Source: Acaryochloris sp. CCMEE 5410 (GTDB taxonomy: Bacteria > Cyanobacteriota > Cyanobacteriia > Thermosynechococcales > Thermosynechococcaceae). Taken from it: 64,000 nucleotides of DNA. The stretch is from contig NZ_AFEJ02000001.1 of the NCBI RefSeq assembly GCF_000238775.2, positions 1,054,001 through 1,118,000 on the forward strand. Reading direction: 5' to 3'. Under the pieces are notes generated by a model. The model saw only the letters and a list, made by a program, of their open reading frames with translations. It searched no databases and was not told the DNA's origin. Below are positions 1 to 64,000 of this stretch, piece by piece (position 1 is the first letter of the stretch; each line of letters opens with the position of its first letter). Made by a program: the position numbers and the translations under genes.

Positions 1-915
1 CTTTAAACAGACATCAATTGTGGAGCATACAGACTGAGCTAAAGCAGGTAAATCATATCCGCCCTCTAAACCAAATAGAATCTTGGCGGTCAGTTTTAGA
101 CAGTACTGAGTGAAAACGCCATAATCTTGGGGCGTTAGATTAATCCCAGCTAAGGGATCGGCTGCATTCGCATCGTAGCCAGCACTGACCAACAGTAAAT
201 CAGGCTTGAACTCCCTGAAGAAAGGCATGATCTGATCTCTAAACTGCGGATCATAATCCGCTAGGGTACTGCCTGCCGACATTGGCAGATTCAAAACATT
301 ACCGTGTAAGCCAGTTTCACTCGCCGTTCCAGTACCGGGATAGCAAGGGGATTGATGCAGAGAGCAGTAGGCAATCTGGGCATGGGACTCCACAATCGCT
401 TGGGTGCCATTGCCATGGTGAACATCCCAATCGAGAATGGCGACTCGCTCAATACCAGGGCGGGTGAGGGCGTAGTGGGCTGCGATCGCAGCATTAGAAA
501 ACAGGCAAAACCCCATTCCTGTCTCTTGTACTGCATGGTGCCCCGGGGGTCTGGCCAACACAAAGGCAGGAGATTCTTGGGCCAGCACCTGATCGACGCC
601 ATCCATCCAAGCATTCACGGCCAGCAAAGCTACTTCATAACTGTGAGAAGACACCACCGTATCTGGATCGAGGTAGCTGCCCCCCGATTCAGCCAAAGAT
701 TGAACTTGCTGGATATAGTCAGCAGTATGAACACGGTTAATCCATTCCAAGGGATCACGTTGCGTGATGGGAGTAGGCAATAACCACTGCAATTGATCGG
801 CCCAGGAGGCTTGTTCTAGAGCGGTTTTAATCGCCGTTAACCGTTCCGGTTTTTCGGGATGGTAAGGACCTGTTAAATGTTCAAGAAAGCGATCCGAATA
901 AACAATGGGTAGCAT
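1..915 (-). CDS. Histone deacetylase family (AcuC/AphA-like) amidohydrolase, 3' end outside window
   Basis: Reading the minus strand from the ATG at 913-915 gives 305 codons without a stop up to the window edge, so the C-terminus is missing. The product matches class II histone-deacetylase-like zinc hydrolases: YHPEKPERL near the N-terminus, the histidine pair in RPPGHHA (about residue 125), the zinc-binding DWDVHHGNGT (about 165), SAGYDA (about 245) and LEGGYD close to the edge. Bacterial members deacetylate acetylated lysines or small substrates such as acetylpolyamines in the cytoplasm; the substrate here cannot be read from sequence. The gene is divergent from the symporter gene at 1225, and the 310-bp gap between them holds both promoters. 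Confidence 0.9.
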   Translation of the reverse strand, partial: MLPIVYSDRFLEHLTGPYHPEKPERLTAIKTALEQASWADQLQWLLPTPITQRDPLEWINRVHTADYIQQVQSLAESGGSYLDPDTVVSSHSYEVALLAVNAWMDGVDQVLAQESPAFVLARPPGHHAVQETGMGFCLFSNAAIAAHYALTRPGIERVAILDWDVHHGNGTQAIVESHAQIAYCSLHQSPCYPGTGTASETGLHGNVLNLPMSAGSTLADYDPQFRDQIMPFFREFKPDLLLVSAGYDANAADPLAGINLTPQDYGVFTQYCLKLTAKILFGLEGGYDLPALAQSVCSTIDVCLK

Positions 916-1019
916 GCAGCTCATCCTTTGATCATAAAGAAGGACCGAGTTTAGTGGTTTAAGAATACTGGTACTCAAGACCTCATTCAACTCCTGCAGT
1001 TGAGCGATTAAGTTTGTAC

Positions 1020-1048
1020 TTGTCAAACAACATGTTGAACTCTAGAAC
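1020..1048 (+). promoter_or_regulatory. Possible sigma-70-type promoter for the GltS-like gene
   Basis: TTGTCA (1020-1025) is followed after exactly 17 bases by TAGAAC (1043-1048), a reasonable but imperfect -35/-10 pair about 175 bases upstream of the ATG at 1225. The spacer contains the perfect 10-base palindrome CAACATGTTG (1028-1037), which could be an operator. This is pattern matching only. Confidence 0.25.
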
Positions 1049-1224
1049 ACGAGCCCATTCGGAAACGTCAGTCTGCCTCAAAATAGACCTGAAGGGTCTC
1101 TCCCCTAAGCTGGCGCAAGAGTAAACTGAGCTGGGAATGACTGATCTCAGAATTATTTCTGGAGCATGGACCGCCCTCTCTGAGACTTTCTGAGTACCGA
1201 AACGATCTCGTTATTAGAGAAACT

Positions 1225-2649
1225 ATGTTTAGTCTAAAAGACATCTTCTTCGCCTTCGTGATTTTATCGCTACTGTTACTTGCAGGGCGATACCTCAAAC
1301 AGAAGATTCGCTGGCTCCAACAACTGCATCTACCAGAATCCATTGTGGCTGGATTTTTGGCGTTAATTTTAGGCCCACAAGTCTTGGGGGGGCTAAGCCA
1401 ACAATTTCTGGGAACAGACACTTTCCTAGCGGAGGGGATATTCTCAGAACCGATTCGTGCGGTTTGGTCCCAGTCCCCTGGCCTGTTTATTAACATTGTC
1501 TTTGCTGCCCTCTTCTTGGGAGAACAACTTCCCAGTCCCAAAGAAATTTGGAGAAAGGCAGCTCCACAGGTTATTTTCGGCCAGAGTCTGGCTTGGGGGC
1601 AATATGTAGTCGGGCTATTCGTAACCCTCGTGCTGTTAAGGCCCGTGTTTGGCGCCCATCCTATCTCTGGTGCCTTGATTGAGATCGGTTTTGAGGGAGG
1701 ACATGGCACGGCTGGGGGGATGGCTAAAACCATGGAAACATTGGGGTTTCAAGATGGGGGTGACTTAGCTCTGGGGTTAGCGACGGTCGGCATTGTCTCA
1801 GGCATCATTGCCGGAACCGCTTTAGCGGGTTGGGGACGTCGACAGGGGCATATTCAATCCATCACTCGAAGGGTGGGAGACGTTGAAGACGTTATCCCGG
1901 AGTTATCTTCTACGGAAACACCTGAAATCAAGCAACGTCGGGCCAAGCTATTGCAAGGATTATTAATTGATCCGCTTTCGATTAACTTTGGCATTGTCGG
2001 GATTGCCATTGTCTTCGGTTGGCTGATTTTGAATGGATTGACTGGGCTGGAGGCTGCCACATGGGGACGATCCGGTGTTGCAGTAATGACCTATGTCCCG
2101 TTGTTCCCCATGGCTTTAATCGGGGGCATTTTAGTTCAGATCATTTTGAATCAGTTGAACTTAGGCCCTCTCGTTATTGAGCCACTTATGAAAAATATTG
2201 CAGGCTTGGCTCTAGACGTGGTGGTCGTCACTGCCTTAGCCTCCATCTCATTGCAAGTCCTAGGCAGTAACTTGGGCGTCTTTGTCATTCTCAGCCTAGT
2301 CGGTATTGCATGGAATATTGTCTTTTTCCTCTATTACGCCCCCAAAATTTTTCCAGATCATTGGTTTGAACGGGGAATTGGTGACTTGGGCCAATCCATG
2401 GGCGTCACTGCAACGGGAATTCTGCTACTGCGCATGGTGGACCGTGACAATCGTTCCGGTGCCTTTGAAAGTTTCGCCTATAAGCAATTATTTTTTGAGC
2501 CCATTGTCGGCGGTGGCCTATTTACGGCTGCTGCCCCAGCCTTAATCGCTCGCTTTGGTCTAGTCGCGATCTTGTTACTCACGACTGGACTGCTTTTATT
2601 TTGGGTCGGGATTGGCTTTCTTTTGATTCGCCGTCGAAGGTTGGAGTAA
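1225..2649 (+). CDS. Sodium/glutamate symporter-like (GltS family) membrane protein
   Basis: This 474-aa, strongly hydrophobic protein has about 10-12 predicted membrane segments. Two features of the GltS family are visible: the glycine-rich FEGGHGTAGG hairpin motif (about residue 152) and a second similar half after a hydrophilic loop (about residues 210-240, rich in E, K and R). GltS carriers couple sodium entry to uptake of glutamate or related carboxylates at the cytoplasmic membrane. Substrate specificity is inferred from family only. The last residues are RRRR-rich, consistent with a cytoplasmic C-terminus. It is a single-gene unit closed by the hairpin at 2675-2706. Confidence 0.85.
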   Translation: MFSLKDIFFAFVILSLLLLAGRYLKQKIRWLQQLHLPESIVAGFLALILGPQVLGGLSQQFLGTDTFLAEGIFSEPIRAVWSQSPGLFINIVFAALFLGEQLPSPKEIWRKAAPQVIFGQSLAWGQYVVGLFVTLVLLRPVFGAHPISGALIEIGFEGGHGTAGGMAKTMETLGFQDGGDLALGLATVGIVSGIIAGTALAGWGRRQGHIQSITRRVGDVEDVIPELSSTETPEIKQRRAKLLQGLLIDPLSINFGIVGIAIVFGWLILNGLTGLEAATWGRSGVAVMTYVPLFPMALIGGILVQIILNQLNLGPLVIEPLMKNIAGLALDVVVVTALASISLQVLGSNLGVFVILSLVGIAWNIVFFLYYAPKIFPDHWFERGIGDLGQSMGVTATGILLLRMVDRDNRSGAFESFAYKQLFFEPIVGGGLFTAAAPALIARFGLVAILLLTTGLLLFWVGIGFLLIRRRRLE

Positions 2650-2674
2650 ATTTTGGACGTCCCTATTTCAATAG

Positions 2675-2706
2675 AAAAAAGCGCCAAGAGCTTGACGCTT
2701 TTTTTG
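2675..2706. terminator. Bidirectional intrinsic terminator between the symporter and prxQ
   Basis: An A-run, then AAGCG-C-CAAG, loop AG, CTTG-A-CGCTT, then a T-run. The stem is 9 paired bases with one internal mismatch (2679-2700), flanked by A-rich and T-rich tracts, so it can terminate transcription from both convergent genes (stops at 2649 and 2748). Confidence 0.75.
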
Positions 2707-2747
2707 ATATCAAACCGTTTTTTCTACAGTGGCATCACCACGAAATC

Positions 2748-3185
2748 TTACAAACCTAAGTCAGCCAAAATATCAGTGGCATGGGTATCCGTATTAACGG
2801 AGGTATAGACTTTATCAATTTGTCCTTGACCGTTAATCACATAGGTGACGCGCTGGGCATACCCACCGCCATCAACGTCGTAGGCCTTCATTAGGCTATG
2901 GTCCACGTCGGCGAGTAGGGGAAACGGCAGATTGAACTTACTGGTGAAGTCTTGGTGAGATCCTTCATCATCACCACTCACCCCAAAGACCACAATATCT
3001 TTGCCTTGGTAAGCGGTGTAGTTATCACGAAAGCTACAGGCTTCTTTGGTGCAGCCCGGCGTATCGTCTTTGGGATAGAAATATAAGACAACCGTTTTCC
3101 CGGCATAATCGGCAAGGGAAACCGTGTTGCCATTGGTGTCTTTAGTCGTAAACGCAGGAGCAGCAGTACCAGCGGTTAAAGCCAT
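2748..3185 (-). CDS. bcp: Peroxiredoxin Q / bacterioferritin comigratory protein
   Basis: This 145-aa thioredoxin-fold peroxidase reduces hydrogen peroxide and alkyl hydroperoxides using thioredoxin. The signature YPKDDTPGCTKEAC carries the peroxidatic Cys45 and a second Cys50 five residues later, the arrangement of atypical 2-Cys PrxQ enzymes. Length is close to the usual 145-155 aa. The start is supported by GAGGAAA six bases upstream of the ATG on the minus strand. The thioredoxin at 9366 is a plausible, but unproven, electron donor. Confidence 0.95.
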   Translation of the reverse strand: MALTAGTAAPAFTTKDTNGNTVSLADYAGKTVVLYFYPKDDTPGCTKEACSFRDNYTAYQGKDIVVFGVSGDDEGSHQDFTSKFNLPFPLLADVDHSLMKAYDVDGGGYAQRVTYVINGQGQIDKVYTSVNTDTHATDILADLGL

Positions 3186-3280
3186 AGGGTTTCCTCACAA
3201 AAACAGGATAAAAATCTGGATGGTTCACTCATCCCTGGCTAAAAACCAGAGATACCCAAAGTAGTGTTACATATTTTTTC

Positions 3281-5623
3281 TTACTTGGGGGGGATGGTTG
3301 CGGTGGGGTAAGGAATACGTTTGTGATGAAACTGCATCCATACTTCCACAAACACCTCTGCTAATACATTTAACTCATCTCGGGTGAGCTGAGAATCCAC
3401 GAGCTGGTTATCCTGCCAGCGGGCTTTGAAAATTTTGTTGATGGTTTTTAGGGCTAAGTCTGGGGTCGCATCTTTGAGGGATCGCAACGCCGCTTCGCAG
3501 GAATCCGCCAACATCACAATCCCCGTCTCTCGGGATTGGGGAACGGGTCCAGGATAGCGAAAATCAGACTCTTGAACCGGATCGAGATCGGGATTGGCCG
3601 CCGTTTGCTGCTGAGCCTGATGATGGAAAAAGGCAATCACCATCGTCCCCTGGTGCTCAGGGATAAAAGCCTGCACTGCCGCAGGCAAACGGCATTTACG
3701 AGCCATCACCAACCCTTCAGATACATGCTTCTTGATAATCTCGGCACTCTGCCAAGGGTCGTTGAGCAGATCGTGTTTATTGGTGGTGTCCCGCTGGTTC
3801 TCAATAAAGAATTGGGGGTCATGCATTTTGCCAATGTCGTGGTAAAGGGTTCCCGTCCTCACCAACTCGACATTACAGTCTAATGCACTCGCCCCCGCTT
3901 CCGCCAAAGTGGCCACAAACATCGTGTGTTGAAAGGTTCCAGGGGCTTCTCGGGACAACCGCTTGAGCAAGGGTCGATTGGGATTCGCCAATTCCGCCAG
4001 CCGAATGGGGGTCACTAGGTCAAACACATGTTCGATATAGGGGCTGATCCCCAAGGCCACAATGGTCCAGCCTAACCCCACTAACCCTTGAATCAGAGAC
4101 AAACCCAAAATACTATAGACCGGGGCTCCGGCTAAAGTCATGAGGATAAACAAAGCCACCCCTTGGGTAATGGCGACAATTACCCCTAGCAGGGCAATCT
4201 CTTCCCGAGAACGTCGTTGGCGCGCCACGAGACTGGCGACTAAACTCCCCACAGCAATCGCTCCTAGCTCGATAAACCCACTACTCAGCCCCAAGGAAAT
4301 CAGGCTCGAGAGAATAACGACGACTGTTGCCCCCAGCACCGGTCCATAAAAACTACCCACCAGCAGGCCGACCGCAGGCAAACTGGTATACCGCAGAGCG
4401 GTTGTCCAAATCAGCAGGGATGCACTAGCTGACAACATTAACACCAACACATAGTCTCGCCGATCAAATTCAAGGCGACAGCGTCGTTGGACGACTAAAA
4501 ATACGGCAATCCCCCCACTGACGGCTGCCATCGTCCCAAATAAGCCCAGCAAGTTGATGCCCCGCCGACTCAGGCCAAAATGTTCGAGCAAGGCAAAGTC
4601 AGCTTGGGAAATTCGCTCACCGGATTTAACAATGATCTCGTCCTTATTAATGGGAATCAGAATGGGGGGAATCTGCTCCGCAATAATTTCTCGCTGACGT
4701 AAGGTACCGGTGGGGTCAATACTCAGGTTGGGCTTGAGGACGTTGGGCAATAACTTGATGCCCAGGGCTTGAACTTTGGCAGGATAGTCCTGGAGTTGGA
4801 CCTTAATGGTACTTCGCATCACGGTCCCGGGTAATCCTGGCGGGATCCCTTGGGTAAGAATCCGTTTTAACGCCGTCCGTAGCCTTTTCTGGGCCATCGC
4901 CCACTCGGGTTCTGTAAATTCTAAAAGGGTCCGGCTGGAAAATCCTTGTAGACGGGGAGGAACCTTACCTAAAGCAGCCTGATAGTCTTGCTGGGCTTGG
5001 GTGATACTCTGCATCAAGGCAGACCATTTAACCCCATCTTTTTCTTTGGCTCGATAGGTCCGCAAAGCTTTAATTGCCGCCTGGGCATCCTTGGTCTTCA
5101 GCCAGGCGGTAGAGGTAGGGGTCGTGGCATTGATCTGCTTCAGAAGGGTTTGAAAGTCTCCGGTATTCTGTTGCCGTAGAAAATGCTGCACCCCAGGGGA
5201 CAAAGTCTTAATCGATGTATAGGGAAAGTCTCCAGTGGACTCTCGGAATTTTTGGATATCTGCCAAGTAAGAATCCAAATCCGCTTGAATAGCAGCGGTT
5301 TGAGATGGATTAACCATGTACACGCTCACCGCATTCCGAAAGGCGGCTTCACGGGCAGCCGCTGTGGCAATGGGATCGGCGGCTTGGGCAGACTCTGGGG
5401 CCTTAATCGTTTCTGGGGCAACGGTACCAATCGTTAGTTGCGGCTCATTATAGAATCGATGGCCGATCACGCTGGTTAGAGCAGCGACAGATACCACAAA
5501 CAATAGAGGCGATTGCTGCTTGAGAGACCGACGAGCAGAACGGTTCGAAGGAATACGTGACGCGGCGGAGGAAGATAACCAACGGCTCAGACGTACCTGC
5601 TGAGAACGGAATAATTTCTTCAT
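3281..5623 (-). CDS. 7TM-HD family membrane phosphohydrolase (PgpH-like, probable c-di-AMP phosphodiesterase)
   Basis: This 780-aa protein has the PgpH layout: a short cytoplasmic arginine-rich N-terminus, one membrane helix (about 40-60), a large extracytoplasmic 7TMR-HDED region (about 65-340, ending near IIVKSGERI), about seven membrane helices (350-540) and a cytoplasmic HD domain. The HD metal site is visible as LYHDIGKMHDP (about residue 595), with the upstream histidine in GTFQHT and downstream HH and EHQGT motifs. Known relatives hydrolyse cyclic di-AMP; that activity is inferred here. It is separated from prxQ by 95 bases on the same strand but has no obvious functional tie to it. 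Confidence 0.9.
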   Translation of the reverse strand: MKKLFRSQQVRLSRWLSSSAASRIPSNRSARRSLKQQSPLLFVVSVAALTSVIGHRFYNEPQLTIGTVAPETIKAPESAQAADPIATAAAREAAFRNAVSVYMVNPSQTAAIQADLDSYLADIQKFRESTGDFPYTSIKTLSPGVQHFLRQQNTGDFQTLLKQINATTPTSTAWLKTKDAQAAIKALRTYRAKEKDGVKWSALMQSITQAQQDYQAALGKVPPRLQGFSSRTLLEFTEPEWAMAQKRLRTALKRILTQGIPPGLPGTVMRSTIKVQLQDYPAKVQALGIKLLPNVLKPNLSIDPTGTLRQREIIAEQIPPILIPINKDEIIVKSGERISQADFALLEHFGLSRRGINLLGLFGTMAAVSGGIAVFLVVQRRCRLEFDRRDYVLVLMLSASASLLIWTTALRYTSLPAVGLLVGSFYGPVLGATVVVILSSLISLGLSSGFIELGAIAVGSLVASLVARQRRSREEIALLGVIVAITQGVALFILMTLAGAPVYSILGLSLIQGLVGLGWTIVALGISPYIEHVFDLVTPIRLAELANPNRPLLKRLSREAPGTFQHTMFVATLAEAGASALDCNVELVRTGTLYHDIGKMHDPQFFIENQRDTTNKHDLLNDPWQSAEIIKKHVSEGLVMARKCRLPAAVQAFIPEHQGTMVIAFFHHQAQQQTAANPDLDPVQESDFRYPGPVPQSRETGIVMLADSCEAALRSLKDATPDLALKTINKIFKARWQDNQLVDSQLTRDELNVLAEVFVEVWMQFHHKRIPYPTATIPPK

Positions 5624-5846
5624 TGGATGGTTAGGCGACTAAGGCATATAGGCCATTCAATTGCGAAATATCCTGAAGGCAGAAGTCAGTAGTGCTGGCA
5701 TAACGATGTTCCTTGATTTGTCCACAACTGTTGTTCAAGTCCTTCAATTATAGTCAAATCACTCATTGATACTACTGCCTATGGTTTTTGTACCCCTAAA
5801 CTGGAGCTGAGGTCGGCTTTTACATCTGGGAGTGAAAGCGGCAGGA

Positions 5847-6773
5847 CTACCCACGAGGCCGCAGGACGCCTGGTGCAGAAATGGCTGTTTGCTCCAAGGG
5901 GAGGGCAATGATGTCATCGCTCAAATACCCTGCCCAAGCCGCCAAGAGCTGATCCGCTTGGGCGAGGATAGAGGTACGAGCCCCTGATTGGGCAGAGAAT
6001 GCTCCTTGCCAAGCCCATGGAATGGCATGAACACCGTTAAATACGCCAGATAAAGCGCCAGCAATCAAGGTCGTAAGCAAAGAGAACTGGGGTAAGGTCA
6101 AAGGCCGGGTCACCGTCAAGGCAAAGGTATCCGCTGTACTCGACCAGCAATAGCAGGCCATGGCTAAGGCAGTTCCCAACGGTGAAGTCTCTGAAGATCG
6201 TTTCGCATTAACTTCGCTCCACACCCTAAAAAGGCTAGATCGGGTCTGAAGGAGCGTCTGCACTTGTTGTAGCTGAGTATGCAAGGTCGTTCCAGAGAGG
6301 CAATCCTGGGCCAGCAGTTGAGAAATCAGGGTTTGAGGGTTGGCCTGTTCCTGGCAGAGAAGTGCGATCGCAACCTCAATACCCAACACTTCTACTTGCA
6401 GATCTGGACGGGCTTCTCTGAGGCGATGGCCACAAATATAGTCTTGGAGACGAGATACATTTTCATGGTAAAACAGAGCGGCTGGTAGCATCTGGGCAAT
6501 TAGAACGGCTAATTGAATGTCGTCCTCAGGAGCGGGAATAGCTATAGCAGGAACTTGAGACTCATTTGACCCTTGCCTTGAATAGGCAATCACCTCAGAT
6601 TGGCCTAGGGCAAGGGCTTCACACCATTTCCCTGATTCTCTAGGCAACGGAACGTCTTGCCCTGAAGCCAAGATGCTGTTGCGGTGTGAGTCGTCCTGCC
6701 CATAACCATGGGCGTCTAAGACGGCGACTCCCAAAAACAATCCTCGGAAACGGTCAATCAATAACTGCTGCAT
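5847..6773 (-). CDS. ADP-ribosylglycohydrolase (DraG)-like protein, probably catalytically inactive
   Basis: This 308-aa protein begins RFRGLFLGVAVLD, like the first helix of the DraG fold, and ends with GALSGVFNGVHAIPWAW (about residues 238-254), which closely resembles the C-terminal DraG helix. The acidic metal-binding motifs of active enzymes (GDALG, TDDT and the late DTD cluster) are absent; the corresponding late segment reads SSTADTFAL. I therefore read it as a degenerate member with a structural or binding role. The all-helical composition and length (about 300) fit the fold. It is monocistronic and divergent from the gene at 6860. Confidence 0.55.
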   Translation of the reverse strand: MQQLLIDRFRGLFLGVAVLDAHGYGQDDSHRNSILASGQDVPLPRESGKWCEALALGQSEVIAYSRQGSNESQVPAIAIPAPEDDIQLAVLIAQMLPAALFYHENVSRLQDYICGHRLREARPDLQVEVLGIEVAIALLCQEQANPQTLISQLLAQDCLSGTTLHTQLQQVQTLLQTRSSLFRVWSEVNAKRSSETSPLGTALAMACYCWSSTADTFALTVTRPLTLPQFSLLTTLIAGALSGVFNGVHAIPWAWQGAFSAQSGARTSILAQADQLLAAWAGYLSDDIIALPLEQTAISAPGVLRPRG

Positions 6774-6859
6774 GATTATTGGGGCAACGAAACGCTGCCA
6801 TTGCTTAATCTTTGCTCAGCATAAGATAGATCTATTGCCAGTAGATTTTGGAAGGTTCC

Positions 6860-7261
6860 ATGAAATATTTAGGCAGTTGCCATTGTGGCGCGATTCAGTT
6901 CGAAGTTGAGGCTCCCAAAGATCTCAAGGTCGATGAATGCAACTGCTCGATCTGCTCAAAAGCAGGATTCTTGCATCTGATCGTACCTCAATCCAAATTC
7001 AATTTACTGCAGGGGCAAGATACCCTAACGACCTATCGATTTAATACAGGCGTTGCACAACATACCTTCTGTCGGATCTGTGGCATCAAGCCGTTTTACA
7101 TTCCTCGCTCCAACCCCGATGGCTACGATATCAATGTTCGTTGTTTAGATACTCAGCCCGACTCTATGGAAGTGGTGCCTTTTGATGGGGTGAATTGGGA
7201 GCAAAATGCCCATAAAGTCGCCCATAAATCCCAGGAGAATCAAAGCCTGCTCCAGGATTGA
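6860..7261 (+). CDS. GFA/CENP-V family zinc-binding protein
   Basis: The 133-aa product has the paired cysteine motifs of the GFA (glutathione-dependent formaldehyde-activating-like) fold: GSCHCGAI near the N-terminus, CNCSICSKAG (about 30-40) and FCRICGIKPFY (about 75-85). These bind two zinc ions. The family includes S-hydroxymethylglutathione-related proteins, but most members have unknown substrates. The ATG at 6860 is chosen because GGAAGG sits four bases upstream; an in-frame TTG at 6848 would add four residues. The stop abuts the convergent CBS gene at 7262. Confidence 0.85.
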   Translation: MKYLGSCHCGAIQFEVEAPKDLKVDECNCSICSKAGFLHLIVPQSKFNLLQGQDTLTTYRFNTGVAQHTFCRICGIKPFYIPRSNPDGYDINVRCLDTQPDSMEVVPFDGVNWEQNAHKVAHKSQENQSLLQD

Positions 7262-8236
7262 CTAGCTTACTTCAGCATCTCGATGACGCCAATAGGATGC
7301 TTTTTCCGTCTCTAGCTGTTGAATCGTTTGTTGCAAAGTTTCAATAATGCCGTACATCTCCAATGGGTCAAACACCTTTAACAAACTGGTTTGCGTGACA
7401 ATGCCTAAATCTTGTCCCCAATTCCAGGACACCACTAATCGTCGGACTCGTCTGCGCTGCATTTCCTGATGGGCAGACCATAGGGAATCTCCAGGATTCA
7501 GTAAAAATAGTGGAGAACTCATCACCTCTGCCGCCATAATTCTGCCAATATCAAACTGCATTGCCTGAAATTGGACAATATCCCGCTCTGTGACGATACC
7601 AATGGGTTTAAGGCCATCATCCGGTGCAGGTTCTACAATCACAACGCAACTCACTCGATGTTGAGCCATCAACTGGGCCAGACTGAGCACCGAACAATGG
7701 GGAGGGGCATGAATAACGGAGGTGGACATCACCTCAGACACCCGGCGCAGCTTTAACAGATTGGCAGGTCGCAACACCCGGCGCAGACTACTGGGTTCCG
7801 TAATGCCCACTAGCTTGTTTTGGTCATCCAGGATCGGCAAATGGCGAATTCGATACCGCCGAAACAAAAACATGACCGCAAAAATATCCTTAAAATCAGC
7901 CAAGGGCAGAGTTTTGACGGGATGGGCCATGACATCGGCAGCAGTGATGCGATCGCAATCCATCCCAGCGGCAGCAAATCGGACAATATCTCGCTCCGTC
8001 AAGATGCCCAAAATCTCCTGGTCCTGCATAATCAAAGCACAGGTGGGTCGCGGCATCTCCGGTTCTGCCCCCGAAGAAGACTGGGAAGATGCCCCTAACT
8101 CACAACAACTAAAGGGAGTTTGGCTCATACGAGCGATCACATCCAATAACGCCGTCTCTGGTGCCAAGATTAGGGGCTGGTAATTGATGGCCTCCGCCAA
8201 ATTGGGAGTGCCCACCATCGGATCATTTTGCTGCAT
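7262..8236 (-). CDS. Protein with two tandem CBS-domain pairs
   Basis: About 325 aa with four CBS motifs forming two Bateman modules: ILGILTERDIVRF (about 85) with LVGITEPSSLRR (about 140), then IGIVTERDIVQF (about 210) with LGIVTQTSLLKV (about 275). CBS pairs bind adenine nucleotides and act as energy sensors. The C-terminal helix (EMYGIIETLQQTIQQLE) resembles the linker that joins such modules to PAS or kinase domains in cyanobacterial sensors, but here the protein ends. The first ATG (8236) is preferred; an in-frame TTG at 8260 would add eight residues. The target is unknown. Confidence 0.85.
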   Translation of the reverse strand: MQQNDPMVGTPNLAEAINYQPLILAPETALLDVIARMSQTPFSCCELGASSQSSSGAEPEMPRPTCALIMQDQEILGILTERDIVRFAAAGMDCDRITAADVMAHPVKTLPLADFKDIFAVMFLFRRYRIRHLPILDDQNKLVGITEPSSLRRVLRPANLLKLRRVSEVMSTSVIHAPPHCSVLSLAQLMAQHRVSCVVIVEPAPDDGLKPIGIVTERDIVQFQAMQFDIGRIMAAEVMSSPLFLLNPGDSLWSAHQEMQRRRVRRLVVSWNWGQDLGIVTQTSLLKVFDPLEMYGIIETLQQTIQQLETEKASYWRHRDAEVS

Positions 8237-8292
8237 CAGAACACACACCCAACTGGACAAATCCAGGTAACGATAGGAGTTAAGAAATCACA

Positions 8293-8646
8293 TCAATCTG
8301 GCTTATGTTGCTTAGCCTCTCCTGAGATCCGAGCCGTTTTGCCATACAACCGATCTAACACTCGCTTAACAGAAATACGCTTCCACGAACGCCCTCGCTT
8401 GGTCTGATAGCCATGTTGATTTAGCCAATCAGCAATCTGCTGTAGAGATTTACCAGATTTGTGGTGACGGCGAATCAGATCAATAATCTCCGTTTCCCGA
8501 GGATTATCCACCAACTCCCCATTATGGGAGAGCTGACCAAACGGAGGAGAACCATATCCTGCATATCCCCCCTGAGCCGCCTTCGCTTGGCGACCTTCAT
8601 TGAGCCGGCGGCTAACTTCATTTACATTCCATTTTTCAGCAGACAT
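8293..8646 (-). CDS. Small recombinase-domain-like DNA-binding protein
   Basis: This 117-aa protein resembles the 'Recombinase' segment of large serine recombinases: GYGSPPFGQ, then ELVDNPRETEIIDLI, SGKSLQQIADWLNQHGYQT and RGRSWKRISVKRVLDRL. The N-terminal catalytic resolvase domain is absent, so it cannot cut DNA alone. It is either a stand-alone DNA-binding protein or a remnant of a mobile element. The open frame and intact motif look maintained. It lies 56 bases upstream of the CBS gene on the same strand. Confidence 0.55.
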   Translation of the reverse strand: MSAEKWNVNEVSRRLNEGRQAKAAQGGYAGYGSPPFGQLSHNGELVDNPRETEIIDLIRRHHKSGKSLQQIADWLNQHGYQTKRGRSWKRISVKRVLDRLYGKTARISGEAKQHKPD

Positions 8647-9052
8647 AGGGGATTTGATAGTTCCAAAGGGAATGTTACGAGGAAACAGATTTAAATTATA
8701 TAAGACAATGAATACACGACCTGAAGGTGTATACTATGAGGAATGTTACAAATCTTTCGCCAGAAAGCTTGTTGGCCATAGCCTTTAGGAGAGAAAGGTC
8801 TTATTTTTTTGACTGAACACCTAAAGCAAAATACCAACGTCCCTGGTGACATCTTAATTCAAGTTGAGTAACATCACTCCTCCTTTCGCCGTATAGACGC
8901 AGTTAGAGCTTTTTGTTCGATCAAAACCTAGGTTAAGCCTTATAGGCACTACAGCAGAAATAGCTGAGATTTCTATCCACAGCTCATGATGCAACAGCAA
9001 CCCTCTTGATCGTTGTTCACCTTACCCATCAAACTTACAAGGATTTCATTTA
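8647..9052. other. 406-bp intergenic region upstream of the ferredoxin gene
   Basis: No convincing gene. It separates the divergent recombinase-like and ferredoxin genes. A short hairpin, CCTTT(7-base loop)AAAGG (8782-8798), is followed by a T-rich tract and could be a weak terminator or attenuator on the plus strand. AAGGA eight bases upstream of the ATG at 9053 is a good ribosome-binding site. No clear -10/-35 pair was identified. Confidence 0.5.
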
Positions 9053-9352
9053 ATGGCAACCTACAACGTCAGACTGATCAATGAAGCAGAAGGTATCGAC
9101 ACAACAATAGCTGTCGAAGACGATCAGTATATTTTTGACGCAGCAGAAGAGAATGATTTGGATTTGCCTGTATCTTGCCGCTCCGGCGCTTGCTCCAGTT
9201 GTGCAGGTAAGGTCGTCTCGGGAGAAGTAGACCAATCCGACCAGTCTTTCCTAGATGATGATCAAATGGCGGCTGGATTCGTGCTAACCTGCGTTGCTTA
9301 CCCCGCTTCAGACTGCACAATTCAAACCCACCAAGAAGACGCTCTACTTTAG
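9053..9352 (+). CDS. petF: Plant-type [2Fe-2S] ferredoxin
   Basis: This 99-aa acidic protein contains the canonical CRSGACSSC motif with cluster ligands Cys42, Cys47, Cys50 and Cys80, and the usual length for photosynthetic ferredoxins. Such proteins carry electrons from photosystem I to ferredoxin-NADP reductase, nitrite reductase, thioredoxin reductase and others in the cytoplasm. The start has a clear AAGGA site upstream. It is followed after 13 bases by a thioredoxin gene, so the two are probably co-transcribed. Whether this is the main photosynthetic isoform or an accessory one cannot be told from sequence, so the symbol is by family only. Confidence 0.95.
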
Positions 9353-9365
9353 GTTTTGAAAGATT

Positions 9366-9686
9366 ATGAGTACCGTAACTTACATACAAGATAACGAGTT
9401 CGAGCAGTTGCTCAAGGATGAGTCCATTGTTGTGGTCGACTTTACAGCTACTTGGTGCGGTCCTTGCAAACAAGTCAGTCCCATGATGGACCAATTGGCC
9501 ACTGACTATGACGGTCGGGCAAAAGTCACCAAAGTTGACGTTGACAAGAATAAGGGAATTGCCAAGCAATTTGGGATTCGCAGTATTCCAGCCGTGTTGG
9601 TCTTTAAATCGGGCGAACTCGTCGAAACCCTGGTAGGCATGAGTCCCTACGAGAAATTCACCAGCGCCGTGGATAAACACCTTTAA
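9366..9686 (+). CDS. trxA: Thioredoxin
   Basis: This 106-aa protein has the active site WCGPC with redox cysteines 31 and 34, the buried aspartate in VVVDFTATW and the cis-proline in RSIPAVLVF. Length and motifs are those of m-type or E. coli-like thioredoxins, which reduce target disulfides including peroxiredoxins. It lies 13 bases downstream of the ferredoxin gene, suggesting a shared transcript that would link ferredoxin reduction to thiol redox control. Confidence 0.95.
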   Translation: MSTVTYIQDNEFEQLLKDESIVVVDFTATWCGPCKQVSPMMDQLATDYDGRAKVTKVDVDKNKGIAKQFGIRSIPAVLVFKSGELVETLVGMSPYEKFTSAVDKHL

Positions 9687-9721
9687 ACCGTCGATCCATT
9701 TCTTTCGACCAGGACATAAGT

Positions 9722-9994
9722 ATGAGTCAAATTGGCACGAATACAACCCAAACCATTTGCTGTCCTCATTGCGGCTCCCCTGCACGGCGGCTGTATTTTA
9801 CGAGCTCATATCCGACTCACCTCAAATGTCCAGGTGGACTAGTAAACCAGGTTGAGTGTCCGAGTTGTGATTATTTAATGGTGTCCTGCGCTGTTGATGG
9901 TCAAGTCGTCGAGGCCTATGCAGAAGGAATATCCACCTATCACCACTCCACTCAGCCTAGGTCTTCAGAAAAGCCTCCCTTACCCATGGCCTAG
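9722..9994 (+). CDS. Small zinc-ribbon protein of unknown function
   Basis: This 90-aa protein carries two CPxC knuckles, CCPHCGSPA (about 14-22) and ECPSCDYLM (about 44-52), with extra cysteines between them, forming a probable four-cysteine zinc ribbon. No enzymatic domain is visible, and the C-terminal 30 residues are proline/serine-rich and probably disordered. It starts 35 bases after the thioredoxin stop on the same strand and could belong to that operon. I do not recognise a characterised homologue. Confidence 0.75.
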   Translation: MSQIGTNTTQTICCPHCGSPARRLYFTSSYPTHLKCPGGLVNQVECPSCDYLMVSCAVDGQVVEAYAEGISTYHHSTQPRSSEKPPLPMA

Positions 9995-10063
9995 AGGTTA
10001 GCACTAGTTCGATCATCCTTTCTACAACTTAATTCAATCACAATTCCTCAGGAGTCTAATGCC

Positions 10064-10519
10064 ATGATGCGAGCAGAAGAAATTATGACCCGAGACGTTG
10101 TTGCCATTAGTGGCTCAGCGACCGTTGCCGATGCCGTGAGTATGATGAAAGATAAGGGTATCCGAGCTTTAATTGTGGAACCCCGCTATGCTGGCGACCC
10201 CTATGGCATGGTGACCCAAACCGACATTGTTTACAAGGTGGCTGCCTTTGGGTATGACCCCAAAAAGATGAAGGTCTACGAAGTCATGACCAAGCCTTGT
10301 ATTGTTGTAAATCCTGATTTAGGAGTTGAGTACGTCGCCCGTTTATTTGCTAATTCAGGCATTCGCCGAGCGCCAGTTGTCAAGGATCATCTCCTCGGAA
10401 TTATTTCAATTGGAGACATTCTCAAGAAAAGTGATTTTGTCGAGAAACCCAAAAGCAATTTTGAACAATATTGCGAAGAGTTTCCTAATGCCCCTGAAGC
10501 TCGAATTTACGAAGACTAG
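10064..10519 (+). CDS. Single CBS-pair protein
   Basis: This 151-aa protein consists almost entirely of one Bateman module: AEEIMTRDVVAI with MVTQTDIVYKV in the first CBS motif, and VYEVMTKPCIVV with LLGIISIGDILKK in the second. Such stand-alone CBS proteins bind AMP/ATP, and in chloroplasts and some cyanobacteria similar proteins are proposed to modulate thioredoxins. The proximity to trxA (378 bases away, one gene between) makes that idea worth noting but is not proof. AGGAG lies about ten bases upstream of the tandem ATGs at 10064 and 10067. Confidence 0.85.
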   Translation: MMRAEEIMTRDVVAISGSATVADAVSMMKDKGIRALIVEPRYAGDPYGMVTQTDIVYKVAAFGYDPKKMKVYEVMTKPCIVVNPDLGVEYVARLFANSGIRRAPVVKDHLLGIISIGDILKKSDFVEKPKSNFEQYCEEFPNAPEARIYED

Positions 10520-10540
10520 TCGAGGAATAACCCTCAAGAC

Positions 10541-12007
10541 TTATCGCCGAGACAGCTTCAAAATCATGGCACGGATAATGTCATTCAACTGATTATCCCC
10601 CTCTCGTTGAGCCTTAAACCCAGCAGTTTGTAATTGGCGAAGGCCTGTTTGCTGATCGCCTTTCAAGCTGCTGAGGAGTCCCTTATGAATATCAGTGATG
10701 GCTGAGTTAAATGGAAGTTGAAGCTGTCTGATTTTCTCCAGCTCTGCAATCGTTTTGGCATAGGTGGTCGGATTGTTGCCGTTAGACTTATCCTGCAAAA
10801 CCTGAACAACACCTTTCATCACCTTCGCTTCTGCTAATCGGGGATTGAATGCGATCGCACGGTCCAGGGCAAACATCGCCCCCTGGTATCGCCACAGCTG
10901 CAATTCTGATAAGGCCTGCCGATAGAGAATTGTGGCATCCAAAGGACTGAGAACGAGAGCCTGCCGATAATCACTGAGAGACCCCGGTGTATCTCTAGAA
11001 TTCGCTTTCACCACACCCCGCTGTACATAGGCTTGGGTATACTCTGGATTAAGCTTGATCGCCTGCGTCAGATCCTCAATCGCTTTGAATGAATCTCGTT
11101 GCCGATAATGACCAAGACTGCGGCCATAGTAGGCTTCTACATATTCCGGATCTAGTTCAATGGCTTGAGAAAAATCAGCAATCGCCCCGGCATAATCCTT
11201 ACGCTTGAGTTTATCTCCCCCTTGCAAATAGAAATCTGCAGCAGTGGGTTCATTTGCATCTGGTCGCGGTTCAATCGTCCCTAAATTCAAGGATGTGAGG
11301 GTTGAGGGCAATGAATTGAGAAAGGTGTTAATCGGAATCCCTAGATTAAATCCAGTTTTAATATAGATATCGGGATTGGTGGATTCATCTTGAGGTTGAA
11401 TCGATGCGGTGTCAGCGCGGCCATGAATGGCCACCAATCGACCCTGCTCATCCAATACCGGCCCCCCACTCATGCCAGGTAAGGTGCTATTGGAATAAAC
11501 CAATGCATAGCCATCTGCTAGGGGCTTCGTGGCATTGGCCGTCACTTTCCCTTCCGTGAAGTTATAGATCGACTCCGTCAAAGCCAGGGTTTGGGCTGGA
11601 AAACCTGCCACGTAAATGGGAGTCCCTTCTGGGGCATCATTCACATTTCCCATCTTGGCGACTGCATAGGTTTGGGAACTGGAAAATTGAACAACTGCCA
11701 GATCTACCCCTTGAAATTTTTGAATACTGGAAGACGTGATCTGATGAGTTTGCTGATCAGGGGTTTGAATATCGTAGGTATTGGGGAGGTCGACCACATG
11801 GGCCGCAGTAGCAACGGTGTAGTTATCTCCCTCTTTCTTGACAATCACCCCCGATCCTAAACCGCCCGGACTGCTAATTCGAACCGTGACATTTTTTGCG
11901 AGTTTACTGACTTCCGCTGCACTCAATGCTTGGGCTTGGGGCTGGATCCAGACCAATGCGGCTGTTGTACCTAAGAGGACGGTGGAGAGGTGAAGAGATT
12001 TATGCAT
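10541..12007 (-). CDS. Exported trypsin-like serine protease with TPR repeats
   Basis: The 488-aa product has a signal peptide (residues 1-27, cleaved near AQA-LS), a trypsin-fold domain (about 35-240) and then TPR repeats (about 260-440). The catalytic triad is visible as His70 in TAAHVV, Asp102 in VDLAVV and Ser180 in PGMSGGPV, so it should be active. TPRs such as AYYGRSLGHYRQ and AYVQRGVVKAN suggest binding to partner proteins. It probably acts in the periplasm or at the envelope. Its stop lies 22 bases from the convergent CBS gene. Confidence 0.85.
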   Translation of the reverse strand: MHKSLHLSTVLLGTTAALVWIQPQAQALSAAEVSKLAKNVTVRISSPGGLGSGVIVKKEGDNYTVATAAHVVDLPNTYDIQTPDQQTHQITSSSIQKFQGVDLAVVQFSSSQTYAVAKMGNVNDAPEGTPIYVAGFPAQTLALTESIYNFTEGKVTANATKPLADGYALVYSNSTLPGMSGGPVLDEQGRLVAIHGRADTASIQPQDESTNPDIYIKTGFNLGIPINTFLNSLPSTLTSLNLGTIEPRPDANEPTAADFYLQGGDKLKRKDYAGAIADFSQAIELDPEYVEAYYGRSLGHYRQRDSFKAIEDLTQAIKLNPEYTQAYVQRGVVKANSRDTPGSLSDYRQALVLSPLDATILYRQALSELQLWRYQGAMFALDRAIAFNPRLAEAKVMKGVVQVLQDKSNGNNPTTYAKTIAELEKIRQLQLPFNSAITDIHKGLLSSLKGDQQTGLRQLQTAGFKAQREGDNQLNDIIRAMILKLSRR

Positions 12008-12088
12008 GGATCAAATAGACGAAAACAATAGACAAAAGGTTCAGATAGAAGCACCATCAAGAAAGCCGATCTCACCGATATTCAAAAG

Positions 12089-13627
12089 CTATCTCGCACT
12101 CATAAATCGATCTTGAGCAAGGTTGCGGAGCTGCTTTAAATGTTCCTGTCGTGAAATAGATAGGGGAATCATGCCTTGAATTTCTTGGACCAGTAACTCT
12201 GTGTCCAAAGGCTTCTCTACATAAAGCGCTCGATACAGCGCTGCCACGACTGCTTGCTCTATTTCAGCACCACTATAGCCTTCCGATGCCTGCAATAGGG
12301 TGGGCATATCAAAATGGCTAGGATCCTGCTTACGCAACATCAGATGGATGCGAAAAATCGCGCCTCGTTCTTGCAAATCCGGTAAATCCACATAAAAAAT
12401 CTCATCAAAACGGCCTTTTCGCAGCAGTTCTGGTGGAATTTGGGAAATATCATTGGCAGTGGCCACCACAAACACCTCTTGGGACTTTTCCTGCATCCAG
12501 GTCAGGAAGAATCCAAACATTCGTCGACTCAAACCGCCATCTGAATCAGACCCAGTAGCTCCTAAGCTTTTTTCGATTTCATCAATCCAGAGAACAGCAG
12601 GAGCCATCGATTCGGCTAAGGAGATAGCTTTGCGAAAGTTCTTCTCTGATTCCCCCACAAATTTATCGTAGAGACGACCTGCATCTAGCTTCAGTAAGGG
12701 CATTTTCCATTCTCTAGCGATCGCTTTCGCCGCTAGAGATTTGCCACATCCTTGAATCCCTACAATCAAAATGCCCTTCGGCGGAGTTAGATTCAAGGCT
12801 TTAGCAGCAGGACTAAATCCGACCTTGGCTCGTCCCAGCCAATTTTTGAGATTCGCAAACCCGCCCCATTCCACACGATTCCCCTCGACCGGCAGGTAAT
12901 CCAGCACCCCACCGGCTCGGATCAGTTGGGCTTTACGATGGAGAATACGTTCCACATCGTCTGTGGTCAATTTGCCATCATCCAAAGCCGCATAGGCCAA
13001 CACTTGTCGGGCTTGTTTCAAGGTCATACCCGTCATGGCTTGAACAAGGGCCTGCATATCCTGATCTTCTAATTCCACGATGGTGCGGTGTTTGTGTCTC
13101 ATGGTCCGCACTACCTCTTTCACCGTCCTAGACAGCTCATCGCGATCGGGCAGCTTCAGGTCATAGACCACAGCATCATGTTCAATTTCCCTGGGCAGCT
13201 CGATATTGTCCCCGGTTAGCACAAAGGCAGACCGTTTTTGAGAAAAAAGCTGAGCCGCTTCCCGAAAATGGCGGGCCGTTTCTGGATCTTCAAAATGTTT
13301 GCCAAAATCCTTGAGCCAGAACAATGCCTTAATCGACATATCTTGGACATGTTTAAGGACGGCTAAGGGTTCCGCAGTATTACCAATCGCGGCAGGTTTG
13401 AGAGTGCCAGGTGGTGCATATTCATTTACCCAAGGCGCATCAAAGGTACCAGGAGACCGAATTAGGCCCTGAGCAATGCTCCATTCAAACATCGGAATAG
13501 ACATTTCCTCCGTCGCTTTCTTGAGAAGAGTTTGAACCCGATCTTCCTCTAAGGTTTCAATCACAATGACGGGGTGATAGGACAGAATTAAGGTCTGAAT
13601 GTCTCGTACACTTACGGATAAGGGCAT
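12089..13627 (-). CDS. ycf46: AAA+ ATPase of the Ycf46 family
   Basis: This 512-aa protein has an N-terminal region (about 1-240) that looks like a degenerate AAA domain, followed by a complete AAA+ module: Walker A in [12 protein letters not shown] (about 273), Walker B in [10 protein letters not shown] (about 335), and arginine-finger/second-region motif [12 protein letters not shown] (about 390). Ycf46 proteins are encoded in red-algal plastids and all cyanobacteria; the Synechocystis member has been linked to inorganic-carbon responses, though the client is unknown. It is cytosolic, and no neighbouring gene suggests a substrate. Confidence 0.85.
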
Positions 13628-13803
13628 AGCCAGAGCGCCAACCAGGAAAGGATATTATTCTCAAGATTCCCGAATACAAAGATTTTGCTAAAGGCAAGCC
13701 CATGTAGCCTCCTTCTAATACAAAATTTTTAGCCTAATAGACCACCAGCCAGAATCTAGATTTGGTAGAGTACTAGACGGAGACAGCAGGTCTGGGAGCC
13801 ATT

Positions 13804-15480
13804 ATGCAACATCTATCGTGGATAAAATGGGGCAAAACAAGTTGCCTCACCGCAGCACTGATGATGAGTGGAGCATTGATTGTGCCAGCTCAGGCTCAAG
13901 GAGATAATCCTGGTGCAAGTGAACTCCTGCCGACGGAAATTGATGAGCAACCCTTGCGTCTACCCACGACAGATCCCAAAATTCTGAATCCTGATCCGAA
14001 AATACTGGACGTACCCACTGCACCGGAAGATGTCACTATTGACCCAGACCTCGATCAGGCCATTACATTAGAGCAAGCCTTAGAGCTGGCTAAGCGCAAT
14101 AATCGGGATTTGCAGGTAGTGGAATTGCAGGTGCGCCAGTCAAAAGCAGCATTAGCAGAAGCCAAAGCCGCAGAACTCCCAACCATCAGTGCCCAAGCGA
14201 GTCTCAACCGCACAGATTCTGCAACATCGCGGATCATCAACGAGCAGCAAGTAGAAGCCCAAGTCGAAGGTATTGAAGATCAAATTCAGCAGCTACAAGC
14301 CCAATTACCTGGGGCAAATGCAGCTCAAACAGCGATTTTAAATCAGACGATTCAAGGATTGCAGACTCAAATTCAAACCATTCGAGATCAGCCTCCTCTT
14401 TTTCCTTCAGTCAGCAATCTATTCAACACTAGCGTTCAGCTAAACTACGATGTCTTCACTTCTGGACAACGCTCAGCTAGCATTCGCGCTGCTGAGTCTG
14501 CCCTTAAGGCCGCTGAAAAGTCTCTAGAAACCCAGTTACAGCAGCTGCGCCTAGACGTTTCCAATGACTATTACGATATGCAGCAGGCCGATGAGTTGGT
14601 CCAGATTGCCAAGGCAGCGGTAAAAAATGCCGAAGAAACGTTGGATAATACTCGAGCCTTGGAACAGGCAGGTTTAGGCACTCGGTTTGATGTTCTACGT
14701 TCAGAAGTCCAGCTGGCAAACCAACAGCAACAGCTCTCCCAAGCCCAAAGTCAACAGCTCACCGCTCGACGCCAATTGGCTCAGCGTTTAAGTCTTAATC
14801 CCAGAGCAACTTTATCGGCTGCTGATCCTGTCAAAATTGCCGGATTATGGCCCATGTCTCTGACCAATACGATTGCCAAAGCCCAACAGAATCGCTCCGA
14901 ACTGGGAGAAATTTTAGATCAGCGCCAAATTGCCCAGCAGAATGAGCGATTGGTTAAAGGAAGTTTTGGTCCCCAGGTCAGTGTGGCCGCTAGTGGTAAC
15001 TTTGCGGTTGATTTAGATGACTTGACTGATGCCTTTGGCTATTCCCTGGGTGGACAGGTTACCAAGTTATTGTTTGATGGAGGCGCGACCAAAGCCAACG
15101 CCCGACAGCAAGCCCTAGGGGCAAAAATTGCGGAGACTCAATTTGCCAATTTTAAAAATCTGGTTCGGTTCCAGGTAGAGCAGAACTACTTTACCTTACA
15201 GTCCAGCTTTAAAAATATTGCGACCAATGAATGTGCGGTGATCCAAGCGGAGCAAAGTTTAGAGTTAGCTCGATTACGTTCCAAAGCAGGGATTGGGACT
15301 CAACTTGAAGTCAGTAACGCTGAAACAGAACTCACGCGAACCCGCAGTAATCGCTTGCAGGCAATCATTGACTACAATCGCGCCTTAATTGCTCTGGAGC
15401 GTTTTGTCGGCCATCGACAACAGCAGGCCAGAGTGGGTGAAGTTCCCTCCCCTGGGGAAAAGCTTTGCAATCAGGCTTAA
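13804..15480 (+). CDS. tolC: TolC-type outer-membrane efflux channel
   Basis: This 558-aa protein has a signal peptide ending near AQAQ (about residue 32), a proline-rich linker and two outer-membrane-efflux repeats. Repeat one begins TLEQALELAKRNNRDL (about 88) and carries long coiled-coil helices rich in Q and A. Repeat two contains LLFDGGATKANARQ (about 420) and the RLRSKAGIGTQLEV element (about 490). TolC proteins form trimeric channels for type I secretion and drug efflux and, in cyanobacteria, S-layer, haemolysin-like and lipid export. GGGAG seven bases upstream supports the ATG. No membrane-fusion or inner-membrane partner is adjacent. Confidence 0.9.
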   Translation: MQHLSWIKWGKTSCLTAALMMSGALIVPAQAQGDNPGASELLPTEIDEQPLRLPTTDPKILNPDPKILDVPTAPEDVTIDPDLDQAITLEQALELAKRNNRDLQVVELQVRQSKAALAEAKAAELPTISAQASLNRTDSATSRIINEQQVEAQVEGIEDQIQQLQAQLPGANAAQTAILNQTIQGLQTQIQTIRDQPPLFPSVSNLFNTSVQLNYDVFTSGQRSASIRAAESALKAAEKSLETQLQQLRLDVSNDYYDMQQADELVQIAKAAVKNAEETLDNTRALEQAGLGTRFDVLRSEVQLANQQQQLSQAQSQQLTARRQLAQRLSLNPRATLSAADPVKIAGLWPMSLTNTIAKAQQNRSELGEILDQRQIAQQNERLVKGSFGPQVSVAASGNFAVDLDDLTDAFGYSLGGQVTKLLFDGGATKANARQQALGAKIAETQFANFKNLVRFQVEQNYFTLQSSFKNIATNECAVIQAEQSLELARLRSKAGIGTQLEVSNAETELTRTRSNRLQAIIDYNRALIALERFVGHRQQQARVGEVPSPGEKLCNQA

Positions 15481-15532
15481 TGCAAGCCCCCATGAGCTTA
15501 CGTTATCTCCTAATCTCTAAGTGCTGCTGCCA

Positions 15533-15558
15533 TAGGGGGACTGTTGATGTCCCCCCTA
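15533..15558. terminator. G/C-rich hairpin between tolC and lysS
   Basis: TAGGGGGAC, loop TGTTGAT, GTCCCCCCTA forms a near-perfect stem between the convergent tolC and lysS stops. It lacks a T-run, so it may be a repeat-derived hairpin that protects 3' ends or terminates weakly. A similar hairpin (AGGGG ... TTGATGTCCCCT) lies at 58676-58713. Confidence 0.45.
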
Positions 15559-15567
15559 CCCAACGGC

Positions 15568-17121
15568 TTATCCCTCATCTTCATATTTCTCGGGTTTTAA
15601 GAGGGGAAAAGCAATCACATCCCGAATACTGGCTGCATCACTCAACAGCATCGCCAGACGGTCTATACCGATGCCTAATCCGCCTGTGGGCGGCATACCG
15701 TATTCCAACGCGGTGATGAAATCTTCATCTACGCCATGGGCCTCCAAATCCCCCGCTTCTTTTCGAGCGGCCTGGGCTTCTAAACGCTGACGCTGATCCA
15801 CTGGATCGGTCAATTCAGAGAAGCTATTGGCTGTCTCTCGGCCAACGATAAACAGTTCAAATCGTTCGACCAGTCCCGGCTGGGAACGGTGAGGTTTCGC
15901 TAAGGGCGAAATCTCGACAGGATAGTCAAGGATAAAGGTGGGTTGCATCAGGGTCGCTTCTACCTTTTGTTCAAAGGCTTCATTGAGGACATGGCCCACA
16001 CTCTCGCAATCTGCCACCCCCGTGATGCCTACCTTCGTGGCTGCTTTTTGAGCTGCCTCTACCGTCTTAAAAGTGGAAAAATCTAGCCCTGTTTTTTCTT
16101 GTACAGCGTCATGCATGGTCACTCGTCGCCATGGAGAGGTGAGATCGATTGTTTCGCCTTGGTAAGGCACTTTCAAACTACCCACAGAACGTTCTGCTGC
16201 AGTACAGATCAACGCTTCCGCTAAATCCATCATGTCGTTGTAGTCGGCATAGGCTTGGTAAACTTCGATGGTCGTGAACTCTGGATTGTGGCGGGTAGAA
16301 ATCCCTTCATTACGGAATACTCGACCCAGCTCAAAGACTTTTTCAAAGCCACCCACAATTAATCGCTTCAAATGCAGTTCCGTGGCAATCCGCAGATAGA
16401 GATCCATCTCCATCGTGTTGTGATAGGTGATGAATGGGCGGGCCTCAGCTCCTCCTGCTTCGGAGTTCAAAACGGGGGTTTCAATTTCAATAAACCCCTG
16501 TTCGTCAAGATAGCGGCGAATGCTAGCGGTAATTTGAGCCCGTCGTCGAAAGGTCTCCCGCACAGTGGGATTGACAATCAAATCTACGTAGCGTTGGCGA
16601 TACCGCTTGGCAATATCCGTGAGGCCATGCCATTTATCGGGCAGGGGCAATAAAGACTTGGTGAGAACGGTGTATTCCCTAACATAAACAGAGAGTTCAC
16701 CTTTGTCGGTGCGCTTAATGGTGCCTTGAACCCCGATGAAGTCCCCTACGTCAGTGAGCTGTTTGAGATGGTTAAAGGCTTGCTCATCTTGCTCCCCCAT
16801 CTGTTCTTGAATCCGCTTTTTTTCCAAGTAGAGCTGGATGGTTCCTGTTTCGTCCTGGAGGTTGAAGAAGGCTAGCTTACCGAATACGCGACGAGCGAGG
16901 ATACGACCTGCGATCGCAACCTCAAAATCCTCCTCTTCACCATTCGCCAGATCCACAAATTTCTCTTGTAGAGCCTGGGCAGTATGGGTAGACTGCCACC
17001 GATAGGCATAGGGGGTTAAGCCTGCTTGTTTGAGCTGCTCAACCTTTTGCAAACGAGTAGCTCTCACTTCTTCTAAAGTAGAGCCCTGGTTGGGTGACTC
17101 AGACGCCCGATCAGCAGCCAT
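15568..17121 (-). CDS. lysS: Lysyl-tRNA synthetase, class II
   Basis: The 517-aa enzyme charges tRNA-Lys with lysine. It has an N-terminal OB-fold anticodon-binding domain (about 60-160, including [14 protein letters not shown]) and the class II catalytic core: motif 1 around [19 protein letters not shown] (about 205), motif 2 in [14 protein letters not shown] (about 275) and motif 3 in [14 protein letters not shown] (about 490). Length matches bacterial LysS. The N-terminus (first 20 residues) is variable and unstructured. It stands alone on the minus strand. Confidence 0.97.
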
Positions 17122-17315
17122 AGATAATCCTTAAATGAAAAACTTCAAACCAAGTTCTAGATCAAATCACAACTCATCCCACAGGAATGATTGCAATACC
17201 AGAGTCTCGATTATAGAGGAAGGATGACCTGCAACTTTACCAAATCAGGAGCAGACATTTTCCTCATGAGACTGCCGTCCCACGCTCAAATTATGGGGAT
17301 GCTGGTTTCTAAATT

Positions 17316-17651
17316 TTAGATAAAGCTGGCGACGTAATTGCGGATGTCTTCATCAGAACTCAGCTTCATCTGGTCTGAGTGATCAAAGAAGTCAATCTGA
17401 ACAGTTGAGCCATCCGGACGCCGAACCGTGAATCCGAAGTCCTCCAGAATGACGTCACGATGCTGCCATTGGTCAACAATGGTTAATTCAGGGGTATCTC
17501 GAATAATTCGCTGAACCTGATGAAATTTACCGTAATATCCAAACTCAACCCATGGTGCAGTAATCGGCGCAAATGCGTATAGCCATATACCAAAGATAGA
17601 GAGTATGGTGAACCCACACATCAATCTGAGTAAAGTTCGTACCGTTTTCAT
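17316..17651 (-). CDS. Small membrane-anchored hypothetical protein
   Basis: About 111 aa from the ATG at 17651 (an in-frame GTG at 17678 would add nine residues). One hydrophobic segment (about 8-27) is followed by a polar domain with alternating beta-type residues and an acidic C-terminal part, suggesting a small extracytoplasmic domain held by an N-terminal anchor. I do not recognise the family. It has no operon partner. Confidence 0.6.
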   Translation of the reverse strand: MKTVRTLLRLMCGFTILSIFGIWLYAFAPITAPWVEFGYYGKFHQVQRIIRDTPELTIVDQWQHRDVILEDFGFTVRRPDGSTVQIDFFDHSDQMKLSSDEDIRNYVASFI

Positions 17652-17966
17652 GGTTGAAAAACTAAATTTTTTCCCCACATACTATTTAAGATAGCTTTTC
17701 TTGAATTAGAAATTTGTTAATTTATAGCGATGCAGCACATACTGCCATTGCTATCACAACACAAGCAGAGGCAAACATCAAAACATAGAGTTTCAGCGAA
17801 TTTACGTCACCATTCTTAGACTCGTCAGCAGATTAATAAAAAGCGATTCAAAAGGCTTAGAAACCACAACACTGACAGTTCCACTTCAAAGTCTTAGTAA
17901 CAGCTTGCTAGACTTCTTCAGCAAGATCTGCCAGCATCTATCTTAACGTTGCTGACAAACTTTTAT

Positions 17967-19379
17967 TTACCGTTGATTCTCATTATCAGGAATGGGGAAG
18001 TCTTCTGCAGAATAGTTCTCATTCGCATAGTTAATTGCTGATCGGACCGTATCTTGATGCCAAGGTACAAAGACAGCCAAAATATCCTCTGTCTCAGCCT
18101 TAACCCGCTTTAAAACACGAGTGTCATTAACCCCCACACCTTTTAATTTGAGGAGGGTATACTCTTGCAAAGTATCCACCTCGATTAAAGGGAGTTCTTG
18201 GCAAACCCGAATTGCCCCAAGGGATTGAACTAACATCTCTTGTAGTGCCTGATTCCGTTCCTCAAAAACCCACTGGGCTTGCCATTCCTGAGGATGAACA
18301 GTGCCATATTTTTCCGGTATAGGAGTTCCGTGATGGGCATAGGCGGCAAACCCATCCGCAAACTGCACAGCAGGCTCTCCCTCACCGTGCAATTGATAGT
18401 CATCATCGATCAGGATTTGGGTGGGACGATCACAAATAATACATAAATTCTCGGCTGCAAAAACCCAACCGCAATATTTAACTAACCCTTGTAAAGCCGC
18501 CCATTTCTTAGCGTCATGGGGATAATTGAGTTCTGAAATAGCAAAATCTAGCCAACTACACTGATATACAACTTCAGAAATAACAACAACAGCATTCTCT
18601 ACCAAATATTTCTGCTCAGCAAGCGATAGCGGCATTGCCAGGGTCTCTCGAAAGCGAGGGGGTTCCATACCGTTGATTTCTGCAATTAATATCCCCTGCA
18701 GAATTTTCTTTAACCAGGCCCGAAAGAGAAATTCTTTTCCTGGAATCCAACCCAGTTGCATTTCTAAAGCAGCAGATGCCATGTCACTAAAGGATTCCCG
18801 CCCATCCTCTGGGGACTTGTCCAGTATCATCTTTATCATCTTTGAAAATCCTGGATCTCCTCGACGAGCTTGATGTTTGCCCATCAAATCGATCATTGGC
18901 GCAGCATTCAGGACGGTTTGCTCAATCATGTCTTGAATACTCAGACCTTTAGGAAGGCAGCGTTCAATATGCGTTTCAATCGAGTTGGCCGATTCTACTG
19001 AAACTTCCATCAATAAATCAAGAATGGGTTTCGTACCTGCATTCTGTTGTTTATTGCTTTGCTTGATTGTCTCCCAAGCTGCTTCTGCAAAAAACTGAAT
19101 GAAATTATTCTGGATATCTTCTTTCGTTCGACTACGGGGATTTTGTGGAATATCTACTTGCGAGACTTGGGCTTGCAGATGATCTAACGCCGCCCGCGGG
19201 CTGGAGCAAAAAACAACATTTGGTTCGGGTTTGCCCATAACGGCATAAACACCTTTAATTGCAGCCGCTGCTCGGACTTTTTCAATCGGTTGTGTGGTTA
19301 AACTAATTCGCTTCCATTTCTCCTGATACTCGGGAATTAGTGCTTCTTGTTCAGGGGTCAAAAAACGAATCTCAGGCAT
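17967..19379 (-). CDS. Uncharacterised cyanobacterial protein (possibly DUF6745 family)
   Basis: This 470-aa soluble protein starts MPEIRFLTPEQEALIPEYQE, followed by KVRAAAAIKGVYAVMG and VVFCSSPRAALDHL. That opening is typical of a large uncharacterised family found in cyanobacteria and actinobacteria that I remember as DUF6745; the assignment is from memory. A late segment, FADGFAAYAHHGTPIPEKY, contains a His pair. No known catalytic motif is evident. It is monocistronic, with AT-rich flanks on both sides. Confidence 0.7.
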   Translation of the reverse strand: MPEIRFLTPEQEALIPEYQEKWKRISLTTQPIEKVRAAAAIKGVYAVMGKPEPNVVFCSSPRAALDHLQAQVSQVDIPQNPRSRTKEDIQNNFIQFFAEAAWETIKQSNKQQNAGTKPILDLLMEVSVESANSIETHIERCLPKGLSIQDMIEQTVLNAAPMIDLMGKHQARRGDPGFSKMIKMILDKSPEDGRESFSDMASAALEMQLGWIPGKEFLFRAWLKKILQGILIAEINGMEPPRFRETLAMPLSLAEQKYLVENAVVVISEVVYQCSWLDFAISELNYPHDAKKWAALQGLVKYCGWVFAAENLCIICDRPTQILIDDDYQLHGEGEPAVQFADGFAAYAHHGTPIPEKYGTVHPQEWQAQWVFEERNQALQEMLVQSLGAIRVCQELPLIEVDTLQEYTLLKLKGVGVNDTRVLKRVKAETEDILAVFVPWHQDTVRSAINYANENYSAEDFPIPDNENQR

Positions 19380-19772
19380 TTTTAACTCTTCACAACCTTA
19401 TGTTCATATTTATTATTCCCTGAAATTTAATACGAACAGATAGAGTACAGTTCAAATAAAATTTGAGCGCATAAATTATCCACTTCACAATATTATCAAT
19501 GGCAATATTTGATTCTGGCTCACATTAATAGCAATACCTCCCCATCTGATAAAAGATCGCGATGTATTAAACCTTTCCCTACATAATCCATACCCAGTGA
19601 GGCAACACTGAAGATCGGCTGATGTGGTTAAACGTAGCGATACCAGACCTAACCTTTTCCTGTTTTGGTATGGAGCGATTTCTCAAAAACCTCATCATTT
19701 CTGCAACTTATGAAGATTTGCTACTGAATCCAGGCTGCAGAGGAACCCGTTTTAGTAGCCTGGGAGGGTTGG
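19380..19772. other. 393-bp intergenic region, no gene seen
   Basis: AT-rich sequence between two divergent genes. No open frame with family resemblance and no clear promoter pair. GGGAGG at 19762-19767 is a good ribosome-binding site for the ATG at 19773. Confidence 0.5.
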
Positions 19773-20966
19773 ATGTTCAGTAGAGTGCAAGTGATGACAA
19801 GGATATGGCGATGGTTTGGATGGCTGATAGTCGTAGTAATGCTCATACCAGCGGCTTGGGCCAATCTGGGACCACCGTCCTATGGCGGACAAGTCACCGC
19901 TGAACCGATTGGTATTGAAGATATCGAAATCACCCGTGAGACCCTAACCCTCGACCTCCGGCCTATTGCCCAAAAAGACCTCGCTCAGGTGGAAGCGGTT
20001 TATCATCTCCAGAATGAAGGGGACGAGAAACAGCTGGACTTACTGTTTGCCCTAGGCACATTAGGCACAGAGAACTTTCAGGTCTGGCTAAACGATCAAG
20101 TGATCACCAGCCAACCTGCCCCGAATGCTCCATTCCCCCCAAATTGGGAGGTGCCAGAGTACACACCAGGGATTGACAACCAACCCTTGGATTACCTCCG
20201 CCATTCTCCTCCGGTCACCCCCATGGCCCTAACTGTCACGATTCCACCGAGGAAACAGGATCTCAAGGTTCGGTATGCGGCTCAAACCGCTACTCATCTC
20301 TTGGGTAAACCCACAATTTATCACCAGTTTGCTTACGTCCTTGCCCCTGCAAAAGCTTGGTCAGCCTTTGGTGGATTAGACGTCACGATTTATCTACCTC
20401 CCAAGTGGCAAGTTGCCACAACTCCCGAGTTCACGAGAAAAGGGGATGTCCTGACAGGTCAGTTTACGGAGCTGCCGGGTGATGCGATCGCACTCACAAT
20501 GCAGGCCCCCATAGGATGGGCCTATTATCCCGTCAAATACGGTTCTCAAGGATTACTGGGCCTAGCTTGGTTGGCAGGCTTAGTTTTCGGCTGGCGTTTG
20601 GGTCGCAAAAAAGGAAAGCAACTGGCCACCCAAAAACCGACTCGTCTACAAGTATGGTCCTGGTCTTTAGGATTTGGCCTTGCTTGGGGAATGGCACTCT
20701 TAGGCATCGGTTGGTTAGCCATTTACAGCCCCAATTGGATGCTCCCGGCAGGCCAAGTGAGCCGATATGGCTATGGTCAAGGCTTCGCCATCATCGGTGT
20801 GATGGCAGGGCAACCGCACATAGTTCTTCATGAAGAAGGTATAACCTTGTCAGTAGCGCTGAGGAGTTTGAGCAAGTATTCGTCATCCCAACCCGCCTTG
20901 AGCCGTTTTGCCTTAACCCCACATTTCGCAGTTGACTCTTGCTGCAGCAAATTAGCAGCAATATGA
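19773..20966 (+). pseudogene. Hypothetical exported/membrane protein, interrupted by ISAs1 near its C-terminus
   Basis: The host frame runs from 19773 to 20805 and continues at 22079-22164; the annotated end here is the stop met inside the insertion. Removing 1273 bases (IS plus one target copy) gives a 372-aa protein. It has a signal peptide (ends near AWA-NLG, about residue 31), a beta-rich extracytoplasmic domain (about 35-245) and three C-terminal membrane helices, the last of which (GVMGLSLFSGVLGSIIVWV) is the part cut off. The function is unknown. The insertion replaces the final helix with about 53 IS-encoded residues, so membrane assembly is probably damaged. The original 3' end overlaps the convergent CCA-enzyme gene by 35 bases. 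Confidence 0.75.
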
Positions 20967-22068
20967 CGAATGACAGACAGGTTTTGAGCACTGTATCCCT
21001 GACAAGCCCGAAGCTTATCTTCACGAAAGCCCACATCCAAAATCCAGTGCAACTGATTTTCAATCCCCCAATGAGAGCGCACAGCATCGGCAAACCGTTG
21101 TGCATCACTCTCAATGCTCAAAAGGTAATAGCGCCGCTGAAGTGTTCCTGGGTGTCCTGGCTGACGACGACACGATTCAACACACCCAATCGACTTCAAT
21201 TGAGCCCAACGCTCAGCCCCCAGTAAGTAATCGGTTTGCCCCATTGTCCAATAGGTACGATGTTCAATTCGCCCATGCCCTTTCTCGACGGTTTGATAGC
21301 TATCATGCTCAATCCCCTGAAATTGAGTCTGACAAGCATGCTCAAACAGTTGCACTACATCGGTATATAAATCCCCTTGATTGCCTTTGAGGGCCAACAC
21401 ATAATCACCTTCGCCCTCAATAATCGTCTCAGCAATCGCTGTTTGACAGCCCATTGCATCAATACTGACCAATGCTCCTTCTAGATCTAAAACTTTCAGT
21501 AATTCAGGGATAGCCGTAATCTCATTGGATTTCTCATCAACGGTTCGTTGACCTAAAACAAGATGATTGTGGCTCGCCCATGCACTGACCATGTGAATCA
21601 AGCTGCGCTGCTCACCTGGCGCAATTGCTCCGCGCAGCGTCTTACCATCAATGGCAACAAGTGCCCCTTCGCTCAATTTATAGATCGCTTGAGTCCAATT
21701 GAGAAAGCATTGCTGCAATTGTTGAGGTTTCAATCTGGCAAAGACCCATTCGAAGGTGTCATGGGAGGGAATGCCGTTTGGCAATGCTAGCCATTGCTTT
21801 AACCACTGGGCTTTGGAACGACCATAATTGGACACCTCCACCCAATTATCCGCTCCACAAAGGACGGCACATAGGGTGATGATGACGATGTCTTCTAGCT
21901 GATACTCTATGCGATGGGCTGCTCGTGGGTCGTCTAGGTCGCTGAAGTGTTCAATAATTGAGGCAAAGGGGGAGGATGTCATGGCTTGCTGAGTGTTGCT
22001 TTTGAGGCATTATCCTCCGACCTCTTCCTATTCGACTACTTTGTTAACTTCTATGTGCGGTCGCCCTG
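20806..22068 (-). mobile_element. ISAs1-family insertion sequence, complete
   Basis: A 1263-bp element bounded by inverted repeats CAGGGCAACCGCACATAG (left) and CAGGGCGACCGCACATAG (right, read inward), differing at one base. It is flanked by an exact 10-bp duplication, GGTGTGATGG, at 20796-20805 and 22069-22078, as expected for ISAs1. It contains one intact transposase gene, so it may still be mobile. It interrupts the membrane-protein gene at 19773. Confidence 0.95.
20828..21982 (-). CDS. ISAs1-family transposase
   Basis: The 384-aa DDE transposase has the N-terminal DDE_Tnp_1-associated region (FSDLDDPRAAHRIEY) and the catalytic core: first Asp in VAIDGKTLRGA (about 115), second in VSIDAMGCQ (about 176) and the late Glu in HWGIENQLHWILDV (about 306). 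Length is normal for the family (about 370-390) and there are no frameshifts. It fills almost the whole element, 14-86 bases from each end. Confidence 0.95.
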   Translation of the reverse strand: MTSSPFASIIEHFSDLDDPRAAHRIEYQLEDIVIITLCAVLCGADNWVEVSNYGRSKAQWLKQWLALPNGIPSHDTFEWVFARLKPQQLQQCFLNWTQAIYKLSEGALVAIDGKTLRGAIAPGEQRSLIHMVSAWASHNHLVLGQRTVDEKSNEITAIPELLKVLDLEGALVSIDAMGCQTAIAETIIEGEGDYVLALKGNQGDLYTDVVQLFEHACQTQFQGIEHDSYQTVEKGHGRIEHRTYWTMGQTDYLLGAERWAQLKSIGCVESCRRQPGHPGTLQRRYYLLSIESDAQRFADAVRSHWGIENQLHWILDVGFREDKLRACQGYSAQNLSVIRHIAANLLQQESTAKCGVKAKRLKAGWDDEYLLKLLSATDKVIPSS

Positions 22069-22129
22069 GGTGTGATGGGATTAAGCCTATTCTCTGGTGT
22101 ACTGGGCAGTATCATTGTCTGGGTTGCGA

Positions 22130-23458
22130 CTAACCGCTCTCGGCAGTTGAAGGCGTCGAACTAACTAGGGTTTGGGCCAATGTCAACGCCTCTTCTGAGG
22201 TGGTGATACTGCCTTCCGCTTGGGCTAGGGTCAATTGTGAAAGCAGGCGACCCACTTCTGGCCCAGGGGATAAGTGAAGGGACTTCATTAAGGCTGAACC
22301 TGATAAGAGGGGTTGAGGATGGGCTAAAGCGCTGAGCGGGTTGAGATATTCTGCAATCCAAGGCTTTAGGGCTTGCAGGTAAGACAACATCTCAGCCCCT
22401 GGCGCGGATTGCTGCATCAGCTCCACCGCCAATGTCACCATCACAACAGCAGGGAATGTCGTATCCGCGTCTTGAAAGAGATAAAACTGATCCGCTCGGC
22501 GGCAGTGTTCCTGCTGCAAGAGCTGTTTTAACCGAGGCCAACCATTCAACACCCGAGTAATCACATGGATTTCGCCCCGACTGAACTTCATCTGTTTTAG
22601 GGTTATTTCTGCCTGAGTGGGGCTGTCCGACAGGAGGGAGACCCACTTAGTGGTGGACAGGAGGGTGCGCTGGGCAGCCTCTTTCCCTTGGGCTCGTTCA
22701 TTCAGTTCCTGATGAAACGCGGTTGCTAAGTCCGGAACCTCTTTCTGGAGCAGACTAGCCGCTTGATCGATGGCGGGTAAAAAAGCAAGGCTCGTTGATG
22801 ATGCATGGGGAAACGATGTGCTTAATAAACCATCCTGCCAAAGTTGATAAACCCAAGGTGTGGCCTTGGAATCGCTCAACAGATAGCTTAGCTCAACTTT
22901 GATCCGCTCTGCGGCAATACCCTTTAACTGAGGGGTGAGTTGACGAATATTAGCTTGGGTCTGGGGTTCAATGGTGAACCCCAATTGGGCAGCTTGCCGA
23001 TACGCCCTCAGCAGTCGCAAGGGATCCTCTTCTAGGTTTTTGGCGGCGATCATGCGTAGCACACCTGCGTCGAGATCTTGCCGCCCCTTCAACGGATCAA
23101 TCACCATATCGGAAAAGGGATGATATGCGATCGCATTAATCGTATAGTCCCGGCGCTGCAGGTCCTCTTCCAAGGAATCCCCCACTTGTAAAGCGAAATC
23201 TGCCGTTGCGTCTGGGAAAACCACCCGCGCAATATCCCTTTCGGCATCCAGAAGCACAAACCCAGCATTACAACTTTCGGAAACCCTACGAGCTGTTTCC
23301 ACCGCAGCTTCAGGCAAAACAAAATCTAGATCTAAATAAGCCGTATGGCGATTCAGTAAGGCATCCCGAACACATCCCCCCACTAAACAGGCCGATTGGG
23401 GCAAATCACTAGCAGGGAAAGGCCAAGTTTGAGGAGCAAGAACGGTTTGGATAGACAT
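22130..23458 (-). CDS. cca: tRNA nucleotidyltransferase / poly(A) polymerase family (CCA-, CC- or A-adding)
   Basis: This 442-aa class II nucleotidyltransferase shows LVGGCVRDALLN (about 26) with the DLDFVL metal aspartates, RRDYTINAIAYHP (about 100) and the helical neck motifs LEEDPLRLLRAYRQAAQLG (about 140). It adds CCA, or only CC or A, to tRNA 3' ends. Cyanobacteria often split these activities between two enzymes, and which one this is cannot be read with confidence. A tRNA-Leu gene lies 85 bases upstream on the same strand. Confidence 0.9.
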   Translation of the reverse strand: MSIQTVLAPQTWPFPASDLPQSACLVGGCVRDALLNRHTAYLDLDFVLPEAAVETARRVSESCNAGFVLLDAERDIARVVFPDATADFALQVGDSLEEDLQRRDYTINAIAYHPFSDMVIDPLKGRQDLDAGVLRMIAAKNLEEDPLRLLRAYRQAAQLGFTIEPQTQANIRQLTPQLKGIAAERIKVELSYLLSDSKATPWVYQLWQDGLLSTSFPHASSTSLAFLPAIDQAASLLQKEVPDLATAFHQELNERAQGKEAAQRTLLSTTKWVSLLSDSPTQAEITLKQMKFSRGEIHVITRVLNGWPRLKQLLQQEHCRRADQFYLFQDADTTFPAVVMVTLAVELMQQSAPGAEMLSYLQALKPWIAEYLNPLSALAHPQPLLSGSALMKSLHLSPGPEVGRLLSQLTLAQAEGSITTSEEALTLAQTLVSSTPSTAESG

Positions 23459-23543
23459 GCAAAATCAAGAAAAAAGCCTGAAAAGGCCCTACCAAAGCTA
23501 AAAGCTCAGGCAAGCTACTAACAAACAGACAATAAAGTTGGAA

Positions 23544-23624
23544 TGGGCAGGGAGAGACTCGAACTCTCATGACCGAAGTCGCCACATTTTGAGTGTGGTG
23601 CGTCTACCATTTCGCCACCCGCCC
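23544..23624 (-). tRNA. tRNA-Leu (anticodon CAA)
   Basis: On the minus strand an acceptor stem GGGCGGG pairs with CCTGCCC, followed by discriminator A. The D-arm contains TGGTAGACGC, the anticodon arm is CCACA-CTCAAAA-TGTGG with anticodon CAA reading UUG, then a variable arm, and the T-arm with GTTCGAGTC. The 81-nt length with extended variable arm fits a class II leucine tRNA. CCA is not encoded, so the adjacent nucleotidyltransferase family would be needed for maturation. Confidence 0.95.
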
Positions 23625-23825
23625 TGGGCCTTGAAGGCAAAGTTCCACCATTATACAAGAACCCATCGGCAATGCAACGGTTTTATTCGTTTTTACCCTA
23701 ACGCCCATAAAAGGAAGGTGCAGTACTCCTAGCTTATTGAACGTGTTAATGTGATACCTTCTTTGACTTCAGACAAAAATCAGTCCTCTATGATGGAACA
23801 GTAGATCTTCAGGTGTATTGAAGCA

Positions 23826-24494
23826 ATGCAAACTCAGCTACCTGTTGCCCAAACGATAACGACTGAGACCACTGCTGAAAATCGTCTGATCTTGGATCAC
23901 GTTTCTTGGGAGACCTATGAACAATTGTTGGTTGCTTTCGGTGAACATCGTGCGGTTCGCTTCCACTATGACAATGGGGTCATAGAGTTCATGGTTCCCC
24001 TGGAAGCCCATGAAAATCCCAGCGATCTCCTAGGATTATTAATTTGCACCCTCGTGGTGGAGAGTGGCCTAAATCTAAAATGCATGGCATCCACTACCCT
24101 GAAACGAAAGCATCTGCAAAAAGGGGCTGAACCAGATAAGTGCTATTACATTCAAAATGAGCCCTTAGTTAGAGGGCGAACGGTCGATCTAGAGAAGGAT
24201 CCACCTCCAGATTTAGTGGTCGAGATTGACATTACCCATACCGATATAGATAAGAATGCCTTATATGCCAGTATGGGGGTTCCTGAATTCTGGCGTTTTA
24301 ATGGTTCAGTACTCAGCATCTATCAGCTCGAGCAAGACCAATATCACTTAGTCGACGTTAGCCCTGCCCTGCCCTGGGTATCAAAAGATGTCATTTACCG
24401 CTTTCTCAGACAAAGCAAAACAGTCGGTGAGGCGCAAGCCCTACGAGATTTAAAGGGGTGGATTAAGCAGCAATTGGATTCTTTGGATACATAG
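23826..24494 (+). CDS. Uma2 family (DUF820) putative endonuclease
   Basis: The 222-aa protein follows the Uma2 pattern of a restriction-endonuclease-like (PD-(D/E)xK) fold: DHVSWETYEQLL, then FHYDNGVIEFMVP, EPDKCYYI (about 100) and PDLVVEIDIT (about 133), with the acidic residues that form the putative active site. Uma2 genes are multiplied in cyanobacteria with no agreed role. Alternatives are nuclease remnants or components of mobile elements. A second, divergent member is at 33493. Confidence 0.85.
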   Translation: MQTQLPVAQTITTETTAENRLILDHVSWETYEQLLVAFGEHRAVRFHYDNGVIEFMVPLEAHENPSDLLGLLICTLVVESGLNLKCMASTTLKRKHLQKGAEPDKCYYIQNEPLVRGRTVDLEKDPPPDLVVEIDITHTDIDKNALYASMGVPEFWRFNGSVLSIYQLEQDQYHLVDVSPALPWVSKDVIYRFLRQSKTVGEAQALRDLKGWIKQQLDSLDT

Positions 24495-24723
24495 CATTTT
24501 TCTCTGTTCTTGAACCTAAGTCAGAAGAATCAGTGTTTTCAGCCCCCCGTAAATAGCGAACTAGGTAGTAGTGGGCTTTAAGGATTTTTAGACTGGACGA
24601 CAAGCTTATAGATATACTGCCAACGACTGAGAGCTTAACATTTTAGATTGAACTATAACTCTCTCTGCAAAAGGATTTAAAGCTCATTAAAAAAGTAATC
24701 TTTCGACTCGTTCGGAGTATAAA

Positions 24724-25179
24724 TCATTCATCCTTTAAAATCATTGCCAAGCCTTTATAAACTTCAAAGCCTTCATCATCATCCTTAAAATCCAGGGCTG
24801 CATAGCAACTGAAAAATAACCGCTCTGAAGTTACCTTATTGGTTAATCGATGTCGTTCTAAAACAACACCATTTCGGATTGGTATCTTTTCTGCCTCAAA
24901 CGATCTTTTAATAAAATTAGGATAGTCTTGTACTACCCTTGCACCTTCAATGATCTTGTGATTTTCAGTGTCATAGCTTAGTTGTTCACGATAAGTTTTC
25001 ATCTGATCGGCACAGTATCGATGTCCTTCAGCAACAAAGTTAGGGTTTCCACTGTTCAAGTCAGCGCCTGAAGTCAAAGAAGTAAAGTAATGACAAGAAC
25101 TGGCAGAGAAGGCGAGCACAGATAGTAAGCCAAATTTTGCAGTCACAGATATATATCGATAATCCATAGTGAAATACAT
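24724..25179 (-). CDS. Putative lipoprotein of unknown function
   Basis: The 151-aa protein has a hydrophobic N-terminal segment ending ASSC (about residue 29), a possible but imperfect lipobox, followed by a polar domain with two further cysteines (HRYCAD and FFSCYAA) that could form a disulfide in the periplasm. An internal ATG (fifth codon, MDYRYIS) is an equally good start. No family is recognised. It is a single gene near the MITE-like element. Confidence 0.6.
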   Translation of the reverse strand: MYFTMDYRYISVTAKFGLLSVLAFSASSCHYFTSLTSGADLNSGNPNFVAEGHRYCADQMKTYREQLSYDTENHKIIEGARVVQDYPNFIKRSFEAEKIPIRNGVVLERHRLTNKVTSERLFFSCYAALDFKDDDEGFEVYKGLAMILKDE

Positions 25180-25282
25180 TGCAATGGAATTAAGATAACA
25201 GCAACTTTGGATTTATACCTCATTCGTCAGAACCTACAACAGCTTTCGCTTGCTCACCTGCCATCAAATGGTGCAGTAAAGA

Positions 25283-25454
25283 GGATCTTGTCCTCTTTTG
25301 GTGAAACGAAACAATGTGGTGTAATTCTGCTTGCAGATAAAAACTAAACAAGGCTGAAGTCCCTGATCTACCGTTATGATCCTCAGTCAATTTTGGTAGT
25401 AATGAGACCCAATATTGCATTTCTTATTCGGTTCACTAAAAGAGGACAAGATCC
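25283..25454. repeat. MITE-like element, 172 bp
   Basis: Terminal inverted repeats of 23 bases (25283-25305 and 25432-25454, one mismatch), starting GGATCTTGTCC at each end read inward, enclose about 126 bases with no gene. The element is flanked by an exact 8-bp direct repeat, AGTAAAGA, at 25275-25282 and 25455-25462. This is the structure of a non-autonomous transposable element. Its ends do not match the three insertion sequences in this window, so its mobilising transposase lies elsewhere. Confidence 0.8.
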
Positions 25455-25507
25455 AGTAAAGATTTCAAGAAAATGCACCAGAATAGATGGATTAGCTGAT
25501 CGACGGA

Positions 25508-25750
25508 ATGGTGGAGACCTACGAAGCCAGCTATAAAGCCCAGTGGCACAGCTTGTCTGAGCAATTTCGTACTGGCATGATGAAAGGCATCGTCGGCTTT
25601 GAGATGGCAGTGACTCGCCTAGAAGGCAAGTATAAGCTCAGCCAAAACCGCAGCCTCATCGAACAGCACAATGTTTCAGATGCTCTGCTGCAAAGCTCTG
25701 ATCCCAGTGCTCAGGCCATGGGGCAGGAAATGCAGCAGAACCTTGAGTAG
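25508..25750 (+). pseudogene. C-terminal remnant of a PaiB-type FMN-binding regulator
   Basis: The 80-codon frame contains GMMKGIVGFEMAVTRLEGKYKLSQN, with the segment VTRLEGKYKLSQN almost diagnostic for the C-terminus of PaiB-family FMN-binding proteins (normally about 200 aa). The N-terminal flavin-binding half is missing: there is an in-frame stop at 25493-25495 and no matching sequence upstream, only the MITE-like element 53 bases away. It is therefore probably a decaying fragment. Confidence 0.7.
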
Positions 25751-25829
25751 GGGCAATCCCTCAAAGCCAAGACTCTGAGTGGGCAAATCGCTCCAATACC
25801 ACTAATTGTCATTGGAGCGATGGAGGTAT

Positions 25830-28551
<2,722 letters not shown>

Positions 28552-28706
28552 TTTTTTCTTCCTCAGAGACACTACCCTGCTCCAATCGTTGTCTCTGCTT
28601 GTAACTTAGCAACTAAAAAGCCCTACCAGGTTAAGGCCAGCTCGGATCGTTTGGAAGACCGCTAGGATTGTGCAACTTCGTAACATTGCGCCCTACACTG
28701 TGACGT

Positions 28707-30620
28707 ATGACCTCTTCCTCAGATTCCCCCTCTTCCTCTGGATCTAAGCGCCGTTCTCAAGGCGATTGGCGATTGATTCTTAGGGTCGTTCCCTATGCTC
28801 GACGGTATCGCCGGGAACTTTTGACGGTATTTAGTCTCTTGATTCCCTTATCCGTAGCGGGTGCACTCCAGCCGATTCTAGTCGGACAAGCCATTTCAGC
28901 CATCCGTAGTGAATCCCAGCTCTATGATGCCGTGGCCTGGTTGTTCAATGGGATAGGTAGTCTCTCCTTACCGTCCTTGATCAATAGTTGGGTTGAGGGA
29001 TTTGCGGCCTTGCTCCAAGGATTAACTCTACCCGAAACCATTAACCTACTAACCGTTTTACTCCTGATCACAGTGGTTATCCGGTTTGGACTGCAGTCCG
29101 TGCAAGGATATTTAGTCCAAAAGGTGGGGCAAGAGATAACAGCGGATATTCGCAATGATTTATTTGCCCATGTCTTGTCTTTAGCGGTTCGCTTCTTTGA
29201 CCGCACTCCCGTAGGTCAGCTGATTACCCGCTTAACCAATGATGTTGAAGCCCTGGGAGATGTGTTTTCAACTGGTGCGGTGGGGATTGTCAGCGACTTA
29301 TTCTCAATCCTCGTCATTGTGCTTTTTATGTTTCTCCAGCAATGGCAATTAGCATTGATGCTGGTGTTATTGCTAATTCCGGTTACGGGACTCATTATCT
29401 TTTTTCAACATCGCTATCGGAGCGCCAATTACAAAGCGAGAGAAGAATTATCAGCCCTTAATTCCAATCTGCAAGAGAACATTATGGGCATTAGCATTGT
29501 CCAATTGTTCCGACGCGAATCCTACAACGCTGATCTATTTCGCCAAATTAATCAGCGCTATGTCACCGCAATTGATCACACCATTTTCTACGATTCTGCG
29601 GTTTCCGCAACCCTAGAATGGATTGCCTTTATTGCCGTAGCAGGGGTGCTTTGGATTGGTGGTGTTCAGGTGGTGGGAGAAGCCCTCACCCTGGGCACCT
29701 TATCCACCTTTATTTTGTATTCTCAGCGGTTATTTTTTCCGTTGCAGCAGTTGGCCGAGAAGTTTACAGCCATCCAAGCGGGTCTGACGGCGGTGGAGCG
29801 GATCAATGATTTGATGAACCAGCCCGTCGAAATCCGAGACCCGGAACATCCCCAGATTTTGCCCGTTCATTCCAACCATCAGCCGTTGGGGGAGGTGAAA
29901 TTTTCGGATGTGTCCTTTGCCTATAAAGAAGAAGACTGGGTGCTCAAAGACTTAGATTTTTGTATCCATCCCGGCGAGAAAGTCGCGATTGTGGGGCCGA
30001 CAGGGGCGGGAAAAAGCTCCATCATTCGTTTGTTATGTCGGTTATATGAAATCTCTAAAGGTCAAATCCTCGTGGATGGGGTGGATGTGCGAGATTTACC
30101 CCAGGCAGAGTTGCGACGCCATGTGGGGGTCATTCTTCAAGACGGATTTATTTTTGCTGGGGACGTGAAAAGCAATATCTCCCTGGGCGAGGAGTATTCC
30201 CTAGAAGCAGTCAAGGCAGCAGCTGAGCAAATGAATGTGGCCCAGTTTATTGAAGCCTTGCCGGATGGTTACGATACGATTCTGAGAGAACGGGGGACAA
30301 ATCTATCGGGGGGCCAAAAACAGCTTTTGGCCTTTGCTAGGGCTGCGATTCGGAATCCACGAATCTTAGTATTAGACGAAGCGACAGCTAGCTTAGATGT
30401 AGGTACAGAGGCAGTGATTCAAGAGGCATTGGAACGTTTGCTTGAGGGGCGAACTGCCATTATCATCGCCCACCGCTTATCGACCATTCGCAATGTTGAT
30501 CGCATTCTGGTTCTGAATCGAGGGCATTTGGCGGAGTCCGGTAGCCATGATCAACTGATGGAGCAGGATGGCCTCTACGCGAGCTTGTATCGGCTACAAC
30601 TCCTGGGTCAGCAGGTATAA
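28707..30620 (+). CDS. ABC exporter, fused membrane and ATPase domains (MdlB/MsbA-like)
   Basis: The 637-aa half-transporter has about six membrane helices (residues 25-340, with FDRTPVGQLITRLTNDVE coupling region) and a complete nucleotide-binding domain: Walker A GPTGAGKSS (about 432), Q-loop VILQDGFIF, signature NLSGGQKQ (about 533), Walker B ILVLDEATASLD and the H-loop AHRLST. It should form a dimer exporting lipids, peptides or drugs; the substrate cannot be read. An unusual insertion of about 30 residues between helices one and two (IRSESQLYDAVAWLFN) is seen in some cyanobacterial members. Its stop overlaps the convergent gene by 13 bases. Confidence 0.92.
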   Translation: MTSSSDSPSSSGSKRRSQGDWRLILRVVPYARRYRRELLTVFSLLIPLSVAGALQPILVGQAISAIRSESQLYDAVAWLFNGIGSLSLPSLINSWVEGFAALLQGLTLPETINLLTVLLLITVVIRFGLQSVQGYLVQKVGQEITADIRNDLFAHVLSLAVRFFDRTPVGQLITRLTNDVEALGDVFSTGAVGIVSDLFSILVIVLFMFLQQWQLALMLVLLLIPVTGLIIFFQHRYRSANYKAREELSALNSNLQENIMGISIVQLFRRESYNADLFRQINQRYVTAIDHTIFYDSAVSATLEWIAFIAVAGVLWIGGVQVVGEALTLGTLSTFILYSQRLFFPLQQLAEKFTAIQAGLTAVERINDLMNQPVEIRDPEHPQILPVHSNHQPLGEVKFSDVSFAYKEEDWVLKDLDFCIHPGEKVAIVGPTGAGKSSIIRLLCRLYEISKGQILVDGVDVRDLPQAELRRHVGVILQDGFIFAGDVKSNISLGEEYSLEAVKAAAEQMNVAQFIEALPDGYDTILRERGTNLSGGQKQLLAFARAAIRNPRILVLDEATASLDVGTEAVIQEALERLLEGRTAIIIAHRLSTIRNVDRILVLNRGHLAESGSHDQLMEQDGLYASLYRLQLLGQQV

Positions 30621-31084
30621 GAGGCTAGGACTTTTTCTACTACGGCTTGGGTGACGTCCGGGGATGCGGACGATAACAACACGGAGGGGAACACGGCATT
30701 GCCCCAATGGGGATGCTCGACGATCCAACATCCTCCCGTTTCGGTTAGAGGATATCCCAAACTCGTTTGCACAACAGCAACGTCATCTAGCCGTAATGGT
30801 CCTGGCTGGGAAAGAATGGGATAGCCGGTACGGGGATCAAATATCTCAGCTCGATATCCCAGGTGTTGCAACGACAACACAATCAACCTCCCCATTTGAA
30901 CAAATTGGGCTCGAAGTTGTTGTTTATGAAATTCTGTTTCTGCTGTTTTCTCTACTAGGAGGACCGGGCAGTGTTGAAACACAATTAAGACAGATAGAAC
31001 AGGAACTAGCCAGTCAGGGAGAAGCTGGCAGACATTTGAGCTAATAAATTCACTAGGGATATGGACGGAGTATTCGATGCCCAT
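30608..31084 (-). CDS. MMADHC-like (cobalamin trafficking protein D-type) domain protein
   Basis: This 158-aa protein resembles cyanobacterial proteins annotated as 'methylmalonic aciduria and homocystinuria type D' homologues: VHIPSEFISSNVCQLLPDW near the start, ETEFHKQQLRAQF, a central FDPRTGYPILSQPGPLRLDD and the late GNAVFPSVLLSSA. In animals MMADHC directs cobalamin to its two enzymes. The role in cyanobacteria, which largely use pseudocobalamin, is not established. The family call is from remembered motifs. Confidence 0.6.
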   Translation of the reverse strand: MGIEYSVHIPSEFISSNVCQLLPDWLVPVLSVLIVFQHCPVLLVEKTAETEFHKQQLRAQFVQMGRLIVLSLQHLGYRAEIFDPRTGYPILSQPGPLRLDDVAVVQTSLGYPLTETGGCWIVEHPHWGNAVFPSVLLSSASPDVTQAVVEKVLASYTC

Positions 31085-31538
31085 AGGAAGAACGTGTTTG
31101 CACCATTTCTATTAGCATACTTCCAAATCTATTCTGATCAACTCAATCATTCATAAACAGTCTATTTCATCAATTAATAATGGTGATCAGACCAAATCCC
31201 AAACCCATGGATGCAATTTTTCAAATTTCTTCAAGGTCTAAATAAAACCTCACGTTGGAGCTGAATGATGCTGGTGAAGCTGGCTCTCTGGGCTGAAATG
31301 CCTACATTATTTTTGATAAAAGATTATTTTAACGATTGGATAAAACATCCACGAATTAACGTGGGCATAATGGCTTGTAATGAACTCTCTCTTGCGGGGG
31401 CATCCTTTAGACTGTTGCTTTTAGGCACTTATCTCTGTTTACAGACTTTTCAATTCAGTGGTAGTTTCAACGCAGAATACTGACATGAGATATTTCTTTC
31501 GACACAATGGAGTTGGGTAGCATTGCTGCAATAAAAGT
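31085..31538. other. 454-bp intergenic region, no supported gene
   Basis: AT-rich region between divergent genes. A 72-codon frame at 31265-31483 has a GGAG upstream but no recognisable features, so I do not call it. No hairpin terminator or convincing promoter pair was found. Confidence 0.45.
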
Positions 31539-33413
31539 TTGAGTAATTCCCATCAGCCACATCTCCACACGATTCAAACCGCTCTCCAACGAGATGTGGA
31601 TCGGAGATTGGTGAGTGAACGGTGGCGCATTGTTCAAGGCTCGTTGGCCATGATGATGGCCTTTACGGTTGCTGTCTGGCCTCAAGTCGACTCAAATCTA
31701 TTCATCGCTTGGATGAGTGGCTATGCAGTCTGGATCGGCATCACATTTTTGGCCCATTCTGGTCGGCTTCTGAGTAACTGGCGAGATCGTTACGAAACCC
31801 CAATTTTAGTCAATATGATTAGCGCCAGTCGAGGCATTTGGATCTGTGGAATTGCCTTAACCAATTGGCCAGCCTTTATTCAAGGCGGAGAGTTTTTTTG
31901 GACATTGACGACCTTATGGGCCATTGCCTTATCAGCACAGACCATTATGGTGACCGTTGGCAATGACTATTTTATTCAAGCAATTCTGGCAACGGCGATT
32001 GTGATGATGGCTGCCACGCGTCAATGGCAAATTAGCATCGGTACCATTTTCTTTCTGATCCCAGCGATCAAAGCGTTAGACTCAGCTCGACAAGTTCGGA
32101 TGAATGAGGTGAAGTTACGCACCACTCTCACCTACCAAGCTCGCTACGATGGCCTCACGGGATTGCTCAATCGTGTGGGGATTGAGGAACAGTTCTCTGA
32201 GCTTCCTCCTGGACCTTTAGCAGCGATGTTTGTGGATCTCGATCGATTTAAGGAGGTCAATGATCGCCTGGGTCATACGATGGGGGACGAGCTGCTCGAA
32301 CAAGTGGGTCAACGGGTTCTGGATGTTATCCAGCATCGGTCCCATTTATTAGCTCGGTTGGGGGGAGATGAATTTTTTCTGGTATTGCCGGGATGTCCGT
32401 TGCGAGACTTACTTGCGATCGCAGATACGATCCTGCACACCCTAGAGCAACCCTTTACATTAACCTCAGGCCAAGCCTATATTTCAGCCAGTATTGGTAC
32501 TGCTACAACCAGCGGAGATATCGCCAATCTAGAACAGCTGATCAGAGACGCTGACCAAGCCATGTATCGTGCCAAAGAGGCGGGGCGGCGGCGGGTCATT
32601 TACTATGACCAATCGTTACGCCAAGATGCTCAAGAACGCCTGGGTTTAGAAAGCAGCCTCAGACAGGCCGTTGCAGAGAACAAGATCGTAGCTTGGGGAC
32701 AACCGATCATTAACTATCAGACCGGCACCATCGCCAAGGTTGAGCTATTGGCCCGCTGGAAGCTAGATCAAAAAAATATTCCTCCTGATTTGTTTATTAG
32801 CATTGCAGCCAATATTGGCCTCACTAGCGATATTGCCAGACTCATGGTCAACCAAGCCCAGAAATCTCTAGAAAAGTGGAAAAAGATTCCAGCACTAAAA
32901 GAGACTTGTATCACAGTTAATGTCGAATCACAGGATTTAGTAGAAGGTCTGGTTGTTGATTATCTGGAGAACCTCGTTTTTACAGAACAAATTGATCCAG
33001 CCAAACTGATTCTAGAAATTACTGAACGGGGGCTGATTGAAGCTGAATCTAAAGCCAGGTTCCAAATTGATCGACTCCATACCCTGGGGGTTCGGGTCGC
33101 GATTGACGATTTTGGCGCGGGGTATTCCTCTTTGCGTTCCGTAATGACGCTTCCAGTCGATCTCCTCAAGTTTGATCGATCCCTAGTCGCGGGTGCAACT
33201 CAAGACCAGCGCATGCAAAATGTTCTATCCGCCATGGTGGAAATGGCCAGTAGTTTCAAGATTACGGTGATTGGTGAAGGGATTGAGAAGCCTGAGGATA
33301 TCGAAGTCATGAAACAACTCAAGGTTCACCTCTTACAAGGTTTTTACTGTGCTAACCCCATGCCGCTAAAAGAGGTTTCCAACTTTGCCAAAGAGTTTTT
33401 ACCCCGTGATTGA
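31539..33413 (+). CDS. Membrane GGDEF-EAL protein (cyclic di-GMP turnover)
   Basis: The 624-aa protein has five or six N-terminal membrane helices (about 35-180), a GGDEF domain with intact RLGGDEFFLVLP (about 273-284) after YDGLTGLLNRVG, and an EAL domain. In the EAL domain the signature reads ELL (VELLARW, about 400), an accepted variant, with the metal motif AIDDFGAGYSS (about 520), KFDRSLV and GEGIEKPED. Both synthesis and hydrolysis of c-di-GMP are therefore possible. The start is a TTG (31539) with a weak ribosome-binding site; the next ATG would remove much of the first helix. Confidence 0.88.
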   Translation: MSNSHQPHLHTIQTALQRDVDRRLVSERWRIVQGSLAMMMAFTVAVWPQVDSNLFIAWMSGYAVWIGITFLAHSGRLLSNWRDRYETPILVNMISASRGIWICGIALTNWPAFIQGGEFFWTLTTLWAIALSAQTIMVTVGNDYFIQAILATAIVMMAATRQWQISIGTIFFLIPAIKALDSARQVRMNEVKLRTTLTYQARYDGLTGLLNRVGIEEQFSELPPGPLAAMFVDLDRFKEVNDRLGHTMGDELLEQVGQRVLDVIQHRSHLLARLGGDEFFLVLPGCPLRDLLAIADTILHTLEQPFTLTSGQAYISASIGTATTSGDIANLEQLIRDADQAMYRAKEAGRRRVIYYDQSLRQDAQERLGLESSLRQAVAENKIVAWGQPIINYQTGTIAKVELLARWKLDQKNIPPDLFISIAANIGLTSDIARLMVNQAQKSLEKWKKIPALKETCITVNVESQDLVEGLVVDYLENLVFTEQIDPAKLILEITERGLIEAESKARFQIDRLHTLGVRVAIDDFGAGYSSLRSVMTLPVDLLKFDRSLVAGATQDQRMQNVLSAMVEMASSFKITVIGEGIEKPEDIEVMKQLKVHLLQGFYCANPMPLKEVSNFAKEFLPRD

Positions 33414-33492
33414 TGGTTGGTTAGAAACTCAAGATGTGGCAATAGAGCGAAGCTCAAAAAGCATCCACAAGGTTTAACTGCAGTACTCAGCC

Positions 33493-34077
33493 CTATCTCC
33501 AAATAGCAGATAGGTCTAAGGTAAACCCAGGTAGGACTTCCTCTTCAGATAAAGTTTGAGGCGAATCTAATCGACTAACGGGTTGATGAGGACGATAGAC
33601 TTCTACAAAGCTTTGTTGACGATTGATTAGCCAGCCTAAACGCACACCATTATCGATATACTCATGCATTTTGGCTTGGGTAACCGTCAAAGTATCTGAA
33701 GGAGACATCAGCTCTAGAACAAAGTCAGGTGAAATGGGAGGAAACTGTTCTCGCGCTTCTGGAGAAAGGGCATTCCATCGCTCTTGACACACCCAGGCGA
33801 CATCGGGAGAGCGATTTGCACCGTTGGGTAGTTTGAAGCAAGTAGAAGAGTCAAATACTTCTCCCAAGTTAGCGCTCTCGTTCCATATGACAAACCGACT
33901 GGTCAATGTAGCGTTCCGCTTTCCCGTTTCCCCTCCTGTGGGCGGCATAAAGATGAGTTCTCCCTGGGCAGTTCGTTCAATTTTTAGATCAGGATTCGCT
34001 AGACACAAGTCATAGAACTGCCGATCGGTCAGTTGGGTAGAAGGTGGCACTGAAACAATAAGAGTATCCATACTCAT
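33493..34077 (-). CDS. Uma2 family (DUF820) putative endonuclease
   Basis: About 195 aa. Uma2 features: LTDRQFYDLCLANPDLKIE, FMPPTGGETGKRN (about 55), the SPDVAWV motif (about 89) and PDFVLELMSPSD (about 115), which together carry the putative PD-ExK residues. The ATG at 34077 is preferred over the frame start at 34116, which adds 13 residues unlike the family. It is divergent from the NACHT-HEAT gene and only distantly similar to the member at 23826, so the two are not recent copies. Confidence 0.85.
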   Translation of the reverse strand: MSMDTLIVSVPPSTQLTDRQFYDLCLANPDLKIERTAQGELIFMPPTGGETGKRNATLTSRFVIWNESANLGEVFDSSTCFKLPNGANRSPDVAWVCQERWNALSPEAREQFPPISPDFVLELMSPSDTLTVTQAKMHEYIDNGVRLGWLINRQQSFVEVYRPHQPVSRLDSPQTLSEEEVLPGFTLDLSAIWR

Positions 34078-34315
34078 GAATTTAACATGCTGACCGCTAG
34101 TGCCAGAGAGTATCAATTGGGGGCTATATTTGATTGTTTTTCACCAGCAAACACAAACTGAGCAACCAAAATAGCTGAAATAACAGTTTTATTTTATCTA
34201 AATGCTCATACAGCGCTCAACAGAAAAGCTCATCACTTACACCAGCACTATTGCAAACTCAACTTCTGAAGCTACCAAGTAGAATTGGAGATAATACTTC
34301 CAGTTTGTTGCCAGC

Positions 34316-35965
34316 ATGCAACCTAGTTATAGGCCTGATTTCTCAAGTTATCTACAATCTCTTGTTGATGACTATGAAGACTGGTGGAAACTTTACACAA
34401 TCACCGACACAGCAATCTTACCCAAAGCGAAGAAAGGTTCCATCGGCTCTCCGTTCGAGTTCGGATTAATGGTACATACGCTGAAACCAGATCCCTCAGT
34501 GAACTTGAACGATACCAAACATAATACTGAGCAATTAAACGTTCTAGAAGGCTTAGAGAAATACACTTTAGGCCTTGTCATACTTCAGGGAAAACCAGGC
34601 TCTGGAAAATCAACAGCATTAAAGAGACTACTTTTAGAAAAAGCCGAGATAGCACTTTCGACTTTAGGAACATCATCACAGCTTCTACAAGAGGAACCAC
34701 AAAAATTAATTTTTCAGGGAGAGGGGGAAAAGGCCCAACCTATCATTCCAGTTTTGGTAGAACTGCGTTATTACCAAACATCTATCTTTGATCTCATTCG
34801 TGACTTCTTCAAAAGTCATAGCCTCTCACTTGACCCCACCCAATTAGAAAAACTGCTATTTGAACGAAAATTCTTGCTATTGATAGATGGATTGAATGAA
34901 CTTCCATCTGAATCATCCTGGAATAACCTTTGTAAGTTTTGTCAAGATTACCCCCGGCTTCCCATAGTCGTAACCACGAGAGAGATAGGGAGTAGAGGAG
35001 ACCTTCCTGGTGTGGTTACAAAATTAAGGATGCTACCTCTTTCAAAATCACAGATGCGGCAATTTATTAGAGCCTATTTACCCGAACAAGGTGAACAGTT
35101 AATTAAACAATTGGACAATAGGCTACAGGACTTCGGTCAGACACCACTCTTGTTATGGATGTTGTGCGAATTGTTTCGACAAACAGAAACCATCCCTTCT
35201 AACTTGGGCTTGATTTTCCGCCACTTTACTCAAATTTATGAGAACAATCTCAAGCAAGATGTTCAAACTGATTCGGAGCGGCGATTATGGTCATCAACTC
35301 TTCAGTATCTAGCCTTCATCATGATGCAGGGCAGTGACCCAATAAATAAACCAACAGAGTTTTACATCACAATACCCAGAACTAAGGCACAATCAGCGCT
35401 CACTAGTTTTTTCAAAGGAAAAACTCCTTATCCAGAACAATCTGCTCTGTATCATTTAGATGATTTACTCAAGTACCACTTACTACAAACAAATGGGGAT
35501 CGAATTGAGTTCAAGCATCAATTGCTACAAGAATATTATGCTGCCGAGTATCTTTTTAATCAGCTTCATCATCTCAGTAAAGAACACCTGCAGAGCCACT
35601 ATCTAAACTATCTAAAGTGGACAGAGCCAATCTTGTTAATGATGAGTTTTTTAGAAACTCATAAGCAATCAATAAGGCTTGTAAAACTAGCATTCAATGT
35701 AGATTTGGCATTAGCAGCAAGATTAGCTGGAGCCTCTCCCAAGCAAGTTCAACCAAGAATTTTAGAATGGATGACTAGCAGAGAGCTATCACCGTGCCTA
35801 ACTATATATCTATTAGGCCTAACTAGTTCAGAATTAGCTATTCAATATTTGCGTCCGTGGTTTCAGAGTGATGATTTCTACGTTCGAGATGCAATTGTAG
35901 CTGCCCTATATGAAATTCAGAGTGAAGCTACAATGGGAGCATGTCACCTTTGCAGATTGTTTTGA
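34316..35965 (+). CDS. NACHT NTPase, N-terminal part of a NACHT-HEAT protein cut by ISKra4-type insertion
   Basis: The frame is host sequence up to 35934 and then reads about ten residues of the insertion. It carries a NACHT domain: Walker A QGKPGSGKSTALK (about 94), Walker B LLLIDGLNELP (about 190), the TTREIGSRGD sensor region (about 222) and a helical region with DRIEFKHQLLQEYYAAEYL (about 400), the winged-helix-type element of NACHT/STAND proteins. Beyond 500 it turns into HEAT repeats (FYVRDAIVAALYEI). STAND NTPases act as ligand-triggered switches, often in antiphage defence. Without the HEAT sensor the truncated form probably cannot be triggered normally. Removal of the insertion gives an 899-aa protein. 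Confidence 0.85.
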   Translation: MQPSYRPDFSSYLQSLVDDYEDWWKLYTITDTAILPKAKKGSIGSPFEFGLMVHTLKPDPSVNLNDTKHNTEQLNVLEGLEKYTLGLVILQGKPGSGKSTALKRLLLEKAEIALSTLGTSSQLLQEEPQKLIFQGEGEKAQPIIPVLVELRYYQTSIFDLIRDFFKSHSLSLDPTQLEKLLFERKFLLLIDGLNELPSESSWNNLCKFCQDYPRLPIVVTTREIGSRGDLPGVVTKLRMLPLSKSQMRQFIRAYLPEQGEQLIKQLDNRLQDFGQTPLLLWMLCELFRQTETIPSNLGLIFRHFTQIYENNLKQDVQTDSERRLWSSTLQYLAFIMMQGSDPINKPTEFYITIPRTKAQSALTSFFKGKTPYPEQSALYHLDDLLKYHLLQTNGDRIEFKHQLLQEYYAAEYLFNQLHHLSKEHLQSHYLNYLKWTEPILLMMSFLETHKQSIRLVKLAFNVDLALAARLAGASPKQVQPRILEWMTSRELSPCLTIYLLGLTSSELAIQYLRPWFQSDDFYVRDAIVAALYEIQSEATMGACHLCRLF

Positions 35966-37077
35966 AATCGTTCAGGATACAAGTGTTGCCCAGAAGTCTT
36001 CATCAATGAACTCCGAAAAAGCAGCTCAACTCAAAGTCCATCTTGATGCGATAGCCCAATTACTGTACGAAGAAAGCGATCCAGAGAACCTGAAGACGCT
36101 AGAAGGTATTGAGATGACGGTGCGTCAGCAAATTCAGACCCATGTCAGTCCCGAACTCGGTCATTTTTATCCGCACAGCTACTGGCACAGCAGCAGGCCG
36201 CAACCGACGCCTGAAAAGCACCTTGGGCGTTCTAAGCATTACAACTCAACAGGCACAGCATCTAGCCGTTTCCCCTATCGTCAAATCAGTCCTCATTTAG
36301 AGAATTGTTGCTTGCGCATCAGTGCCAATGTCTCCTATGCTCAAACTGCTAAAGATGTGGCTTATTTAACTGGGATTCAGGTACCAGCCAAACCCAGCAG
36401 CGATTGGTGCATCAACAACGGTTTCCTACCCCCAGGCTCATGAAGCTTTAACCGAAGTGAGTGTAGATGGTGGCAAAGTGCGCATCCGCACCCCTTTAGG
36501 ACACCCTTGTCAGTGGAAAGACTATAAAACCCTGGCAACGCATGTGGGACTCATCGCGGATTATCACAATAATGCCCGGCTCATTGACTGGACTCACCAG
36601 CAACCGTTAGCCTCTCCACTGACTTGTTTAGGGGATGGTCATGATGGCATTTGGAATATCATTCGTCAGCTGAGCATACCTGAGCAACGGCGAGAGATTC
36701 TGGACTGGTACCATCTGGTGGAAAATCTTCATAAGGTCGGTGGGTCCCTCAAACGTCTGCACCAGGCTGAGCAGCTCTTATGGCAGGGGAAGGTTGATGA
36801 AACCTTGGCTCTATTTGAGTCATTGAAGAAAAAGCAGGCCCAAGTCTTTTGCAACTATGTTCGCAAACATCGGCATCGGATCGTCAATTATGACTATTAC
36901 CAGAGTGAGCAAATCTGCTCTATTGGGTCTGGGGCTGTTGAATCTGCTATCAAGCAGATTAGTCGCAGAGTCAAAATTTCAGGGGCGCAGTGGAATGAAA
37001 GTAATGTCCCGCAAGTGCTGGCACATCGGTGTGCTTACCTCAATGGCTTAATTGGAATGCAAAGGTGACATGCTCCC
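35935..37077 (+). mobile_element. ISKra4-type insertion sequence with perfect ends and decayed transposase
   Basis: A 1143-bp element with perfect 20-bp terminal inverted repeats, GGGAGCATGTCACCTTTGCA at the left and its complement at the right. It is flanked by an exact 9-bp duplication, AGCTACAAT, at 35926-35934 and 37078-37086. GGG-starting ends and the transposase motif SVDGGKVRIRTP place it in the ISKra4 family. It interrupts the NACHT-HEAT gene in the same orientation. Confidence 0.93.
36006..37068 (+). pseudogene. ISKra4-family transposase, frameshifted
   Basis: Family-like sequence begins at the ATG at 36006 (MNSEKAAQLKVHL) but moves between frames. IRTATGTAAGRNRRLKS lies in a second frame (from about 36163), PYRQISPHLENCCLRISAN returns to the first (about 36275), TQQRLVHQQRF needs a third (about 36392), and QAHEALTEVSVDGGKV the next (about 36432). 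From 36457 the catalytic part is open to 37068, including CLGDGHDGIW and IGSGAVESAIKQ. At least four single-base indels, mostly in homopolymers, must have occurred, so a functional protein is unlikely without transposase supplied in trans. Confidence 0.8.
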
Positions 37078-38167
37078 AGCTACAATTCCAATACTAGTGC
37101 ATTTTCTTGATGATCCTGAAGGAGACATAGCTGGTAGGGCTGCGACCATTTTGGGTGAGATAGCTCGAGAACTGAATAGTACGGCAGCTATTTCAGCTTT
37201 AGGTGCAGCCATAACTCATCAGTCTGCTTATGTTCGCAACAATATCATTGATGCTTTGGGAAGCTCATATTCCAAAACGGCCATCCCTTTTCTAGAGGCA
37301 GCCTACTCAGATCCTGAATGGGAGAACCGACGGCGGGTGATGGATGCAATGGCCCAAATACCTAGCGAAGAAGTAATACCAACAATCGTTGAAGCTTTTC
37401 AGGATTACCATGTCAAGGTTCGTTATGCGGCAATGGAGGCACTAAGATATATCAGTGGAACAAATACTGGATATAAAGTTGCGATTTCCCACTCAAACAA
37501 TGTATTGCTTCACAATAGCGATCCAGTCATGCGCACAATTGCAGTTGAAGCATTGCAACACTCAGGGGATAAATCAGTACTGCCACTCCTAGAAGCATCA
37601 TTAACTACTGAAGATAATCCTTTTATTCGTTCTAAAATTAAAAATGCAATAGATAGATTTGAAGAACTACCTGCTAACATTCGGTCTCTACCACCTTGGG
37701 ACAGAATTCGCTGGCGGATAAAGAGAACAACAGGTAAACATAACGATAAAACATATCAAAAGTCACTGTCTCTAGACAGCCAGATAGACGAAGACATCTT
37801 AATTCAAAAATTGCAGACAAAGGGACATGCCGCTCGGTGTGAAGCCATTCGATTATTGAAGGAATGTAATAATAGTGAATTTATGTACTCAACAGCTATA
37901 AAAATTATTAGAAATCACTTATTTCAAGTTAAAGATTCAGAAGAAATATATAACATAGTGGAAGAGCTTCAATCCATTCAGAAGCAGTGTAATTTTTATC
38001 ACAATAATTTCTACCAGCTCGCTAAAGAATTCCCTTTAGAAATATTTTCTACTTGTTGGGGAATAAGCGCTATCAACATTAATGTTAAAAATGCTTATGG
38101 TATAGCTGGCCATGTTAGTGGGAATCAAGTTATTCACTCATCCTTAAGCAAGGAAGATACAGTATGA
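37070..38167 (+). CDS. HEAT-repeat C-terminal part of the interrupted NACHT-HEAT protein
   Basis: Host sequence resumes at 37087. The insertion's right end supplies an in-frame ATG at 37070, so a protein starting MLPATIPILVHFL could be made. It consists of HEAT repeats of about 30 residues (DDPEGDIAGRAATILGEIA, HQSAYVRNNIIDALG, DYHVKVRYAAMEALRY, NSDPVMRTIAVEALQHSG), then a divergent helical region (about 215-340). The tail is NAYGIAGHVSGNQVIHS, a glycine-rich motif echoed in the protein at 38708. HEAT arrays in NACHT proteins usually recognise the trigger. The stop overlaps the next start (ATGA), so translation is coupled. Confidence 0.75.
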   Translation: MLPATIPILVHFLDDPEGDIAGRAATILGEIARELNSTAAISALGAAITHQSAYVRNNIIDALGSSYSKTAIPFLEAAYSDPEWENRRRVMDAMAQIPSEEVIPTIVEAFQDYHVKVRYAAMEALRYISGTNTGYKVAISHSNNVLLHNSDPVMRTIAVEALQHSGDKSVLPLLEASLTTEDNPFIRSKIKNAIDRFEELPANIRSLPPWDRIRWRIKRTTGKHNDKTYQKSLSLDSQIDEDILIQKLQTKGHAARCEAIRLLKECNNSEFMYSTAIKIIRNHLFQVKDSEEIYNIVEELQSIQKQCNFYHNNFYQLAKEFPLEIFSTCWGISAININVKNAYGIAGHVSGNQVIHSSLSKEDTV

Positions 38168-38700
38168 CAAAAACACTAACAATTGAAATCCCTGACGAGC
38201 TAGAGCAGCAGTTATCAATCCAAGCTCAAGTGTTGCAAACCTCCCTTGAGAATGTGGTTTTGCGTTCACTATCTCAGTCTCTAAATTTCGCTCTTCCTTC
38301 TGCGACGCAAGCACAAAGTAGCCAGATTGAAGTGATTGAAATGCTGTTACGGTTACAAACAGCAGCAGACGCTGGAAATCCCACAGTTGAAGTTCATGCT
38401 ACCCCAGCCACAATCTATGTAGCGGATGTTATGCAACAACAGCAATTGATCGCAGATGTGCAGCAAATACAAGATAAGGCACAGCACTGCTTATTAATTC
38501 AGATTCCATCAGATCAACAGTTATCTAAAATCTGTACTGAGTTGCTAGAACGATTTCGTTCTACAAAAGAGAACGCAGTCAGTGAACCAGCCTTAGCAGC
38601 AATATTTTCTCCTATTGTTGAGGATTTACAATCAGCGGATGCCTCGATTCGTCTCAAAGCCGTAGAGAAGCTGAAAGATTTAGGACGCCAGTCAGCCTAA
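38164..38700 (+). CDS. Unknown protein with ribbon-helix-helix-like N-terminus
   Basis: This 178-aa protein begins LTIEIPDELEQQLSIQAQ followed by TSLENVVLRSL, the strand-helix-helix pattern of Arc/MetJ-type DNA-binding antitoxins. The middle (about 60-125) is an unfamiliar alpha-beta segment with QHCLLIQIPSD, and the end has one HEAT-like helix pair (DASIRLKAVEKLKDLG). Its start overlaps the upstream HEAT stop by four bases (ATGA), so it is co-translated with the NACHT-HEAT protein and probably regulates or assembles with it. No catalytic motif is visible. Confidence 0.65.
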   Translation: MTKTLTIEIPDELEQQLSIQAQVLQTSLENVVLRSLSQSLNFALPSATQAQSSQIEVIEMLLRLQTAADAGNPTVEVHATPATIYVADVMQQQQLIADVQQIQDKAQHCLLIQIPSDQQLSKICTELLERFRSTKENAVSEPALAAIFSPIVEDLQSADASIRLKAVEKLKDLGRQSA

Positions 38701-38707
38701 ATCTAAA

Positions 38708-39343
38708 ATGACTGTTCAAGATACGGCTATAGAAATCTTGTGTGAGGTTTTACTGACTGATACTTCACCGTTGATTCGTTGCTACGCTGCCCAAGCATTA
38801 GGTGAGATTGATCAAGATAATGCAGCAGCCATAACAGCGTTAGGAATAGCGGCTCGTCAAGATCCAGAAGCAATTGTTCGAACAATGGCCGTGTTAGCAA
38901 TCTCAAATCTCTGTCGTTCAACCCAACCTCAAAAAAAGATGCCCGAGAACAATACTCCTAAAGTGCAAATGACCTTCAATGCTCCGGTTAATTATCCAGT
39001 CGGTAATGTCGAAGGTGATATGGTGGTGAACGCTAATTCCTCTGAGCAGACGCAAGCTGTGTCAGATATGGCGCAGTTGTTGCAAGATCTCTATCAGCAG
39101 CATCCCCATGTATCCCAAGCCGGAGTAACCGACCTCCTCCAAACAGAAATCAAACAGATCCAGCAAGATCAGCCTCAACGTTGGCAAGCAATTTGGCGAG
39201 GTTTACTCAATCCTAAACGCTGGCGGAGTGGTGGCAAAGCGGCGCTGATTAAAGCGGGAGAGCATTTTACCGAAGAGAGTCTATGGGGTAAGGCTGCGAT
39301 CGCATTTTTAGAACAGTTCAGTGAAGAAACGGATTCAGAATAA
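38708..39343 (+). CDS. HEAT protein with glycine-rich motif and C-terminal helical domain
   Basis: This 211-aa protein has one and a half HEAT repeats (TSPLIRCYAAQALGEID, PEAIVRTMAVLAISNL), then a segment MTFNAPVNYPVGNVEGDMVV (about 90-109). It ends in a helical C-terminus with WRGLLNPKRWRSGGKAALIK and FTEESLWGKAAIAFLEQF, a tail I have seen appended to several cyanobacterial NACHT- or repeat-containing proteins. The central motif parallels the tail of the NACHT-HEAT protein. It starts eight bases after the preceding stop, so the three genes form one operon. Confidence 0.65.
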   Translation: MTVQDTAIEILCEVLLTDTSPLIRCYAAQALGEIDQDNAAAITALGIAARQDPEAIVRTMAVLAISNLCRSTQPQKKMPENNTPKVQMTFNAPVNYPVGNVEGDMVVNANSSEQTQAVSDMAQLLQDLYQQHPHVSQAGVTDLLQTEIKQIQQDQPQRWQAIWRGLLNPKRWRSGGKAALIKAGEHFTEESLWGKAAIAFLEQFSEETDSE

Positions 39344-39492
39344 ATGCCACCTGTTCCTATTTGGGGAGTTAGATGAGGTTATCTCAGCCCCTAATTCTCA
39401 TGATCGGCAATCCCATGGCCGATCACAAAATCAGCTGCTCCATAGCGCTCGTGATTGTTATTATTTAAACACCACTTGGATCCAACGAATCT

Positions 39493-39789
39493 ATGACGGC
39501 AAAAGAGCGACTCCTTCGTGAAGTTGAGCAGGCACCCGAGGAACTCTTGGAAGAGGTCTTAAATTTCTTACTCTTCACAAAGTCGAAACAAGCAACTGAG
39601 CAGCCTCTACCTCATAACAGTGCAGTGCAAACTGCCCATGAAGCAAAAGAGACCAATAGTACATCCCTTATTTGGGATAGCTTTTCCAGCTTTACTGAGA
39701 ACATCCCTGAGGACGTCCTAGATCAGCTGCCGACAGATGGCGCTGAGCAACACGACCACTACATCTATGGAACGCCTAAACGGCCCTGA
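39493..39789 (+). CDS. DUF2281-type antitoxin-like protein
   Basis: This 98-aa protein starts with TAKERLLREVEQAPEELLEEVLNFLLFTKSK, the amphipathic helix pair found in DUF2281 proteins that precede PIN-domain genes. The remainder is low-complexity and acidic. The stop codon overlaps the start of the next gene (TGATG at 39787-39791), the normal coupling of a toxin-antitoxin pair. The antitoxin is intact while the toxin is frameshifted. Confidence 0.65.
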   Translation: MTAKERLLREVEQAPEELLEEVLNFLLFTKSKQATEQPLPHNSAVQTAHEAKETNSTSLIWDSFSSFTENIPEDVLDQLPTDGAEQHDHYIYGTPKRP

Positions 39790-40200
39790 TGCAGCTTATT
39801 TTCGCGGATACGTTTTACTGGACAGCTTTAATCAACCCTCGCGATCAGTGGCATCAGCAGGTTAAAGCTTTAAGCCCTAAGTTATTTCAACAACATTTGG
39901 TCACAACGGATGAGGTCTTGATTGAGTTTCTCAACTTTTTCTCTACCTCTAATGCCTATATGCGTAATGGCGTGGCCGAATCAAGTGCAGAATATTTTGA
40001 ATAGTCGTCAGGTTCAGGTTATGGCTCAAACTCGTGATTCTTTCTTAGATGGGTTGAGTCTGTATGCCCAACGGCTAGACAAAGGTTACAGTCTGACAGA
40101 TTGCATCTCTATGCAGACAATGAAGCGACAAGGAATCATGCAAATACTCACTCATGATAAGCACTTTGCACAAGAGGGCTTTGAAATTCTCTTGAAATAA
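39789..40200 (+). pseudogene. PIN-domain toxin, frameshifted
   Basis: The first part, LIFADTFYWTALINPRDQWH, carries the first PIN aspartate, and VTTDEVLIEFLNFF the conserved Glu. After MRN (about 39967) the frame must shift by one base to continue AWPNQVQNILN through DKGYSLTDCISMQTMKRQG and LTHDKHFAQEGFEILL to the stop at 40200, which holds the late catalytic aspartates. The unshifted frame ends at 40004 after 71 codons. The combined length of about 137 aa is normal for PIN ribonucleases. A single-base indel has inactivated the toxin unless frameshifting occurs. Confidence 0.75.
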
Positions 40201-40204
40201 CTGC

Positions 40205-41914
40205 CTAAAACAGAAAATACCGCTGAGCCATCGGCAAAACCGTTGCAGGCTCACAGGTTAGAAGCTCACCATCGGCTCTGACTTCATAGGTTTCTGAATC
40301 CACCTCAATTTTCGGCAATGCATCATTTAACTTCATATCCGCCTTACTGAGATTGCGGGTATTGGAGATGGCAACGACATGTTTCTGCAAGCCAATCTGG
40401 TCAGGCACACCTTTTTCCATTGCCGCTTGGGAGACAAAGGTGAGTGATGTGGCTGCGATCGCACCCCCGAATCCACCAAACATGGGTCGCATATGCACTG
40501 GTTGCGGTGTGGGAATACTGGCATTAGCATCCCCCATTTGGGACCAGGCAATAAAGCCGCCCTTAATCACCATTTCCGGTTTAACACCGAACATGGCAGG
40601 CTTCCACAAACAGAGATCAGCCAGTTTACCCACCTCCACCGAACCGACATGGTCGGCAATGCCGTGGGTGATGGCAGGATTAATCGTGTACTTAGCGACA
40701 TAGCGCTTCGCTCGATGATTATCATTGCGATCGCAATCTTCCGAAAGTGGCCCCCGCTGTACTTTCATTTTGTGACCCGTCTGCCAGGTACGAATAATCA
40801 CCTCACCTACCCGGCCCATGGCCTGGGAATCCGAGGCAATCATACTAAACGCCCCCAGGTCATGGAGGATATCTTCAGCAGCGATGGTTTCTCGACGAAT
40901 TCTAGATTCAGCAAACGCCACATCCTCAGGAATACCTGCATCGAGGTGGTGGCACACCATCAGCATATCCAAGTGCTCATCTAGGGTATTGACGGTGTAG
41001 GGCCGGGTCGGATTCGTGGAGGACGGAAGGACATTGGCTTCTCCACAGACTTTGATAATATCCGGGGCATGGCCACCCCCAGCCCCTTCCGTGTGATAGG
41101 TGTGAATCACACGGTTTTTAAAAGCTGCAATGGTATTCTCGACGAAGCCTGCTTCATTTAAGGTGTCCGTGTGAATCGCCACCTGGACATCAAATTCGTC
41201 GGCAACGCTCAAGCAGGTATCTATAGCAGCAGGGGTGGTACCCCAGTCTTCATGCAGCTTCAGGCCCATGGCTCCTGCTTTGACCTGCTCCACTAAAGCA
41301 GCAGGCTGGCTGGAGTTGCCTTTGCCTAAAAAGCCTAAGTTCATAGGAAAGGCGTCGGCAGATTGCAGCATCCGATAGATATTCCAGGGGCCAGGGGTGC
41401 AGGTGGTGGCGTTGGTGCCTGCCGCAGGTCCTGTGCCACCACCGAGCATGGTCGTAACACCGGATGCGATCGCAACTTCAATTTGTTGGGGACAAATAAA
41501 GTGAATGTGGGAGTCAATCCCTCCCGCCGTCAAAATCATCCCCTCCCCGGCGATTGCCTCTGTACCTGGACCGATCACAATATCAATCTTGTCTTGGATA
41601 TAGGGGTTACCCGCCTTGCCAATGGCCACAATCTTGCCGTCTTTAATGCCGATATCCGCCTTGACGATACCCCACCAGTCCAAAATCAGGGCGTTGGTAA
41701 TCACCGTATCCACCGCACCATCGGCATTGGTAATTGGTGATTGGCCCATGCCATCGCGAATCACTTTACCGCCACCAAACTTGACCTCATCCCCATAGGT
41801 GGTATGGTCTTGCTCGACTTCAATAATCAGCTCAGTATCAGCCAGGCGAATGCGATCGCCCACCGTAGGGCCATAGGTTTCCGCATAGGCGCGGCGGTCC
41901 ATTCGATATGCCAT
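40205..41914 (-). CDS. ureC: Urease alpha subunit
   Basis: The 569-aa nickel enzyme hydrolyses urea to ammonia and carbamate. Nickel-site motifs are complete: DSHIHFI (about 135), the carbamylated lysine in [11 protein letters not shown] (about 218), [15 protein letters not shown] (about 275), the catalytic His in [13 protein letters not shown] (about 320) and the late [13 protein letters not shown]. Length is standard. ureD, ureA and ureB lie 14-18 kb upstream on the same strand, separated by kinase and protease genes. The 146 bases upstream show no NtcA-type GTA-N8-TAC site. Confidence 0.98.
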
Positions 41915-42060
41915 AGCTGCCCTTTATGAAGACTGATCCAGTAAATTCTAAATCGAACGGTAACGTTTGATCGCTGTAACCTTTACAAAACTCGATATTG
42001 GACCACAGCCATAAAGAGGTTGCCTCAGATTTAGCCCTTTAACCATTGGGGTGAGTCAAT

Positions 42061-43698
42061 CTAGGACGCGTAGGGAAGCGCAACTGTAAAGGTTGTTCCT
42101 TGTCCAAGCTGACTATCAATCTTAATGGTGCCTTTTAGAGATTGAGTGACAATGTTATAGACAATATTGAGTCCTAATCCCGTACCTCCCCGATTGCGGG
42201 CAGTCGTAAAAAAGGGTTCATAAACCTTGGACAAATTTTCAGTAGAAATCCCGCAGCCATCATCACGATAGGTCAACAGGACCTGATCGTTCTGCTGTTC
42301 CAAATGAATCTGGAGTTGTCCAACCTCTCCAGGCTGATATGCATGTTTGATGGAATTCGTGACTAGATTTGTAATTACTTGAGCAAACACCCCTGGATCA
42401 TGAGTGAGGACAATGGAATCATCCCCTGCCAAGTCTAAGGTGAGTCCTGACCGTCTTGCCTGGGGTTCTAAGCTGGTTACCACTTCTCCCACATAGTCTT
42501 TCAGATTAAACGTCCGCAGTTCACGATGGGACTGATCCACTGCAACTTGTTTGAAGCTTTGAATCAAGTCTCCGGCTCGGCCCAGATTGCTATTAATTAA
42601 CTTTGTGCATCGACTGACCACATCAAGGTAATGGTTGAGGGTTGACCGCTTGAGTTGTCCTGTTTCTGCTGCGTTCACAAAGACTGCACTTTCATCGGCA
42701 AGGGTGGACGCTACCGTGATGGTATTGCCAATCGGCGTGTTTATTTCATGGGCGACCCCGGCCACAAGCGCCCCTAAAGCAGCCATTTTTTCGGATTCAA
42801 CTAGACTCGCTTGAGCCGATTTCAGGGTTTCTAGGGTGTGCGAGAGTTCTTGAGTACGGTCTTGAACCCGTTGGTCTAGTTCAGTATTGAGTTGTCGCAG
42901 CTTTGCTTCTGCTGCTTTGCGATCGCGAATATCGCGACAATGCACCACATAATATTCACGACTAGAGAATTGAAGATAATTAAGGGCAATCTCCACAGGC
43001 AGCTCTTGCCCTTCCTTAGTGAGTAACTGAGCTTCAAACCTTAAACGTTGTTGTTCTCTAACCTTTTGTTGAAAGTCGTTCCATTCAGAATCATGGCCCG
43101 TAGCGTTTAGGTCTGTACTAGATAGTTGCAATAACTCTTCTAAGGCGTATCCTAGCAATTCACAGATTGCCCCATTGGCATAGGCGATACTCGAATCTGG
43201 ATTGAACCAGAGAATGCCATCTACAGAATGATCCACCGAGAATTGGGTAAGGGACAGTTGCTGATTGAGCTGCTGAAGTTGCTCTGCTTTTTCGCGCTCC
43301 ACATCATAGAGTTGACTGACATGGCAAAGCTGCAAATGCGTTCTAACGCGAGCTAAGAGTTCAGCTTCTTGAAACGGTTTGCTGATGTAATCAACGGCAC
43401 CCATCTCAAAGCCATGGAGAATGCTTTGGGTATCTGAGCGAGCCGTAATAAAGATGATGGGAATGTTGGCCGTTGCTGCATTGGCTTTGATTTGTTGACA
43501 GACTTCAAACCCATCCATCACTGGCATTTGGATATCCAAAAGGATAAGGGCAGGAGGATGAGTATGGAGGCGTTTGAGGGCCCGTTCCCCACTAATAGCA
43601 GCGGCAACTCGATAACCTGCAGAAGACAAGGTTTCAGAAATAACCTCTAAATTGGCGGGGGTATCATCCACCACCATAATTTCAGTACTACTCTCCAT
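42061..43698 (-). CDS. Response regulator-PAS-histidine kinase hybrid
   Basis: The 545-aa protein has an N-terminal receiver (IMVVDDTPANLEVI, phospho-acceptor in LILLDIQMPVMDG at about residue 57), a short coiled coil, a PAS domain (about 150-270, ending YVVHCRDIRDRKAAEAKL), another coiled coil, a HisKA-type helix with the H-box GVAHEINTPIGNT (about 320) and a HATPase (NLVTNSIKHAY, DDGCGIS, GGTGLGLNIVYN). Its start overlaps the stop of the giant kinase by 11 bases, so it is co-translated and probably receives phosphate from it. It is the second step of a likely phosphorelay. Confidence 0.92.
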   Translation of the reverse strand: MESSTEIMVVDDTPANLEVISETLSSAGYRVAAAISGERALKRLHTHPPALILLDIQMPVMDGFEVCQQIKANAATANIPIIFITARSDTQSILHGFEMGAVDYISKPFQEAELLARVRTHLQLCHVSQLYDVEREKAEQLQQLNQQLSLTQFSVDHSVDGILWFNPDSSIAYANGAICELLGYALEELLQLSSTDLNATGHDSEWNDFQQKVREQQRLRFEAQLLTKEGQELPVEIALNYLQFSSREYYVVHCRDIRDRKAAEAKLRQLNTELDQRVQDRTQELSHTLETLKSAQASLVESEKMAALGALVAGVAHEINTPIGNTITVASTLADESAVFVNAAETGQLKRSTLNHYLDVVSRCTKLINSNLGRAGDLIQSFKQVAVDQSHRELRTFNLKDYVGEVVTSLEPQARRSGLTLDLAGDDSIVLTHDPGVFAQVITNLVTNSIKHAYQPGEVGQLQIHLEQQNDQVLLTYRDDGCGISTENLSKVYEPFFTTARNRGGTGLGLNIVYNIVTQSLKGTIKIDSQLGQGTTFTVALPYAS

Positions 43699-46600
43699 CT
43701 GTTTGCTCCTGGGTCAAATACTCCTGGAGTAAGGTTTCTATTTCTTCCGTACGATACTGTTTAGCTAACTTCAGCAGAGGTTCAGCGAAAGGGAGATACT
43801 GAATATCTGTTTCAACCAAATGTTCCAAGTGTTCCCTGAGATCACCGACATTATCCATTTGGGCAAAGGTCAGCAAGGTTTTCAGAATGTGTGATGCGGG
43901 CATCACCATTTGAGACTCAGAGATGACCTGGGTTTCAAGTTCTCCAGATTGATCCTCATACACCCAGGCCAAATTCAATTGCTCAGCTAACACTCGAAAT
44001 AATGCCTGGGCATCAACCGGTTTAGTCAGGAAGGTATCCCCCCCGCGCTCTACCGCCAGTTGCTGATCGGTTGGTCCAACAGATGCCGAAGAAACTATCA
44101 CTGGAATCCCTTTAAAAGAGGTGAAAGCAGCATCATGGCGCAGGTGCTGTAGAAATTCAAAGCCATCCATCACCGGCATCGCTAAATCTAGAATCACCGC
44201 ATCGGGTTGACAAACCTGAAGTTTTTCCAACCCCTCTTCTCCATTCGTGGCTTCTACAATTTCAAACTCAAGCTGGGCTAGCAGGTTTTGAATGACGGCT
44301 CGATTTTCCCAGCGATCATCCACCACTAATAGGGTGCGACGATCTCCTAAATAGCCCACGACTGGCTGGGAAGGAGATTCAGTCACTGTCATAGCCCCCT
44401 CTTGGGCCAGTGGAACCGTCACACAAAAGGAGAATTCACTACCCGCCCCCAGCTGGCTCGATACTTGTATGTCTCCCCCCATGAGTTGCACAATCCGTTG
44501 GCTAATCGCTAATCCTAACCCGGTACCTTCGGTATGATTGCGTGGATCGCCAACCTGCTCAAACGCCTTAAAGAGTCGAGACAATTGTTCGGTGGCAATA
44601 CCAACCCCTGTATCAATAATTGCAAATCTGAGGGTTGCTTGACCTGCATTAGCCTCAAGCTGCAATATCTGGAAGATCACACTACCTGTTTCAGTAAACT
44701 TGAGGGCATTGCCCATCAAATTAATCAACACCTGCCGGAATCGCTTCTCGTCTATCTCTACCCCTTTGGGAAGATCATTATCCAGTTGAAACAGGAGTTC
44801 AATGCCTTTCTGGGTCGCTTTAAGGTGGAACATATCCAACACTGAGGATAGCAATGTCAGTAAATCGGTTGGATGGGGCTTGAGTTCTAACTTGCGGGCT
44901 TCAATTTTGGATAAGTCAAGGATGTCGTTAATGAGGGTTAATAAATGCGACCCACATTGATGAATGACTTCAAGTCCCCGCTTATCTTTTGACGAGATTT
45001 GGTTGGAGCGGTTGAGGATTTGGGCATACCCAAGGATGCCGTTTAGGGGAGTTCTGAGTTCATGGCTCATATTGGCCAAAAATTCACTTTTGGCCTGGTT
45101 GGCACTATCTGCTATTTCTTTAGCCTCTGCTAGGGCAGAAATCATTTGCTCTAGGGCTGCTGTCCGTTCAGATACCCGCGCTTCCAGTTCTTCATTGATA
45201 TTTTTGAGGGTTTGTTCCGCTTCTTTGAGCTGGGTAATATCCTGAATAGTGCCCAGGATACCAATCACGTAGCCTTCTGCATCCTTAAGAGGAGATTTAT
45301 TCGTTTCTATCCAAGTTTCTTCATTGTCTGCTGTCAACTGGGATTCAATGATGCCCAGCTCTGCTTGGCCTGTTGCCATCACCCGGCGATCGCACTCTAA
45401 ATAGAACGCTGTTTCTTCGGGTTTCCAGGGCAAATCTACATCCCTCATCCCTGAAATTTCATTGGGGTGAATCAATCCTGCCACCTTAGCAAACGCCTGG
45501 TTACATCCCAAATAAACCGATTGTCGGTTCTTCCAAAACACCATTTGTGGAATCGTATCAAGCACCAATTGCAAGAGCTGCTTAGACTCATAGAGTTCTT
45601 GTTCTGCAGCCTTGCGCTCGGTGATATCTGCGGCAATACCAACCGTCCCTGCCATTCTCCCTTGCTCATCTTGAAAGGGCGTTTTAGTCGTCTCTAGCCA
45701 GCCTACTGTCCCATCAGCTTGGGAAAACGGTTCTTCAACCCTTTTGCGGTGCCCAGAAGCCATCACTTTGAAATCATCCTCTCGATAGCTTTGGGCCATA
45801 TCCTGTGGCCAAATATCATAATCCGTCAGACCCATAATTTCACCGACCGACAACCCGCAAGCCTGAGCAAACGGCTCGTTGACCGCAATAAAGTGGCTGT
45901 TTGCATCCTTGAGCCAAGCCATCTGGGGAATGTTATTCAGGAGCGCCTTGAGTTGAGTTTGCTGTTCTATCAGAGCCTGCTCAGCTAATTTACGATCGCT
46001 AATATCCACTGCAATTCCGACCGTGCCAGCAAACTGTCCTTGGGGATCACGGAATGGTGTCTTTGCCGTTTCTAACCATCCCCAGCTTCCGTCTCCTCGC
46101 AGCGTCTTTTCCTCAACCACTTTGCGGGTTCCGGAATGGAGGACCTGTAGGTCATCATGCTGGTAACCTTGGGCAATGTCGGCAGGCGAAAAGTCAAAGT
46201 CGGTTTTGCCCACCATGCTGGCTGGCGAGGTATTGAGCATTTGGGCCAAGGGCTCATTCACGGCAATAAATCGACTCTCTGCATCCTTAATCCAGGCAAT
46301 ATGAGGAATATTATTGAGGAGGGCTTCAAGGTGATTTTGTTTGAGGATTAATTCCTGTTCAGCCGCCTTGCGATCGCTAATATCTCGCACCCGAACAAAG
46401 TTATATTCTTCTCCTTCAAACTCTAAGTAATTCACCACCACTTCCACGGGGAAAAGCTGTCCATCCCTATTTTGATGGTAGGACTCGAGGCTGAAACTCC
46501 CTTGTGCCTTCACAGCTTGCCAATGGGGTTGCCAAAACTCTGACGAGATCGTGGGATTCACATCAAAGACGGACATTAACATAAGGTCATCAATGGAATA

Positions 46601-46933
46601 CCCATGCATCCGAGACGCCGCATGATTGGCATAGGCAAAACCGCCATCGGGTTTGATCCAAAAGATACAGTCGGCAGCGTTATCAACGGAATATTGGGTA
46701 AATTGCAATACTTTTTCAGCCGCTTTGCGATCGCTAATATCTTGCACTTCTGCGAATATGTACCCCTCCCCTTCATATTCCAGATAGTTACCCATTATTT
46801 CTACGGGGAACGTCGAGCCATCTTTCGCTTTAAAAAGGGATTCAAATCGTTCGTATCCATTGAGACTGAGTTTTTCCCAATAGTTTGACCAGATCTCGGT
46901 TGGGAAAAGGGGGTCGATATCCCAAATAAACAT
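43688..46933 (-). CDS. C-terminal part of interrupted giant sensor kinase: PAS-rich hybrid histidine kinase
   Basis: Host coding sequence runs from 47133 to 43688; the first ATG after the insertion is at 46933, inside a PAS domain. The 1081-aa product contains about five PAS domains, each ending in ISDRKAAE-like linkers, a coiled coil, a HisKA domain with H-box MSHELRTPLNGILGY (about 635), a HATPase (NLMGNALKF, DTGVGI, GTGLGLAISQRIV) and a receiver (LLVVDDRWENRAVI, VILDLAMPVMDG, about 880-1000) with a helical tail. Whether it is translated on its own is uncertain. Deletion of the insertion joins it in frame to the gene at 48432. Confidence 0.85.
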   Translation of the reverse strand: MFIWDIDPLFPTEIWSNYWEKLSLNGYERFESLFKAKDGSTFPVEIMGNYLEYEGEGYIFAEVQDISDRKAAEKVLQFTQYSVDNAADCIFWIKPDGGFAYANHAASRMHGYSIDDLMLMSVFDVNPTISSEFWQPHWQAVKAQGSFSLESYHQNRDGQLFPVEVVVNYLEFEGEEYNFVRVRDISDRKAAEQELILKQNHLEALLNNIPHIAWIKDAESRFIAVNEPLAQMLNTSPASMVGKTDFDFSPADIAQGYQHDDLQVLHSGTRKVVEEKTLRGDGSWGWLETAKTPFRDPQGQFAGTVGIAVDISDRKLAEQALIEQQTQLKALLNNIPQMAWLKDANSHFIAVNEPFAQACGLSVGEIMGLTDYDIWPQDMAQSYREDDFKVMASGHRKRVEEPFSQADGTVGWLETTKTPFQDEQGRMAGTVGIAADITERKAAEQELYESKQLLQLVLDTIPQMVFWKNRQSVYLGCNQAFAKVAGLIHPNEISGMRDVDLPWKPEETAFYLECDRRVMATGQAELGIIESQLTADNEETWIETNKSPLKDAEGYVIGILGTIQDITQLKEAEQTLKNINEELEARVSERTAALEQMISALAEAKEIADSANQAKSEFLANMSHELRTPLNGILGYAQILNRSNQISSKDKRGLEVIHQCGSHLLTLINDILDLSKIEARKLELKPHPTDLLTLLSSVLDMFHLKATQKGIELLFQLDNDLPKGVEIDEKRFRQVLINLMGNALKFTETGSVIFQILQLEANAGQATLRFAIIDTGVGIATEQLSRLFKAFEQVGDPRNHTEGTGLGLAISQRIVQLMGGDIQVSSQLGAGSEFSFCVTVPLAQEGAMTVTESPSQPVVGYLGDRRTLLVVDDRWENRAVIQNLLAQLEFEIVEATNGEEGLEKLQVCQPDAVILDLAMPVMDGFEFLQHLRHDAAFTSFKGIPVIVSSASVGPTDQQLAVERGGDTFLTKPVDAQALFRVLAEQLNLAWVYEDQSGELETQVISESQMVMPASHILKTLLTFAQMDNVGDLREHLEHLVETDIQYLPFAEPLLKLAKQYRTEEIETLLQEYLTQEQTDGE

Positions 46934-47133
46934 CTGCTTCAGCTCATCCGGGGGATAGCTTAAGGCTGCACAGGCCGAACGATTGACATTGATCAGACTG
47001 CCTGTCCGGTTAATCCAAAAAATACTAGTCGCCGTATTCTCAGATGCAAATTGAGTGAGGATACGCTCTTTTTCAGCTGCTTTTCGTTCACTAATATCTT
47101 GAACTTGGGCAAATAAATAACCAATCCCCTGAT

Positions 47134-48462
47134 CAGGGGCAGCGCAAGAAAATCAAGCCTCTGAAAGGCTAGACTGTAAAGGAATAGAAGCACCTAGAAC
47201 TTTGAGCATATACGCTTCATCCATGCTCGCCCGTTTTAGTTTTTGACGGGTACTTTTCTTAAAGGACGTTTCTTGATTCAGGAGGTTGATGCTCCAGCGC
47301 TTCAGGATGGCCATGTTTTCCGGCGCATGTCCTGTGCGGATACGGCTGGCATCTTCGCCAAAGGTCACATCTAAGACCCAGTGGAGTTGGTTCTCAATCG
47401 ACCAATGCTGGCGGATGGCTTTGCCCAACTGCTGAGCAATGGGCGGTAGAGAACTGATGTAAAACATCACCTCATAGGTGGTTTTGTTCCACAAGTGGCG
47501 GGTCCGAGCGACCTTGACGATGCTTTGCAAGCCCTTCCACTGCGCCTGCTTGTACAGAGGACCCATTTTTTGAAGGGACACCGCCCAAACTTGTCGTTTC
47601 TCGCGACGATGGTGTCCGGCTTCCACCCGCACATCATAGCTGTACTCAATGCCCTTAAACTCATTCGCTTCAGCCGTTTCAAACCATTGCTCAACCTGCT
47701 CAAACAGCGTGGGATGATTCTCTTTGAGGGCCAGTACATAGTCTGCGCCTTTGGCCTGAATGCGACAGGCAATCTCGTGCTGAGTCCCCATCGCATCAAT
47801 GGTGATAATGCACCCGGCAATGTCTAACAGCTCTAAAAGGGCTGGGATCGCCGTAATTTCATTGCTCTTGTCCTCGACTTTGACCTGTCCCAGAAACAAT
47901 CGATACTCACTGGCCCAAGCACTGACCAGATGCAAGGCAGATTGGTCTTGATTGCGGTCATAAGAGCCTCTGAGTTGTTTGCCATCAATCGGGATCACTT
48001 GAGCGCCGAGGGCCGTCACCACATGATCCAGCCAGTTCTGGAAACTCCGCTCAAAGGCAGCGGGGCTAATACGCTCAAACACTCGTCGATAGGTGTCTGC
48101 TGTCGGTATCCCGGACGGTAAGCTCAGAAAACTCGACAACCAACTCTGATGACTCATACCATAGGTTTCAATGTCTTCCCATCCCTGTGCGCCACCTAAA
48201 CTGGCCAATAGTCCGATCACGACGATACTGACAAACGGATGCTGCACACCTTGGCCTCCCCGTGGATCAGTTAACTCTTCAAAGCACTCGGTCAGTTGCT
48301 CATAAGCCTGATCGCAATCCGTAGCAGGCAGGAGTGGCGAGGATGAATCAGTGGAAGCTGGTGAGGAAGGGGTCTTGCTGAAACCTGTAGCCATGGGAAA
48401 CCCTTTTAACACAATGGAGTTCCATAGCATATTAACGCCTCATTTTTCTTGCGCTTACCCTG
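47134..48462 (-). mobile_element. ISAs1-family insertion sequence, complete, inside the giant kinase gene
   Basis: A 1329-bp element with imperfect inverted repeats (CAGGGGCAGCGCAAGAAAA left, CAGGGTAAGCGCAAGAAAA right, read inward) and an exact 10-bp duplication ATCCCCTGAT at 47124-47133 and 48463-48472. It has an intact transposase, with end sequences different from the ISAs1 copy at 20806, so it is a separate lineage. It lies in the codons of the fifth PAS domain. Confidence 0.95.
47153..48394 (-). CDS. ISAs1-family transposase
   Basis: About 413 aa from the ATG at 48394 (AAAGGG lies six bases upstream); the frame is open to 48430. ISAs1 motifs: CFEELTDPRGGQGVQHP, first Asp in IPIDGKQLRGSYD, second in ITIDAMGTQHEI and late Glu in HWSIENQLHWVLDV. 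It shares the family core with the copy at 20828 (SNEITAIP and IENQLHW are common to both) but differs widely elsewhere. No frameshift is present, so the element may be active. Confidence 0.93.
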   Translation of the reverse strand: MATGFSKTPSSPASTDSSSPLLPATDCDQAYEQLTECFEELTDPRGGQGVQHPFVSIVVIGLLASLGGAQGWEDIETYGMSHQSWLSSFLSLPSGIPTADTYRRVFERISPAAFERSFQNWLDHVVTALGAQVIPIDGKQLRGSYDRNQDQSALHLVSAWASEYRLFLGQVKVEDKSNEITAIPALLELLDIAGCIITIDAMGTQHEIACRIQAKGADYVLALKENHPTLFEQVEQWFETAEANEFKGIEYSYDVRVEAGHHRREKRQVWAVSLQKMGPLYKQAQWKGLQSIVKVARTRHLWNKTTYEVMFYISSLPPIAQQLGKAIRQHWSIENQLHWVLDVTFGEDASRIRTGHAPENMAILKRWSINLLNQETSFKKSTRQKLKRASMDEAYMLKVLGASIPLQSSLSEA

Positions 48463-51400
48463 ATCCCCTGATACTCAATGTAGTTACTCATGATTTCCAC
48501 AGGGAAAATCGTTTTATCTTTTGCTTGATGAAAAACCTCAAATCTTGAGTAGCCTTTTTTGCTAATTTCAGTCCAGTGATCTGACCAATCTTCCGCAAAA
48601 AAACCAGGCGTAATATCCCAAACGCAAAGATTACACAGCTCATCTGGATCATAGCCTAAGCGAATACAGGCGGACTCATTGACACTAATAAACTGGCCAT
48701 CTGAGTTGATCCAAAAAATTCCAATTTCTGTATTTTCAAGGGCAAACTTTGTGAGAATAAGCTCCTGCTCTCTTACTTTGCGTTCGCGAATATCTCGCAC
48801 AATTTTAGAGGCACCGATCACTTCACCTTGACGGTCAATTAAAGGAGAAATAGTTACTGAGATATCAATGGGATACCCCATTTTGTGGAGCCGAATCGTT
48901 TCAAAGTGCTCAATACACTCCTTATTCTTAAGACGAGCAATAATCTTGACCTCCTCCTTATACCGATCTGGAGGGAACAGCATCAGAATAGGCTGGCCCA
49001 TTGCTTCAGCCTCGGTATAGCCAAATAGGTTAGTGGCCGATTGGTTCCAACTAGTGATGGTGCCATCAAGGGTCTTGGTAATAATGGCATCATCCGTAGA
49101 TTCAACGACGGAGGCCAGTAGGCGAGAGTTGGCCTCCGCCTGCTCGTGCTCAGCTTCTAATCGCTTTTTCTCGCTGATATCCTGCACTAAACCAACGCTA
49201 TAAATGGCTTCACCATCTTGCAAATCCACCAAAAAGACCGTTGTTTCAGACCAAAAATAGGTGCCATCTTTGTGCAGATAGCGTTTTTCCAAAGTGAAAT
49301 CCTCAATCTCCTGGGCATAAAGCTGTTTGAGCTTTGCTTTAGACTCAGGGATATCGTCAGGATGAGTAAACTCAATCACCGACATCCCCAGAAGTTCAGC
49401 GCGGGAATAACCGATGAGCTGGCAAAAATGGTCGTTCACGCGGACACATTGCTGGGTGCTAATATCAACCTCTAAGAACCCCACGGCTGCTTGCTCAAAC
49501 GTTGCTTTTGCACGGGCTTCACTCAAATGGAGGGCTGTCTCCATTTGTTTGCGATCACTAATGTCAAAAATCACTCCTTCAAAATATAGGCATTGATTTG
49601 ATTCATTAAAAATGCCTTTTCCCTTTTCAGTGACCCAGCGGATCGAACCATCTCGATGAAGGATGCGATACTCCATTGAGAACGACTGTCGAGCAGCAAC
49701 GGCTTTGGCTGCAATCTGATCCACCCGTTCAACATCATCAGGGTGAATAATGCTGGCGTAGCTACGATGTCGGTTATAAATAAAGTCAGCCGCAGGATAA
49801 CCAGATAAGTCAGCAATGGCATCACTGACAAACTCTAGGGTCCAATCAGCATCATACTGACTACGGTAGACCGCACCGTCAAGATTGGAGAGCAGGTTAC
49901 GGAATTTCGCCTCACTTTCTCGCAAAGAGATTTCAGCGGCCTTGCGATCGCTAATATCTCGGACAATACTGTGGAAGATCATTTCTTCCTGATATTGAAT
50001 CGGCGTCAAGGTCACTTCTGCCCAAAAGGGTTCTCCATTGGCGCGTTGATGAAGCCACTCAAAGCGGGAACTCCCCCTTTGTAATGCTTCTTGCATCATT
50101 GACTGTGACTTCTCCAAGGAGCGTTGACTGTCAGCTTGTCGCTCCGGTGAAATTTCGGAAGGCTGCAGCCCGATGATTTCAGCTTTGTGGGCATATCCGA
50201 ACAGATCAATAGCGGCTTGATTGCAATCAATAACCCCTCCTTCTGCCAACAAAAGGACGGCATCGGCGGCTTGATTAAATAAGGTTTGCAAACGCTGTTC
50301 TGATGCAGCTAATTGGGCGGTGCGATCGCGGACCCGTTCTTCCAAGTCCTGGTTAAGCTGTTCTAATGCCTGTTGCGCTTGCTGACGCTCTAGCTCTGCT
50401 GCTGCGCGCTCTCCAAAGACTTGCAGCACCATGCGAGCAAATTCTATATTCTCAATGGTCTCATAGTCTAATATGCAAATCACCCCAATCACTTGCCCTG
50501 TACGATCTTTCAAGGCAGTACCCAGATAACTATCGACCCCCATCTCGACTAAATCAGGGTCAAGGGGAAAGGCTTCCTGTACCCCACAAGGACAGTGATA
50601 ATTGCCCTGCTGAATTGATGTTTCACAAGGGGTATGGGCCCTTGGATAGGTCAATTTTGCCTGTAACTGGTTATTGGTATACCAAGCTAAGGTTTCTAAG
50701 GTTTCTCCCCGAATTTGGGATATCAAAACATGGGCGCATTGCAAAGCGTTTGCCATTTGCTCTGCCAGAGTGGGAAACACGGCTTCTCCCGTCACTGACC
50801 CAGTGCTGAACAGGAGGTTTTCCAAGATATGTTTATTGTTCTGGAGTGCTTTCGTCCGCTCATCCACATGTTGCTCTAGTGTCTGAAATAGTCGGGCATT
50901 GGCTAATGCGATCGCAGCTTGAGTACAGAGAAAATTAAGAACAGTGATGCGATCGTGCGTAAATACCCCCGCCGCAGATTGATTTTGCAAATAAAGTAAA
51001 CCGTTGAGGTGGCCTTGATGCAGAATCGGTAAGCACAGAACGCTCCGAGGCTGATGTTTCTGAAGATAATCGTCTATGATCGGCAAGTCAGTCCTTAGAT
51101 CATCAACGGCCAGCGCTTCGTGGGTATTTTTGACATATTGAATCAGTTGAGCCGGTAAATCGGAAGCATTAGCAAACGGGATAGAAGATAAATCAGTATT
51201 CTCAGGGGTAGCAATGGCTCGAATCTGCCAGCTCCCCTCTGGTTCAGGCAGCAAAAGTGCCAGCCGATCGGCACCAGAGTTTTGCAGCATCATTGGTGCT
51301 AGTCGCTCTAGCAGTTCATCCAGATTTAGACCTTCAGAAAGCGCTTGGCTACTTTTGAGAAGGGTAGTTAAGTCAAAAGCTGTATTAATACGGGAGTTGG

Positions 51401-54400
51401 AATGAACAGAAGCAGAAGAATGAATCGAAAGATTAATCCCAGTAAAACTCGCGATGGAGTCCAAAGGATTAATGGGCTGAAGACTAGGTTGAAGAATCGG
51501 TTGGAGTAATTCGGGGTAACCCTGCTCAAGTGCATCCGTTTTCGCTTTAGCACCCCAACGGGTATAGCAACCATAAGCGTCTTGCATATAGACTGCAGCA
51601 ATCTTGTCTTTGCCCCAGTTGAGAAAAAACTTAGCCGCTAGCTCATTGGCAAGGGCTTCGTCCTGGAGATATTGATTCTCTTTCGCCCCCTGAATCGCCG
51701 CTTCGTAGCAGGTAATCGCCTCAGCATAATTCTGCGCCAAACGATGCTGCTCAGCCAACACCAGTTGATATTTATGCTGAAAGTTTTCGGAAGCACACTG
51801 GGCTAATACAGCCAAAAAGTTCTTGGCTGTGTTTATGCAGGTGTGGGTAGACTCAGAATCGAGATTGGCAGCCGTTATTGCCTGATAAAAGGGCAGCAAC
51901 TTTGCCTGATAGCCAGCAATGGATGATTGATAGGTCGCAGCTTTCTGAAAAGCGCTATCAGCTTTTTCCCATAAGCTCAAATAGGCAAATAAAATACCTT
52001 TCGCTAGATAATAAGCATATAATCCTGTCCCTGCTTGGACAGCTTCCAGTTGAGCAATGACCACAGATTCATCAAAGTCTTCAGACTTAAACTCCGTGAC
52101 GATACTGGAGTGTCCTGAGAGATTAAGAGACAACAGATGCCAAAACTGGACATAGGCCCAGGAAAAATACAGTTTTTTAGATTGGAGCCAATTAACGTAG
52201 GTTTTTTGAAGGTCTAGGATCTGATCGAGAGGTTTGCCACTCATCCAGAGGTAGGTGCAATAGTTATTGGCACAATATCCTGCAAATTCTAAGTCACCAA
52301 TATCTAAACCGTTTTGATAGCCTTCGATCAGAGGCTGCAAACAGTCTCGTAAAGGGGTTTGAATGGACGCCACATAGGAAAAGTGAACCATATCAACCTT
52401 GGTACGAAAAAGCTTGCTATTAAAGTGTTTCAGCAATACTTGAGAGACTTGACCAGCTTTATAGGCCGTCGCATAATCCTCCATATTGCCTAACAGCATG
52501 CCGTAATTCGCAAACCCAAAGGCCGACTGCTCCGAATAACCAAATTGCTGGGAAAGATCCACCAATGTCAGGATAATTTGGAAGAATAGAGGGGGATTGG
52601 TGAAGATAGCAGAACTACACATCTCTAGCAAAAGTCCCATCTTCAGAATGATGCCACGATCCATCAATGGAATCTTCTCAAGTTGAATCGTGAGCAGCTG
52701 GGCTTTAATGCGATCATTCTCGGCTGGGCTAACGAGGTGTACGCCTTGACTGGCTAGAACAGACACGCCCCTATCCAGTGCTTCCCCAAACCGCTGTTGA
52801 GCAACCCACACCCGAATCGTGAGGGCCGAGATCTGAAGCTGTTGATGCTCACTGAGCTGAGATAAAGGAAGCGTCTCTAATAGCTCTGTCGCTTTGTCCC
52901 ACCGACTATTGAGGTATTCAGCCTCAATCGAGGCTCTATACAGCTGGAACTTTAAGTCCCTATTCGTGATGGCGTAGTCGTCATAAAGAGCCCTCGCTTT
53001 GGTGAAATAGAGGCTTGCAGCGTCATAGGCAAGGGTAAACAGCGCTTGGTGACCGGCCTGGAGATTCAGCGAAAAAAGGAGCTTTTGCTCCTCAGGGGTT
53101 GTAAGAATGGATGAACCACAGTTATAGTTCTCAACAATCAGAAACAGCCGCCGTTGGTCCGCTTCAAAGCAATGTTTTTGCAAGAGTTTGCGGGCAATCT
53201 TAAGTCTGAGGGATTGCCCATCTTGCTCGTTACAGGCCAACTCATAGGCTGCTTGCTGAACGCGATCATGCAGAAATTCATAGGCAACACAAACCGTTGA
53301 CGAGGACTGATTCTGCAACGTGCCTTGAAAGAATTTGTACGTATTATTTTTCGGGATGACTAACCCCATCTGCAAGCTCGGCCACAGACTATCGGCCAGA
53401 CTTGTTTGGGTTTGCTGAGTAATAATCGCTAAGGTAGATAAATCAAATGCATCCCCTAAACAAGCAGCAAGATTGAGTATTTTTTGGGTCGTATCGGGTA
53501 ACTGCCTTAATCTTTCGATCAAGAAGTCCACAACATCATCTGTTAGAGCCAGCTGTTGAACCTTGGTAATGTCACAGAGCCAATGGCCCGCATCGCTATC
53601 AAAAGAAATACTGTGCTGATCGTATAGCTCAAGTAAAAATTGAATTGTGAAAAACGGATTTCCGCCCGTTTTTTGATATATCAGTTGGGATAGCGGTGTG
53701 GCAATATCAGCTCCACATAACAACGTATCTGCCACAAACTGATTGACATCAAATTCGGCCAATGGTCCTAGGGGCAATGTATCCAGGATACTCCCTCGTT
53801 CTTGTAGCCCCTGCAACGTCAGCATGAGGGGATGGGCTGGAAACACTTCGTTTTCTCGATAAGCTCCCAGCACTAATAGATGGCTTGACTCTGACCCATC
53901 AAACAACAGCGTTAGCAAGCTCAAAGATGCTGAATCAGCCCACTGCAAATCATCCAAAAAAATCACTAGGGGATGCTCTGCCCTGGCAAAAAGTTGAATA
54001 AATTTGCCAAGCAGTAAATTAAAACGATTCTGCGCAGCCAAACCTGAAAGTTCAGGCACCGCAGGTTGTGCTCCTATGATTTGTTCTAAGTTAGGAATGA
54101 CGTCGATCAAAACCTGAGCGTTCTCTCTTAAAACGCTTAAAATTTTGACTTTCCAATCTGCCAAAGCCGTATCCGATTCACCCAGTAGCTGGTCAATCAA
54201 ACTTTGAAACGCTTGCCCAAAGGCCGAGAAAGGAATATTACGATTAAACTGATCAAACTTGCCCTGAATAAAGTAACCATTTTGGCAAGTAATGGGTTTG
54301 TGAACTTCGCTGATAACCGCCGTTTTCCCAATCCCCGAGGAACCAGCAACCATCAGGAGTTCTGAAGCACCCTGAGCCACTCGCTCAAAGGCATCCAGCA

Positions 54401-55355
54401 AGGTTTGGACTTCAGCTTCACGCCCATAGAGTTTTTCGGGTATCAAGATGCGATCGCACCGATCTCGCATGCCCAGTTCAAACGGTTCAACGACGCCCTG
54501 TTCATTCAACTGAATCAGGCAACGGTCCAAATCATGCTTTAAGCCCAACGCACTTTGATAGCGATCTTCGGCATTTTTCGCCAATAGCTTCAGGACGATA
54601 TCTGAAACCTGAACGGGAACCTGAGGATTAATCTCATGAAGCGGTTTGGGAGCTTTAGCAATATGGCAATGTACCAGTTCCATCACGTCTGTAGAAGGAA
54701 ACGGTAGCTGCCCCGTCAGCAACTCATATAGGGTGACGCCTAGGCCATAGAAATCGGCCCGATAATCCACCCCTCGATTCATACGCCCCGTCTGTTCAGG
54801 GGCCAGATAAGCCAACGTGCCTTCTAAGGTATTGAGATTTTTGATGCCCTGGATTTCCTTTGGCAACAAGGAAGCCATGCCAAAATCCGTTAGCTTAACC
54901 TGCTTACTTTCAGGGTGAATAATAATGTTTGCAGGCTTAATATCCTTGTGAATCACCCGTTGCTGACACAAATAATGGAGGGCATCTGCTAACTGCAGAG
55001 CAATGCGTAATCCATCGGCAATGGAAATCTTCAACTCAAGGAATTTTATCAAAGAAACTCCTTGCATATCCTCCATAATCAAGGCATAAGTGCTGTCAAA
55101 ATATTCCAAGCTGAGCATCTGAATAATGCTAGGGTGCTTGAGATTTTGACCAATCGTATACTGATTGCGAAACGCAACATGTTCTGAGAAGTGTAAAGGC
55201 TGAGTCGTGGTTTTGATGACCACAGACAACTGATCTGCTACTCTTATCCCTTGGTAGACTCGCGTTCGCTGACTCTCGTACAAAACATGCAAAATTTTGT
55301 ACTGGGGTAAGTTTTGGGAGATAGCAGGCTCCATTTGGAACAGGCTCCTTAACAA
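48432..55355 (-). CDS. N-terminal part of interrupted giant Ser/Thr kinase-AAA-GAF-PAS sensor
   Basis: The host frame runs 55355 to 48463, and the last 13 residues plus stop come from the insertion. The 2307-aa product begins with a Ser/Thr kinase domain (Lys48, HKDIKPAN with Asp138, DFG 157-159), then an AAA-16 ATPase (Walker A GSSGIGKTAV about 340, Walker B LVIFLDDLQWAD about 465) and a long TPR-like helical region (about 750-1250). Two GAF domains (about 1290-1650) and four complete PAS domains plus part of a fifth follow. Such trifunctional kinases are common in filamentous or large-genome cyanobacteria. Fused to the 43688 part it would be 3442 aa. The histidine-kinase output is now on a separate gene piece. 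Confidence 0.9.
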   Translation of the reverse strand: MLRSLFQMEPAISQNLPQYKILHVLYESQRTRVYQGIRVADQLSVVIKTTTQPLHFSEHVAFRNQYTIGQNLKHPSIIQMLSLEYFDSTYALIMEDMQGVSLIKFLELKISIADGLRIALQLADALHYLCQQRVIHKDIKPANIIIHPESKQVKLTDFGMASLLPKEIQGIKNLNTLEGTLAYLAPEQTGRMNRGVDYRADFYGLGVTLYELLTGQLPFPSTDVMELVHCHIAKAPKPLHEINPQVPVQVSDIVLKLLAKNAEDRYQSALGLKHDLDRCLIQLNEQGVVEPFELGMRDRCDRILIPEKLYGREAEVQTLLDAFERVAQGASELLMVAGSSGIGKTAVISEVHKPITCQNGYFIQGKFDQFNRNIPFSAFGQAFQSLIDQLLGESDTALADWKVKILSVLRENAQVLIDVIPNLEQIIGAQPAVPELSGLAAQNRFNLLLGKFIQLFARAEHPLVIFLDDLQWADSASLSLLTLLFDGSESSHLLVLGAYRENEVFPAHPLMLTLQGLQERGSILDTLPLGPLAEFDVNQFVADTLLCGADIATPLSQLIYQKTGGNPFFTIQFLLELYDQHSISFDSDAGHWLCDITKVQQLALTDDVVDFLIERLRQLPDTTQKILNLAACLGDAFDLSTLAIITQQTQTSLADSLWPSLQMGLVIPKNNTYKFFQGTLQNQSSSTVCVAYEFLHDRVQQAAYELACNEQDGQSLRLKIARKLLQKHCFEADQRRLFLIVENYNCGSSILTTPEEQKLLFSLNLQAGHQALFTLAYDAASLYFTKARALYDDYAITNRDLKFQLYRASIEAEYLNSRWDKATELLETLPLSQLSEHQQLQISALTIRVWVAQQRFGEALDRGVSVLASQGVHLVSPAENDRIKAQLLTIQLEKIPLMDRGIILKMGLLLEMCSSAIFTNPPLFFQIILTLVDLSQQFGYSEQSAFGFANYGMLLGNMEDYATAYKAGQVSQVLLKHFNSKLFRTKVDMVHFSYVASIQTPLRDCLQPLIEGYQNGLDIGDLEFAGYCANNYCTYLWMSGKPLDQILDLQKTYVNWLQSKKLYFSWAYVQFWHLLSLNLSGHSSIVTEFKSEDFDESVVIAQLEAVQAGTGLYAYYLAKGILFAYLSLWEKADSAFQKAATYQSSIAGYQAKLLPFYQAITAANLDSESTHTCINTAKNFLAVLAQCASENFQHKYQLVLAEQHRLAQNYAEAITCYEAAIQGAKENQYLQDEALANELAAKFFLNWGKDKIAAVYMQDAYGCYTRWGAKAKTDALEQGYPELLQPILQPSLQPINPLDSIASFTGINLSIHSSASVHSNSRINTAFDLTTLLKSSQALSEGLNLDELLERLAPMMLQNSGADRLALLLPEPEGSWQIRAIATPENTDLSSIPFANASDLPAQLIQYVKNTHEALAVDDLRTDLPIIDDYLQKHQPRSVLCLPILHQGHLNGLLYLQNQSAAGVFTHDRITVLNFLCTQAAIALANARLFQTLEQHVDERTKALQNNKHILENLLFSTGSVTGEAVFPTLAEQMANALQCAHVLISQIRGETLETLAWYTNNQLQAKLTYPRAHTPCETSIQQGNYHCPCGVQEAFPLDPDLVEMGVDSYLGTALKDRTGQVIGVICILDYETIENIEFARMVLQVFGERAAAELERQQAQQALEQLNQDLEERVRDRTAQLAASEQRLQTLFNQAADAVLLLAEGGVIDCNQAAIDLFGYAHKAEIIGLQPSEISPERQADSQRSLEKSQSMMQEALQRGSSRFEWLHQRANGEPFWAEVTLTPIQYQEEMIFHSIVRDISDRKAAEISLRESEAKFRNLLSNLDGAVYRSQYDADWTLEFVSDAIADLSGYPAADFIYNRHRSYASIIHPDDVERVDQIAAKAVAARQSFSMEYRILHRDGSIRWVTEKGKGIFNESNQCLYFEGVIFDISDRKQMETALHLSEARAKATFEQAAVGFLEVDISTQQCVRVNDHFCQLIGYSRAELLGMSVIEFTHPDDIPESKAKLKQLYAQEIEDFTLEKRYLHKDGTYFWSETTVFLVDLQDGEAIYSVGLVQDISEKKRLEAEHEQAEANSRLLASVVESTDDAIITKTLDGTITSWNQSATNLFGYTEAEAMGQPILMLFPPDRYKEEVKIIARLKNKECIEHFETIRLHKMGYPIDISVTISPLIDRQGEVIGASKIVRDIRERKVREQELILTKFALENTEIGIFWINSDGQFISVNESACIRLGYDPDELCNLCVWDITPGFFAEDWSDHWTEISKKGYSRFEVFHQAKDKTIFPVEIMSNYIEYQGIRVSARKMRR

Positions 55356-55590
55356 TGCACCTTTCTAATCAGGATGCCCCATACATCACAATCATGAAAG
55401 CATCTGCTCCAGAGAATGACGAATCATTCCCCAATCTTATTTTTCTCTATCAACAAACTGTTTAACTCGAAAATTTTACGGTTTTTAGATTTAGAAATTC
55501 TCCCCAAAAAATCTATCAAGATATAATTCCAGAGAAAGAATTCACTAAATAAAAACGCTAGTCCAAAAACAGGTATTTCGCCCAAAAGAA

Positions 55591-55929
55591 TTATAAAGCA
55601 CCTTGGATTTTTCCATTAAAGCCAAACACTTGTCGCTGCCCGACTAAGGGAACCAAAGTGACCTCTCGCTGGTCCCCCGGCTCAAAACGTACGGCCGTTC
55701 CGGCAGGAATATCTAATCGCATTCCCTTAACTTGCGCTCGATCAAACTCTAAAGCTGGATTCACTTCATAAAAGTGAAAATGAGACCCCACCTGCACGGG
55801 ACGATCTCCGGTGTTCGCAACGGCCACCTTCACCGTTGCCCGCCCTGCATTCAGTTCAATATCGCCTGTTTCAGGAAAGAGTTCGCCAGGTATCATGATG
55901 GGTCTGACCGGAGTACACTTGCTAGCCAC
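55591..55929 (-). CDS. ureB: Urease beta subunit
   Basis: The 112-aa protein has the UreB hallmarks [19 protein letters not shown], the [19 protein letters not shown] core and [15 protein letters not shown]. The first 11 residues ([11 protein letters not shown]) precede the usual start MIPGE, so an ATG at 55896 giving 101 aa is equally plausible. The gene follows the metalloprotease stop by 43 bases. It is not fused to UreA, as expected for cyanobacteria. Confidence 0.96.
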
Positions 55930-55972
55930 TGTACGGTACTTTTTCCCATAGGTCTAGAACTTCAATTCAAAA

Positions 55973-57025
55973 TCATTTTCGGCGTTGTTGGCGACGCTGC
56001 TTTTCTAACCGCTGCCGGATCGCCGCAATCCCAAACACTCCTGAAAAACTGATCACCAGCAAGAGACCAAATAGCTGCCAAGGGTTCGGCCTAGTACTAG
56101 AGAGGTTAACAGAACTCACGGTTTGGCAGAGGGGGTAGAGGAAATTCCGACCGCCCAAATCATCAGGACTGAGCTGCGGTAGCGGCTTAGCAGCATCCCC
56201 CAAACTGCTATTCATGATGGCCACCGTATCAATTTGGGAGACCAACTTTAGGGTCTTTGTCGGCTGCTGACAATCAATGGCCATCACATTGCCGGGAATT
56301 GGGTCCGTATCAAAGTTACGTTGGGGAAATTCATTGGGGTGATCTAGCGCCAAGGCATGCCCCACCTCATGAATCAACAAAGACTCAAAGTGATTACAGC
56401 CAGCAATCGGGGCTTGGGTATCCCAAAAGTAGCAGCTGCGATTATTGAAAACAATATCAGCACTGGTAATCGTTTTGCCTGGAACCGGCTGTCCTTGCAG
56501 ACCAATGGGGTTTTCATTGGTGAACCAAAAGCTAGTGTAAGCCCCAAAGTTAGCGACGAGGGGATAGTCTTCTGGACTCCGGACAAACAGATCAATCTCT
56601 GCCCCAAATCCTCGCCACGGTTCCCGAGCACCATCCGGGGGGATTTGGGCGGCTAGGCTGGCGGTCACTGGCGTAAAGTTAAGGACGGTATGATTCTCTC
56701 CCCAGTGATCTAAAGCGCTCTGAATCTCCCCTTCGATTTGGGCACAGGTGGGCGGTTGGCGATCTTGAAAGAGGGGAATGATTTGGGGGCAAAAGTCGGA
56801 TGCGATCGCATATTCCAATCCCTCCCCCAGTCCCCGCACATTAGACAATACGGAACCTGGCACATTACTCCACCGAGCCGCATCTTGGAGATCATCTGCA
56901 AAATTGTTAGGTGTATTGTTCGTTAGGGCATTGTCCGTAACAAACCCAAAGGCTGGCCCACTCAGAAGCAGCCACCAGCAAACCATGACGCTGATCCAAC
57001 GTTTCCATCCCCCTTGATTGGGCAT
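55973..57025 (-). CDS. Exported metzincin-type zinc metalloprotease (M10-like), lying between ureA and ureB
   Basis: This 350-aa protein has a signal peptide (about 1-28, ending AFG-FV), a catalytic domain with the zinc motif HEVGHALALDH (about 216, HExxHxxxxxH) and a downstream Met-turn candidate VAIMNSS (about 269). A C-terminal hydrophobic helix (LFGLLLVISFSGVFGIAAI) is followed by an arginine-rich tail, as in sorting signals of surface-anchored proteins. It probably acts on the cell surface or in the periplasm. It sits 30 bases after ureA and 43 before ureB on the same strand, which fits co-transcription with the urease genes. No link to urea use is known. Confidence 0.85.
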   Translation of the reverse strand: MPNQGGWKRWISVMVCWWLLLSGPAFGFVTDNALTNNTPNNFADDLQDAARWSNVPGSVLSNVRGLGEGLEYAIASDFCPQIIPLFQDRQPPTCAQIEGEIQSALDHWGENHTVLNFTPVTASLAAQIPPDGAREPWRGFGAEIDLFVRSPEDYPLVANFGAYTSFWFTNENPIGLQGQPVPGKTITSADIVFNNRSCYFWDTQAPIAGCNHFESLLIHEVGHALALDHPNEFPQRNFDTDPIPGNVMAIDCQQPTKTLKLVSQIDTVAIMNSSLGDAAKPLPQLSPDDLGGRNFLYPLCQTVSSVNLSSTRPNPWQLFGLLLVISFSGVFGIAAIRQRLEKQRRQQRRK

Positions 57026-57055
57026 TATCCCCCTCGTTCTCAGTCTCGTGCCAAT

Positions 57056-57361
<306 letters not shown>

Positions 57362-57371
57362 TTACCTCGTT

Positions 57372-58223
57372 TTAGAGTGGCCAAACACGGGGAGGACAGG
57401 CTGGGCGTCCCAAATGGGTGGATCGCAACAGATTCCACACCTGTATAAACCATTGACGGGCCGCTTGACTAGAGGGACCACGATATCGGCAAACCAACCC
57501 AAGGGGTAAGTGCGTTACCCCCATCTCGGCCCCATCGGTAGTGGGCTGCCAAAGGTCACGAGCCGTCTGGACCAGATCGGGTTCAACCCCTTGTCCGACC
57601 CAAAGAAAACTGCCAACAACCGGCTGACCAGCCAAGCCATGTAGGCTTTCCCAAATGTCCGGTTGTCCCGGCAACCACTGTCGATCAATCCAGAGGGGAG
57701 CGCCCTGTTGCCAAATCTCAGTATGAGATCGCCAGTCCCCCTGCGTAAACCGTTCCCCTCGGGCACTGCGACCAAATCGAGTCAGATCCCATCCGCAAAA
57801 AATAGCCCCAGGGCCAAGCTCAACCTGTAAGGTTTGGCGAAACTGAGCCTGGTCAAAGACGATTGTTCCCAAGGGCAGCCATTCTAGAATCGCGTTAGCA
57901 TCCAGCTGACACTGGACCGTCTGTTGGGCTCCATGGCCATTAGACCGATAGACTTTGCCCGCAGATGTTGTGGTCAGCAGTACATGGGCCTGGGGCTGCA
58001 GCGTCACATTAATGGAGAGACGATCGCCGCCCACCATGCCCCCAGCAGTATGCATCATGACGCTATGGCAAACTGGCCCTTCAGGGTAAAAAGGGCGTTG
58101 TAGATTGAGAGGGGCTTGATGATAGCTCTGCTGAACCTGAGTTTGGTGAGCTTTTTTCTCGTAGGTTAAGCTTAGACGACCATGCCAGCTTGCCGAGTCT
58201 GACTGTTTTTCAAGTTGCTGCAT
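57372..58223 (-). CDS. ureD: Urease accessory protein UreD
   Basis: The 283-aa accessory protein acts with UreF and UreG to load nickel into the apo-urease. Family features: WHGRLSLTYEKKAHQTQV near the start, VMMHTAGGMVGGDRLS (about 54), TTTSAGKVYRS, LEWLPLGTIVFDQAQFRQ (about 113) and GWDLTRFGRSARGERF. It is the first gene of the ureDA-protease-ureB run. ureE, ureF and ureG are not in this window. No NtcA site (GTA-N8-TAC) is seen in the 230 bases upstream. Confidence 0.96.
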   Translation of the reverse strand: MQQLEKQSDSASWHGRLSLTYEKKAHQTQVQQSYHQAPLNLQRPFYPEGPVCHSVMMHTAGGMVGGDRLSINVTLQPQAHVLLTTTSAGKVYRSNGHGAQQTVQCQLDANAILEWLPLGTIVFDQAQFRQTLQVELGPGAIFCGWDLTRFGRSARGERFTQGDWRSHTEIWQQGAPLWIDRQWLPGQPDIWESLHGLAGQPVVGSFLWVGQGVEPDLVQTARDLWQPTTDGAEMGVTHLPLGLVCRYRGPSSQAARQWFIQVWNLLRSTHLGRPACPPRVWPL

Positions 58224-58453
58224 GGGCCGATAACAGAGATATTCAGCTAAAGGGGTTGAGGCGTCTCAATAATTTATCATTTATTCTCTAGAAGCCAGGC
58301 AAATTATACATTTGATGTGCTTTTTACCCTATTTTTCCTTTAGTTCTTTAACGGAGTTATTACGTTTTCTAAAACCTCCCCTCTCTTGGTTTTAACTCCT
58401 ATCAATAACTGTCATAATGCAGGCGCTTACGTTGTCTCATCATTCATCTGTTT

Positions 58454-58660
58454 ATGTCGGATCAAGATAAATACACTGTTGTGCCCTCAAGAAACACTGA
58501 GGTGATTCGCAAAAACTATAATGACGATGCCTTAAAAATGCGAGCCAAAGCGGCCAAAGCGCGTATTAAAGCCAAGCAGAAGGCTGAAAAAGATGCCCGG
58601 CAAAGGGCTGCCATTGAAAAAATTCCTCCAGAACATCGCATTTTGGAAGATTCCCTTTAA
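58454..58660 (+). CDS. Small basic hypothetical protein
   Basis: A 68-aa highly charged protein with a predicted helix rich in Ala, Lys and Arg (ALKMRAKAAKARIKAKQKAEK, about 26-45) that could bind nucleic acid. It has no known domain. It is divergent from ureD across a 230-bp AT-rich gap and has no clear ribosome-binding site. Confidence 0.5.
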   Translation: MSDQDKYTVVPSRNTEVIRKNYNDDALKMRAKAAKARIKAKQKAEKDARQRAAIEKIPPEHRILEDSL

Positions 58661-58675
58661 TTGAATGGTCGCACC

Positions 58676-58713
58676 GGGGGATAGGGGCTAGATTGATGTC
58701 CCCTATTCCTGGG
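58676..58713. terminator. G/C-rich hairpin at the convergent ends of the small gene and the mutarotase gene
   Basis: ATAGGGG (58681-58687) pairs with CCCCTAT (58700-58706), extended by outer GGGGG/TCCTGGG, with loop CTAGATTGATGT. There is no T-run. Sequence around the loop (TTGATGTCCCC) matches the hairpin at 15533-15558, suggesting a dispersed repeat used at gene ends. Confidence 0.45.
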
Positions 58714-58733
58714 TAGCTTCGATCCGTAGCTCT

Positions 58734-59639
58734 TTAAAGCTGGACTATCCGATAGTCAGCAGACAGGCTATAGGCTGTCCCCGGCTGCATCTCAATCACC
58801 TCATTCGCCGCATTTGCGGTCTCTACACAGACAAATTTTTGATAATCATCATCCTCTAAGTCAGCCATTTTGGCAGAATTATCGACCCAAGGATTCCAGA
58901 CCACAGCCGTTTGACTCCCCGATGCCGTAATTTCAATCCGGCGGTTAAGCGTTGGATCTTCAACGACTAATGCTGGGGACACCCCTAAATAAATTCGATC
59001 CACCTCTTCGGCAATAGCAATCTCACCGGACTGCTGTTTTTGCACTCCCCCATCCACTTTATCGATGTAAACAGCATCCGCCAGACCTTTGACCCGGAGG
59101 GGCGCAATATCCCCCACTTGAAAATAGGTGTGCAGGGCCTGGGTAATGGAGAAAGGCTGCTTCCCCGTATTGTGGGTTATTAGCTCAATTTTGAGGGTCG
59201 AACCAATTGTAAATTCAATGGATAGGTCGAAGGAATGGGGCCAAATGCCTTGGGTTTCAGATGTATCCGCTAAACCCAGTTTGACGGTGGTCTCTTGATT
59301 GGGAGTGGTAGACGTGGATTGCACTGTCCACAACCGATTGCGCACAAACCCATGGCTAGCCCGTCCTAAGCCCTCGGGGTCCGGTCCAAACCAGGGCCAG
59401 CATATAGGCGTTCCCCCTTTAATGGCTTTTCCAGTTTGGTAATAGGCCTGCTCGCTCATAAACATCAAGTCTTCTGGAGCAGAGGTGGGGCGGTAGGACA
59501 AGACTTGTCCCCCATAGACAGAAATCATCGCTTGGGCATGGGCGTTATTAATCTTGATGATGGGGAAATCGCCCTTACCTAGGCTGAACTGAAGTTGATC
59601 GGCAATACCATAGTCCGCGTTAAGCTGCTCAATATTCAT
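58734..59639 (-). CDS. D-hexose-6-phosphate mutarotase (glucose-6-phosphate 1-epimerase-like)
   Basis: The 301-aa aldose-1-epimerase-fold enzyme has GGQVLSYRPTSAPEDLMFMS near the start, the substrate loop KGGTPICWPWFGP (about 77) with RASHGFVRNRLW, the catalytic His in QALHTYFQVGD (about 166) and the late catalytic Glu in FVCVETANA (about 270). It interconverts anomers of glucose-6-phosphate in the cytoplasm. Length is typical. Divergent from chrA. Confidence 0.92.
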   Translation of the reverse strand: MNIEQLNADYGIADQLQFSLGKGDFPIIKINNAHAQAMISVYGGQVLSYRPTSAPEDLMFMSEQAYYQTGKAIKGGTPICWPWFGPDPEGLGRASHGFVRNRLWTVQSTSTTPNQETTVKLGLADTSETQGIWPHSFDLSIEFTIGSTLKIELITHNTGKQPFSITQALHTYFQVGDIAPLRVKGLADAVYIDKVDGGVQKQQSGEIAIAEEVDRIYLGVSPALVVEDPTLNRRIEITASGSQTAVVWNPWVDNSAKMADLEDDDYQKFVCVETANAANEVIEMQPGTAYSLSADYRIVQL

Positions 59640-59786
59640 AGGGGAAATCTGTCGAAGTTGCTAGGGAGTTAATGCCGGGATCTACCGGTTCACCAGTCGA
59701 CTCAGTGATATCTTGGTCCTGGCACTAAGACTGTACCGAACTTTCACCCCATTAACCGTAATTTAAGCTGCCCCTTGTACAAGTGA

Positions 59787-61073
<1,287 letters not shown>

Positions 61074-61120
61074 AAATGTGAGTCTTGAACCCTGCGCATT
61101 GCCTTTACACCCCCACTTCG

Positions 61121-62704
61121 CTAGCTGCTAACGGTAAAGGCTGGAACCAACAGGATGATTAATCCACCTAAAACACCTGCAAAAATCAAATAGTACAGCG
61201 TCGGCATCAAGACTTTTCGAATCAGCAGCCCTTCACAGCCCGCCAGACCAACCGTCGCTTCCGCCGTGACAATATTGGACACACAGATCATATTGCCTGC
61301 AGAAGCTCCCACACATTGCAGCCCTAAAATCACTGCTGTCGGCACATCGATTTGGGAGGCAACCCCAAATTGAAAGAGCGCAAACATCATATTGCTAACG
61401 GTGACACTCCCCGCCACAAAGGACCCCACCATCCCCACCATGGGAGCAAAAAACGGCCAGGATTGCCCCGCAAGGGTGGCCATCCCCTCCGCTAACGCCA
61501 GGGGCATACTCGCTAGATCGGCTGAATTGATACCTGTGTTGATAAATACCCTGGCCATCAGAACTGCCGACCCCAACGCCAGCGCTGTCTTTTGCAAGAT
61601 CGGCAGGGTCCGCATGACCGCTCGCTGCATCAATTGAATCGACATCCGATGCAGATAGAACGTGATTATGACCACCAGGAGAAAAACCGTCGGTGGTAGG
61701 TAGAGAGGCCGTGTTGCAGCACTAACTTCTGTCCCCAAGATATTAGTCCAAGTTAGCGATAAAGACTGCAGTCCCCTGCGAAAGGGCAAAAACTCCAGAC
61801 GCGACAATAGTAAAAACACCCCCAGTAACCCATAGGGCAACCATGCTTGCCGAGCAGTCAGAACACTTTTGGGTGGGTTGCTGACTAAGGGGGCGAGATT
61901 GACCTCTGATTCAGGCGGAAATTCCCAAAGGGCTTGCGGGGTAAACAGCCCCTTCCGAGCAGCGGGAATTACCAGCCCCAACCCCACTAAACCCCCAATC
62001 AAAGTGGGAAATTCTGGTCCCAGAAAGTAAGCGGTTAGGGTATAGGGAATCGTAAACGCAAGTCCGGCAAACAAGGCAAACTTCCATGCTCCTAGCCCAT
62101 CCCTAAGGGATCGACGTGCCCCAAACCCAGCCGTGAGTACCATCACGAGAACCAGGGGCAGAAAAGTCCCCACGACACCATGAATCAGACCGGCCCATCG
62201 CCCAATCAGGGTCAGATACTCAGGTTGAGTTAACCCTAATTCAACCAGCTGTTGCTTGACTGCAGGCACACCGTCTAAGCCCGCTTCAATACCGATAATG
62301 ATCGGCGTCCCCACTGCCCCAAAGGTCGAAGGCGTACTCTGAATAATTAATGCAGACACCACGGCGGCCATGGCCGGAAAGCCAATGGCGACCAACAACG
62401 GCACAGTAATCACAGCAGGGGTGCCAAACCCAGAAGCCCCTTCAATAAAACTGCCAAACAACCAGGCAATAACAATCACCTGCACCCTAGGATCCGGGGA
62501 GATCCCTAATAAACTTTGGCGAATGGTTGCGATCGCACCGGATTCTTGTAGGGTATTGAGCAGCAAAATTGCGCCGAAAACGATATACAGAATCTCAGCC
62601 GCGGCCACCAAGCCCTGAAGACTAGAGGCGGCCACTTCTACCCCAGGAACCCGCCAAACCCCCAAAGCAATACCAACCGTCACTAGATAACTGGAGTCTG
62701 GCAA
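61121..62704 (-). CDS. lctP: L-lactate permease family protein, 5'-truncated
   Basis: The 527-aa open frame has the LctP core: [38 protein letters not shown] (about 87), [18 protein letters not shown] and [16 protein letters not shown] near the C-terminus. Normal members begin with roughly 30-40 more residues forming the first membrane helix. Here the frame starts at a TTG in [14 protein letters not shown], with an in-frame stop three bases beyond, at the edge of the decayed insertion sequence. The start has probably been lost to that insertion. The family imports lactate and glycolate. Confidence 0.75.
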
Positions 62705-64000
62705 ATTTCATCAAAGTTCAGCCTCCTTTCATTACCGCCAGAACAGGCGGTAACCTACTCTGAAGTGTGTGCCTCAGAGCAGTAACTCGAATTCAGCTAA
62801 TGTTTCTCAAGCCATTAGGCTGCAATCCGAGTTGGTAGAATGAAGCGCTTCACGACTCCTTGCGTATTGCCATCCGTGATGGCCTGCTCACAAGCAGCCA
62901 TTAAGACCGCTTGAGCCTGTTGCTGTCGGTGATGTTCAATCACTTGGGCAATTGAAATGAATGGATCATCCCTCTGTTGAGAACAGCGCAGTTGAGCATA
63001 CAAAAATGCAACGCTAAATGCACCAAAGAGTACCACTTGTGAATCGCTTCATAGTGTTGGACGCGAAACTCCCCCAATCCCAAACATTGCTTGAGATACC
63101 AATAATCTGTTTCAATGGACCAGCGCTTTGAGTAGCGTTTCAGTATTTTGGCCGCAGACAATGAGGTGTCTGTGCACAGGTAATACTTCGGGTGAGAATC
63201 CCGAGGGTGCCGCTTGGAGATGACCACACAGACGTCAAAAGGCACCTCATTTAATCGGCCCGTAATCGAGCGCGTTAGGTAGGTGTGCTTTGAGCCTGTC
63301 ACTGTTTTAACTCAACTGAGTCGTAGTGTTTGTGCTTGAGGTCTTTGTTCCATTGACTCAGACGCTTGCCATCAAGAATGCGATTGGATTTGATAGCGCC
63401 CAAACAAACCATCGCTTGCCTTGCCGCCGAACAAACTTGAGTAGTTTGGCGGAGGCATACCAGCTATCGAATAAAACGTACACCCGCCATTCTTTGGGTA
63501 ATAGAGGCTGGAGCTGCTGAAGCATCTCCCGGACCAGTTGATACTTGGTTTGGAAGCGCAATCGCTCCTCCTTGGCACGTCCCCGGTTCAAGTTGCGAAC
63601 CGTTTTTGCCCGTAAATAGAGCCGATAGGCGAAGGGAACACTGTGGTTGCCAATTTGAACCCGACAACTCACATGCACCATCCCTTTCTTGTACTTGGGA
63701 GTATTGCGACCACTGGCATTGTGGTCATGCTGCCAATCCACCCCTTCCAAGGCATGGGTATCCTTATCTTTGCTACTGGTCGAGTCATCAATACTCACAT
63801 ACACCACAGGAGAACTTCCTCCTCGCTGCACGCGCTCTATGACATCGGCCAGGTTGATTTCCCCAAGGCGTTTGTCGAGAGATTGCTCAGACCAGGTACT
63901 CACTCGTAAAAAGTCAGCCACTGCACTGGCATCTGGAGCATCAACCCACTGAGCATACAAGTGGCTAAGGGTTTTGCGGCCATTGCCCACAATCAATCCT
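62705..64000 (-). mobile_element. DDE-type (IS701/IS4-like) insertion sequence, incomplete at window edge
   Basis: Sequence unrelated to lctP starts close to 62705 and runs past the window end. The family of the transposase suggests an IS701- or IS4-like element. The left terminal repeat cannot be fixed without the right end, so the boundary is approximate. Confidence 0.6.
62815..63996 (-). pseudogene. IS701/IS4-like DDE transposase, frameshifted, start outside window
   Basis: Catalytic residues are recognisable: VYVSIDDSTSSK (first Asp), VLFDSWYASAKLLKFVRRQG (second Asp) and KRWSIETDYWYLKQCLG (Glu). The chain needs at least three frame changes: near 63385 (from SNPIAFL into RILDGKRLSQWNKDL), near 63305 (into TGSKHTYLTRSITGR) and near 63025 (into FSVAFLYAQLRCSQQ), ending at 62815. 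The N-terminal ATG is not in the window. It is probably inactive. Confidence 0.75.

Follow-up and report, generated by a model that had tools for sequence, protein, structure and literature searches.

Short motifs matched between neighbouring sensor and five-helix effector genes of cyanobacteria: a putative homotypic address signal

Two neighbouring genes in a 64,000-nucleotide stretch of Acaryochloris sp. CCMEE 5410 (referred to as the window) encode a common glycine-rich string. We read this string, with a probability that we put at about 0.7, as a short homotypic address motif, most likely amyloid-like, through which a sensor would recruit and activate an effector with a five-helix domain. 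The evidence comes from matched motifs in the sensor and effector genes of many cyanobacterial loci.

Results

The original prediction described a G-N/H-V-x-G-D/N motif shared by the tail of a NACHT-HEAT protein and the third protein of its operon (P3), and both strings were confirmed as written, with NAYGIAGHVSGNQVIHSS lying close to the end of ORF 37052-38167 and FNAPVNYPVGNVEGDMVVNAN within ORF 38708-39343 (Table 1). The NACHT-HEAT protein had been taken for a single ORF, which is not so. An ISKra4-family insertion element divides the NACHT part from the HEAT part, and the gene does not encode an intact protein with both NACHT and repeats here. The NACHT domain of the first part passed the Pfam cut-off (36.4 bits versus 26.7). 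The element's transposase is spread over two reading frames (ORFs 35910-36443 and ORF 36457-37068; NF033572 E values of 5.8e-11 and 1.2e-59), due to either decay or programmed frameshifting, and both ORFs scored below the whole-protein cut-off of NF033572 because each represents a part only. As the sensor is interrupted by this element, the window copy is probably non-working, and the system is probably either inactive or operating without NACHT control. Relatives of the window HEAT part (E ≤ 1e-10) were detected in 3 of 57 other genomes, all of them confined to the HEAT repeats of residues 9 to 207.

P2-like ORFs were recognised by eye immediately 5' of the P3 relative in loci L044 and L046; L047 has none at this place. 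By eye, P2 (38164-38700) has a ribbon-helix-helix-type start and a HEAT-like end. A small two-gene unit at 39493-40200, 3' of P3, has the appearance of an antitoxin and a toxin, the latter presumably of the PIN type. Its second gene is broken into two reading frames of 71 and 92 aa in the window, and an open 136-aa gene of L044 (5583-5990) occupies the place equivalent to that of the window's two-frame toxin-like gene.

Table 1. Features of the sensor-P3 region of the window
Feature	Position	Strand	Basis
NACHT STAND NTPase part of sensor gene, truncated by insertion element	34316..35965	+	Pfam NACHT, E 6e-9
Direct repeat GCTACAA, 7 bp, left copy beside insertion element	35927..35933	.	Sequence read
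ISKra4-family insertion element splitting sensor gene	35934..37078	+	NCBIfam NF033572; 21-nt perfect inverted repeats
Direct repeat GCTACAA, 7 bp, right copy	37079..37085	.	Sequence read
HEAT-repeat part of sensor gene, bearing C-terminal motif	37052..38167	+	Pfam HEAT_2, E 4.3e-28
Sensor C-terminal motif AYGIAGHVSGNQVIH	38093..38137	+	Motif HMM from non-window sequences, E 7e-4
Second operon protein P2, 178 aa, open	38164..38700	+	ORF lists
Third operon protein P3, 211 aa, open: HEAT repeats, motif, C-terminal helical domain	38708..39343	+	Pfam HEAT, E 2.3e-8; AF2 model
In-frame ATG (P3 Met78) directly 5' of motif, candidate internal start	38939..38941	+	Invariance in aligned sequences
P3 motif KVQMTFNAPVNYPVGNVEGDMVVNAN	38960..39037	+	Motif HMM, E 3.5e-11; predicted disordered
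P3 C-terminal five-helix domain, putative effector	39041..39340	+	AF2 pLDDT 72.9, pTM 0.62

The AF2 model of P3 consists of HEAT repeats at residues 1 to 71, a linker at residues 72 to 110 that contains the motif and is predicted to be disordered (pLDDT < 50), and then a five-helix C-terminal domain (the C-domain). A folded adaptor domain, which had been proposed as the shared segment, was ruled out by this predicted disorder, and a short templating or amyloid-type motif therefore fits better. For the P3 C-domain, neither Pfam nor NCBIfam yielded a family exceeding its cut-off, Foldseek gave no match to its fold at E ≤ 1e-3, and the best match of its sequence in the PDB had an E value of 0.37. 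The VIA-align matches were TetR-type helical bundles with a best Z of 5.9, which was uninformative. A transmembrane or pore segment was rejected: a hydrophobic stretch of transmembrane strength was present in only 3 of 54 C-domains, and a membrane-pore role is therefore unsupported by hydropathy. Families of effector-associated domains (EADs) are represented in Pfam, and none was among the Pfam matches of P3 and ten effectors. When 10 proteins were compared with the PADLOC anti-phage library, 3 (P3 included) were without a match and the other 7 gave weak or repeat-driven matches. The helical domain would be the killing or signalling part of the protein.

Pairwise local alignment of the two window motifs gave a score of 33, which was equalled or beaten by 33 of 72 other loci, and by this measure the window pair alone is no better than chance. 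By profile, the pair is above chance. A motif HMM of 11 non-window sequences, which we chose from other loci of the same motif type, was run over six frames of the 64 kb and placed P3 first (E = 3.5e-11) and the NACHT-HEAT tail second (E = 7e-4), with the next match at E = 0.18. A 29-aa composite motif query of the whole 8.09-Mb genome returned two matches only at E ≤ 10, namely, P3 (1.8e-9) and the NACHT-HEAT tail (1.16), separated by about 0.8 kb. In a whole-genome profile search at E ≤ 0.01, P3 was found in the source genome and the NACHT-HEAT tail was missed. Matching motifs in adjacent sensor and effector genes were thus detected for the window pair by profile but not by pairwise score, and were detected for the set of loci described below.

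The P3 C-domain was present in 47 of 386 cyanobacterial genomes (E ≤ 1e-6). Of the 75 loci gathered, window included, 73 yielded 74 C-domain ORFs, while L078 and L114 were without such an ORF and were excluded. The scan of genome contigs gave 4 loci only, and the statistics therefore rest mainly on loci from the phylum search. For each ORF, the 45 residues before the C-domain (the linker) were used to seek the best local match in the other genes of the same locus, with a threshold score of 45, and ORFs were classed by length only as short (<260 aa) or long (≥260 aa). Long C-domain ORFs were often sensor-fused, a known sensor domain having been checked in some (Roc-COR in L050 and pentapeptide repeats in L063 and L065). 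A neighbour in the same locus was matched by 36 of the 74 linkers (28 of 40 short and 8 of 34 long), leaving 12 of the 40 short ORFs without a match at threshold; 5% of pairs with foreign loci reached a score of 45. After removal of linkers ≥60% alike (n = 54), 22 were matched, comprising 20 of 30 short and 2 of 24 long ORFs (Fisher p 1.6e-5, with L113 included); the match of L113 is a TPR-repeat artefact and not a motif, reducing the short count from 20/30 to 19/30, and the motif pair of L052, which lies outside the 45-residue linker, was scored as unmatched. In this non-redundant set, 10 of the 30 short ORFs had no match at threshold.

The sum of own-locus scores (the trace) of the non-redundant set was 2921, versus a mean of 1757 (SD 56, maximum 2097) in 20,000 permutations, giving a z of 20.7. 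Shuffled linkers reached the threshold in 15 of 1480 comparisons, and for segments of other genes, with 1460 comparisons per kind, the count was 74 for random, 96 for N-terminal and 87 for C-terminal segments. Among the 46 matches of the full set, the matched stretch lay at the N-terminus of the partner in 21, at the C-terminus in 23 and in the middle in 2. The non-redundant set had 25 matches (that of L113 included), of which 24 were terminal, compared to about 33% expected if uniform. These results support that part of the original prediction in which the motif has a homotypic recruiting role, and suggest that an operon-specific matched tag directs each effector to the sensor that belongs to it.

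At least ten unrelated N/G-rich motif types, sorted by eye, precede the C-domain. They include a GxVxG(D/N) type in the window and in L044, L046, L080, L094, L097 and L107; YDLRGAxIGN in L045; FPxAxxVQ followed by TYxEHN in L047 and L062; QFxGxxVNADTV followed by QIGGNITN in L063, L065 and L067; NTxGGNYNE followed by QGNYY in L083, L084, L087 and L116; NxGDVTIxGxQxG in L052 and L111; and SPxVxGxVxG in L102 and L105. The overall composition of the motifs was 14% N, 11% G and 2.5% L, and the RHIM core [VI]Q[VIL]G was found in 0 of the 54 non-redundant linkers. In 71 pairs, C-domains with ≥50% identity were preceded by linkers scoring <45 against each other, each matched to its own neighbour, and in 36 pairs C-domains with <35% identity were preceded by linkers scoring ≥60; these pairs are mutually non-independent and are defined by a score threshold. 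As judged from these alignments, motif and C-domain recombine independently, and the GxVxG motif of the window is one among many interchangeable types.

A GxVxG profile search of the 386 cyanobacterial genomes at E ≤ 0.01 detected 18 matches in 13 genomes, 5 of which had two matches in different ORFs at most about 0.7 kb apart; 9 of the 18 matches, and 4 of the 5 pairs among them, had themselves been profile input. The matches independent of the profile were the fifth pair, in L120, and seven others, with G348 being marginal (E 0.0096). Recurrence of the motif type near NACHT genes in other cyanobacteria, which the original prediction had put forward, was therefore borne out, including by a pair outside the profile. 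Five loci independent of the profile, L120 to L124, were examined. In L120 the motif is carried by a NACHT-HEAT tail and by an effector encoded convergently, and L123 has an effector with tagged neighbours (by eye). L122 has a NACHT-like ORF with an internal motif and L124 a 452-aa ORF with a motif, no pair being seen in either locus, and for the matches in L088 and L091 there was no neighbour matching at threshold. In L121 the motif is at the tail of one protein and the start of its neighbour. The ORF at L121:5365-5859 has a GxVxG-type motif joined to a different C-terminal domain and adjoins a protein with a matching tail; judging by this locus, these tags are probably shared by further effector domains.

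The partner proteins comprised NACHT-HEAT, NB-ARC-TPR, LRR-Roc-COR, TIR-like, pentapeptide, WD40 and DUF6232 classes. A Pfam scan (E ≤ 0.001) of 45 partners, a redundant set, detected NACHT in 11, pentapeptide repeats in 6, HEAT_2 in 6, DUF6232 in 5, NB-ARC in 5, TPR in 3 and AAA_35 in 3. These 45 were made up of 41 of the 45 distinct full-set partners and those of L052, L120, L121 and L123, with L063:3-677, L065:11641-12129, L074:3-1262 and the partner of L113 left out. Among 46 length-matched neighbours from the same loci, NACHT was detected in at most 1, AAA_35 in 4 and HEAT_2 in 3. The enrichment near NACHT proteins that the original prediction had named as its check was therefore observed (11/45 matched partners versus ≤1/46 controls; Fisher p 0.002).

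The layout of the window, with a NACHT-HEAT protein bearing a C-terminal motif, was also found in L052 (where NACHT scored under the curated cut-off), L062, L107, L111 and L120. The TIR match of L046 is likewise below cut-off. An LRR-Roc-COR protein is separate in L045, with a motif near its C-terminus, and is fused to motif and C-domain in L050, so that one architecture appears from its sequence in both a split and a fused version. A protein annotated as 'COR domain-containing' on a plasmid of Acaryochloris marina MBIC10699 also terminates in the C-domain. In L044, from an Acaryochloris MAG, P2-P3 occupy an equivalent chromosomal place and are followed by similar genes, but the sensor beside them is another NACHT protein, encoded divergently, and the motif pair of this locus consists of NVVGNVEGDMVVNA at the NACHT N-terminus and NIVGNVEGDMVVNA in P3. 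On plasmid pTCL26-01_A of Nostoc sp. TCL26-01, one motif type is found in five consecutive genes (FD725_RS29810 to RS29830), the products of which are two pentapeptide proteins, a WD40, a NACHT and an AAA-like protein. This tagged cluster is preceded by genes for XisH and XisI (L125:5213-5946). On plasmid B of Trichormus variabilis ATCC 29413, the tail of a DUF6232 protein (AVA_RS27850; DNSIKVGKNIGSPLNTGHIGGDVVNQV) is paired with the start of an effector (AVA_RS27845; MEDRSIKIGKNIGSPSNTGYIGGDVINEV). DUF6232 proteins, such as that at L128:4347-4907, have hydrophobic stretches (by eye) and are repeatedly tagged partners, a pattern that suggests membrane-located sensors.

Met78 of P3 and the nearby T-P-K were invariant in 5 of 5 aligned sequences, and no Shine-Dalgarno 4-mer was found upstream of this codon. 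Of the 46 ORFs with ≥75 residues before the C-domain, 40 contained an in-frame ATG in the stretch from 75 to 15 codons ahead of this domain, compared to a background of 217 of 570 windows; as these windows overlap, the significance of the contrast is indicative only. A start-like ATG (M[SAPTG][EDNGQ]) was present in this stretch in 25 of 34 such ORFs of the non-redundant set. The proportion of ATGs that were start-like was 28/56 in the pre-C-domain stretch versus 10/160 elsewhere in the same ORFs, and a Shine-Dalgarno 5-mer at the proper spacing preceded 7 of 28 start-like ATGs versus 10 of 160 elsewhere; for the first ATG of short effectors, this figure was 11 of 23. Six ORFs had AAGGAG eight bases upstream of the ATG. 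The ATG before the motif may function as an internal start or may be the relic of a stand-alone gene.

Discussion

We propose that a sensor, here NACHT-HEAT, bears one copy of the motif, usually at a terminus, and that a small effector bears a second copy directly before its five-helix domain. Once triggered, the sensor would oligomerise and bring its motifs together, and these clustered motifs would template or recruit the like motifs of the effector, most likely as an amyloid-like beta stack. The helical domains would thereby be clustered and switched on. As the motif type differs between operons, each sensor would call its own effector and the systems would be kept apart.

Contact between homotypic motifs may occur through ordinary beta-augmentation or short-range dimerisation, with no amyloid-like templated fibre. 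This would be compatible with the same genetic evidence, and the lack of a canonical RHIM core in all 54 linkers is in its favour; the N/G-rich, leucine-poor, disordered motifs of ~25 residues in sensors and effectors nevertheless resemble the amyloid signalling motifs described in excerpts of PMC7889193, PMC8086366 and PMC12261475, and we consider a contact of this kind rather unlikely. We judge it improbable that the matched segments are relics of duplication or shuffling, left as linker copies by a mobile cassette of Met, motif and domain and having no recruiting function. Retention of a start-like Met inside many longer genes and the presence of the module on plasmids would be expected of such a cassette, but the partners counted bear the motif without a detected C-domain and mostly at the termini of unrelated proteins, and C-domains that are ≥50% identical keep different motifs, each matching its own neighbour. 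Furthermore, relics would be expected to decay and to be equally common beside long and short ORFs, whereas 2/24 and 20/30, respectively, were matched. Coincidence between low-complexity glycine-rich strings would account for the pairwise score of the window pair alone but is scarcely credible, as it is contradicted by the permutation test, by the 15/1480 shuffled linkers at threshold versus 36/74 real ones, and by a profile without window sequences that ranked exactly P3 and the NACHT-HEAT tail first.

A broader extension of the address-motif reading is possible, and we offer it tentatively. The motif and the new five-helix effector, with its own start codon, may form an undescribed cyanobacterial plug-in module in which an interchangeable prion-like motif docks by motif match with nearly every class of sensor (NACHT, NB-ARC, LRR-Roc-COR, TIR, pentapeptide, WD40 or DUF6232). 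Fused genes might still yield a free effector from the internal start, so that one gene would provide both the seed and the polymerising substrate, and the at least ten motif types might act as an orthogonal code within the phylum.

If the address-motif reading is right, amyloid-type immune signalling is not confined to pairs of NLR and Bell proteins but takes in far more kinds of bacterial sensor, Roc-COR (LRRK-like) proteins among them. The reading would also offer short, apparently orthogonal motifs of natural origin for probing how signalling specificity is encoded and a function-linked context for a domain without a Pfam or NCBIfam family above cut-off. The Trichormus variabilis ATCC 29413 pair makes the proposal testable in a laboratory cyanobacterium.

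A literature search that covered few subscription papers found no prior description of this tag/effector system, and three known groups were compared with it. In the EADs, or bacterial Death-like domains, copies in a core component and in an effector are proposed to recruit each other, and these are folded domains, 9 of 12 being alpha-helical, according to excerpts of the work of Kaur et al. (2020, 2021; PMC7159879, PMC8195603). The principle is the same here, but the shared part is a predicted disordered motif of ~25 residues and not a folded domain. Metazoan RHIM, fungal PP and BASS3 motifs are likewise short G/N-rich signalling motifs of cell-death pathways; membership of the RHIM/BASS3 group was rejected, as the (I/V)Q(I/V/L)G core is missing from all 54 non-redundant linkers.

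The closest likeness is to the motifs known as BASS (bacterial amyloid signalling sequences). As described in excerpts of PMC7889193, PMC8086366 and PMC12261475, these are short motifs of ten families that are repeated in adjoining NLR sensor and effector genes, mainly in actinobacteria and cyanobacteria, with TIR and CHAT associations too; the effector (Bell) domain comes first with the motif at its C-terminus, and the NLR motif is at the N-terminus. The systems have in common a matching short motif in neighbouring sensor and effector genes and the same proposed logic. In the present effectors, however, the motif precedes a helical domain, apparently one other than Bell, and the sensor motif is C-terminal in the window and in 23 of 46 matches, unlike the N-terminal motif of BASS NLRs. 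The present partners extend to Roc-COR, pentapeptide, WD40 and DUF6232 proteins as well. By these descriptions, the present tags are read as akin to the published BASS motifs, with a different effector layout.
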